Made by a program: the position numbers and the translations under genes. This document shows positions 1 through 37,599 of a stretch of DNA of 37,599 nt, piece after piece. Location: assembly GCA_022538095.1 (NCBI GenBank), contig JAKYXN010000052.1:1-37599 (forward strand), read 5' to 3'. The stretch's first letter is position 1, and each line of letters begins with the position of its first letter. This DNA comes from Puniceicoccaceae bacterium K14. GTDB lineage: Bacteria; Verrucomicrobiota; Verrucomicrobiia; Opitutales; Opitutaceae. Under the pieces are notes generated by a model. The model was given only the letters and a program-made list of their open reading frames with translations. It had not been told where the DNA came from and ran no database searches.

Positions 1-332
1 TGGGACTGGGCTGTAGCCCAGCCGCCAATTGGCCGCCTTGTTCCTTCGAAAATGGGCTCCTGCCAGCTTTGAGTTTATTCACGAACACGCCCTAGCAATC
101 TGCATTAAAATTTTAGATCCCAAGCCTTTAGGAAGTCTAATTGCGTAAAAGTTTCCTCCGAGTGAGCAAGGTAGATGTTGACGACCCCATTAGATTCTGA
201 TCATTCACATGCAGCGAATTGGCTACCGATTAGGTCTGGTAATTTTAATTTTATCACCCTGAAAGCTTAGCTAAACGCCACATTCAAACCAACAGGCGAC
301 ACTCATAGAGTCGCCACAAATAGACGAATCTT
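1..332. other. Left-edge intergenic region and pyk leader
   Basis: No credible gene is visible here. The first bases hold two dyads: CTGGGCT/AGCCCAG at 6-21 with a two-base centre, and the perfect palindrome GCCAATTGGC at 24-33. They could be the remains of a terminator for a gene left of the window, but no T-tract follows. The stretch at about 219-250 (TTGGCT, then an AT-rich TTTTAAT) is a weak promoter candidate for pyruvate kinase. No riboswitch was recognised. Confidence 0.5.
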
Positions 333-1781
333 ATGGAAATCTCTCCAACAAGAAATTTAAGACGCACGAAAATCATCTTCACCATCGGGCCCGCAACCGA
401 TAGCGAAGAAATGCTCCGCAGCCTAATTCGCGATCACTACGTTGACATTTGTCGTATCAATATGGCACACGCCAGTCACGACTATGTACGCACGATCGTT
501 AAGCGAGTTCGCAAAGTAAGCGCCGAAGTGGGTCGTGAAATCGCAGTAATGATGGACGTCAAAGGACCGGAAGTACGTACCGGCGACGTGGATGCTCCAA
601 TCGAACTCCAGCCAGGAGAAATTTTCGATTTTACTATTAAGCCAAGCGGCGACATCGAACGCGAAGAAGAAATTCGTTCAGTCGCTGTCAACTATGCGGA
701 GTTAGTCAACGACGTCGAAGTCGGCAGTGTCGTTCTCGTAGACAATGGTCTCATCCGCCTCGAAGTTCTCGAGAAACGTGAAACCCTCATTCGCTGTAAG
801 GTTATCATCGCCGGCGAACTCACGAGCCGTCGTCACATCAACCTTCCCGGAGTAAAAGTAAACCTCCCCGCCCTCACAAAGAAGGACGAAGGAGATACTT
901 TAGTAGGTATTGAAGCAGGTGTAGACTTTTATGCTCTTTCCTTCGTTCGTGAAGGAAACGATCTGAAGATACTTCGCAAATTCCTCGACGATAACAATGC
1001 CCCAGATGCTCGCATGATTGCTAAAATCGAAGATCAGCAAGCGATCAGAAATTTGGAAGAAATCGTTGTAGAGTGTGACGCCCTTATGGTTGCTCGTGGA
1101 GATCTAGGAATCGAGTGCCCGTTTGAAACACTTCCATTGATTCAACGTCGCGCAGTTAAGGAATGTATCCGTCAGCGCACCCCAGTTATCATCGCGACGC
1201 ATATGCTCGAGTCGATGATTTCAAACCCGATGCCAACTCGCGCCGAAGTTACAGACGTTGCCAATGCGGTTCTCGAGCAAGCCGATTGCGTGATGCTCTC
1301 CGGCGAAACGACTGTTGGGAAATACCCAGTAGAATGTGTAGATGCATTACGTAAAATTTCCAAAAGCGTGGATACAACTGGAACGAAGTCTGACTTCGCT
1401 TCTTTCGTCGAACTCACAACCGACAAGCAAAAGCTACAGCATTCAGCTGTAACTATGGCCAACCAGTTCGAAGCCGCAGCAATCATTTGCTTCACTCGTA
1501 CAGGTTCAATGGCCGAGGGCGTTGCTGCTCTACGACCGCAATCCTCGCCAATCTTTGCCTTCACAAACTCCGACACAATCCTGAAGCACCTTCGCATCAA
1601 CCACGGTGTCATTCCATTCGTGGCTGACTTCGACGGTGAACCAGCGTCGACTGTGGAAAATGCGATTAAGTTCCTTAAAAGCGAAGGATTCATTATCGGT
1701 GGCGAAAAGATCGTAGTTGTCTCTGACATACTCGCAGCAGACCGCGTAATTGATAGCGTTCAGTTACGCCAAGTCGACTAG
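333..1781 (+). CDS. pyk: Pyruvate kinase
   Basis: Transfers phosphate from phosphoenolpyruvate to ADP, the last step of glycolysis, in the cytoplasm. The 482-residue length fits bacterial enzymes. Family marks are the N-terminal TKIIFTIGPA strand, the CRINMAHAS loop (usually RLNFSHG), DVKGPEVRTG near residue 75, the B-domain insert (about 90-185), the catalytic signature around ARGDLGIE, and MLESMI followed by PTRAEVTDVANAV. The C-terminal regulatory domain is complete. The start is the ATG after an AT-rich leader without a Shine-Dalgarno sequence. It is a single-gene unit closed by the hairpin at 1811-1843. The M-A-H variant of the loop is unusual, but all core motifs are present, so activity is expected. 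A long antisense frame covers its 3' half and is treated as a shadow. Confidence 0.97.
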   Translation: MEISPTRNLRRTKIIFTIGPATDSEEMLRSLIRDHYVDICRINMAHASHDYVRTIVKRVRKVSAEVGREIAVMMDVKGPEVRTGDVDAPIELQPGEIFDFTIKPSGDIEREEEIRSVAVNYAELVNDVEVGSVVLVDNGLIRLEVLEKRETLIRCKVIIAGELTSRRHINLPGVKVNLPALTKKDEGDTLVGIEAGVDFYALSFVREGNDLKILRKFLDDNNAPDARMIAKIEDQQAIRNLEEIVVECDALMVARGDLGIECPFETLPLIQRRAVKECIRQRTPVIIATHMLESMISNPMPTRAEVTDVANAVLEQADCVMLSGETTVGKYPVECVDALRKISKSVDTTGTKSDFASFVELTTDKQKLQHSAVTMANQFEAAAIICFTRTGSMAEGVAALRPQSSPIFAFTNSDTILKHLRINHGVIPFVADFDGEPASTVENAIKFLKSEGFIIGGEKIVVVSDILAADRVIDSVQLRQVD

Positions 1782-1810
1782 TCGGAATACTTCGACCTCC
1801 ATTTTTTCTC

Positions 1811-1843
1811 AAAACGCAGTCCTCAAGGACTGCGTTTTTTTTG
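1811..1843 (+). terminator. Intrinsic terminator after pyk
   Basis: A perfect 12-bp stem (AAAACGCAGTCC / GGACTGCGTTTT) with a four-base TCAA loop is followed by a run of T. It sits 30 bases after the pyk stop. The A-rich left side gives some T on the other strand too, so it may also act on the minus-strand gene ending at 1941. Confidence 0.93.
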
Positions 1844-1940
1844 TATCAACCATCATCAATTATGAACCCACCCCCTCTCAACTGATTACTAGCAAGCTAG
1901 CTCTATAGTTTGGGTACGTGCCTAGGCAAAATGAAGAAAC

Positions 1941-3338
1941 CTAAAACGAGCGAACATAGAATCCACTCGTCCGAGCTGGATTTTTAATAGTGAACCAAAT
2001 CGAGCAAAAGACAAAGGGAGCCCACAGCATCCAACTCTCAAATAGACTTAGCTCTATCTCAGTTAGAAGAGTTAGTTCCGAGCGCAACGGAAGAAAACAT
2101 ACAAACGCGAAAACACTCGCTACGCGAAGGCCATAATGCCCCATAACAATGGCGAACGGAGCTAACCACAAAAAGTACCATGGTTGTATCAGAGGCGAGA
2201 GCATTATCACAGTGCTAATATAAATCGTCCCCATTCGACCGATACTTCCGTTTACAACTAAGGCATATACCGCAAAGCAAACGAGAGCGACGAACACGAC
2301 AGAATTTGCATGCAACCAATAACCAGCCATCCAATCGATAATCGATGGTAGGAATGAAAACAATTCCACCTTCAGAGCGAATTTAATCGGAATAAACGTA
2401 GCGGCGTGCTCCTCCAATGTAATAGATAGCCACAAAAACGACAAAACCAAAGGCGCCGCTCCAACAACTAAGGCAATCAAACCTGCTTTCAAACCGGCCT
2501 TGCGTAGAACCCAAAGTACTAGCCACACCAATACCGGAATCATTAATAAATTCAACGCCACAGAAACACCTAACAGAAAGGCGACAAAACAGACAATCTG
2601 TCCAACACCACCACCGATACCGCCTTTGGAATTGATCATCGAGCCTCCCCCGCTTTTTTCGACCCATTGGCTCCACAGTACCAAACCAAGCCCCATCGGA
2701 AAGAGAAACAAAATATCAGAATTTGCCATGCCTCCAACGCTCATAATCGCCAAAGGGCTCCACGCATATTGACTCGTCGCCGCAGCCCCAAAACGAATAA
2801 AGAGAGCGAGGCACAAACTCATATCAAGAATAATGAATACAAATTTAGCCCATTGTAGACTCCCGTCCTCAAACCCCAAAATATTGCAAAGCCATAACAT
2901 AAGTGGCGAAAAACGAGTGGACTGAGCCGAGAACTCCATATCCTCCCACTCAACTTCATCGGGTGTCCCAAAACGTCCTAGCACCGGAGCTTCCTCATAC
3001 GGATTCAACCCAATCTGCAAGGTTTCGCTATCCCAAACAAGTCTTTCAAATTCAGTCCCAGACCCCATAGGTAACATAATCATGCGAGCAACCAGTGCTA
3101 TTAGCAGCATCGCTGCCCCCCAACACTTGGAGCATGTCCAAGATAAAGCATAACCGCAGCAGGCAACTAATGCCCCAATCAAAAAAGCGGATACACTTGC
3201 AGAGTCCTCAAACCCACCGCTATTTGCCATCTGATAGCAACCGCAGAGTAACAACAACGCACTGAGACCAAACACGGAATAGTCCCTTTTCCGAGTTCTT
3301 TGCAAACTAGAATGTGTGTTGGATTTAAGGACCGACAT
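1941..3338 (-). CDS. Polytopic membrane protein, GT-C glycosyltransferase-like
   Basis: A 465-residue integral membrane protein with roughly ten or more hydrophobic segments. The first is at about 22-40, and there is a glycine-rich loop near 228-243. A soluble segment after the second or third helix reads like the GT-C pattern: a charged E-x-x-x-W-D, then a GLNPYEEAP motif near residue 110, matching the 'W-D-G...G-x-N-P-Y' signature of DUF2029/mannosyltransferase-type enzymes that use polyprenyl-phosphate sugars. A later YAWSPLAIMS...ANSDILFLFP stretch resembles the second conserved loop of that group. From this I infer transfer of a sugar to a lipid or envelope glycan; donor and acceptor cannot be read. 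It stands alone, divergent from gdhA. It starts at an ATG with only a weak AGG upstream. Confidence 0.6.
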   Translation of the reverse strand: MSVLKSNTHSSLQRTRKRDYSVFGLSALLLLCGCYQMANSGGFEDSASVSAFLIGALVACCGYALSWTCSKCWGAAMLLIALVARMIMLPMGSGTEFERLVWDSETLQIGLNPYEEAPVLGRFGTPDEVEWEDMEFSAQSTRFSPLMLWLCNILGFEDGSLQWAKFVFIILDMSLCLALFIRFGAAATSQYAWSPLAIMSVGGMANSDILFLFPMGLGLVLWSQWVEKSGGGSMINSKGGIGGGVGQIVCFVAFLLGVSVALNLLMIPVLVWLVLWVLRKAGLKAGLIALVVGAAPLVLSFLWLSITLEEHAATFIPIKFALKVELFSFLPSIIDWMAGYWLHANSVVFVALVCFAVYALVVNGSIGRMGTIYISTVIMLSPLIQPWYFLWLAPFAIVMGHYGLRVASVFAFVCFLPLRSELTLLTEIELSLFESWMLWAPFVFCSIWFTIKNPARTSGFYVRSF

Positions 3339-3494
3339 TCAACCTACTAATTCATTGCTCCCAAATGAGTTAAAACAGAACCAAAACTCATCGAATCTGC
3401 CATGCGACGCAAGAATTATGATATCCTACAAAGCTCAAATTCCTGAAATCCTAACACCCACTCAAACGTAACTCCAAACAACTTATACCCTACC

Positions 3495-3523
3495 TTGCGA
3501 TTTAGTATCCTTGGACATATACT
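3495..3523 (+). promoter_or_regulatory. Probable sigma-70-type promoter of gdhA
   Basis: TTGCGA (3495-3500) and TATACT (3518-3523) are separated by exactly 17 bases. Transcription would start near 3530, only about 12 bases before the gdhA ATG at 3542, giving a very short leader with no Shine-Dalgarno sequence. Confidence 0.65.
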
Positions 3524-3541
3524 GACACACCTCAAAAATTT

Positions 3542-4879
3542 ATGAATACTTATATAGCAGATTGCCTTCAACTCGCTCAAAAAAGAAATCCGGGACAAGA
3601 TTTGTTCTTACAAGCAACAAAAGAAGTGCTTGAATCCCTCGCCCCGGTGATCAATGAAACGCCAGAAATCCAAGCACGTTCCGTCCTCGAACGGATTCTT
3701 GAGCCCGAACGACAAATTATGTTTCGAGTCAGTTGGATGGACGATTCCGGTAACGTCCACGTCAATCGCGGATACCGCGTCGGTTTTAATAGCGTGCTTG
3801 GCCCCTACAAAGGCGGGCTCCGCTTTCACCCGAGTGTAAGTTTGGATACTATTAAATTTCTCGCATTTGAGCAGATATTCAAAAATAGCTTAACAGGCCT
3901 TTCCATCGGCGGGGGCAAAGGTGGATCCGATTTCGACCCAAAAGGCAAATCCGATGCGGAAATCATGCGCTTTTGCCAAGCATTCATGAGTGAGCTTTAC
4001 CATTTCCTCGGAGCAGACCAAGATGTCCCTGCGGGTGACATAGGCGTGGGCGCTCGCGAAATCGGCTATTTGTTTGGACAATACAAACGCCTTACCAAAC
4101 GCTTTGAACACGGAGTTCTTACAGGTAAACAAGTCGGTCTCGGCGGATCTCTCGTTCGGAAAGAAGCAACCGGATTTGGCGCCGTATACTTTGCCCAAGA
4201 AATGTTAAAGACGCGAGACGACTCGCTGGAAGGAAAAACTTGCCTGGTATCTGGGTCCGGCAACGTGGCAATCTACTGCGCCAAGAAGCTTCAAGACCTG
4301 GGCGCCAAAGTCATTGCCATGTCAGACTCAAGCGGTTCCATTCACGACCCGCAAGGAATCGACATCGATATCATTCGCTCTATAAAAGAAATCAATCGAG
4401 CTCGAATCGATGAATACGAAAAACACCGCCCACAAGCTCGTTTCTTACCAGGCGAAAAGGTGTGGAGGCATGCTTGCGATCTAGCTTTCCCCTGTGCCAC
4501 GCAAAACGAGCTAGATTTAGAAGACGCGAAAACTCTGCTAGACAACGGTTGTCAAGTAGTCGTTGAAGGAGCCAACATGCCAACAACGCCTGAAGCAGTC
4601 GAAGAATTACAAAGTCGAGGCGCTCTTTTTGCCCCTGGTAAAGCAGCGAATGCGGGAGGGGTCGCTGTATCCGCTTTGGAAATGCAACAAAACGCATCCT
4701 TGGAAAATTGGACTTTCAAACAAGTCGATGAGCGCCTAAAACAAATCATGGCCAGCATTCACAACGACTGTAGGCAATATGGAAAAAAGTACAATAGACC
4801 AGACGATTACCTATTCGGAGCGAATATCGCAGGTTTCATTCGTGTCGCCCATGCTATTAACGCTTACGGAGTCATCTAA
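3542..4879 (+). CDS. gdhA: NADP-type glutamate dehydrogenase
   Basis: Makes glutamate from 2-oxoglutarate and ammonium, a main route of nitrogen assimilation. The 445-residue length is that of the hexameric bacterial class. Seen in order: the substrate-binding GGLRFHPSV, catalytic-lysine region IGGGKGGSDFDPKG, PAGDIGVGAREIGYLFGQYKRL with the catalytic Asp, the Rossmann loop VSGSGNVA, and the GANMPTTPEA / GKAANAGGVAVSALEM region near the C-terminus. A serine after the second strand (MSDSSG) suits NADPH rather than NADH. A short-chain dehydrogenase follows nine bases downstream, so the two are probably co-transcribed from the promoter at 3495-3523. Confidence 0.97.
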   Translation: MNTYIADCLQLAQKRNPGQDLFLQATKEVLESLAPVINETPEIQARSVLERILEPERQIMFRVSWMDDSGNVHVNRGYRVGFNSVLGPYKGGLRFHPSVSLDTIKFLAFEQIFKNSLTGLSIGGGKGGSDFDPKGKSDAEIMRFCQAFMSELYHFLGADQDVPAGDIGVGAREIGYLFGQYKRLTKRFEHGVLTGKQVGLGGSLVRKEATGFGAVYFAQEMLKTRDDSLEGKTCLVSGSGNVAIYCAKKLQDLGAKVIAMSDSSGSIHDPQGIDIDIIRSIKEINRARIDEYEKHRPQARFLPGEKVWRHACDLAFPCATQNELDLEDAKTLLDNGCQVVVEGANMPTTPEAVEELQSRGALFAPGKAANAGGVAVSALEMQQNASLENWTFKQVDERLKQIMASIHNDCRQYGKKYNRPDDYLFGANIAGFIRVAHAINAYGVI

Positions 4880-4888
4880 CTTAAATCA

Positions 4889-5611
4889 ATGACAGAGAAG
4901 ATCGCAATCGTTGGCGGATCTTCCGGCATTGGCGAAGCTCTCGTTAAATTCCATATTGAGAACTCTCTACCCGTAATCGTATTCACTCACGATCCCGATC
5001 GCGTTCGCCAAAACACGGAAGCCAATCAAACACTTGTAGAGGTCGTTCCACTCGACCTGCAACAACCTCTTCAGATTGAGCCCTCCCTAAAAAATGCCCT
5101 ATCGGGAGAAAGCAAAATCACCCGAGCTTATATCGTTTCTGGAATTGGAGACCTCGAAGAAAATCTCGCTCCTACTCAAATCAGTGACACCCTATCGATC
5201 AATTGCGACGGCTTAGCCAAAGCCGCTTACATTTTTGCAAATTACTTCATCCAAAAAGGCAGCGGCCACCTTATCGGAATCACATCAGTCGCGTCGCTTC
5301 GCGGCAGTTCCGCTGCGCCACTGTACAATGCGAGCAAAGCCTACCAACGAATTCTTCTAGAAGGACTTCGCTGCCGAATGAGACAAAAACACCCGTCCGT
5401 TTCAGTAACTGAAATTCGACCTGGGTTTGTCGATACAGCGATGATGAAAGCAGACAAGCCCTTCTGGGTTGTCTCTCCGGAAAAAGCAGCCAGTCAAATT
5501 ATAAACATCGTCGAAGCGAAAAAAGAAGTTGCCTACGTCTCCCGACGCTGGCGCCTAATCGGCATGCTGCTGCAGTCTTTGCCACGCTGGCTTTATTCTC
5601 GAATAGGCTAA
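4889..5611 (+). CDS. Short-chain dehydrogenase/reductase
   Basis: A 240-residue classical SDR-fold oxidoreductase. The nucleotide-binding loop GGSSGIGEAL is at the N-terminus. The catalytic set is present: a serine in GITSVASLRGS and the Y-x-x-x-K motif in YNASKAYQ. IRPGFVDTAMM is the usual segment after the active site. Only about 9 bases separate it from gdhA, so it is likely translated from the same message, but no shared pathway is evident. Substrate and cofactor cannot be assigned. The C-terminal RRWRLIGMLLQSLPRWLYSRIG is hydrophobic and basic, which may mean loose membrane association, as in some SDRs acting on lipids (inference). No terminator is evident after the stop. Confidence 0.9.
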   Translation: MTEKIAIVGGSSGIGEALVKFHIENSLPVIVFTHDPDRVRQNTEANQTLVEVVPLDLQQPLQIEPSLKNALSGESKITRAYIVSGIGDLEENLAPTQISDTLSINCDGLAKAAYIFANYFIQKGSGHLIGITSVASLRGSSAAPLYNASKAYQRILLEGLRCRMRQKHPSVSVTEIRPGFVDTAMMKADKPFWVVSPEKAASQIINIVEAKKEVAYVSRRWRLIGMLLQSLPRWLYSRIG

Positions 5612-5710
5612 GCAAACAGAATTACTAATTATTTTCTCGTTACTCAGTTTGTTCTTGGGCCTTCCCACATTAGTCGTTATTCACTAAGTTCGTAACTTCT
5701 TCAGTAGCAC

Positions 5711-6511
5711 ATGATCACGACAAAGCGTTTCGACTATATTTCAATCAACCATATTCAGAAGCATCCAACGGTGGTAAACCACCGAAATCTGAATGAAGCC
5801 AAAGTAAAGCACTACGCGAAAGACATACTCGCGAATGGGCTTTTGGAGCCTCTCGTGGTTTGGGAAAAATCTCACGGAGAATACTACCTCATCGGTGGTT
5901 TTCACCGTCTCACCGCGATCCACAGAATTCGTCAAGATCATGGCGACTATTTTGATAACGTAGACGTTCGCGTTGTGTCCGGGACCGCCGACGAAATGCG
6001 GGCTCTAAACTTAAAACTCAATGCAGATAGGGTGGATACAAAAGTCACCGACTATTTTGACACAGTCATCTACTTAAACAATGTCAATTGGTCCAATCAA
6101 CGCATTGCAGACTTTCTCGATAAATCGACTAGCTGGGTCGAAGACATCCTACGCTATGTCCCCGTTATGCCTCCTAAGATTTACCAACTATTGGACAAAG
6201 GGGAGACCTCATGGAATCGTGCAAAAGCAGCCTGCCAAAAACTCATAAAATCACCCGCAGGAAAAGAAGATCAAGCCGCAGCTGACGCGATCGAAGAACT
6301 CTCCAAACCAGCAGCGCCCAAGCCTAAAAAGCCACTCAATTTCCGCAGTGCCAAAAGCAGACTCGGGAAAACTATTATCAAGAATCCAAACGATAATTAC
6401 ACTTTCAGCGGTGAAGACTTGATGAGCTTGCTACTTGTCCTCGAAGGCAAAGCGTACAAAAGCGACGACTTAGAACGAGTGAAGAGTAAACTGCCCGATC
6501 TCCTTGGGTAG
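5711..6511 (+). CDS. Stand-alone ParB/Srx-fold protein
   Basis: A 266-residue protein. Its N-terminal part (about 5-108) looks like a ParB/sulfiredoxin CTP-binding domain: ISINHIQKHP, then IGGFHRLTAI (62-70; the G-x-x-R-x-x-A box with Arg66), then LNLKLNADR (99-107), where ParB proteins carry the E-N-x-x-R/Q box. A helix-turn-helix-like segment follows at about 128-150 (NQRIADFLDKSTSWVEDIL). After a lysine/proline-rich linker (about 190-210) comes a unique C-terminal domain. There is no ParA, no parS-like site in the flanks and no plasmid gene, so it is not a normal partition operon. A nucleoid or regulatory DNA-binding role is an inference. The gene is single, with no Shine-Dalgarno sequence before its ATG, and ends one base before the convergent DUF6941 gene. 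Confidence 0.75.
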   Translation: MITTKRFDYISINHIQKHPTVVNHRNLNEAKVKHYAKDILANGLLEPLVVWEKSHGEYYLIGGFHRLTAIHRIRQDHGDYFDNVDVRVVSGTADEMRALNLKLNADRVDTKVTDYFDTVIYLNNVNWSNQRIADFLDKSTSWVEDILRYVPVMPPKIYQLLDKGETSWNRAKAACQKLIKSPAGKEDQAAADAIEELSKPAAPKPKKPLNFRSAKSRLGKTIIKNPNDNYTFSGEDLMSLLLVLEGKAYKSDDLERVKSKLPDLLG

Positions 6512-6512
6512 T

Positions 6513-6935
6513 TTAATTATTCATACGATTACGCGGCGAAGCACGATTGTCTTTCATCACATAAAGCGGTAGCTTGGAAAACTCAGTGCCGTCGAATTTC
6601 AAAAGGACTTCATGTTTTCCAAAAGCGTTTAGTTTCAAACGGCCGATATTCATCACTAAGTTGATCGCTACCGAGTCTCGGTGAGCAGGAAATGCGACTG
6701 CAAAATCAGCTTTTAACTCCGGCATCACCTTCTCGCCTTTCTCGGTTTGAAAACGAACGGACACAGTATGCGGTCCCGATTCATCCGTCTCAAATCGCAT
6801 ACGCGCCACCACCGAACATCGCTCTCGAATGACCGGTAAAACTGGTCCAGAGACGCCCTCGAAGGCTCCTAATATGTTTAAGCGACCATTATAGTCCGTG
6901 GCCGCATCGCACAACGCAAACACCTCAATTCTCAT
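6513..6935 (-). CDS. DUF6941 family protein
   Basis: A 140-residue protein whose first residues (IEVFALCDAATDYNGRLNILGAFE) match the conserved opening of the DUF6941 family, a group of unknown function. The rest is beta-rich with no signal peptide or membrane segment and no recognisable catalytic motif. It is the last gene of the operon that begins with the ClpP/NfeD protein. It lies 19 bases after the 194-residue membrane-anchored protein and has an AAGGA seven bases before its ATG. This suggests, without proving, a job linked to FloA membrane domains. Its stop is one base from the stop of the convergent ParB-like gene. Confidence 0.75.
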   Translation of the reverse strand: MRIEVFALCDAATDYNGRLNILGAFEGVSGPVLPVIRERCSVVARMRFETDESGPHTVSVRFQTEKGEKVMPELKADFAVAFPAHRDSVAINLVMNIGRLKLNAFGKHEVLLKFDGTEFSKLPLYVMKDNRASPRNRMNN

Positions 6936-6954
6936 AGAGTAATCCTTATGGTAG

Positions 6955-7539
6955 TTAGAACCGACGCATTCCCACTGGCTCTCCTAAAACCTCTTTCAAG
7001 ATGATCGCATTGCGCAGCGATTGCTTCTCGTAAAGCGATTCTCTCAAGGTCAAAGGGGTATTTAATTTCCCACTCCGATTTATATTTTTACCCACCCTAC
7101 TCGCTTTTTGATTCGCAAGTTTTTCTTTGAGCCTACGTGCGTCTTCCAATTTTTGAGCAACCTCACGACGCTGCTCTTCATAGCGATCCAATTGACTTGG
7201 AGCTTCGTATTCAGGAATAAATTCTGGAGTCGGAGCCGGAACAGCCTCTCTTGGAAGCTCAGGCACCATTGGGTCATACCGCTCTTCTTCATAAAACACG
7301 ATCGGAGGCTTTTCTTCCATAGCCTCCTCAAGTGGGCCGCCCGATTGCTGCTTTGCATCGCCCTGACGCTCCAAGATTTTGCGACGGATTTCCTCCTGTA
7401 TCCGCCGCGCTCTTTCTTGTGCTTCGGGTGATTGCTCAGCCTCTTCTTCTGATTTGTCCTTATTCAAGGACGAAATAAAATAAAAGAGGCCGATTAATAG
7501 CGGGACGAATTTCCCTAGGTTATCAAACAACCAATCCAT
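6955..7539 (-). CDS. Hypothetical membrane-anchored charged coiled-coil protein
   Basis: I do not recognise a family in this 194-residue protein. Residues about 9-25 are a single hydrophobic helix near the N-terminus (FVPLLIGLFYFISSL). The rest is highly charged: a Glu/Arg/Lys-rich helix at about 30-60, a proline-rich acidic stretch near 75-115, a second charged predicted coiled coil at about 118-150 (YEEQRREVAQKLEDARRLKEKL), then a basic tail. This is the shape of a small inner-membrane scaffold with a cytoplasmic tail. It follows floA by five bases and has an AAGGA sequence nine bases upstream of its ATG, so it is co-expressed with flotillin and may be a partner of it (inference). Confidence 0.7.
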   Translation of the reverse strand: MDWLFDNLGKFVPLLIGLFYFISSLNKDKSEEEAEQSPEAQERARRIQEEIRRKILERQGDAKQQSGGPLEEAMEEKPPIVFYEEERYDPMVPELPREAVPAPTPEFIPEYEAPSQLDRYEEQRREVAQKLEDARRLKEKLANQKASRVGKNINRSGKLNTPLTLRESLYEKQSLRNAIILKEVLGEPVGMRRF

Positions 7540-7544
7540 ACCGA

Positions 7545-8561
7545 TTAGTCCTTCTTTTCAGAACCGTCTTCGTCGCCATCCGCAATCGATTGACGCATCG
7601 AAGTATCAGACTCGATATTCTTCATCTTGTAATAATCCATGATACCAAGATTTCCACTACGGAATGCTTCCGCCATCGCTAGAGGGACTTGAGCTTCCGC
7701 TTCCACAACCTTGGCTCTCATCTCTTCTACCCGAGCCTTCATTTCCTGCTCAGCTGCTACCGCCGCAGCACGTCGCATTTCCGCTTTCGCTTGAGCCATG
7801 TTCTTGTTGGCTTCTGCTTGAGCTTCCTGCAACGCCGCGCCGACGTTTTCGCCAACATCCACGTCAGCAATGTCGATTGAAAGAATTTCGAAAGCAGTTC
7901 CTACATCGAGCCCACGCTCAAGCACTACTTTAGAAATAGAGTCAGGAGATTCCAATACGACTTTATATGATTCAGCAGAACCAATAGTGGTAACAATACC
8001 TTCGCCCACACGAGCGATAACGGTTTCTTCTTTCGCTCCACCCACGAAGCGGTCCAAATTCGTTCTTACGGTCACTCGAGCGCGAGCTTTCACTTGGATA
8101 CCATCCTTTGCAACACCATCGATCGTCTTCTTAGATCCTTCCACGCTCGGACAATCGATCACCTTCGGATCTACAGACGTTCTCACCGCCTCAACCACAG
8201 ACTTTCCAGATCCCTTTGTCGCCAAATCAATAGCGCAAGCTCGATTCCAATTAAGCTCTATACCCGCTTTCATCGCAGCGATAATCGCTTGTACAGTAGG
8301 AATCAAATTCCCTCCAGCCAAGAAGTGAGCTTCGATCTCATCCACAGAAAGCTCAATCCCTGCCTTTACTGCAGTGATACGAGCATCAACAACAATGCTG
8401 TAAGGCACACCTCTCAGGCGCATGGCAACCAAATTGGTGATTCCCACATATGCTCCAGAAAGAGCTGCCTTTATCCAGACACTGATGAACGAAAAGAAAA
8501 TAAATGCGACGATTATACCAACGATGGCAACGCCGATGAGCATGATAGTAGTGAAGTCCAT
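7545..8561 (-). CDS. floA: Flotillin-like protein FloA
   Basis: A bacterial flotillin that oligomerises on the cytoplasmic membrane and organises lipid/protein microdomains. The 338-residue length matches the YqfA/FloA family. Seen: an N-terminal membrane hairpin (about 5-30), then the FloA-specific region with [15 protein letters not shown] and [15 protein letters not shown], the SPFH-like core with [20 protein letters not shown], and a long alanine/glutamate coiled coil at about 245-300 ([27 protein letters not shown]). A short acidic tail ends it. It lies 29 bases after the short NfeD gene, the classic NfeD-FloA pairing, and directly before the 194-residue hypothetical protein. No Shine-Dalgarno sequence precedes its ATG. 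Confidence 0.96.
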
Positions 8562-8590
8562 ATCTTATATTTATTTGGAGGAAGTTACTG

Positions 8591-9052
8591 TTATTTGGAT
8601 ACTAATATTCGAAATTTATCTTTGCCAACTACTTTTACTGTTTCGTTAGCTTCTATAAAGCCTGAACGCGAAGTTGCATCGACTTTTTTGCCGTCTAGAA
8701 AAATAAAACCTGAAGGAGCAAGAGCAGTGACAGTCTTGCACTCTTGACCGACAGAGAAATTCTCAACGGGTTCCACCTGGCTATTGCCTTCAATTTTAGC
8801 ATCCAGGAAAAATCGTTTTCCAAAGGCAGTCTTAGGCAAAATTTTAACCTCGATCACAAAGGTAATAATTACGAGCACCAACGCGACAACAACACCCAAC
8901 AATCCGACTTCCAGGCCGTATTCGGAAAATAATATCGCTATGCCACCAATCATCAATGCCCCACCTATCGCTCCGATAATTCCGCCCGGAACGAGAATCT
9001 CTACGCCAAGTAAGATCGCGCCGACAAGATACAAAAGAATCACGATATTCAT
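8591..9052 (-). CDS. Short NfeD family membrane protein
   Basis: A 153-residue NfeD protein without the protease domain. The first 75 residues are very hydrophobic and form about three or four helices with glycine-rich turns (EILVPGGIIGAIGGALMIGGI). The C-terminal 70 residues are the OB-like beta-barrel typical of NfeD, with VGQECKTVTALAPSGFIFLDGKKVDATSRSGFI compressed around the conserved P-S-G motif. Members of this type sit next to flotillin genes and are thought to act with them. Its ATG overlaps the stop of the upstream protease gene in the ATGA form, and it has a consensus AGGAGG seven bases upstream, so it is probably translationally coupled. Confidence 0.93.
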   Translation of the reverse strand: MNIVILLYLVGAILLGVEILVPGGIIGAIGGALMIGGIAILFSEYGLEVGLLGVVVALVLVIITFVIEVKILPKTAFGKRFFLDAKIEGNSQVEPVENFSVGQECKTVTALAPSGFIFLDGKKVDATSRSGFIEANETVKVVGKDKFRILVSK

Positions 9053-10494
9053 GCTGGATCCTCCTCTATGGCCTCAACTTCCAGGCTGAACTGAGAACGA
9101 GCCACGACTCGAACCGCCTGACCGCTCTTCAAGGACCCCGTCACCAAATGGGCTTGGTGGCGCTCACCCTCGATTTCGACCTCTCCACTTGGATATAAGT
9201 CAGTGACTGCAACGCCCGAGCATCCAACCAAAGAAATCTCTTCCTTAATCGTTTCCGCATTGCGAGCATCTCCAGAAATTTGCTCAGAAATCACTAACCT
9301 ATTCCAAACCATCGATCGCGGCATAAACCGCATAAAAGCTAAGATGAGTCCGACCCCAAGGATCAAGCCTAGCATTACGTTCACAAAGGGCTTTTCTAAC
9401 ATTGCAATGCTCCAATTGTAGTCCGGAGTATTCTCAGGCCAAACATCCGCCATCCCCCAAACGAGGCTTCCGAACATGAGCAACAAGCCCGGTATCGCCA
9501 AAATCAATGCTCCCGGCATCAGGATGATCTCTAAAAACAATAACACAGCGCCGAATATAAAGATGAGCATGGCCTCATTCCCTGAAAGTCCAGCCACCTG
9601 GTGCCCAAACAAAGCGACTAAGAAACAGGCAGCCCCTAAAATGCCTGGGATGCCAAACCCTGGAGTTTGAATTTCCAAATAAATACCCAAAATCCCAATA
9701 CCCAATAAGACGGGTGAAAGCTTAACCAAAAAATTGGCCAAATCCAACGACCACGTTTCTTCAAAATAAGTGACATTCCTTTCACCGGGTTTCGCTAGGC
9801 TATCCAAAAGAGCGTCCAAATCATCGAAAACTCCTGAACCTAAAATTGATTGAGGGGGCTCGCCATATTCCTTGTGAGCTCGCTTTGCATTGAGGTTCAG
9901 CAACTCGCCCTTCTCTTTTATAACCTCTTCGCCGATCTTAAATTCATAGTCCGGGTCCATCATTGCTATGATCACCTCACTGCGATACGGATAATCCTCC
10001 GTATACGCTTCCAATTTGGAGTTTAGAAATGAGGAAATCTTCCGCTTCATCGACTCCTGAATATCTTCACCTTGCCCACTCACAGCTTCGGCACTCCCCA
10101 TGGTTCCCTTGGGTTCGAAATAGATCTTATCTGTCACCGAAGCAATTATTGCCCCGGCAGAGGTAGCTTCCGTATTTACGAAGGTGTAAGTTTTACCTGG
10201 ATAACGGTCGAGCACTTCGAGAATCTCCAAAGTAACATCCAAGCGACCTCCCGGAGTATCCATATTTAAGATCAAATGATTGATGTTATTTTCGATAGCC
10301 TCCTTCACTCCAGTCCTAATTGCGAAGAGTGCGGGCTGAGCAATTGGCCCTTTAACCGGTATAACGTAAATTTCCGATGCCATTGATTCATTCTCCGGCA
10401 CGACCTCGTCGTTTTCATTACCTTCAGAATGCAAGTTGATAGCGGGCAACAGACTCAAAAAAACAAAAGATAAAATCTTTCTAATAACGGTCAT
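9049..10494 (-). CDS. NfeD family membrane-bound serine protease (ClpP class)
   Basis: Long-form NfeD: a signal peptide or anchor, a ClpP-class (S49/SppA-like) protease domain outside the membrane, several transmembrane helices, and a C-terminal NfeD beta-barrel. The nucleophile is the serine in NTEATSAGAIIAS. The likely Lys partner is in AKRAHKEYG. The LDTPGG-type loop appears as NMDTPGGRLDVT. Five or six hydrophobic segments span about 270-400, and the final 65 residues hold the P-S-G motif (YPSGEVEIEG). Family relatives cleave hydrophobic stretches of membrane proteins such as stomatin. I place the start at the ATG giving MTVIRKILSF because it begins a clean signal peptide; an in-frame ATG 16 codons upstream (10542) is possible. 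First gene of the FloA operon. Confidence 0.93.
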   Translation of the reverse strand: MTVIRKILSFVFLSLLPAINLHSEGNENDEVVPENESMASEIYVIPVKGPIAQPALFAIRTGVKEAIENNINHLILNMDTPGGRLDVTLEILEVLDRYPGKTYTFVNTEATSAGAIIASVTDKIYFEPKGTMGSAEAVSGQGEDIQESMKRKISSFLNSKLEAYTEDYPYRSEVIIAMMDPDYEFKIGEEVIKEKGELLNLNAKRAHKEYGEPPQSILGSGVFDDLDALLDSLAKPGERNVTYFEETWSLDLANFLVKLSPVLLGIGILGIYLEIQTPGFGIPGILGAACFLVALFGHQVAGLSGNEAMLIFIFGAVLLFLEIILMPGALILAIPGLLLMFGSLVWGMADVWPENTPDYNWSIAMLEKPFVNVMLGLILGVGLILAFMRFMPRSMVWNRLVISEQISGDARNAETIKEEISLVGCSGVAVTDLYPSGEVEIEGERHQAHLVTGSLKSGQAVRVVARSQFSLEVEAIEEDPA

Positions 10495-10747
10495 GGCGGG
10501 TTGGCTTATAACTAAACCCAAGGTGGGTTTCATACAGTTCATTTAAACGGATATTGAGAGCTAACGATTGTCAATTTATAGAAACGATTTCTGGTAAAAG
10601 CACTATAAATCGAAAAGATTCGAAAAGCTGTCACACTAATTGAACCCGATTCTATGCAACGAGCTTATTCGCTGATTTAGAGGAGATTAAGGTTTTCACA
10701 AATTTCGCTTCGCCTTAAGGAAGAAATTGCTTTGAATTGTTAATGCT
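10495..10747. promoter_or_regulatory. Divergent promoter region, NfeD/FloA operon and epimerase
   Basis: The gap between divergent starts must hold promoters for both. On the minus strand a consensus TTGACA (plus-strand 10569-10574) points toward the protease gene, but the matching -10 is poor, so this is tentative. On the plus strand an inverted repeat TTAAGG/CCTTAA spans 10688-10718 just before the epimerase. Neither gene has a clear Shine-Dalgarno sequence. Confidence 0.35.
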
Positions 10748-11665
10748 ATGGAGGAAATAGAATATTTGGGGACTAAAATCAGGCGTTGGAAAATCGGATC
10801 ATCCACATTTTTGGCAGCCCCAGAAATGGGGGCTCGCTTAATGAATTGGAGCATTGATTTCCCAGATGGTGGATTTCGCAATCTCATCCATTGGCCCGAA
10901 TTGGATTCCTTGGACAAATTTGTCAAAGCTCGCGGTGGCAACCCCATCCTATTCCCATTCAGCGCTCGAACGTTCGAAAGCGGAGAAATCGGCTTTTGGA
11001 AAGACCTCAAAGGCATTCGTAGGCCAATGCCGATGCATGGCTTCGCTAGGCAAGGCGAATTTGAGATCACTCGTATCGATAAGACAGGGTTTGCTTGTAG
11101 TCTCAAAAAGACTGACGAATCCAAAGAAGCCTACCCCTATGAATACGACTTCGAGGTTATTTATCGATTCAGCCAAGACAGTGTCACCGTAGAACTTCGG
11201 CTTAAAAATCTAGATACCCAACCAATCCCTTGGTCAGCCGGACACCACTTCTATTTTAACTTACCCTGGACAGATGATACCTCTCGCAAAGATTACGAGA
11301 TAGAGATCCCCGCCAAAAAAGCCTGTCGGCAAAATCCAGATGGCAGCCTAAACGCCGTCCCCAAAGCCAAATCAACTGAGCTTATTTCAAACAAGAATCT
11401 GGTTGACCGGATTCACTACCACCTGACTAGCCCTAATGTTGTTTGTCGTAATAAAAGAGACGGTTCGACTATCAATATCGAAATCGGAACAAACAAGCTC
11501 CCAAACTCTGAATACGCCTTGGTCACATGGACCGAGACAGATAAATCTCCATTTTACTGTATCGAACCGTGGATGGGGCCGCCCAGCGCTCCAGAGAACA
11601 AAATCGGCTTGCACACCGTCACTCCCGGGGAGACACATGCCTTTTCTGTCACGATTCGAACTTGA
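10748..11665 (+). CDS. Aldose 1-epimerase family protein
   Basis: A 305-residue member of the galactose mutarotase fold, which interconverts the alpha and beta forms of free or phosphorylated aldoses. Family marks are GARLMNWSID near the N-terminus, GNPILFPFSAR, the first His in MPMHGFAR, the second His in SAGHHFYFNLPW, and the probable catalytic Glu in CIEPWMGPPSAPEN. The last form resembles the YeaD/LacX-type branch rather than canonical GalM, so hexose-6-phosphate mutarotase activity is as likely as galactose mutarotase. It is a single gene with no signal peptide, so it is cytoplasmic. Its position among glycolytic and pentose phosphate genes in the window fits but is not operonic. Confidence 0.88.
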   Translation: MEEIEYLGTKIRRWKIGSSTFLAAPEMGARLMNWSIDFPDGGFRNLIHWPELDSLDKFVKARGGNPILFPFSARTFESGEIGFWKDLKGIRRPMPMHGFARQGEFEITRIDKTGFACSLKKTDESKEAYPYEYDFEVIYRFSQDSVTVELRLKNLDTQPIPWSAGHHFYFNLPWTDDTSRKDYEIEIPAKKACRQNPDGSLNAVPKAKSTELISNKNLVDRIHYHLTSPNVVCRNKRDGSTINIEIGTNKLPNSEYALVTWTETDKSPFYCIEPWMGPPSAPENKIGLHTVTPGETHAFSVTIRT

Positions 11666-11888
11666 TCGCGCAGGATTCTCCTAAACCTTTTGGAGAGTAA
11701 CTACTATTCGAATTCAAAAAAACCAATATTACAGTATCACTGCACCCATTCGCCTAGAAAATCGAACACTTCGCGCAACAAAAACTTGAATTCAAACGAG
11801 TGACCAACTAGCTTACAAACAACAATATAGAGATTCCCTCCCATCCAGACGGCCTGGCGTTTTTTTGGAATACAACAAGGGACGAGTT
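11666..11888. other. Convergent intergenic gap with a weak possible terminator
   Basis: No gene is visible. A short hairpin (CCAG at 11845-11848 and CTGG at 11854-11857) is followed by CG and seven T. It could end plus-strand transcription from the epimerase 180 bases upstream, but the four-pair stem is weak. Nothing else stands out. Confidence 0.35.
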
Positions 11889-14471
11889 TTATACTTCGAT
11901 CGGGCCAATAACAAGCTCTACACGATTAACCTGAGAAAGGTACGTTCGAGCAAAATTCTGTAAAGAATCTACCGATACGGAATCAACGCGACTATCGTAG
12001 TTTTCCCAATCATTCGCTGGCAAACCATACGCAACATTCATAGCCGCCTGGCTCGCGCACGACGAATTCGACTGCATCCCCATTCGACGCGAAGCTTTTA
12101 ACCGCGTCTTACAATCCTTAAGTTCAGAATCCTCGATCTCACCGTCCATCATTCGACTAACCTCCCGATCGAGTTCGGTGATCACTTCTTCATATCTTTC
12201 TGCTGAGGTACCCGCATAAAAGTAGAACATCGCGCTATCCAAGCCGACGATTCGACTCGAGCGCACGAAATACGCTAAGCTGAGCTCCTCGCGAACACGC
12301 TCAAACAACTTGCTCGACATCCCACTAAAGATCTCGTCAGCAACTTCCGAAACATAAAAATCCTCCTTCTTGAGCCCAGGGCACGGATACGCGTGAAACA
12401 CAACTGCTTGCTGACGATCCATTCTTTCCCGATGTTTCCCAACTTCAGCCGGACCGTCGAAAGCCGTATTAGATTCAACTAAATTCCCTTCAGGCAATGA
12501 GGCCAACAGACGCTCGAGCTTTGGCTGAAGCTCTTCCTTTTGAAAATCCCCGGACACGGCAACACTCACATTCCCAGCAACCCTCAATTTCTGCCAAAAA
12601 TGGGAGAGAAGCTTTAAATCAATATTCTCCAGAGTGTCTAATGTGCCATTCTCGCTGATACAAAATGGGTGTGCTCCAAAAAACTTCTGCCTCAACAAAT
12701 CACGTCCTGCCGAAACAATATCATCCTGGTTTTCTTTGATAGTCGCTATTTGAGATTCTTTTTCGATTTCAAAGGTCTCAGCGTCAAATTTCGTGTGCAA
12801 CAACGACTGCTCCAATAAATCAATCGCAAGGTCAGCGTCCTGTGGCATCACTTCGAGAGCGAGCCCCAAACTATTATTGCCAGAAAACTCATAGAAACTT
12901 CCGCCCACGCTTTCAATCGCCATGGCGACTTCCTCGGATGTCCTCTTTTCCGTTCCTTTCGTTAGAAGCGTCGACAGTAAATTCGTAGCACCCTGGCACT
13001 GTTCCTCTTCAAAGAGAGCCCCTGCTTGAAACACCACCCGAAAGTGTAAATTCGGAAGGCGGGCATCATGGCGCAGCAAGAGCGAACTGCCGTTTGACTG
13101 TGGATAGTTTTCAAAGCGAGGCGACACCTTCGAACCTTCTATTTTGGCAGAAGTCACAGTCCCCTGCTCAACCTTTGGATCAATACAAACTGTGCTCAAT
13201 CGATTCCAAACCATCCATTTCTTAAATACACGAAAAACATCTCCCGAACTTATTTCAGAAACTCGTTCCAAATAATTGCGAGCGTACCCAACGTCTCCAA
13301 CAACGACTTCTGCGGAGCCAAGACGCGATGCCTGGCCGCTTACAGTTTTTCGCGAATTAATTTCTGAGGACAAAATTTGCCGCACAGCCTTACTCACCAT
13401 TTCCGTTGAAAAGTCATCGATGGTAAGGCTCGAGAAATAGAATTTAAGCTCTTCCAATACAGCATCCCGCTTGTCTACATCGCAAATCATTGCTATATAG
13501 AAAATACCGACAGTACCTGGAGTCCAGTTACTCGCATCCACATAATGGATAAGCTTTTTTTCTTCACGTAACCGAAGGTTCAACAATGAACTATTCCCAT
13601 TGCCTAGAATCATGGCTAAAGCGTCCAATACAGGAGTATCCTCATCCGTCAGCCCCGGAACCTGAAAGCCGAGAGCGATTCTGGTTATTTGAACGTCTTC
13701 TTTTTGGTAAGAACTTCGCTCCGCAAGTTGAAGCGGCTCCTCAGGAAGAAAAATTGGCGCCAAGGCCGCTCGCTTTACTAAGCCAAAACTTTCGTCTATT
13801 AGCGCGCGCGCGCTCGTTTCCTCGAAGTCACCAGCAATCACAAGAACCACATTGTTTGGCACATACCGAGATTTATAATAATCCCACAACTGATCGCGAG
13901 TGACTTCAGAGAATATATCTTTGTACCCAATAATAGGATATCTGTAAGAGTGCTGACGAAATACGGTTTCGAATAGGGTCTGAATCAATCTACTATCCGG
14001 ATCGTCATCACCCATTGCGATTTCTCGCATTATCACCTCTCGCTCCTTTTCGATTTCCTCAGATGGCATCGTAGAATGAAACAGACAGTCATTCAAAACA
14101 TCGACAGCTTTCCCGATTCCCTCGGACGGAAGGTCAATGTAATACACCGTTCGATCAAAAGTCGTGTATGCATTTATGTATCCACCAGCGGCTTGCACTT
14201 CTTGAGATATTTCTCGACCGTCTCGACGAGCCGTACCCTTAAACAGCATATGCTCCACAAAGTGAGACAAGCCCGCACCTGATAATTCGCCCTCGTGAAT
14301 ACTGCCCGTCTTCACCCAAGCCTGGACCGAACAAAGGGCAGTCGCGTTTGTTTGCTTTAGCAAAACAGTAAGCCCATTTGGAAGTACGTAGCGAGAAATA
14401 GGCTCCCGCAACAGCGGAGCAATCATTGACCGACTCGATTCGAGTGAGCGATTTTCAGACAGGTCTGACAT
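11889..14471 (-). CDS. M16 family zinc metallopeptidase (fused two-half form)
   Basis: A pitrilysin/processing-peptidase-type protein of 860 residues made of two homologous halves in one chain. The N-terminal half carries the inverted zinc motif H-x-x-E-H in HFVEHMLFKGT (His69, Glu72, His73) and the downstream Glu region EREVIMREIAMGDDDP. The second half, from about residue 480, lacks the H-x-x-E-H, as expected for the inactive partner half. No signal peptide is obvious, so it is probably cytoplasmic or exported unusually. I choose the ATG giving MSDLSENRSL; an in-frame GTG at 14519 would add 16 residues and is less attractive. It lies 55 bases after the Minf_1886 gene and is probably co-transcribed with it. 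The physiological substrate is unknown. Confidence 0.93.
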   Translation of the reverse strand: MSDLSENRSLESSRSMIAPLLREPISRYVLPNGLTVLLKQTNATALCSVQAWVKTGSIHEGELSGAGLSHFVEHMLFKGTARRDGREISQEVQAAGGYINAYTTFDRTVYYIDLPSEGIGKAVDVLNDCLFHSTMPSEEIEKEREVIMREIAMGDDDPDSRLIQTLFETVFRQHSYRYPIIGYKDIFSEVTRDQLWDYYKSRYVPNNVVLVIAGDFEETSARALIDESFGLVKRAALAPIFLPEEPLQLAERSSYQKEDVQITRIALGFQVPGLTDEDTPVLDALAMILGNGNSSLLNLRLREEKKLIHYVDASNWTPGTVGIFYIAMICDVDKRDAVLEELKFYFSSLTIDDFSTEMVSKAVRQILSSEINSRKTVSGQASRLGSAEVVVGDVGYARNYLERVSEISSGDVFRVFKKWMVWNRLSTVCIDPKVEQGTVTSAKIEGSKVSPRFENYPQSNGSSLLLRHDARLPNLHFRVVFQAGALFEEEQCQGATNLLSTLLTKGTEKRTSEEVAMAIESVGGSFYEFSGNNSLGLALEVMPQDADLAIDLLEQSLLHTKFDAETFEIEKESQIATIKENQDDIVSAGRDLLRQKFFGAHPFCISENGTLDTLENIDLKLLSHFWQKLRVAGNVSVAVSGDFQKEELQPKLERLLASLPEGNLVESNTAFDGPAEVGKHRERMDRQQAVVFHAYPCPGLKKEDFYVSEVADEIFSGMSSKLFERVREELSLAYFVRSSRIVGLDSAMFYFYAGTSAERYEEVITELDREVSRMMDGEIEDSELKDCKTRLKASRRMGMQSNSSCASQAAMNVAYGLPANDWENYDSRVDSVSVDSLQNFARTYLSQVNRVELVIGPIEV

Positions 14472-14526
14472 AATAGTTTGAGCTAGATTTTCCCAGAAAT
14501 TAAGAGAACGCCTGGGCACTAATGGC

Positions 14527-14964
14527 TCAGAGAGATTGAATCACTCGGTATCTTGGATATTTCAAGCGACGTTGGTCAGGCTGAAATGGTTTAACGAACG
14601 CATCCTCAAAAGTGTATATTGCAGAAAAATCTTCCTTACAGTCATCTTCGTTTTTACTAAAAACGCCATACTCGATCAGGTTGAAAACCATTTCGCCAAA
14701 ATCCTCGCAACGTGTAATACCCCAAGTGGTTAAAACAGTAAAAGCCATCGGACCAAATTGATCCAATGCATATTCGCGAACCCCTTCCAATAGTTCCTGC
14801 CCAGAAACGTGACGGGGACGGCTGACGGCTTTCCCCTGACTTTTGCGCTCTTTTTCGATCGTGTGGTCCAAGGCTTTTCGCAAGAAAGTATAAGCACTCT
14901 TTCCGTAACGATCATCCTCCTTGAGAATGAGATTAACAACTTCCATAAAATCGTGCTCTTTCAT
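14527..14964 (-). CDS. Minf_1886 family protein
   Basis: A 145-residue protein resembling the Minf_1886 family, small uncharacterised proteins best known from Verrucomicrobia and Planctomycetes. Recognisable are the opening F-x-x-V-x-x-I...D-x-R-Y pattern (NLILKEDDRYGKSAYTFLRKALDHT), the middle H-V-S-G-Q-E-L-L-x-G-x-R-x-Y-A segment and the F-G-x-M-A-x-x-V-L-x-x-W-G-I stretch. No signal or membrane helix and no known catalytic residues are seen. The function is unknown. An in-frame TTG at 14994 would add 10 residues; the ATG at 14964 is preferred. It precedes the M16 peptidase on the same strand and starts divergently from mog. Confidence 0.8.
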   Translation of the reverse strand: MKEHDFMEVVNLILKEDDRYGKSAYTFLRKALDHTIEKERKSQGKAVSRPRHVSGQELLEGVREYALDQFGPMAFTVLTTWGITRCEDFGEMVFNLIEYGVFSKNEDDCKEDFSAIYTFEDAFVKPFQPDQRRLKYPRYRVIQSL

Positions 14965-15117
14965 CGACAGCAAATACTTTGCGGGTAATTCCAAATCGTA
15001 TGCAACGCATACGCTATAGCCTTATTACCCTCATTCATAGCGAGACCCCCTGTCAACACTGCAAAGCCGGAAAGAAGCCACTCGACAAAAGCAAACGATT
15101 TTCATGATGTTCGATTC

Positions 15118-15654
15118 ATGGCGAAAGAAGCGAAAATTGGCGTTATAAACATTTCAGACCGCGCCTCAAAGGGCATTTACGAAGATATTCCCGGAAAGGC
15201 CTGCGTCGAACTTCTGAGAAAATGGCTGATATCAACCTTCTCTGTGGAGTACGCCATCATTCCAGACGAACAAGCAGTCATCGAGTCCACCCTCATTGAA
15301 TTCGCTGATTTGAAAGAGTGTAGCTTAATCGTCACCACCGGCGGGACCGGCCCTGCTCCCCGAGATGTCACTCCCGAAGCGACCGAAGCCGTTTGCCAAA
15401 AAATGCTTCCAGGATTTGGGGAGCAGATGCGTGCTGAATCTCTCAAATTCGTTGCCACTGCAATCCTTTCACGGCAAACAGCAGGTATTCGAGGTCAAAG
15501 CTTGATTCTCAATCTTCCCGGAAAGCCCAAAGCAATCGAAGAGAACTTATCTGCAGTTTTTCCAGCAATCCCCTATTGTATTGATTTGATCGGCGGGTGT
15601 TACTTCAAAACTGATTCGGAAATCATGCCAGCATTTCGCCCAAAAAAATCTTAG
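15118..15654 (+). CDS. mog: Molybdopterin adenylyltransferase (MogA/MoaB family)
   Basis: Activates molybdopterin by adenylation before molybdenum insertion in molybdenum cofactor synthesis. The 178-residue length fits the single-domain MogA class. Motifs are the N-terminal IGVINISDRASKGIYEDIPG, the phosphate-binding TTGGTGPAPRDVTPEAT, and LPGKPKAIEENL near the C-terminus. All look intact. No other moa, moe or modABC gene is in the window, so the rest of the pathway lies elsewhere. MoaB-type members share these motifs, so the paralogue is uncertain. The stop overlaps the stop of the convergent hybrid kinase by four bases, leaving no room for a separate terminator. No Shine-Dalgarno sequence precedes the ATG. 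Confidence 0.93.
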   Translation: MAKEAKIGVINISDRASKGIYEDIPGKACVELLRKWLISTFSVEYAIIPDEQAVIESTLIEFADLKECSLIVTTGGTGPAPRDVTPEATEAVCQKMLPGFGEQMRAESLKFVATAILSRQTAGIRGQSLILNLPGKPKAIEENLSAVFPAIPYCIDLIGGCYFKTDSEIMPAFRPKKS

Positions 15655-18587
15655 CGCGACTCGTTCCACTGAACGAAATTGTCCCGCAAACGAACGAGTT
15701 TTTGATCTACCTCTGACTTCGCTTTTTCTTCAGCGCTCTTCTCCAACGCTTTGGAATCGTGATATAAGTCATCGATGCCAATCGCCATCGCCGTATTGGC
15801 TAAATAATGCGCTTTGTCCTGTATGTATTCATAGTCATCGGACTCATGGGCTTTTTTCATTTCGTTATGCAACTCCAGGACTTCCTTTGCTGCGGCATCA
15901 ATTAATTCGTTCGAAAAGACCCCCATACCACCACCGGTAACAGATTCTTCCGGAGGAGGTATTTCCAATTCCTCTTCTAGTTCCAATTCTTCTGCAAATT
16001 CTTCGTCGTCAGAAGATTCACAATCGAAAATCCAAGGAATCTTTGCGATCTGCTCTGCAAGAGCCTCAGCAGTGAAAGGCTTGCCTAAAAAGCTATTAAT
16101 CCCCATCGAAAGAGCTCGTTCGATCTCTTTTTCCGCCAAAGTCGCAGAGACTCCAATAATCCAAGGCTTTTCCGCCAAACCAGACTTATCGCGAATATTG
16201 CTCGCTGCCTGCGGCCCATCCACTTCAGGCATTCTAAGGTCAATAACAACCAAATCATACGACGCTCCAACCTCGGAGGCAGGAACTCCACCATCAACCG
16301 CATCTACTTCATATCCCAACGAATTCAGATACTGAACAACTAGTTTCCGTACCATTGGGTTGTCGTCAGCCACGAGGACCTTCATAGGGAACCGTTCTCC
16401 CAGCGCCGTTGTATCCACAGCTTCACTAGGTTCTTCTACCATTGGCAGGCTTGGCTCAAACTCCTCATCCTCCAGCAACGGAAAATTGAACGACACAATA
16501 AAAGTAGACCCTTCTCCAATCACGCTCTTAACGACGATCTTACCACCCATGAGTTCGATGATACGATTGACAATCGCTAAACCTAAGCCAGCTCCTTCCC
16601 GTGGCAAGTGGTCCGAATGCTCTAATTGGATAAACGGCTCAAAGAGACGTTCCAAGTCTTCCTCTTTAATCCCAATTCCGGTATCTTCGATTATAAACTG
16701 AACCGCTTTTCTAGGATGTTCTCCTTCGCTATCTATAATACTATTTGTAGTAGCGCACTCAACACGCAATCGAACTAAGCCACGCTCCGTGTATTTCACC
16801 GAATTCCCAAAAAGATTCAGCAAGACTTGACGCAATCGAACACCATCCGCTTCGACAAAGTTAGGCAGATCGTCATCGATTACTAGCTCAGCAGTAAGGT
16901 CTCGCTTCTCCGCCATTGGCTTGATCGTCCTAAACGTCTCTTCAATAATCCTTCGCAAATAAACTTTGCCATCTTTAAGCTCAAAATTCACCTTACGCAG
17001 ATTACTAAAATCGAGGATATCCTGGACAATACGCAAAAGGATTTTTCCTTCTGATTGAATCGTATCCAAACAAGACCTCTGTTTATCATTCAAAGGTGTC
17101 GACCGCAAAAGATCACTGTAACCTAACACACTTTGAAGTGGTGTTCGAATCTCATGACTGATAACTGCCAAAAATTCGCTCTTTGCCTGATCTCCCGCCT
17201 TTGAACGCTCCATCTCAAGCAAAAGATCCGCCTCCGATTCATGCTCAACTTGAAAGTATATAAAGAAAACTGCGAGGGCAGTTAATAGACCTGCTATAAT
17301 TATAATCTGGAGACGACCCATCGATATGTTTATCACCCACGAATCAGCAGCGATATCAATCCCCAACCAATACGCTGCTTCACCGGAATCAGCATCCAAT
17401 ATAGGCGAACTTATATTCAAAATTGAACGATTCCCCATCGCAATGGGACCGACCATAAATGATTCATTTTTAATATAATCCCGAGTTCGCAAAAGCTCTT
17501 CATGTACGACTGAAACCACCTTTGGCCCTTCATCGGCGTCTGAATCATTTGATATCGAAACAATCCGATCGTCGTCTCCTTGCCATAGATACACACTTAA
17601 AATATTTGTACCGATGTTTTGGATCGCAAGAAGCTGGCTTTCCAAACCTTGGCGTCGAACGACTGCTGCCTCATCCTCTCGTAACAAAGCAAATAGCGGG
17701 AGTTGGGGATCCATCGCTAATGCAGCTGTCTGGGAACGAAAAACATAGTCTTGCTCCATTGACTCCTTAATTCGATTCCCATTCCAAGAGGTGAGTAAAT
17801 AACAGATGAATACTATCCCTAAAAGGCTTCCAGGCATTACTCGAAATCCGAGCACCTTCAACTGACTCCCAATTTTGGGTGTCACCTCGACAATACGCGC
17901 ATTTACTCGATAAGCCCAAAACGCTCCTAAAGTTAGCCAAGCGGCTAAAATCCGTACCATAAGGTAGCCAAAACCGTAATCAGGAAAATGAGGAAACGCT
18001 CCCGTATTGGCTTCTTTTGAGGAGACTAATAAATCAGGGTTCAACGCCCATGATGCAAAGGTCAATGCAAGGCCTGCACCGAGAAAATAAAGCTCCGGCC
18101 GATTGAATTTTCGGCCCTGCTTGAAGAAATGGTAGCCAGCGGTTACGATTGCGAATGAGGCTAGTAAAATCGCTATCGTTAGAGAATAAGGCGACGGCTC
18201 CGAATCAATTGAAAAACCGAGCAGAAACCCACTGACTGCGCCATAAGGGAAAAGCGACTTTCTTCTGAAACGTGGCGATACACGAATTACGAAATCGAGC
18301 AATACGCCAAAACCCAACATCTCAAACGCCGGCGATACCGCAAACGATCGAAAGAAAAAGGGGTCGGAGAAAGAGAGGATTCGAATGAATTCAGCAATTG
18401 CTTGAGCGAATCCAAAATAGCCAAACCAAAGCCAAGGCAATCGATCCCACGATCGATTTTCCAAAGGCTTTGTCCACGCCAACATCCCCAAGAGCGTCCA
18501 CCCGACGAAAGCTACGAAAACAAGGTAATCCTGCTCGAAAAGCCAATTCGGCATCATCATCGACGCTTCTTTTTCTTCTAAATCCAT
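15651..18587 (-). CDS. Hybrid sensor histidine kinase with receiver and Hpt domains
   Basis: A 978-residue membrane phosphorelay protein. Residues 1-250 hold about seven or eight hydrophobic helices of an unrecognised integral membrane sensor. An external segment at about 271-421 looks like a CHASE/Cache-type input and is closed by a helix at 425-445. The kinase core follows: H-box AVISHEIRTPLQ (His478), N-box around 586-600, G1 DTGIGI (635-640) and G2 GAGLGLAI (665-672). A receiver (736-850) keeps the acidic pair DD, Asp783, Ser814 and Lys836. A very acidic linker (858-880) leads to an Hpt domain with His927 in AHYLANTAMAIG. The complete His-Asp-His chain means the final phosphate must go to a separate response regulator, which is not in the window. 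Divergent from the second hybrid kinase. Confidence 0.93.
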   Translation of the reverse strand: MDLEEKEASMMMPNWLFEQDYLVFVAFVGWTLLGMLAWTKPLENRSWDRLPWLWFGYFGFAQAIAEFIRILSFSDPFFFRSFAVSPAFEMLGFGVLLDFVIRVSPRFRRKSLFPYGAVSGFLLGFSIDSEPSPYSLTIAILLASFAIVTAGYHFFKQGRKFNRPELYFLGAGLALTFASWALNPDLLVSSKEANTGAFPHFPDYGFGYLMVRILAAWLTLGAFWAYRVNARIVEVTPKIGSQLKVLGFRVMPGSLLGIVFICYLLTSWNGNRIKESMEQDYVFRSQTAALAMDPQLPLFALLREDEAAVVRRQGLESQLLAIQNIGTNILSVYLWQGDDDRIVSISNDSDADEGPKVVSVVHEELLRTRDYIKNESFMVGPIAMGNRSILNISSPILDADSGEAAYWLGIDIAADSWVINISMGRLQIIIIAGLLTALAVFFIYFQVEHESEADLLLEMERSKAGDQAKSEFLAVISHEIRTPLQSVLGYSDLLRSTPLNDKQRSCLDTIQSEGKILLRIVQDILDFSNLRKVNFELKDGKVYLRRIIEETFRTIKPMAEKRDLTAELVIDDDLPNFVEADGVRLRQVLLNLFGNSVKYTERGLVRLRVECATTNSIIDSEGEHPRKAVQFIIEDTGIGIKEEDLERLFEPFIQLEHSDHLPREGAGLGLAIVNRIIELMGGKIVVKSVIGEGSTFIVSFNFPLLEDEEFEPSLPMVEEPSEAVDTTALGERFPMKVLVADDNPMVRKLVVQYLNSLGYEVDAVDGGVPASEVGASYDLVVIDLRMPEVDGPQAASNIRDKSGLAEKPWIIGVSATLAEKEIERALSMGINSFLGKPFTAEALAEQIAKIPWIFDCESSDDEEFAEELELEEELEIPPPEESVTGGGMGVFSNELIDAAAKEVLELHNEMKKAHESDDYEYIQDKAHYLANTAMAIGIDDLYHDSKALEKSAEEKAKSEVDQKLVRLRDNFVQWNESR

Positions 18588-18842
18588 CTATTCAATCGGG
18601 GAATCGTATATAGCCTAGCATCGCCATGTAATTTGCAAAATGAAAACATTTCGGAGCAAAAGCCAAGTTCGATAATCCGCCCCCAAATCTTAGATTTAGT
18701 GAGACCCATTCAAAACCTTAGCTAAATATGAAAGAATCTCCTACTCCCGATTCAGAAATAGCACGTGAAATTCGGTGAACAAATTTAAAATATTCATTAA
18801 AATTCGATTCATAAAATCACTCGATTGTAATCAGCTGAGGTT
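18588..18842. promoter_or_regulatory. Shared promoter region of two divergent hybrid kinases
   Basis: These 255 bases separate two divergent starts. AT-rich near-direct repeats, ATTCATTAAAAT (18792-18803) and ATTCATAAAAT (18807-18817), lie about 25 to 50 bases before the rightward start and could be regulator sites or part of a -10 region. A GAGG just before the ATG at 18843 is too close to be a good ribosome site. Nothing else was recognised. Confidence 0.35.
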
Positions 18843-21800
18843 ATGACTGAATTGTGCCTGAGTAAAAACACTCACCTTTTTCACAATTCCTTAAATCCTA
18901 CATTGGTTTCCAGCCACCACAGCATTACAACAAGACATTCGAGAAATTCACGGAAAAAGCATCCACTGAAGCGGTTGCTGCTATCGGTCGTTTTGCTTTG
19001 CAATTTTGGCGAAATTGAAGGTTCAACAACTACCCCGATTGAGGAAGGCTTACCGAAGTTCGAGATATACGAACAGGATAAGATCGGAACCCATCAAAAC
19101 ATTGGAGCCATCACATTTGACAAACTAGGTCGGCTAATCGTAGGTTCTGAAGACATCTTATCGGTTTACGACGGACAAAAATGGACCAATATTCATCAAT
19201 CTGCCACTGAGACCGAAAAGGCGATTAAGTTTCTCAGCCCAAGCAAAGATGGGAAGCTACTGGCAGTTACCGAAGAAAATATCGGACACCTTTCCATCAA
19301 CGAAGAAGGTGACTATCAACTGATTCCAATCGGACATCAAAGCCTTTCCAACAAGCTTAACGCCTCTAACGCAAAAGGAATATATGTTTTGGATGACAGC
19401 CTCTACATCCATTCCGAATCAATCCTATCCTCCTACGATGAGAACGGATTCGCCACACAATGGTCACCTGTGGGAGGACTCGTTGCAATCTTCGAATTCC
19501 AAGGAGATCTGTTCGTTTCAAGTTGGTCAGACGGATTGATGCGAGCGACCAAAGGCTACTTCGAGTACCCCAAGCTCGGCTCACAGCTTGCTCGAGATAT
19601 GACCGTGCTCGACGCTGTCGAATTGAACGAATCCACCGCACTGTTTCTAACCGCAGGCAAAGGTTTTTTTACCTACAACGGGGAAACGATTTTGCCGTTT
19701 CGTTTGCAAGGTGACCAAGAGCTTGAACGCCGTATTGAAGACATTTGCAAGCTAGACGACCGCCACATCGCTGCGATTGTCGAAGGGGAAGGAATCATAA
19801 TTTTCGATACATCAGGAAGGATCTTGCAACGCTTCGATCACAAGATCGACCGGCGCTTCAACCAAGCCTCTAACCTTAATTCTTCAAACGGTGCGCTTTG
19901 GGCAACGATCGGAGACGCGATCATTCGCATAGAATACCCATCGTCTTACACCTATTTCTCGCAAATCCTCGATGTTCCATTAAACAACTTCTCTTTCACA
20001 AGACACGATAACGAATTGTGGATCAGCTCGGGGGATACGCTTTTCGACAATGACCTCGTCGACAAGAAATTTCAGTACACGCCATTTCCCAAAGATTTTG
20101 GAATTCCAGCGGGCTCCGTCCCCATCAATTCCCATTACGCTCTATCCTCTGACTATGGTCTCCTAGTTGCTACCGATCACGATATCATTCTCATGGATAA
20201 GAGAGCTCCGAGCATCATCGCTCGAGATACCCAAGCAGAGTTTCTCCTACAGCTCGAAAAACATCCCGACACAATCATCTGGGCTAACAATTCAGAAATC
20301 GGCATGTTGCAGCGTAACGCAAACACGTGGCAACGAAGCGGGCAAATAATTGAAATCCAGCAATTGGATTGTCATCTAACGGAGGATTCAAATGGCAACA
20401 TCTGGGTAGAACTCGATGCCGGACGTATCGGAAAACTCACTATTAACAACAACCTCCTAGACCTCCAAATCCTTTCTCAAGAATACGGGCTCAACGAGCA
20501 CAGCATCCAAGCATGGAAAAGTGAAAACAGTGTATACTTTTCTCAACACGACGTTGTTTGGCGATACAATGAACGCTCCAATTTTTTCGAAGAAGCATAC
20601 GAAATTACTGCACTACTGCCCGAAAATACAAAAAAAATCAAACGCGGAACTGAAGATAGTTTTTCCAATATTTGGATACCAGCTGCCTCTAAAAATCTCA
20701 TCTTAAAACCAGATGGAAAAAATGGCTACATTCTGGATGACAAATCTTCAGCCAAAACCAACCCATTCGACATCCAAGAATTTCATGCCGATGTCGACGG
20801 AGTCGTTTGGGCAATTGGCCCAAATGAGGTTATCCGCATCGATCCCAAATTCGGTTTAGCAACTCATAAAAATTGGCAGACTCACATAGATAAGATTACC
20901 CTCAGCGACGAACAACGCATAATTTACCATTCGCTCAGCGGCAACGACCTTAAAAAACTCACTCTTCCTTACGAAGATAACAGTCTCGTTTTTCACTTAA
21001 CGACCCCCACGACAGCGGAAGCCATAACTATCGATCACCAAGCGTTTCTCGATGGCTTCTCACAAAACTGGACTCACATAGACCAATCAAATGTATTCAT
21101 TATAGCGAACTTACATGAAGGCGATTACACACTGCGCACTCGAGTTCTATTTGGAGATGAGGTGATCAACCCCATCGACGCCATCTCTTTCTCCATCGAA
21201 CCACCCTTCTATCGCTCACCACTCTCTTACATATTTTACGCAGTGTCTTTTTGTGGGCTCGTGATTTTTATCGGAGCAAAATTCTCAAGTGCCGCCCAGA
21301 GAGAAAATATGCGTCTTCAGTCAATTGTCGGTGATCGCACAAACGAGCTCAGAAAGACTAACGACAAATTATCCGAAACCGCGAAGCGAGCCGAAGCGGC
21401 CAATCGAGCCAAAAGCGTCTTCCTCGCCTCCATGAGTCACGAAATCCGAACGCCTCTAAATGGCGTTATCGGAATGACTAGCCTACTAAAACAAACCGAA
21501 CTCACCAGTGACCAAATCGAATTGGTAAATATCATCGAGAACAGTGGTGAGAACGTGGTGAACATTATCAATGACATCCTGGACTACTCGAAAATCGAGG
21601 CCGGCAAAATCGAACTCGAGTATACCACCTTCAGCCTCATAGAGACTGTGGAGCTCGCGATGGATCTATTCATCGAACCCGTCTCCAAAAAGAACATCGA
21701 AATTGCGTATCTGATTCAAGAAGACGTTCCCGCCATCGCTATCGGTGATAGCTCTAGAATCCGCCAGGTTCTGGTCAACCTAATCGGTAATGCTATTAAA

Positions 21801-22967
21801 TTCACCGATTCGGGCCATATCTTCGTCAATGTGGCACTGGCTAAAATTACGAACGATGACGCCATAGTTGAATTTACGGTAGAGGATACCGGAATTGGGA
21901 TCCCAGCAGATAAGCTAGATCTGCTCTTTCGCTCTTTCAGCCAAGTAGACACAAATCGAGATCAACAGTTCGGCGGAACAGGTCTCGGTTTGGCAATTAG
22001 CAAACGTTTGGTCGAAATAATGGGTGGCGAAATAAAGGTTGAGAGCCAAGAATCCAAAGGATCGCAATTTGTATTCAAAATTCCTCTCAAACTAGAAAAA
22101 GACATCCCCATCGCACAACCTAGCGAAGAGCTTAGAGGAAAGAAAATATTTATCGTGCAGAACTCCTTCTTACAGAGAAGAATCTTGGAGCACTATTCTC
22201 GCGTTTGGGGAGTCGAGTTCGAATCTGCAGCTTCATTCAAAGACGCCCTGGAAATTGCCCACAACACATTAGAACCCTTCGATGTCGCACTCATCGACCT
22301 TGCTCTCCCCGAAATCAACGGCGAAGAGCTGGCAACAGAACTTTCACACCTTCCAGCATTCCACAACACCGGCTTCCTCGCGATTTCCAACAATAGCCTA
22401 GACGCAAACGGCGCCTTTGCGATGAATATTCCAAAGCCCATCAAGCCAAGATTTCTGTTCAGCTGCATATCAAAAATTGTCGCTCAGCCAAAGGAAAACC
22501 AAGGGTCAGAATTGGGAGGCGAAGAAAAACGTTTAACCGAAGCCCGAGCCTCGGAAAATGACCTGAATATCTTACTTGTAGACGACAATGAAACGAACCG
22601 TAAAGTCGGTCGAATGTTGCTGCACAAGTTAGGCTACAGCCCCACTGAAGTGGTAAACGGACAAGACGCCGTCAACGCCGTAAGAAGCAACCGTTTCGAC
22701 ATAATTTTGATGGACGTGCAAATGCCGGTCATGGATGGAAGAGAAGCCACTAAGCAAATTCGCGCAGCAAATCTCGACTACAAACCTTGGATCGTCGCGG
22801 TGACGGCAGGTGCCATGAGGGGTGATATGAACAAAGCATTCGAAGCAGGCATGGATGATTTCTTAAGCAAGCCCGTGTTACTAGAAACACTACGCAAAAC
22901 AATGGAACGTGCTCAAAGCGCAGCTATTAATCGAAGTACACGCGCAAAAGAAATCAAAAGCAGATAA
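18843..22967 (+). CDS. Beta-propeller/Y_Y_Y hybrid histidine kinase with two receivers
   Basis: A 1374-residue sensor resembling the hybrid two-component systems that sense glycans in Bacteroidetes. A hydrophobic segment near 43-55 acts as signal or anchor after an unusually long basic leader. A two-propeller-like repeat region follows to about 690, then a Y_Y_Y domain (about 700-785; LDGFSQNWTHI and LHEGDYTLRTRV), a transmembrane helix (about 792-815) and a coiled coil. The kinase has His866 in SMSHEIRTPLNG, an N-box near 974, G1 DTGIGI and G2 GGTGLGLAI. The first receiver has Gln-Asn in place of the acidic pair, keeping Asp1152. The second is complete with Asp1291. Unlike classic members it has no AraC-type DNA-binding domain at the end. 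The ligand is unknown. Confidence 0.92.
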   Translation: MTELCLSKNTHLFHNSLNPTLVSSHHSITTRHSRNSRKKHPLKRLLLSVVLLCNFGEIEGSTTTPIEEGLPKFEIYEQDKIGTHQNIGAITFDKLGRLIVGSEDILSVYDGQKWTNIHQSATETEKAIKFLSPSKDGKLLAVTEENIGHLSINEEGDYQLIPIGHQSLSNKLNASNAKGIYVLDDSLYIHSESILSSYDENGFATQWSPVGGLVAIFEFQGDLFVSSWSDGLMRATKGYFEYPKLGSQLARDMTVLDAVELNESTALFLTAGKGFFTYNGETILPFRLQGDQELERRIEDICKLDDRHIAAIVEGEGIIIFDTSGRILQRFDHKIDRRFNQASNLNSSNGALWATIGDAIIRIEYPSSYTYFSQILDVPLNNFSFTRHDNELWISSGDTLFDNDLVDKKFQYTPFPKDFGIPAGSVPINSHYALSSDYGLLVATDHDIILMDKRAPSIIARDTQAEFLLQLEKHPDTIIWANNSEIGMLQRNANTWQRSGQIIEIQQLDCHLTEDSNGNIWVELDAGRIGKLTINNNLLDLQILSQEYGLNEHSIQAWKSENSVYFSQHDVVWRYNERSNFFEEAYEITALLPENTKKIKRGTEDSFSNIWIPAASKNLILKPDGKNGYILDDKSSAKTNPFDIQEFHADVDGVVWAIGPNEVIRIDPKFGLATHKNWQTHIDKITLSDEQRIIYHSLSGNDLKKLTLPYEDNSLVFHLTTPTTAEAITIDHQAFLDGFSQNWTHIDQSNVFIIANLHEGDYTLRTRVLFGDEVINPIDAISFSIEPPFYRSPLSYIFYAVSFCGLVIFIGAKFSSAAQRENMRLQSIVGDRTNELRKTNDKLSETAKRAEAANRAKSVFLASMSHEIRTPLNGVIGMTSLLKQTELTSDQIELVNIIENSGENVVNIINDILDYSKIEAGKIELEYTTFSLIETVELAMDLFIEPVSKKNIEIAYLIQEDVPAIAIGDSSRIRQVLVNLIGNAIKFTDSGHIFVNVALAKITNDDAIVEFTVEDTGIGIPADKLDLLFRSFSQVDTNRDQQFGGTGLGLAISKRLVEIMGGEIKVESQESKGSQFVFKIPLKLEKDIPIAQPSEELRGKKIFIVQNSFLQRRILEHYSRVWGVEFESAASFKDALEIAHNTLEPFDVALIDLALPEINGEELATELSHLPAFHNTGFLAISNNSLDANGAFAMNIPKPIKPRFLFSCISKIVAQPKENQGSELGGEEKRLTEARASENDLNILLVDDNETNRKVGRMLLHKLGYSPTEVVNGQDAVNAVRSNRFDIILMDVQMPVMDGREATKQIRAANLDYKPWIVAVTAGAMRGDMNKAFEAGMDDFLSKPVLLETLRKTMERAQSAAINRSTRAKEIKSR

Positions 22968-22987
22968 GTGCCTCTGTATTAAGAGAG

Positions 22988-23024
22988 TAATGTTACATTA
23001 TTCTGACAAACGCATATTCGTTTG
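22988..23024 (+). promoter_or_regulatory. Candidate promoter and operator dyads before the ArsR-type gene
   Basis: Two dyads lie in 37 bases: TAATGT-T-ACATTA (22988-23000) and CAAACG-6-CGTTTG (23007-23024). A TTACAT...TATTCG pair with 16 bases between could be the promoter, so the dyads would cover both its ends. Autorepression by the ArsR-type regulator is an inference. Confidence 0.45.
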
Positions 23025-23055
23025 ACCCTGTGACCTGCCTGTAAACAAAGGCATC

Positions 23056-23409
23056 ATGGATCTGGTCCTGCTGTACAAGTCGCTTAGCGATCCCACACGC
23101 CTCCGTATCGTAAACGTCTTACGACACGGCCCTCAACCCGTCTGGAAGTTACAAAAAGTACTCGAGGAGCCACAGGTGAAGATGTCGAAACACTTGGGAT
23201 ATATGAAGAAGCGGGGACTTCTCACCTCCCAGCGCAAAATGAATTGCAACTTATATCACATTGCTTTCAACGCTCATCCGATGCTCGAAGCAAATCTTCA
23301 AGCCTTGGAAAGGTACGCTTGCCAACAGCCTGTTTTAGCAAATGATCTGAAAAAACTTGAGTCTTTGAATACCCCAACGGACACCCAAATCCAAGAGCGC
23401 GTCCAATAA
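23056..23409 (+). CDS. ArsR/SmtB family winged-helix regulator
   Basis: A 117-residue repressor-like protein. LYKSLSDPTRLRIVNVL (about 6-22) is the family opening. The recognition region is KMSKHLGYMKKRGLL (42-56), and the wing follows. It lacks the metal-binding ELCVCDL motif of true arsenic sensors: the matching stretch reads PVWKLQKVLEE. Its only cysteines are Cys64 and Cys89, and there is an extended C-terminal tail. It may therefore sense something other than arsenite, or use an unusual site. An aquaglyceroporin starts 128 bases downstream on the same strand, suggesting it controls that channel. ArsR-aquaporin linkage is known for arsenite channels such as rhizobial AqpS; whether that applies here is open. 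Confidence 0.9.
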   Translation: MDLVLLYKSLSDPTRLRIVNVLRHGPQPVWKLQKVLEEPQVKMSKHLGYMKKRGLLTSQRKMNCNLYHIAFNAHPMLEANLQALERYACQQPVLANDLKKLESLNTPTDTQIQERVQ

Positions 23410-23537
23410 ATCGCCTTTGAGCGATCGAATAGGGCGAAGGAATTGGATTTCTTAGACATTCTCTAAATAAATATCTCCGCGTACCTACTTATACGCTGGA
23501 CTTGTTCCTTAATCGGACAAAAACGCTTTATTTCCTC

Positions 23538-24353
23538 ATGAACACCACTCTCAAATGGCTCGTTGGCGAAGTCATCGGCACCTTCGTCCTTGTATTCATC
23601 GGTTGCTCCACTGTCGCTGTTGCTGTCACATCAGACGGTCAGCTGAGCCTTTTCCACGTCGCAAGCGTGTGGGGATTCGGTGTCACACTTGCCATTCTAA
23701 TTAGCGGTCAACTGAGTAACGCCCACTTAAACCCAGCAGTCACACTCTCCTTAGCAACCTTTGGGGATTTTCCATGGAAACGAGTTCCTGGATACATTAT
23801 AGCGCAATTCATTGGAGCCTTTATCGCAGCCGCTCTCATGTACGCGACATACAACGGATCCATAGAAGCATACGAAAGCGCGAACGATATAACAAGAGGT
23901 GAGATAGGCAGCGAAGCTTCCGCGATGACATTCGGAGAATTTTTCCCAAATCCTGGAGGCCGACCGCTTTCTGAACAAGCGCCTTCTCATATCACCCCTT
24001 GGAACGCCTTTCTTGCAGAGTTCATCGGAACCGCCATATTAATGATAGTCATCTATTGCGTGACTAATCCTAACAATTCAAACATCCCCAAAAGCTTTCC
24101 CCCGATCTTTATTGGGATGACTATTTTTATTCTGATTTCGTTGTTAGCTCCTTTATCACAAGGAGGTTTCAACCCAGCACGTGATTTAGCTCCACGACTC
24201 TTCTCTTCGCTCGTTGGCTGGGGCACAATCCCATTTTCAGCCAATGGCACCGGTTGGTTTAGCGTTTACGTCATAGGTCCAATCGCTGGGGGACTGTGCG
24301 GCGGAGCACTCGCTCGATTCGCGATAACCAAAGGCTACAAAAGCTCCTCGTAG
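23538..24353 (+). CDS. Aquaporin, aquaglyceroporin-like (MIP family)
   Basis: A 271-residue inner-membrane channel with the six-helix plus two half-helix MIP layout. Both NPA boxes are intact: AHLNPAVTL (Asn65-Ala67) and GGFNPARDLAPR (Asn212-Ala214). The Asp after the second NPAR, in the NPARD pattern, is typical of glycerol-conducting GlpF-type members, so glycerol or small neutral solutes are likelier than water alone. An extended loop (about 105-150) is longer than in pure water channels. The start is the ATG at MNTTLKWLVGE; a TTG 36 bases upstream would add a hydrophobic leader of 12 residues and seems unlikely. It overlaps the convergent dehydrogenase gene by 19 bases. Confidence 0.94.
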   Translation: MNTTLKWLVGEVIGTFVLVFIGCSTVAVAVTSDGQLSLFHVASVWGFGVTLAILISGQLSNAHLNPAVTLSLATFGDFPWKRVPGYIIAQFIGAFIAAALMYATYNGSIEAYESANDITRGEIGSEASAMTFGEFFPNPGGRPLSEQAPSHITPWNAFLAEFIGTAILMIVIYCVTNPNNSNIPKSFPPIFIGMTIFILISLLAPLSQGGFNPARDLAPRLFSSLVGWGTIPFSANGTGWFSVYVIGPIAGGLCGGALARFAITKGYKSSS

Positions 24354-25210
24354 TTACGAAACAACGCTTGAGTTCCCAAATCCTCAAACCCTAAGGAAAC
24401 AAGCTTCTCGTAAAGCCTGGCTGCTAACTCAGTACCGGGGAGGTCCAGCTTCAGTTCATCGGCCGATTCCAAAGCAATTTTCAGATCCTTCAAAAAGTGC
24501 TTCACGAAAAAACCAGGTGCATAGTCATCTCTAAAAGCTCTCGGGACCAAATTAGTCATAGACCAACTCCCAGCAGCCCCACTTTGAATGCTCTGCAAAA
24601 CTGTTTCCGGTCTTAAGCCTGCCTTTTTGGCATAACTGAGTGACTCAGCTAGGCCGATCATGCCCCCTGCAATCGCAATCTGGTTACACATCTTTGTTTT
24701 CTGGCCTGCCCCAGCCTCTCCTTGGTGAACGACTATTCCACCCATAATTTCGAACAAAGGTTTGGCACGGAAAAATGCTTCCTCATCTCCACCAACCATT
24801 ATCGACAATCTTGCCTCTCTCGCACCTAAGTCGCCACCGGAGACTGGCGCATCCATAACGGAGATGCCCAATTCTCGCCCCCTTTCCCAAAGTAATTCAG
24901 CCAATTTTGGTTTAGATGTGGTCATATCAATCGCAAGCCCACCTTTTGGCAAAGTAGAGAAAACGCCCTTATCACCCAAATAAGTTTCAGCCACGTCCTC
25001 AGGGTAGCCAACGATCGTTATGACCACGGACGCATCCTCGGCAGCCGCGGCGGGAGAATCTCGCCAAAGAGCACCTTTCTCCAAGAGCTCCTCTGCCTTA
25101 GATCGGGTACGATTGTACACAGCCACCGAATAACCCGCATCCATCAAATGAGACGCCATGCTACGCCCCATCACTCCAGTCCCAATAAAAGCAATACTCT
25201 CTGAACTCAT
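24335..25210 (-). CDS. 3-hydroxyisobutyrate dehydrogenase family oxidoreductase
   Basis: A 291-residue beta-hydroxyacid dehydrogenase. The N-terminal Rossmann loop is IAFIGTGVMGRSMA. The residues after the second strand (YNRTRSKA) favour NADPH. The substrate-binding signature DAPVSGGDLGAREA is at 120-133. The catalytic lysine is Lys173 in GAGQKTKMCNQ, and the all-helical C-terminal domain is complete. Possible substrates include 3-hydroxyisobutyrate, tartronate semialdehyde or succinic semialdehyde; the sequence does not decide. The gene is divergent from the HTH-pseudocyclase regulator with 116 bases between starts, making it a likely target of it (inference). A weak AGGA lies eight bases before the ATG. 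It overlaps the aquaporin 3' end. Confidence 0.92.
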   Translation of the reverse strand: MSSESIAFIGTGVMGRSMASHLMDAGYSVAVYNRTRSKAEELLEKGALWRDSPAAAAEDASVVITIVGYPEDVAETYLGDKGVFSTLPKGGLAIDMTTSKPKLAELLWERGRELGISVMDAPVSGGDLGAREARLSIMVGGDEEAFFRAKPLFEIMGGIVVHQGEAGAGQKTKMCNQIAIAGGMIGLAESLSYAKKAGLRPETVLQSIQSGAAGSWSMTNLVPRAFRDDYAPGFFVKHFLKDLKIALESADELKLDLPGTELAARLYEKLVSLGFEDLGTQALFRNYEELL

Positions 25211-25326
25211 AAAACGATCCTAATTCCAATTATCGCTCGTACGCAAAACGAAAACAAATCGACGAATCTATTTGTCACCGCTCACCTCCTTCGTAACATT
25301 CAACCTTTTAGACACAATCCCAACAA

Positions 25327-26061
25327 ATGAATCTGCAAGATCTAGGAGATAGAATTCGGCACCGCAGGAAAAAATACGGACTCACTCAAACCGACATAGC
25401 CAACGCTGTTCAAGTGAGCCCACAAGCTGTTTCCAAATGGGAACGCGGTGAAAACGCCCCAGACATTAGCTGCCTCTCTAGCCTAGCACAGCTTCTCGGC
25501 GTATCAATTGAATGGCTACTGGGCTGCCAGAGTGTCGACAAAGATGTGTTCGAAGCCACCGTATTAGCCGCTCGTGCTCGAAACGCACGCGAAAAATCCG
25601 AGCAACTAGAACCAAGAGATTTTGCATCTTGGACCAATGGCGTTTGCTTCCAACTCACCGAAACAGTTCTCCGATACGGAGGTGTTCCGATCAAGAATCG
25701 CGGAGCTGGGCTACTCTGTTTTTTCTCTGGAAACGAACACCAAGCTCGAGCAATAGACACCGCGCTATCAGCCTGCAAACTCGTCAACGAGCCCCTAAAA
25801 GCAGGCTTAAGTACCGGTTCCATTTATTTTGGGCCGATTGGACACCCGGACTACTCACAACCTGACGCGATTGGTGAAGCAGTCAGTATCTCGCTTCTCA
25901 ATACAGACTGGGCAGCCAAAAACACGACCACAGGAATCGCCGTCGATCAAAAAACACTCAGCGGCTCCACAAAACACTCAGACGTTCAAGGCATACACCA
26001 CGTAATAAATTACACAGGCATTAGCCACAACGTTCATATAATAGAGGTCCCCGTCAAGTAG
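25327..26061 (+). CDS. XRE-type HTH regulator fused to a degenerate class III nucleotide cyclase domain
   Basis: A 244-residue protein. Residues 8-62 form a clear XRE/Cro helix-turn-helix (KKYGLTQTDIANAVQVSPQ, then WERGENAPD). Residues about 73-244 follow the class III adenylate/guanylate cyclase pattern: SEQLEPRDF, VLRYGGVPIKNRGAGLLCFF, then LKAGLSTGSIYFGPIGHPDY and IGEAVSIS. Both metal-binding aspartates appear lost (a VLAARARN stretch where F-A-D-I is expected, and Ala127 in place of Asp in G-D-G). The transition-state Asn and Arg are Ser187 and Leu191. Lys123 and Asp180, at the base-reading positions, remain. I infer a nucleotide-binding but non-catalytic sensor domain controlling DNA binding. 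The fold assignment is by pattern and not proven. Divergent from the dehydrogenase. Confidence 0.75.
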   Translation: MNLQDLGDRIRHRRKKYGLTQTDIANAVQVSPQAVSKWERGENAPDISCLSSLAQLLGVSIEWLLGCQSVDKDVFEATVLAARARNAREKSEQLEPRDFASWTNGVCFQLTETVLRYGGVPIKNRGAGLLCFFSGNEHQARAIDTALSACKLVNEPLKAGLSTGSIYFGPIGHPDYSQPDAIGEAVSISLLNTDWAAKNTTTGIAVDQKTLSGSTKHSDVQGIHHVINYTGISHNVHIIEVPVK

Positions 26062-26082
26062 CCTATCCTAATGAAGACACAA

Positions 26083-26108
26083 AAAAGCCGACCTCAAAAG
26101 ATCGGCTT
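26083..26108 (-). terminator. Intrinsic terminator after the aldolase gene
   Basis: An eight-pair stem AAAGCCGA/TCGGCTTT with a 10-base loop lies between the convergent HTH and aldolase genes. On the minus strand it is followed by six T, so it mainly ends the aldolase message. The plus-strand tail (TTTGTATT) is poorer, but the hairpin may also serve the HTH gene. Confidence 0.88.
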
Positions 26109-26131
26109 TGTATTCAAATTATAGGATTTTC

Positions 26132-27163
26132 TTATACTGTTCCGTAGATGGACTTACCATTGGAAAGAAGATCTTCCGCTGCAACGATCAAGCGATCTGC
26201 CATACTCTTCTCCGCTTTCTTCAAGTAAGAACGTGGATCGTATTGCTTCTTGTTACCCACTTCACCATCAATCTTAAGAACACCTTCGATGCTTTCGCAA
26301 ATGTGAGTCACGATAGGACGAGTAAAAGAGTACTGAGTATCTGTATCGATGTTCATCTTAACGACACCATAACCAAGAGTCTCACGAATATCGCTTAAGT
26401 CAGAACCGGAACCACCGTGGAAAACAAGGTCCATTTCAGCTTCTGCGCCATACTTGTCTGTTACCGCCTTTTGCCCATCACGAAGGATAGTCGGCTTTAG
26501 CTGAACAGCGCCTGGTTTGTAAGCTCCGTGAACGTTTCCAAATGTTGCCGCGAACAAGAAACGACCAATTCCATTTAGATTTTCGTATACAGCCAACATG
26601 TCCTCAGGAGTTGTATACAATTTTTCTGCAGGAAGCCCAGATGTATCATGACCGTCTTCTTCGCCACCAACAACACCTGCTTCAATTTCAAGAATGATAT
26701 CCAAAGAAGCGCACTCTTCTAAAAGAGACTTCGACATCGCCAAGTTTTCTTCCAACGGTAGTTCAGAACCATCGTACATATGGGAATTGAAAAGAGGCCC
26801 TTTTCCTTCTGCGATTCGCTTACGAGATGCTTCTAGCAATGGACGGAGAAACCCATCAACCTTTGCCGGATGACAGTGGTCCGTATGGAGAGCAACAAGT
26901 ACATCGTACTTTTCCGCCAATGTGTGCGTAGCTTCCGCCAATACGATCGCACCAAAAGCCGCGTCACTGTTATTTAGACCCGAAGCGAATTGACCGCCTC
27001 CAGTAGATACTTGGATGATACCATCTGACTTTGCATCCGCGAATGCCTTAAGAGCAGCGTTAATCGTTACGATCGACGTAACATTTACTGCAGGATACGC
27101 ATAGCCACCTTTTTGGGCTGCATCCAACATCGCTTCATATTGCTTAGGAGTTGCGACTGGCAT
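26132..27163 (-). CDS. fba: Class II fructose-bisphosphate aldolase
   Basis: Cleaves fructose 1,6-bisphosphate into two triose phosphates in glycolysis, and the reverse in gluconeogenesis; zinc-dependent. The 343-residue length fits the FbaA-like class IIA. Seen: YPAVNVTS near residue 25, VSTGGGQFASG, LHTDHCHP with catalytic Asp95 and zinc ligand His96, the EIEAGVVGGEEDGHD region, and further zinc-binding His residues in FGNVHGAYKPG and LVFHGGSGSD. All active-site parts are present. It is a single gene closed by the terminator at 26083-26108. Its ATG lies after an A/T-rich leader with no Shine-Dalgarno sequence. Confidence 0.97.
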   Translation of the reverse strand: MPVATPKQYEAMLDAAQKGGYAYPAVNVTSIVTINAALKAFADAKSDGIIQVSTGGGQFASGLNNSDAAFGAIVLAEATHTLAEKYDVLVALHTDHCHPAKVDGFLRPLLEASRKRIAEGKGPLFNSHMYDGSELPLEENLAMSKSLLEECASLDIILEIEAGVVGGEEDGHDTSGLPAEKLYTTPEDMLAVYENLNGIGRFLFAATFGNVHGAYKPGAVQLKPTILRDGQKAVTDKYGAEAEMDLVFHGGSGSDLSDIRETLGYGVVKMNIDTDTQYSFTRPIVTHICESIEGVLKIDGEVGNKKQYDPRSYLKKAEKSMADRLIVAAEDLLSNGKSIYGTV

Positions 27164-27518
27164 AATATTCTATGATTAGATTTTCTTATTTATCGATACT
27201 TCTTAAAATAACTCGGCTAATAACAAACCGAATATTGACCTATCTTCAAGCGCAAAGAGCACAGACTGTCCAGAGAATCGCATTATTCTTAGAATATAAA
27301 ATGCAAGCTCTCTAACTGGTTAGACATAGTGAAAAAATTGTGGGGTATTTTTACTGTCAGCGAAAACAAATCAACTCCCCTTATTCTTTTGAAGAATCCA
27401 GTTTACCACAGAAAGCGTACACAGAGTATGTCATGTCCGCATATTAACTTGCTCATAAATTCACGACACCTACGTTGCCCCCCTTCAACACCCCTTTTTG
27501 AAACCCAATCTAAAACTT
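27164..27518. promoter_or_regulatory. Long divergent intergenic region, aldolase and TonB receptor
   Basis: These 355 bases between divergent genes are AT-rich and hold no convincing gene. An inverted repeat TCTAAC-TG-GTTAGA (27311-27324) is a candidate operator. I looked for a cobalamin or other riboswitch before the TonB receptor and recognised none. A 96-codon GTG-start frame (27329-27619) runs into the receptor gene in another frame and is judged a shadow. Confidence 0.45.
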
Positions 27519-29597
27519 ATGAAACTACCATTCATCGCAAAGTCGCTTGTGCTCAGCCTTCCCTTATCCCTAGCTGCCAAGGACTCCACTATTCAACTAG
27601 ACGATTTTCAAGTCACTAGCCAAAGATCATTCAACGGCGTAAGTAACGAGGGTGGGAACTATTCAATTAACGCCGACGCAATTCTATCCTACAATTTACA
27701 GGATTTGAGCCAAGTACTGACGACCACTCCGTCAATGCGAGCCTACCGACGCACTGCAGCGAAATCGGCTCACCCCACAACTCAAGGCCTCTGTTTCCGC
27801 AATACTGGAGTAAGCGCAACTTCCAGAGCACTCGTACTCCTCAGTGGCGTACCGCAAAATGACCCTTTTGGCGGCTGGATTTTTTGGAATCGCTATCATA
27901 TCGATGCGATCGACTCAGTTAACATATCCGCAACGGGCGATAATGAGCTTTGGGGCAATCTTGGAGCTGGAGGATTAATTACACTCAACCCAAGCGAAAG
28001 CCAGCTGGGTCGCCAATCACTGTCTGCTAGCGTCGGATCAGACTCATCTTATTCCTTCGCGCTCGGCCGCAATGTAAAGTTAAACGAGTCCTCGAATATC
28101 GATATCGACGCTCGTATCTTTGACTCTGGAGGTTTCGAAGTAATCCATCCAGACCAACAAGGTTCGCTCGATCAAGAAGCTAAATCAGAATCCCAAGCAA
28201 TCCGCGCTCAGTACAATTTGGATACAAAATCCGGTTGGGCAATTAGTGGTGCAATCGACTACTTCCAAGAAGAACGAAATAACGGAACGCCGCTCGCAAA
28301 TAATGAGACTGAGGCACTCGACATCGCTTTTAGTGCCGGAAAAATCATCGACGATTCAAGTCAACTCAACATCACCGCATACTATCAGGATCGTAGCTAC
28401 GAAAACCAATTCACATCGGTAGATGACGAACGAGCCTCAGAGATCGTAGCGCTCGATCAGTTTGATGTTCCAGCAACGGCTTACGGATCCAGCATCACAT
28501 ACGCAAAGACCGTTAGTGAAAGATATTCCTTTCTGACGGGTGTGGATGCCCGAGCGATCGATGGCGAAGTCAATGAAAGATACCGTAACTTGGGAGCTGG
28601 TTTAACACGACAGAGACAAGCCGGCGGCGAACAATTTTTCCTCGGTATATTCGCAGCGGCTCAGTACAAATTTTCTGATTCTACCGAAGCAAGTATTTCC
28701 ACTCGCGTTGACCATATTGATCAAACTGACGGCATGCGGGTCGAAATTGATTCCGATTCAAAGGAAGTTCTAAGAGACGACGTTTTTGAAGATCGCGACG
28801 ATACAGAAGTATCCATAAACGCCTCACTTACCCACTACCTCAATGAAACTCAATCGATCTCCGCAACGGTTTTCCGTGGCTTCCGAGCTCCAACTCTCAA
28901 CGAACTCTATCGCCCGTTTCGTGTAAAAAATGACATCGTCGAAGCCAACACAGATCTCGTGAATGAAGAACAGATTGGCTTCCAGCTATCATACGATGCG
29001 GTTATAAACAATTCAGTATCTATTGGAGTCAGAGGTTTCCATTACCAGTTGAACGACATGATCGCCAATGTGCTCGTAACAACCGATGTCGGCTTCGACC
29101 CGCTATTCGGATTCATTCCCGAAGGAGGCTCAGGCAGCCAGCGCATGAATATTGACGAAAGTACAGTCACTGGTTTTGAAATCGAACTCAACGCCAACCT
29201 AACCGAATCTTTAGCAGCAACCGTCAACTACACCTACGCTCCGACAAAAGTAGAAGAAAGCAATCAAAGCGACAACGTTGTAGGAAATGCATTTCCTCAG
29301 AGCCCCGACAATCGACTCTATGCAGAACTCAATTGGCAAGTCACCAACAACACCCAAGCGTGGGTATCAACTTCAGTCTGGGACGATCAATTTGACGACC
29401 TAGGCAACACACGCAATCTAGATTCTGGATACTCGATTGATCTTGGCCTCAATTGGGCAGTAAACGATTCCTCTAGGATCTCGCTACGGGTTGAAAACGC
29501 TACAGACGCTACTATAGAAGCCGGCATAACAACCGGTGGACTCGTTTCTATAAGCGCACCGCGTACCGCCTGGATCACCTACTCACTTAGGAACTAA
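27519..29597 (+). CDS. TonB-dependent outer-membrane receptor
   Basis: A 692-residue beta-barrel importer. A signal peptide (MKLPFIAKSLVLSLPLSLAA) starts at the ATG; an in-frame TTG seven codons earlier is less likely. The short segment STIQLDDFQVTSQRS right after it may be the TonB box. The plug domain (to about 170) contains GLCFRNTGVSATSRALVLLSG and GAGGLITLNPS. The barrel follows, with aromatic-rich strands such as FRGFRAPTLNELYRP and a final ITYSLRN, which ends in Asn rather than the usual aromatic residue. It lacks a carboxypeptidase-like N-terminal extension, so it is not SusC-like. No partner ABC transporter or lipoprotein is near, so the ligand is unknown. Its terminator lies inside the convergent exonuclease gene. 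Confidence 0.93.
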   Translation: MKLPFIAKSLVLSLPLSLAAKDSTIQLDDFQVTSQRSFNGVSNEGGNYSINADAILSYNLQDLSQVLTTTPSMRAYRRTAAKSAHPTTQGLCFRNTGVSATSRALVLLSGVPQNDPFGGWIFWNRYHIDAIDSVNISATGDNELWGNLGAGGLITLNPSESQLGRQSLSASVGSDSSYSFALGRNVKLNESSNIDIDARIFDSGGFEVIHPDQQGSLDQEAKSESQAIRAQYNLDTKSGWAISGAIDYFQEERNNGTPLANNETEALDIAFSAGKIIDDSSQLNITAYYQDRSYENQFTSVDDERASEIVALDQFDVPATAYGSSITYAKTVSERYSFLTGVDARAIDGEVNERYRNLGAGLTRQRQAGGEQFFLGIFAAAQYKFSDSTEASISTRVDHIDQTDGMRVEIDSDSKEVLRDDVFEDRDDTEVSINASLTHYLNETQSISATVFRGFRAPTLNELYRPFRVKNDIVEANTDLVNEEQIGFQLSYDAVINNSVSIGVRGFHYQLNDMIANVLVTTDVGFDPLFGFIPEGGSGSQRMNIDESTVTGFEIELNANLTESLAATVNYTYAPTKVEESNQSDNVVGNAFPQSPDNRLYAELNWQVTNNTQAWVSTSVWDDQFDDLGNTRNLDSGYSIDLGLNWAVNDSSRISLRVENATDATIEAGITTGGLVSISAPRTAWITYSLRN

Positions 29598-30283
29598 TAT
29601 TTCCGAATAGGTAAATCTTTTAGAAGAAGCTCCTTTCCGAGGAGCTTTCTTCTTTTAGCGCACAAGTATAGAAACAACTCTGCCGTAGTAAACGCATCTC
29701 CTTCGGCTGTATGCCTCAACCACATTTCAATATCACACTGCGAGCACACTTCATCTAGAGAAGGGGGTCGTTGGTTAGCATATCCAGTTTGAGCAAAGGC
29801 ATCTAATGCTCGCATTGCCAAATCTGCCGTGTCCACAATTGGATTACAAAAACTAATTCCGAAATGCCGCTGTAAGCCCATATCGATCATCATGGCATCG
29901 AAACCGATATGATGGCCGACCACTACAGCGCCTGTGAGAAAAGGAATCAGTTCCCGCATAACAACATATTCCTGCTGCCCCTGCATTGTCTCATCAGGTA
30001 GGATTCCGTGAACCTTGACTGCCTCTGTCAAAGACGCATTGGACTGAAAAATAGTCCAAGAGCACATGTTCTGTATAGAAATGCGATTATCAGTTACTTC
30101 AAACGCAGCCAACGAGAGCATTCTATCATTTCGCTTATCAAAACCTGATGTCTCAGCGTCTAAAACGACAAAACGAACGGAAGACAACGGAGCCTTTCGG
30201 TTCATACGACGCAGTCGTGACTTCTCCTCATATTCAGAAACAATTGGATCCGTCGACTTTGCTTTTGTCCAAGGGAACTTCAT
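29594..30283 (-). CDS. DEDDh 3'-5' exonuclease (DnaQ/PolC-like)
   Basis: A 229-residue nuclease-fold protein related to the epsilon subunit of DNA polymerase III. The ExoI motif is VVLDAETSGFD with the D-x-E pair, ExoII is VVGHHIGFDAMMIDMG, and ExoIII is HTAEGDAFTTAELF, giving the DEDDh set. It is too short for, and has no extra domain of, a UvrC-type or polymerase fusion. It lies four bases after the cNMP/CBS/DUF294 gene. This pairing is common in bacteria, often next to acetate permease genes (not present here), which suggests a shared but poorly understood signalling or nucleotide role rather than replication. Its last codons overlap the TonB receptor stop by four bases and hold the terminator for that gene. 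Confidence 0.93.
   Translation of the reverse strand: MKFPWTKAKSTDPIVSEYEEKSRLRRMNRKAPLSSVRFVVLDAETSGFDKRNDRMLSLAAFEVTDNRISIQNMCSWTIFQSNASLTEAVKVHGILPDETMQGQQEYVVMRELIPFLTGAVVVGHHIGFDAMMIDMGLQRHFGISFCNPIVDTADLAMRALDAFAQTGYANQRPPSLDEVCSQCDIEMWLRHTAEGDAFTTAELFLYLCAKRRKLLGKELLLKDLPIRKY
29622..29657 (+). terminator. Intrinsic terminator of the TonB receptor inside the exonuclease gene
   Basis: AGAAGAAGCTCC (29622-29633) pairs with GGAGCTTTCTTCT (29641-29653) with one bulged T, around a seven-base loop, followed by TTTT. It sits 25 bases beyond the receptor stop and within the coding part of the convergent exonuclease gene. Confidence 0.8.
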
Positions 30284-30287
30284 AGAT

Positions 30288-32228
30288 CTATTTCAAATCC
30301 AATGCGAATTCCAAGCGAATCGCACCTTGCACCATCCGCACCACATCAAACGCATTTGCTAGTTGGGTTTTCTCTAGCTTCGTTAGTTCCTTTGGTTCAA
30401 TAAACTTGCCGGAGTCCTTTTGCTTTATGCCATTCTGAAGGCGTAACCGGAGCATAAAGTCGCAGCTTTCCTGGGCGAGTTTCGCCAGCTTATCATACTT
30501 CTCGATATTTTTCAGGTCATCCCAACGCCCTTCAGTCGAGTAGCGGCGTTTTAGATTATGTTTCAAAACCAACAAGCGAGCTGCATCCCGCAAAGGCGCG
30601 ATACCTCTCGATTTCAAATCAAATCGCCCTTCGTGGTCTCCTCGTTTTTCAACTACGAATTTACCAAAAAAGTTCAATGGCACTGCTGTTTCTACAACCT
30701 GCTCAGCCATAACCCGCTGCCAGCTCTCTCGTTCGCTAACAACTTTGAAAATAACATCGCGTAAATTCTCCACCAAGGAACTGTCGCCACAAACAAAACG
30801 CATATCATACAGTACAAGCGCCCTCAATACTCGCTCCCCTGAACTCATTGGCTCAATCGACCCCAACTCTTCAATCCATTCTGTATCTGTTCGACACCAT
30901 TTTGGGTTCATCGCCATCACCCCACCCTGACAACGAGAGAACCCACAACTGACGAAGAGATCGATCACTCGTGTAGCCAACCGTAAAAAGAAAGATCGAT
31001 GAGTCTCATCTTGGTCGCGATCTCCTAATGACCGGAAAACGAGAGCATTATCCATATCAGTACGAAGTACTTGCTCACGGCGACCGTCACTTCCAACTGA
31101 TATCCAAGACCACGGAACGTCTGGGCAAGGTTCACCCTGTTCTTTAAGCTCATCTATAGCGATCTGAGTAAATCGCATTGCCAATGCATCGTATATCTCT
31201 GCGCAAATACGTCCTAAGAATGAGGCCGATATACCTGCGTCCAAATAACTGATCGCGATCTGCTCCACATCATCACAGATTTCTCTGAATCGTTTAAAGG
31301 AGCGAATGTTGCGTATTTCGCTCATCAAACCAGCTGGGTTATGACCACTTTGCGACAGAAGGTCCTTGTCTGTACACACATCCAATACTTCGGCATTAAT
31401 CGTCCCATCTTCCGTGATACACACCTGCCCGATTTTCTTCCGCAGCATTAGCAAAATAACTTCAGTAGAATTTGAATACGGCTCTACCGTAACAACGGGC
31501 GATGTCATTATATCAGAGACCGGTTGCGTTTTACTAATACTGCCTACCACAACATTCCTCACAATGTTGCTATGAGAAACAATTCCCAAAGGCTTTCTAT
31601 CATCGTCCAAAACCAAAATAGAGGGAAGCTTACGCGAAACCATTTCCTCAGCCGCCTCAAAAATAGCCGTATCCGGAGAGCACCACAAAAGCCTTTCCTT
31701 GGGCCTCAATCGCAAACGTTGCACCCCTGCAAGGTGAGCCTGCAAAATGCTGTTCTCTTTTTGCGATTCCAAGGGTGCCGGCAACGAGACAGAACGCCCG
31801 ACACGCGTTGACCAAAAAAGGTGCCGACGGGTATAGGCTCGAGCTTGGTCATTGCGCTGCAAAATAGAATCCAACTGCTGCCAATCCAAAGTATAAAAAA
31901 TACAATACTCGGCTACTTTTGCCGACACCCGAAACGGTTCGGATTCTATCATTGCCGTTAAGCCCAGTAAATCACCTTCATCTCGTACATCGACAAGCTC
32001 CTCTCGTCCATCCTGCTTCCACAAGTACTCTACGCGCCCTTTGGCCAAAAAATGTAATTTGGAGCCAGGCGCGTCTCCTTGCTGCCAGACGAAATCATCC
32101 TGTGCCATTACAAGTACCTCTGCTTCTTCGGCTAGAACAGCGGTATCGTATTGAGACATCATAGAGAAAGGCGGAAACTTACTAAGTGCCGCAGCAATAC
32201 GGCCCGGGATCACACTTTTATTCTGCAT
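30288..32228 (-). CDS. cNMP-binding, CBS and DUF294 nucleotidyltransferase-like protein
   Basis: A 646-residue signalling protein. Residues about 20-130 form a cyclic-nucleotide-binding (CRP-like) domain. Residues about 165-300 form a pair of CBS domains (SVSDIMTSPVVTVEP-like segment, then AEVLDVCTDKDLL). The centre, from about 370, is the DUF294 nucleotidyltransferase-like domain with SVGSDGRREQVLRTDMDNALVF, which matches the G-S-x-x-R-x-E-Q...D-x-D pattern, and the DUF294 C-terminal substrate domain follows. The layout resembles a GlnD-like enzyme sensing cyclic nucleotides and adenylates. It is the first gene of a two-gene unit with the exonuclease. Which nucleotide binds, and what is modified, cannot be read from the sequence. 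Confidence 0.93.
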   Translation of the reverse strand: MQNKSVIPGRIAAALSKFPPFSMMSQYDTAVLAEEAEVLVMAQDDFVWQQGDAPGSKLHFLAKGRVEYLWKQDGREELVDVRDEGDLLGLTAMIESEPFRVSAKVAEYCIFYTLDWQQLDSILQRNDQARAYTRRHLFWSTRVGRSVSLPAPLESQKENSILQAHLAGVQRLRLRPKERLLWCSPDTAIFEAAEEMVSRKLPSILVLDDDRKPLGIVSHSNIVRNVVVGSISKTQPVSDIMTSPVVTVEPYSNSTEVILLMLRKKIGQVCITEDGTINAEVLDVCTDKDLLSQSGHNPAGLMSEIRNIRSFKRFREICDDVEQIAISYLDAGISASFLGRICAEIYDALAMRFTQIAIDELKEQGEPCPDVPWSWISVGSDGRREQVLRTDMDNALVFRSLGDRDQDETHRSFFLRLATRVIDLFVSCGFSRCQGGVMAMNPKWCRTDTEWIEELGSIEPMSSGERVLRALVLYDMRFVCGDSSLVENLRDVIFKVVSERESWQRVMAEQVVETAVPLNFFGKFVVEKRGDHEGRFDLKSRGIAPLRDAARLLVLKHNLKRRYSTEGRWDDLKNIEKYDKLAKLAQESCDFMLRLRLQNGIKQKDSGKFIEPKELTKLEKTQLANAFDVVRMVQGAIRLEFALDLK

Positions 32229-32304
32229 AACAATCAGTCACAAATGCGTACGACCATCTTGAGAGAGGAGCAAGCGATTAAGCTTATCTCATCTCCCAAG
32301 CAAA

Positions 32305-32331
32305 AAAGCCCGAGCAATTCGCTCGGGCTTT
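32305..32331 (-). terminator. Intrinsic terminator after the MscS gene
   Basis: A perfect 11-pair stem (AAAGCCCGAGC / GCTCGGGCTTT) with a five-base loop is followed by six T on the minus strand. It lies about 30 bases beyond the mscS stop and just upstream of the DUF294 gene. Confidence 0.93.
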
Positions 32332-32360
32332 CTGGAAAATATTGATGTAAAAGACGAAAC

Positions 32361-33209
32361 TTATGCGTCTTTGATCATATGAACGTCGCGCTGAGGGAAT
32401 GGGATCGTAATACCCTCTTCATCGAAGCGTACTTTAATTCGTTCTTGCAGATCAAAAAACAAATCCCAGTAGTCTTCCACTTTTACCCACGGACGGAATG
32501 CAAAATTGATAGAGCTATCAGCCATTTCCATCAAACCGATAGTCGGAGTAGGATCTTTCAGAATACGCGGCTCATTGTCCAAGATTTCTTGAAGGATCTT
32601 CTTAACCTTGAATACGTCATCGCCATAACTGACGCCTGCAACAAGATCCAGCCGACGTGTACCAATTTTAGTATAATTTTCGATAACCCCTCCAGTCGCG
32701 ATTGCATTCGGCACGATTTGAGTCCGATTGTCCAATGTAACGACTGTAGTTGTGAATATCCCAATTTCCGTCACTGAACCTTCAGCGCCACCTGCAACGA
32801 CATAATCGCCGACTTTGTATGGCTTAAAGATGAGAATCAAAACGCCCGCTGCGAAATTTGACAAAGAACCTTGAAGGGCTAAGCCAATTGCTAAACCAGC
32901 AGCACCCAAGATAGCAACGAACGAAGTCGTCTGTATGCCTAATTTCCCTAAAGCCGCAATGATAACAAATGCCAACAAAGCAGCATGGGCTAACGAGGAT
33001 GCAAACCCAACTAACGACGGCTCGACCTTACGGGATTCAAGCGTCTTGCGAAACGCCTTCGTCAACAAATTGGCGACAATGCGACCAATGATAAAGATGG
33101 CTAATGCAGCCAATATTTTGATACCATACGTAGATACAATCTCTGTAAGATTCTGCAGGATTGAATCGATATCGATAAATGAGGTACTAGTTGATTCTTC
33201 TTCTTCCAT
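32361..33209 (-). CDS. Small-conductance mechanosensitive channel (MscS family)
   Basis: A 282-residue inner-membrane channel that opens under membrane tension to release solutes after osmotic downshift. After a short polar N-terminus come three helices (about 28-52, 68-88, 92-120). The pore-lining third helix reads LGAAGLAIGLALQGSLSNFAAGVLILIFKP in overlapping short pieces, with the Ala/Gly packing that marks the family. The following KVGDYVV opens the beta domain, and VPNAIATGGVIENYTK is the usual end of it. The C-terminal alpha/beta domain with ITIPFPQRDVH is complete. It is a single gene with a strong terminator. Confidence 0.96.
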   Translation of the reverse strand: MEEEESTSTSFIDIDSILQNLTEIVSTYGIKILAALAIFIIGRIVANLLTKAFRKTLESRKVEPSLVGFASSLAHAALLAFVIIAALGKLGIQTTSFVAILGAAGLAIGLALQGSLSNFAAGVLILIFKPYKVGDYVVAGGAEGSVTEIGIFTTTVVTLDNRTQIVPNAIATGGVIENYTKIGTRRLDLVAGVSYGDDVFKVKKILQEILDNEPRILKDPTPTIGLMEMADSSINFAFRPWVKVEDYWDLFFDLQERIKVRFDEEGITIPFPQRDVHMIKDA

Positions 33210-33282
33210 ACCGAAGACTAGAACAAACTTTATGCCTAAGGCAACTAACGTATTGCTTATTTGACTATCCCTTAAAGGAAAA

Positions 33283-33310
33283 GGCTCGGTTTCGCGTTGG
33301 AAACCAAGCC
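33283..33310 (-). terminator. Intrinsic terminator after opcA
   Basis: An 11-pair stem (GGCTCGGTTTC / GAAACCAAGCC, with one G-U pair in the minus-strand RNA) and a six-base loop are followed on the minus strand by TTTTCCTTT. It sits about 16 bases beyond the opcA stop and closes the zwf-opcA unit. Confidence 0.8.
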
Positions 33311-33325
33311 ATTCCTGAAAAAATG

Positions 33326-34312
33326 CTAGGCAAAAAACATGGCCTCAGCCAAGGTCTCAGTAGGATCAAGCAACCGAATCCCTGCGGTCATCGAATGTCC
33401 TTCTCCAGAGAATACTGCATCGATTTTTCCTTGGCCAGCAGACAAGTTAAGTTCGCAGGTAAGAGAATTCTTATTGTTGTATGAAAACGACAAAAATGGA
33501 ATCTCCACTTTGTCGTTTACTTCGCGAGAAAAAGAGACCTCGGTATCGCTTTGGCAGGAATCGATAACAGTTTGTATCCAACCGAGCAAAGCCTTACCTT
33601 CCGCCGAAAATGAGGTTGGTACTTTCATTTCAACCCCTTGTAAGCCGTCAAGAATCGACTCGATAGCATACGAGCTCATGAATTGGCCGATAGATTGACG
33701 AATTGATAGCAACCTTGAATACGCCAAATCATGAATCTTGCCGCTGTAAGGAATTTCAACTTCTTTAAGAAGATCTTCATCACAGGCCGCATCCAAAACA
33801 ACTCGTTGCGATTCCTTAAAAAAGAACTGATAATCAGATAATCTTTGCGCTGAACCGAAACTCACCGGCCAGTAATAGGTAGGTAAATCCGCTTCTAGGA
33901 AAATGGATACTTGATTCTCCAGAAATCTCCGATCGCTTAAAGTATAACCTAAAGTCAATACTTCACAGCAACTCATTCCATCTCCAGCCTGCCCGATATC
34001 GCAATGCGAGTAAATTTTGCAGACCATATCGCTGTTATCATTCCATGAATCCGGCTGGGCACACAGTATGATCACCCGACACGGGTAGCGTCTTGAGAAC
34101 TCAAGCGCGGTCTGGAAGGTACTCTCCCCTTGCTCAACCGAGCACTCGAAGCCCATATGCAATATCAAGTTCATGCGCGATGCCCGATACTCAGAAGGAG
34201 CTTTTGCATCGCTACCAGCCGGAGCTTCCCACATCTTAGACAACTCAGAGAGCGCCTTCCCGACGGGAACCTCAAAACCAGGTAAAGTATTATAAATTTC
34301 GCTTTTAGCCAT
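33326..34312 (-). CDS. opcA: Glucose-6-phosphate dehydrogenase assembly protein OpcA
   Basis: A 328-residue protein of the OpcA family, known mainly from cyanobacteria and actinobacteria, where it binds glucose-6-phosphate dehydrogenase and changes its assembly, activity and redox control. The central segment YPCRVIILC, the DLPTYYWPVSFG loop and the following FFFKESQRVVLDAA are family features. Several cysteines (about 54, 77, 84, 97, 103 and the CC pair near 114) could suit redox control, though this is inference. It lies 23 bases after zwf and is surely co-transcribed. The gene pair is closed by the terminator at 33283-33310. No Shine-Dalgarno sequence precedes the ATG. Confidence 0.9.
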   Translation of the reverse strand: MAKSEIYNTLPGFEVPVGKALSELSKMWEAPAGSDAKAPSEYRASRMNLILHMGFECSVEQGESTFQTALEFSRRYPCRVIILCAQPDSWNDNSDMVCKIYSHCDIGQAGDGMSCCEVLTLGYTLSDRRFLENQVSIFLEADLPTYYWPVSFGSAQRLSDYQFFFKESQRVVLDAACDEDLLKEVEIPYSGKIHDLAYSRLLSIRQSIGQFMSSYAIESILDGLQGVEMKVPTSFSAEGKALLGWIQTVIDSCQSDTEVSFSREVNDKVEIPFLSFSYNNKNSLTCELNLSAGQGKIDAVFSGEGHSMTAGIRLLDPTETLAEAMFFA

Positions 34313-34335
34313 ACAGGCAATTACCTCGTTTTAAA

Positions 34336-35877
34336 CTACGGCCTACGCCATTCGTCGTTGTTCGCCCAAAGCATACGGTCAGCGGCTCTTGGCCCCCAAG
34401 AACCTGACGTGTAGGCCTCCATACCGCGTCGTCCTTCTGAAGCCCAAAACTCGTGCAAAGGAGTAATCAAATTCCAAGAAGCTTCAGTTTCGTCACCACG
34501 AATGAAAAGCGTACCATCGCCAATCATCGCATCCAAAACCAAACGCTCGTACGCTTCGGGAGTATTCGACCCAAAGGTTGTGCTATACTTAAAGTGCATC
34601 TTAACTGGCTGCGTACGCGTTTGCAAACCTGGAATCTTAGCATTAAGCAAAACTGTAGATCCTTCGTCTGGTTGAATCTGGTACACCAATGTATTCGATG
34701 CCAAGCTCAGCGATTCGTTTTTACTAAACAAAGTTGAAGGTGGACGCTTGAACTGTATCGCAATCTCGGTGACACGTCGTGACATTCTCTTGCCAGAGCG
34801 GAGATAGAACGGAACGCCTTGCCAGCGCCAGTTATTGATATTCAAACGCAAAGCACAGTAAGTTTCCGTTTCAGATTCAGTAGAAACTCCTTGCTCCTGG
34901 CGATAGCCAGGAACCTTCAAACCATCAACGAGACCTTCATCATATTGAGCCCGAATGACGTCTGGGTTAGCATAATCTGTATTCAGCGGCTCAATCGCCT
35001 TCAAAAGCTTTACTTTTTCGTCGCGAATCGACTCCGCATTCAATGAAGACGGCGGCTCCATAGCCATCAAAGCCAGAAGCTGCATGGTATGATTTTGGAT
35101 CATATCGCGCGTCGCTCCACTTTGTTCGTAATACCCGCCTCGCGTTCCAACTCCGAGTGATTCTGCCACCGTGATCTGTACATTTTCCACGTATTGGCGA
35201 TTCCATAGTGGCTCGAAAATCGAGTTTGCAAAACGCTGCACAAGCAAATCCTGAACCGTTTCTTTACCAAGATAATGATCGATCCGATAGACTTGTCGCT
35301 CTTGGAAAACACCCTGAATCACGCGATTCAAGTTTTGCGCAGATGCCAAATCCTTACCAAAAGGTTTTTCCACGACAACCTTAGTATGCTTGTCAGTTTC
35401 TTGGTACTTAGTGGCCAAGCCACACGCTCCAAGGTTTTTGATAATTGGCTCAAAAACCGATGGGGGCGTGGATACATAACAAACACTCTGAGCAGCTCGT
35501 CCCAAATCCTTTTCGATCGAGTCAATCTTGGCCTTAAGTTTTTCAAAGGCAGCGAGCTCATCGTATCCACCACTACAATAATAGGTATGCTCTTCTATTC
35601 GTTTCCAAATATCTTTATCTAGCTTTCTACGAGAAAACTTCGATATAGCCTCTGTGCAAACCTCGCGAAACTCCTCATCAGGAATCGGCTTTCGCCCATA
35701 TCCAATCAGGTAAAAATCCGCCGGCAATAAATTATCAACCGCCAAGTTGTAAATTGCTGGAACCAATTTTCTAGCGCACAAATCTCCAGATGCGCCAAAA
35801 ATAGTAATAATAGTCGGTTGAGCCCCTCGGTGCTTGCTCAAACCTTTAAGAAAGGGATGTCGCGATTCTTCTGACAT
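34336..35877 (-). CDS. zwf: Glucose-6-phosphate 1-dehydrogenase
   Basis: Oxidises glucose 6-phosphate to 6-phosphogluconolactone and makes NADPH, opening the oxidative pentose phosphate or Entner-Doudoroff route. The 513-residue length is standard. Seen: the coenzyme loop FGASGDLCARKL (27-38), EKPFGKDL (170-177), the active-site signature RIDHYLGKE (198-206) with catalytic His201 or its neighbour, and the C-terminal domain through GTLFIRGDETEASW and the final GSWGPRAADRM. All expected features are intact. It is the first gene of a zwf-opcA pair. The 133-base gap upstream separates it from the predicted outer-membrane protein; no clear promoter was identified there. Confidence 0.97.
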   Translation of the reverse strand: MSEESRHPFLKGLSKHRGAQPTIITIFGASGDLCARKLVPAIYNLAVDNLLPADFYLIGYGRKPIPDEEFREVCTEAISKFSRRKLDKDIWKRIEEHTYYCSGGYDELAAFEKLKAKIDSIEKDLGRAAQSVCYVSTPPSVFEPIIKNLGACGLATKYQETDKHTKVVVEKPFGKDLASAQNLNRVIQGVFQERQVYRIDHYLGKETVQDLLVQRFANSIFEPLWNRQYVENVQITVAESLGVGTRGGYYEQSGATRDMIQNHTMQLLALMAMEPPSSLNAESIRDEKVKLLKAIEPLNTDYANPDVIRAQYDEGLVDGLKVPGYRQEQGVSTESETETYCALRLNINNWRWQGVPFYLRSGKRMSRRVTEIAIQFKRPPSTLFSKNESLSLASNTLVYQIQPDEGSTVLLNAKIPGLQTRTQPVKMHFKYSTTFGSNTPEAYERLVLDAMIGDGTLFIRGDETEASWNLITPLHEFWASEGRRGMEAYTSGSWGPRAADRMLWANNDEWRRP

Positions 35878-36010
35878 AATATGTCAGGCAGGTTGCAGTC
35901 TGAAAGGCTTCTTGTAAAGGTGATTAGCCAATGCAATGAGATTATCGCCTCATTCAATATTCGAACATGAATCAATTAATCGCCCAGGATTAAACCGCCT
36001 CATTGAAAGA

Positions 36011-36934
36011 TCACTTTGCTCGGAACCTCCAACGAAAACGAACGCTCGTGCGGAAATCGCTACGGTCTCGATGTTCATTCAACTGATCTAGAGCTATTCC
36101 AAAAGTGACCCCTACACTATAGTCGCCAGGAATAAACCAAGCCTCCCGCCTCTTTTCCGACGGAAACCATGTAACGCCCGGGCGTATCACCCATTGGTCA
36201 TCTTCTTCACCATCCATTCGAGTCGTTTGATATTCTAACTCCAACGAACAGCGCCATTCCCCCTCGATTTTATAAATAACACCCTGCTTCAACGAAAACA
36301 AAGAATCCGGAACCCTCCCAGGTGGGGGCGTATCGTCGATATGATCGCCTATTAAGTCATAATTAACATTCCAATACGCCGTCCACCGATCTGTATCGCC
36401 CAACTGCAATGAATATACAACGAAGGGACGGAACAATAAATAGTTCGCCCGAATATTCTGTTCTGGAATATCATCGAGCGGTTCTCTGACACTCGCTCCG
36501 ACCGCTAAATTCGATTTTTCGCCGAATAGTTCAGCAAAACGCTTTTTAAAGCCCAAGGAAAGGTACCCATCACTGTGGACCGGATCAGAATCAAAAGGAT
36601 TCTCAAGATATGGCGTATAGCCCAAGCTTGCTTCTAACGTTTCAGAAAAACCATAGGTGGCTTCAAGCGGCAATCGAATATAAGGATCATCAATGACATC
36701 GCCAAACTTCGGACTAATATCAAATTCCCAGACTGTGTTTGGCCCAATAAACGGCAACTCAGTAGCAAATAGGTTGTCAAAGTAACGCCCCAGTTCATCC
36801 ACTCCTTTTTTCGCCCCTTTCAACGGGTTGCCGGGGACAGCTCTCTGCTCTTCATTCTCAGCATTCAATGAGAGGGTAAACGCTCCAACAAGCATGAGTA
36901 CGGTCAGTCTGAGATACGTTCTTCGGATCGGCAT
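36011..36934 (-). CDS. Predicted outer-membrane beta-barrel protein, unknown function
   Basis: I do not recognise a named family. The 307-residue protein starts with a basic-hydrophobic signal peptide (MPIRRTYLRLTVLMLVGAFTLSLNAE). The mature part has many alternating beta strands rich in aromatic and acidic residues, such as ATYGFSETLEASLGYTPYLE and NLAVGASVREPL. It ends with RTSVRFRWRFRAK, whose terminal strand is aromatic though the last residue is not. This fits a small outer-membrane barrel of the 'transporter' or MetA-pathway-like DUF type. The start is the ATG two codons after an in-frame TTG. It stands alone on the minus strand between zwf and yraN. Confidence 0.65.
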   Translation of the reverse strand: MPIRRTYLRLTVLMLVGAFTLSLNAENEEQRAVPGNPLKGAKKGVDELGRYFDNLFATELPFIGPNTVWEFDISPKFGDVIDDPYIRLPLEATYGFSETLEASLGYTPYLENPFDSDPVHSDGYLSLGFKKRFAELFGEKSNLAVGASVREPLDDIPEQNIRANYLLFRPFVVYSLQLGDTDRWTAYWNVNYDLIGDHIDDTPPPGRVPDSLFSLKQGVIYKIEGEWRCSLELEYQTTRMDGEEDDQWVIRPGVTWFPSEKRREAWFIPGDYSVGVTFGIALDQLNEHRDRSDFRTSVRFRWRFRAK

Positions 36935-37006
36935 AAACAATAGGGTATATTACAAAAAAACGCCGGCATAACCAGCTCGTTATATTAATTCGACAATTTT
37001 TATAGG

Positions 37007-37429
37007 CTATTTAGATCCACGAGATACGGACTTAGGAAAAAGAGGTACATTCTCAAAATGACGCTCGCCCACAAGCCTCCCCTCATCGTGCTCTATCTCT
37101 ACAATATCGAAGCGAGGAGAACGTGCCTCTCCCTTCAACTTGTACAAGTAAGAACGACACACTCGAAGCAAGGCCTTCTTTTTCCTACCATCCACCGCTT
37201 CATAACCGGAAACCAATGCTCCAACCTTCCGAGTTTTCACTTCTACAAACACCAAAATCGATTCCGTAGAGCAAACAATATCTATTTCGTCCTTACCGCT
37301 CCGCCAATTGCGATGCAGTATACGGAATCCTTTTCGCTTCAGCAAACGCTCCGCCGCACGTTCTCCCAAAGCGCCAATTTCGCCATTATTTGCCTTCTCT
37401 TTTCGGCGATTGAATAAGAAACCCAACAT
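37007..37429 (-). CDS. YraN/UPF0102 family endonuclease-like protein
   Basis: A 140-residue protein of the UPF0102 (YraN) family, a small fold related to Holliday junction resolvases and restriction endonucleases. Seen: GALGERAAERLLKRKGFRILHRNWR, then EIDIVCSTESILVFVEVKTRK with the D...E-V-K nuclease-type triad, then AVDGRKKKALLRVCRSYL. Length and motifs match the family. The real function is uncertain, with roles proposed in recombination or competence. No ribonuclease HII gene or other usual neighbour is visible to the right, although the window ends soon after. Confidence 0.93.
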   Translation of the reverse strand: MLGFLFNRRKEKANNGEIGALGERAAERLLKRKGFRILHRNWRSGKDEIDIVCSTESILVFVEVKTRKVGALVSGYEAVDGRKKKALLRVCRSYLYKLKGEARSPRFDIVEIEHDEGRLVGERHFENVPLFPKSVSRGSK

Positions 37430-37599
37430 CCTCTAAGCGAATACAACTCAGAGGAAATCTCAACTTGAGCCTACTCATTCAGCAGGCTCAATAACGAAAG
37501 GAGTATTAACTCACCAGTTTCATAAAAATGTATCCAAATAGCGGATAGAGTTTTGCAAATAGCTGATTGGCAGCTCATTGTTTCGGCAACCACACTAAA
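37430..37599. repeat. Right-edge intergenic region with an inverted repeat
   Basis: No gene is visible. TTGAGCCT (37465-37472) and AGGCTCAA (37484-37491) form a perfect eight-pair hairpin with an 11-base loop. There is no clear T-tract on either strand, so it may be a weak terminator for a minus-strand gene beyond the right edge, a processing site or a chance repeat. Confidence 0.5.

Follow-up and report, generated by a model that had tools for sequence, protein, structure and literature searches.

What use does a small DNA-binding protein have for a nucleotide-cyclase domain that has lost the residues of catalysis? The question is raised by a gene at positions 25327 to 26061 of the window, by which we mean the whole 37,599-nucleotide stretch of DNA analysed here. 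The first-pass annotation of this DNA had described the encoded protein as a transcriptional regulator in which an XRE helix-turn-helix (HTH) is joined to a dead class III cyclase-like domain, had proposed it as an undescribed type of sensor, and had named the divergently transcribed dehydrogenase gene as a likely target. Our data uphold the architecture and the loss of the catalytic set, narrow the claim to novelty and lend no support to the dehydrogenase as a target.

An XRE helix-turn-helix in front of a class III cyclase homology domain

The gene and its two parts are as follows.

25327..26061, plus strand: XRE-CHD regulator gene, 244 aa (open reading frame, translation, 13 further full-length members)
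25327..25524, plus strand: Cro/C1-type (XRE) helix-turn-helix, residues 1-66 (Pfam HTH_3, 1.4e-15)
25531..26058, plus strand: degenerate class III cyclase homology domain (CHD), residues 69-244 (hhalign with shuffles, PDB profile search, AlphaFold2 model with fold comparisons)

The open reading frame begins with ATG. Pfam HTH_3 matches residues 10-64 with 57.5 bits against a cut-off of 23, and is found in all 13 family members scanned. At the HTH the window protein is identical to 11 close relatives in 58-62 of 66 residues, and to L058, the most divergent member of the family (54% identity, from a different family within the class), in 45 of 66. The NCBIfam model of BldD matches the HTH weakly; BldD has an XRE-type HTH, and its ligand site is not known to be a cyclase domain. 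The HTH also draws defence models in PADLOC, the best being RmrA (4.6e-14), where residues 8-113 match positions 11-112 of a 400-position model and the remaining matches end between residues 64 and 114; we read these matches as similarity of the HTH.

The CHD of the window protein matched no Pfam family, and none of 13 family members scanned matched PF00211 at E<=0.1. A single-sequence search of PDB sequences returned the class III cyclases 2w01 (E 0.28) and 3r5g (E 0.61), which lie in the noise. When a profile of nine C-terminal sequences was run against PDB sequences with hmmsearch, class III cyclases took the first seven of nine matches at E<=10, led by 2w01 (E 0.0014) and adenylate cyclase type 10 (E 0.0017), the eighth match being unrelated. 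Using hhalign, we compared the family with eight class III cyclases (alignment A6: L019 from the window genome, L056 and L057 from other genomes of the class, and L059-L063 from viral contigs) and obtained a probability of 95.7 and an E-value of 9.8e-9 over 164 columns; with 13 family members these became 97.3 and 2.3e-11 over 165 columns, the family profile being shallow throughout (Neff 1.5-1.8). As controls, 200 column-shuffled versions reached at most a probability of 4.7 and a score of 23.3 against the real 58.7, a reversed profile gave a probability of 0.24, and an unrelated profile 0.1. On these comparisons we regard the class III cyclase homology of residues 69-244 as secure, and the joining of the two domains as originally annotated stands.

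An AlphaFold2 model was made from an alignment (A7) of nine family members and 28 true cyclases, the latter hand-picked for spread from 85 viral-contig cyclase loci, with L062 omitted for its ambiguous letters. It reached a pLDDT of 90.1 and a pTM of 0.87, values to be read with the caveat that the 28 true cyclases may pull the fold. Foldseek placed 2w01 first (E 8.7e-12) and VIA-align placed 8qfi first (Z 22.6 over 173 residues, rmsd 2.1), and the best 50 matches listed by each method were all class III cyclases. An alignment limited to the nine family sequences gave no prediction of the CHD, the pLDDT staying below 50 over residues 110-244. The CHD is thus predicted to have the proposed class III fold in a model aided by the cyclases in its alignment.

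The catalytic residues are lost throughout the family

The active-site positions of the window protein are encoded at the following codons.

25573..25575, plus strand: codon of R83, metal-binding Asp1 column (A7 alignment)
25693..25695, plus strand: codon of K123, base-reading Lys column, kept (K in 13 of 14 family members)
25705..25707, plus strand: codon of A127, metal-binding Asp2 column (D in none of 14 family members)
25864..25866, plus strand: codon of D180 at the second base-reading column, kept (all 14 family members have D)
25885..25899, plus strand: codons 187-191 (S187 to L191), site of the catalytic Asn-x3-Arg (neither the Asn nor the Arg in any of the 14)

All 28 cyclases of A7 have D in both metal columns, K in the base-reading Lys column, N in the catalytic Asn column and R in the catalytic Arg column, and in the second base-reading column 21 have T and 7 have S. 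The window protein carries R83 and A127 in the metal columns, S187 (V in L058) in the Asn column, and, opposite the Arg, L191 in the ungapped register or N192 in the gapped register of MAFFT. It retains K123 and has D180 as the second base-reading residue. This agrees with the first-pass annotation, which had aligned the site by eye and found both metal aspartates, the Asn and the Arg replaced, with Lys123 and Asp180 remaining. At the aligned columns the two metal aspartates, the Asn and the Arg are absent from all 14 full-length members, so that a search among them for a homologue with the full set of catalytic aspartates found none. Of the five positions that had been singled out for a conservation check, 180 is D in all 14, 127 is never D, 187 and 191 are never Asn and Arg, and 123 is K in 13 but N in L058. 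Judged from these columns the CHD is catalytically dead, and this is a property of the whole family.

Three arginines are well kept, R83 in 13 of the 14 members (G in L058), R88 in all 14, and R125 in 13 (I in L058). Twelve members have an Asp at position 81, two residues ahead of the metal-Asp1 column, where the window protein has Ala and L058 has V; a shifted strand could bring Asp81 near the Asp1 site, but Asp2 is still absent in 14 of 14. Around the second base-reading position, GHPDY, P179, D180, I182, G183 and E184 (the stretch GHPDY..PD.IGE) are invariant in 13 aligned members, with which L025 agrees, and the C-terminal end of the CHD varies freely across the same 13.

Family membership, selection and distribution

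The 14 full-length members come from one genome each, one per species in the collections used: the window, eight close-relative loci (the same DNA as eight of the G-numbered loci), G212, G298, G354, G239 and L058 (G679). Relatives that carry a name are MAGs titled Opitutales, Opitutaceae or Verrucomicrobiia. A 15th locus, L055 (G584), has decayed: two in-frame stops interrupt it, and the remnant continues into what we take, by likeness to the gene beside L058, to be the end of a methyltransferase-like gene. Several candidates were dropped. L017 and L018, two of the ten loci of the close-relative scan, encode NMT1-type ABC substrate-binding proteins with a short stretch in common, and L152 was judged by eye to be a chance match. 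L056, L057, L145-L147, L150, L151 and L153 are cyclases without an HTH in the preceding stretch inspected, which for L145-L147, L150, L151 and L153 was up to 140 residues.

Nei-Gojobori estimates were made for the CHD of 12 sequences, L025 and L058 being left out. Most dS values are saturated, and the 24 of 66 pairs with finite dS give dN/dS of 0.005-0.08. Five of these pairs have a dS below 1.5, and their ratios are 0.067, 0.009, 0.005, 0.039 and 0.038. Between the window and L009 the CHD has a dN of 0.209, about three times the 0.064 of the HTH, which is the more tightly constrained of the two. The CHD is under purifying selection and is not a decaying remnant. As a catalytically dead domain with low dN/dS, it therefore does a job, and the description of the protein as a regulator that combines an HTH with a dead cyclase domain holds for the family.

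Of 200 genomes sampled from the window's family, 11 carry the XRE-CHD gene, and these fall in 3 genera. Within the genus of G212 the gene is present in 10 of 11 genomes, and within the family of G584 in 2 of 8, of which one has the remnant. Plasmids gave no match at 1e-12, phages no CHD match at 0.01, and viral contigs no XRE-CHD match in two pattern-based scans. An XRE-CHD protein with the catalytic residues was found neither in the samples of the order (177 genomes, protein query), family (200), class (384) and phylum (387), nor among 293 genomes of the order of G679 and 8 of the family of G584. These sample sets overlap, and the coverage of other phyla is that of the close-relative scan. 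As a separate observation on the viral contigs, at least 582 of the 600 candidate stretches listed encode class III cyclase relatives (L064-L143 from the scan).

Proposed mechanism

The reading that we favour, with confidence evenly poised, is that of a one-component regulator whose dead CHD dimerises and probably binds an adenine-nucleotide-like anion; dimerisation, ligand binding and target are what we infer in it. The XRE HTH would bind DNA as a dimer, and the CHD, no longer cyclising nucleotides, would serve as the module for dimerisation and regulation. Class III CHDs pair in antiparallel fashion with their nucleotide sites at the dimer interface, according to the parts of PMC12264004 and PMC4886424 used here, so a ligand at the interface of the CHD pair could determine how far apart the two HTHs lie. 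That ligand would most likely be an adenine-nucleotide-like anion. The argument for an anionic purine is that the Lys123/Asp180 pair is retained, Lys/Asp being described in the same part of PMC4886424 as the ATP-reading pair of adenylyl cyclases, and that new arginines are present: R83 in the metal-Asp1 column, R88, and R125 just before the Asp2 column may neutralise phosphates without metal. Binding of a triphosphate is doubtful because the metal ligands are absent, and in a related heterodimeric cyclase the absence of a metal Asp was interpreted as precluding the binding of a nucleotide (PMC12264004). A further point against a ligand comes from L058, in which K123, R83 and R125 are N, G and I. 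For ligand control of the regulator, through putative binding at this site, we see the balance as level. The protein would then be a dimeric XRE repressor or activator whose dimer is set by the dead CHD.

The same dimer could do without a ligand altogether, the CHD serving as a dimerisation scaffold, which would pair two HTHs in the manner of the cyclase dimer, in a plain repressor or autorepressor that is set by its own level. We consider this a serious possibility, if on the whole a somewhat doubtful one. It would account for the disappearance of both metal ligands and both transition-state residues from all 14 members and for the loss of K123 in L058, and the conservation of the CHD is as compatible with a structural role as with a sensing one. 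A mere scaffold, however, has no need to keep the base-reading pair, and D180 and the GHPDY..PD.IGE stretch show no change across the 13 aligned members, in contrast to the freely varying C-terminal end.

Neighbourhood and control of the gene

The genes around the regulator and the features of the DNA upstream are as follows.

24335..25210, minus strand: divergent neighbour, beta-hydroxyacid dehydrogenase gene (Pfam NAD_binding_2, NAD_binding_11)
25254..25275, no strand: candidate operator, weak; inverted repeat ACAAATCGA-4-TCTATTTGT, 22 bp, overlapping the -35 hexamer
25272..25299, plus strand: sigma-70-like promoter TTGTCA-16-TAACAT (consensus match; 1 found, 1.1 expected by chance)
26084..26109, no strand: terminator-like hairpin between the regulator gene and the aldolase gene that converges on it (match on the minus strand; the region has 2, with 1.4 expected)
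26132..27163, minus strand: convergent neighbour, class II fructose-bisphosphate aldolase gene (NF006628 above cut-off)
L009:4404-4931, L013:4394-4921, L014:3469-3999, and others: PLD-like gene copies in relatives
G000:C36:735-1259 and G000:C176:71588-72112: two intact PLD copies in the window genome, away from the XRE gene

The dehydrogenase, whose best NCBIfam model is TIGR01505 (2.5e-67, below its cut-off), is adjacent to and divergent from the regulator gene in the window genome only, and in none of 13 relatives. Among 12 close relatives, 11 have a small PLD-like gene as the next gene upstream of the XRE gene and in the same orientation, with the dehydrogenase further upstream, and in L014 and L016 a cobalamin-independent methionine synthase gene (identified by Pfam on the L014 copy) also comes between the two. 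The downstream side of the locus is better conserved, a class II aldolase gene being convergent in 11 of 12 close relatives. The locus of G328 (L012) has none of the aldolase, PLD-like or dehydrogenase neighbours, and L058 is followed by a methyltransferase gene. In the window, two further genes lie just upstream of the dehydrogenase at 23056-24353, one for an ArsR-like HTH protein (Pfam HTH_20) and one for a major intrinsic protein (aquaporin-type channel), and 18843-22967 encodes a 1374-aa hybrid histidine kinase with HisKA, HATPase and two receiver stretches (Pfam) behind a long N-terminal sensor part.

An element GATTC-N2-CTTTC recurs 47-53 bp ahead of the ATG, exact in 8 of the 14 members and with one mismatch in two (L013, L025); the other four, among them the window and L058, have three mismatches. 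It is exact in L012 although the neighbours there differ, and the sigma-70-like promoter of the window lies about where it recurs in the relatives. The element belongs to the promoter region of the XRE gene itself. With this and the arrangement of the genes, the dehydrogenase is not supported as the target. Inverted repeats as good as the candidate operator of the window turned up in 83 of 2000 shuffles and in 71 of 647 window tiles, and the candidate was not seen in the four relatives scanned. Autoregulation is the most economical guess, and the regulator most likely controls itself.

The PLD-like protein (about 175 aa, with an HKD motif and a C-terminal cysteine cluster; Pfam PLDc_2 5.4e-15) weakly matches MkoB and DrmC (1e-7). 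Its identification as DrmC of DISARM was rejected at 36.9 bits against a cut-off of 133. Its place beside the XRE gene raises the alternative of an antitoxin-like regulator of a putative nuclease of the PLD (HKD) family, with the CHD sensing a releasing signal, which we consider improbable. Such a pairing would fit the adjacency in 11 of 12 close relatives, with gaps of 69-271 bp in the nine loci measured, and the presence of a PLD copy in all 11 carriers of the 200-genome sample, broken in two; the gene is broken in G262 and G354. It would also fit that the two loci with a broken PLD gene (L011/L021 with several stops, L027 with one TGA) have an intact XRE gene. The linkage fails elsewhere, however: the two intact copies of the window genome do not adjoin the XRE gene, the PLD gene occurs without the XRE gene in six genomes of another genus, and L058 is adjoined by its methyltransferase gene instead.

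Class III cyclases of the carrier genomes

A PF00211 cyclase is present in 161 of the 200 genomes of the family sample, in 2 of the 11 XRE-CHD carriers (G000, the window genome, and G239) as against 159 of the 189 others (Fisher p 7e-6, with no correction for phylogeny, the 11 carriers spanning 3 genera and the association being confounded accordingly). Of the nine carriers that lack a cyclase, four were listed as such, and five are counted by their absence from the complete match list, on the assumption of an identical 200-genome draw. Because only 2 of 11 carriers have such a cyclase, the CHD is not usually found beside PF00211 class III enzymes, nor usually their partner. The sole PF00211 cyclase of the window genome, L019 (G000:C300), combines CHASE2 with a cyclase domain; it keeps both metal aspartates, the Asn and the Arg, has Asn for the base-reading Lys, and has Gly in the second base column.

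This composition of L019, which lacks the base Lys and has all that the window CHD has lost, is what would recommend a CHD that pairs with an active cellular cyclase, modulating it or lending it base-reading residues and so linking DNA binding to cyclase activity, but we hold this very improbable, since 9 of the 11 carriers have no PF00211 match, which excludes it as a general mechanism for those nine genomes if their assemblies are complete, and since in a class III pair one chain gives the two aspartates and the other the rest (PMC4886424, in part), of which the Asn and Arg are lost here.

Returning to the one-component regulator, a bolder form of it can be put forward tentatively, as an unlikely but specific proposal: an adenylyl-cyclase domain may have been converted to a metal-free nucleotide receptor in which R83, R88 and R125 replace magnesium, the Lys/Asp pair is kept and the dimer interface signals occupancy to the XRE HTH. 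As part of this proposal the receptor would have outlived the enzyme, because XRE-CHD persists in lineages mostly without PF00211 cyclases.

Relation to known systems

The closest likeness is to the mycobacterial proteins Mclx2 (Rv1358) and Mclx3 (Rv2488c), which, like the window protein, hold a degenerate class III CHD and a DNA-binding HTH in one chain (PMC4452763, PMC3466318; as in the rest of this section, we draw on parts of the papers cited). They have been proposed as regulators binding ATP and/or cAMP (PMC4452763). In these proteins the CHD is N-terminal and a LuxR HTH C-terminal, and an AAA/NB-ARC part may lie between them, whereas the window protein has an N-terminal XRE HTH and only 244 residues. 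The residues lost also differ: Mclx2 lacks one metal residue and the Asn, Mclx3 lacks the Asn, and both lack the substrate-selecting residues (PMC4452763, PMC3466318), whereas the window protein has lost all metal and transition-state residues and kept the base-reading pair. With the active bacterial class III cyclases Cya2 (2w01), CyaB (3r5g) and CyaC (1wc1) the window CHD has fold and whole-domain homology in common; it differs from the active enzymes in the missing metal aspartates, Asn and Arg, in D180 for the Thr or Ser of the 28 aligned cyclases, and in the XRE HTH in front. Inactive cNMP-cyclase domains likewise occur in fusions with vWA proteins in conflict systems of prokaryotes, possibly as nucleotide-binding-only or dominant forms (PMC7159879). 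Unlike the window protein these belong to multi-gene systems, and the part of that paper used here names no DNA-binding domain for them. The regulator may also be likened to the transcription factor BldD, which dimerises effectively through the nucleotide c-di-GMP (PMC4151990).

The earlier claim of an undescribed type of sensor therefore stands in part: the idea of a degenerate CHD with an HTH has a printed precedent in Mclx2 and Mclx3, and we found none for the XRE version. An XRE-CHD fusion did not appear in the open-licence PMC literature searched, and PMC2447327, represented here in part, may describe more HTH-CHD fusions. If ligand binding is true, a second-messenger enzyme domain has been re-used as a small one-component sensor, the whole regulator taking 244 residues, with a record over 14 genomes. 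The family offers a compact system for the role of class III domains after catalysis is lost, the same question that is raised for the Mclx proteins and for the inactive cyclase domains of conflict systems, in the parts of those papers drawn on above. Pfam and NCBIfam detect only the HTH of these proteins, and more such fusions may therefore be hidden.
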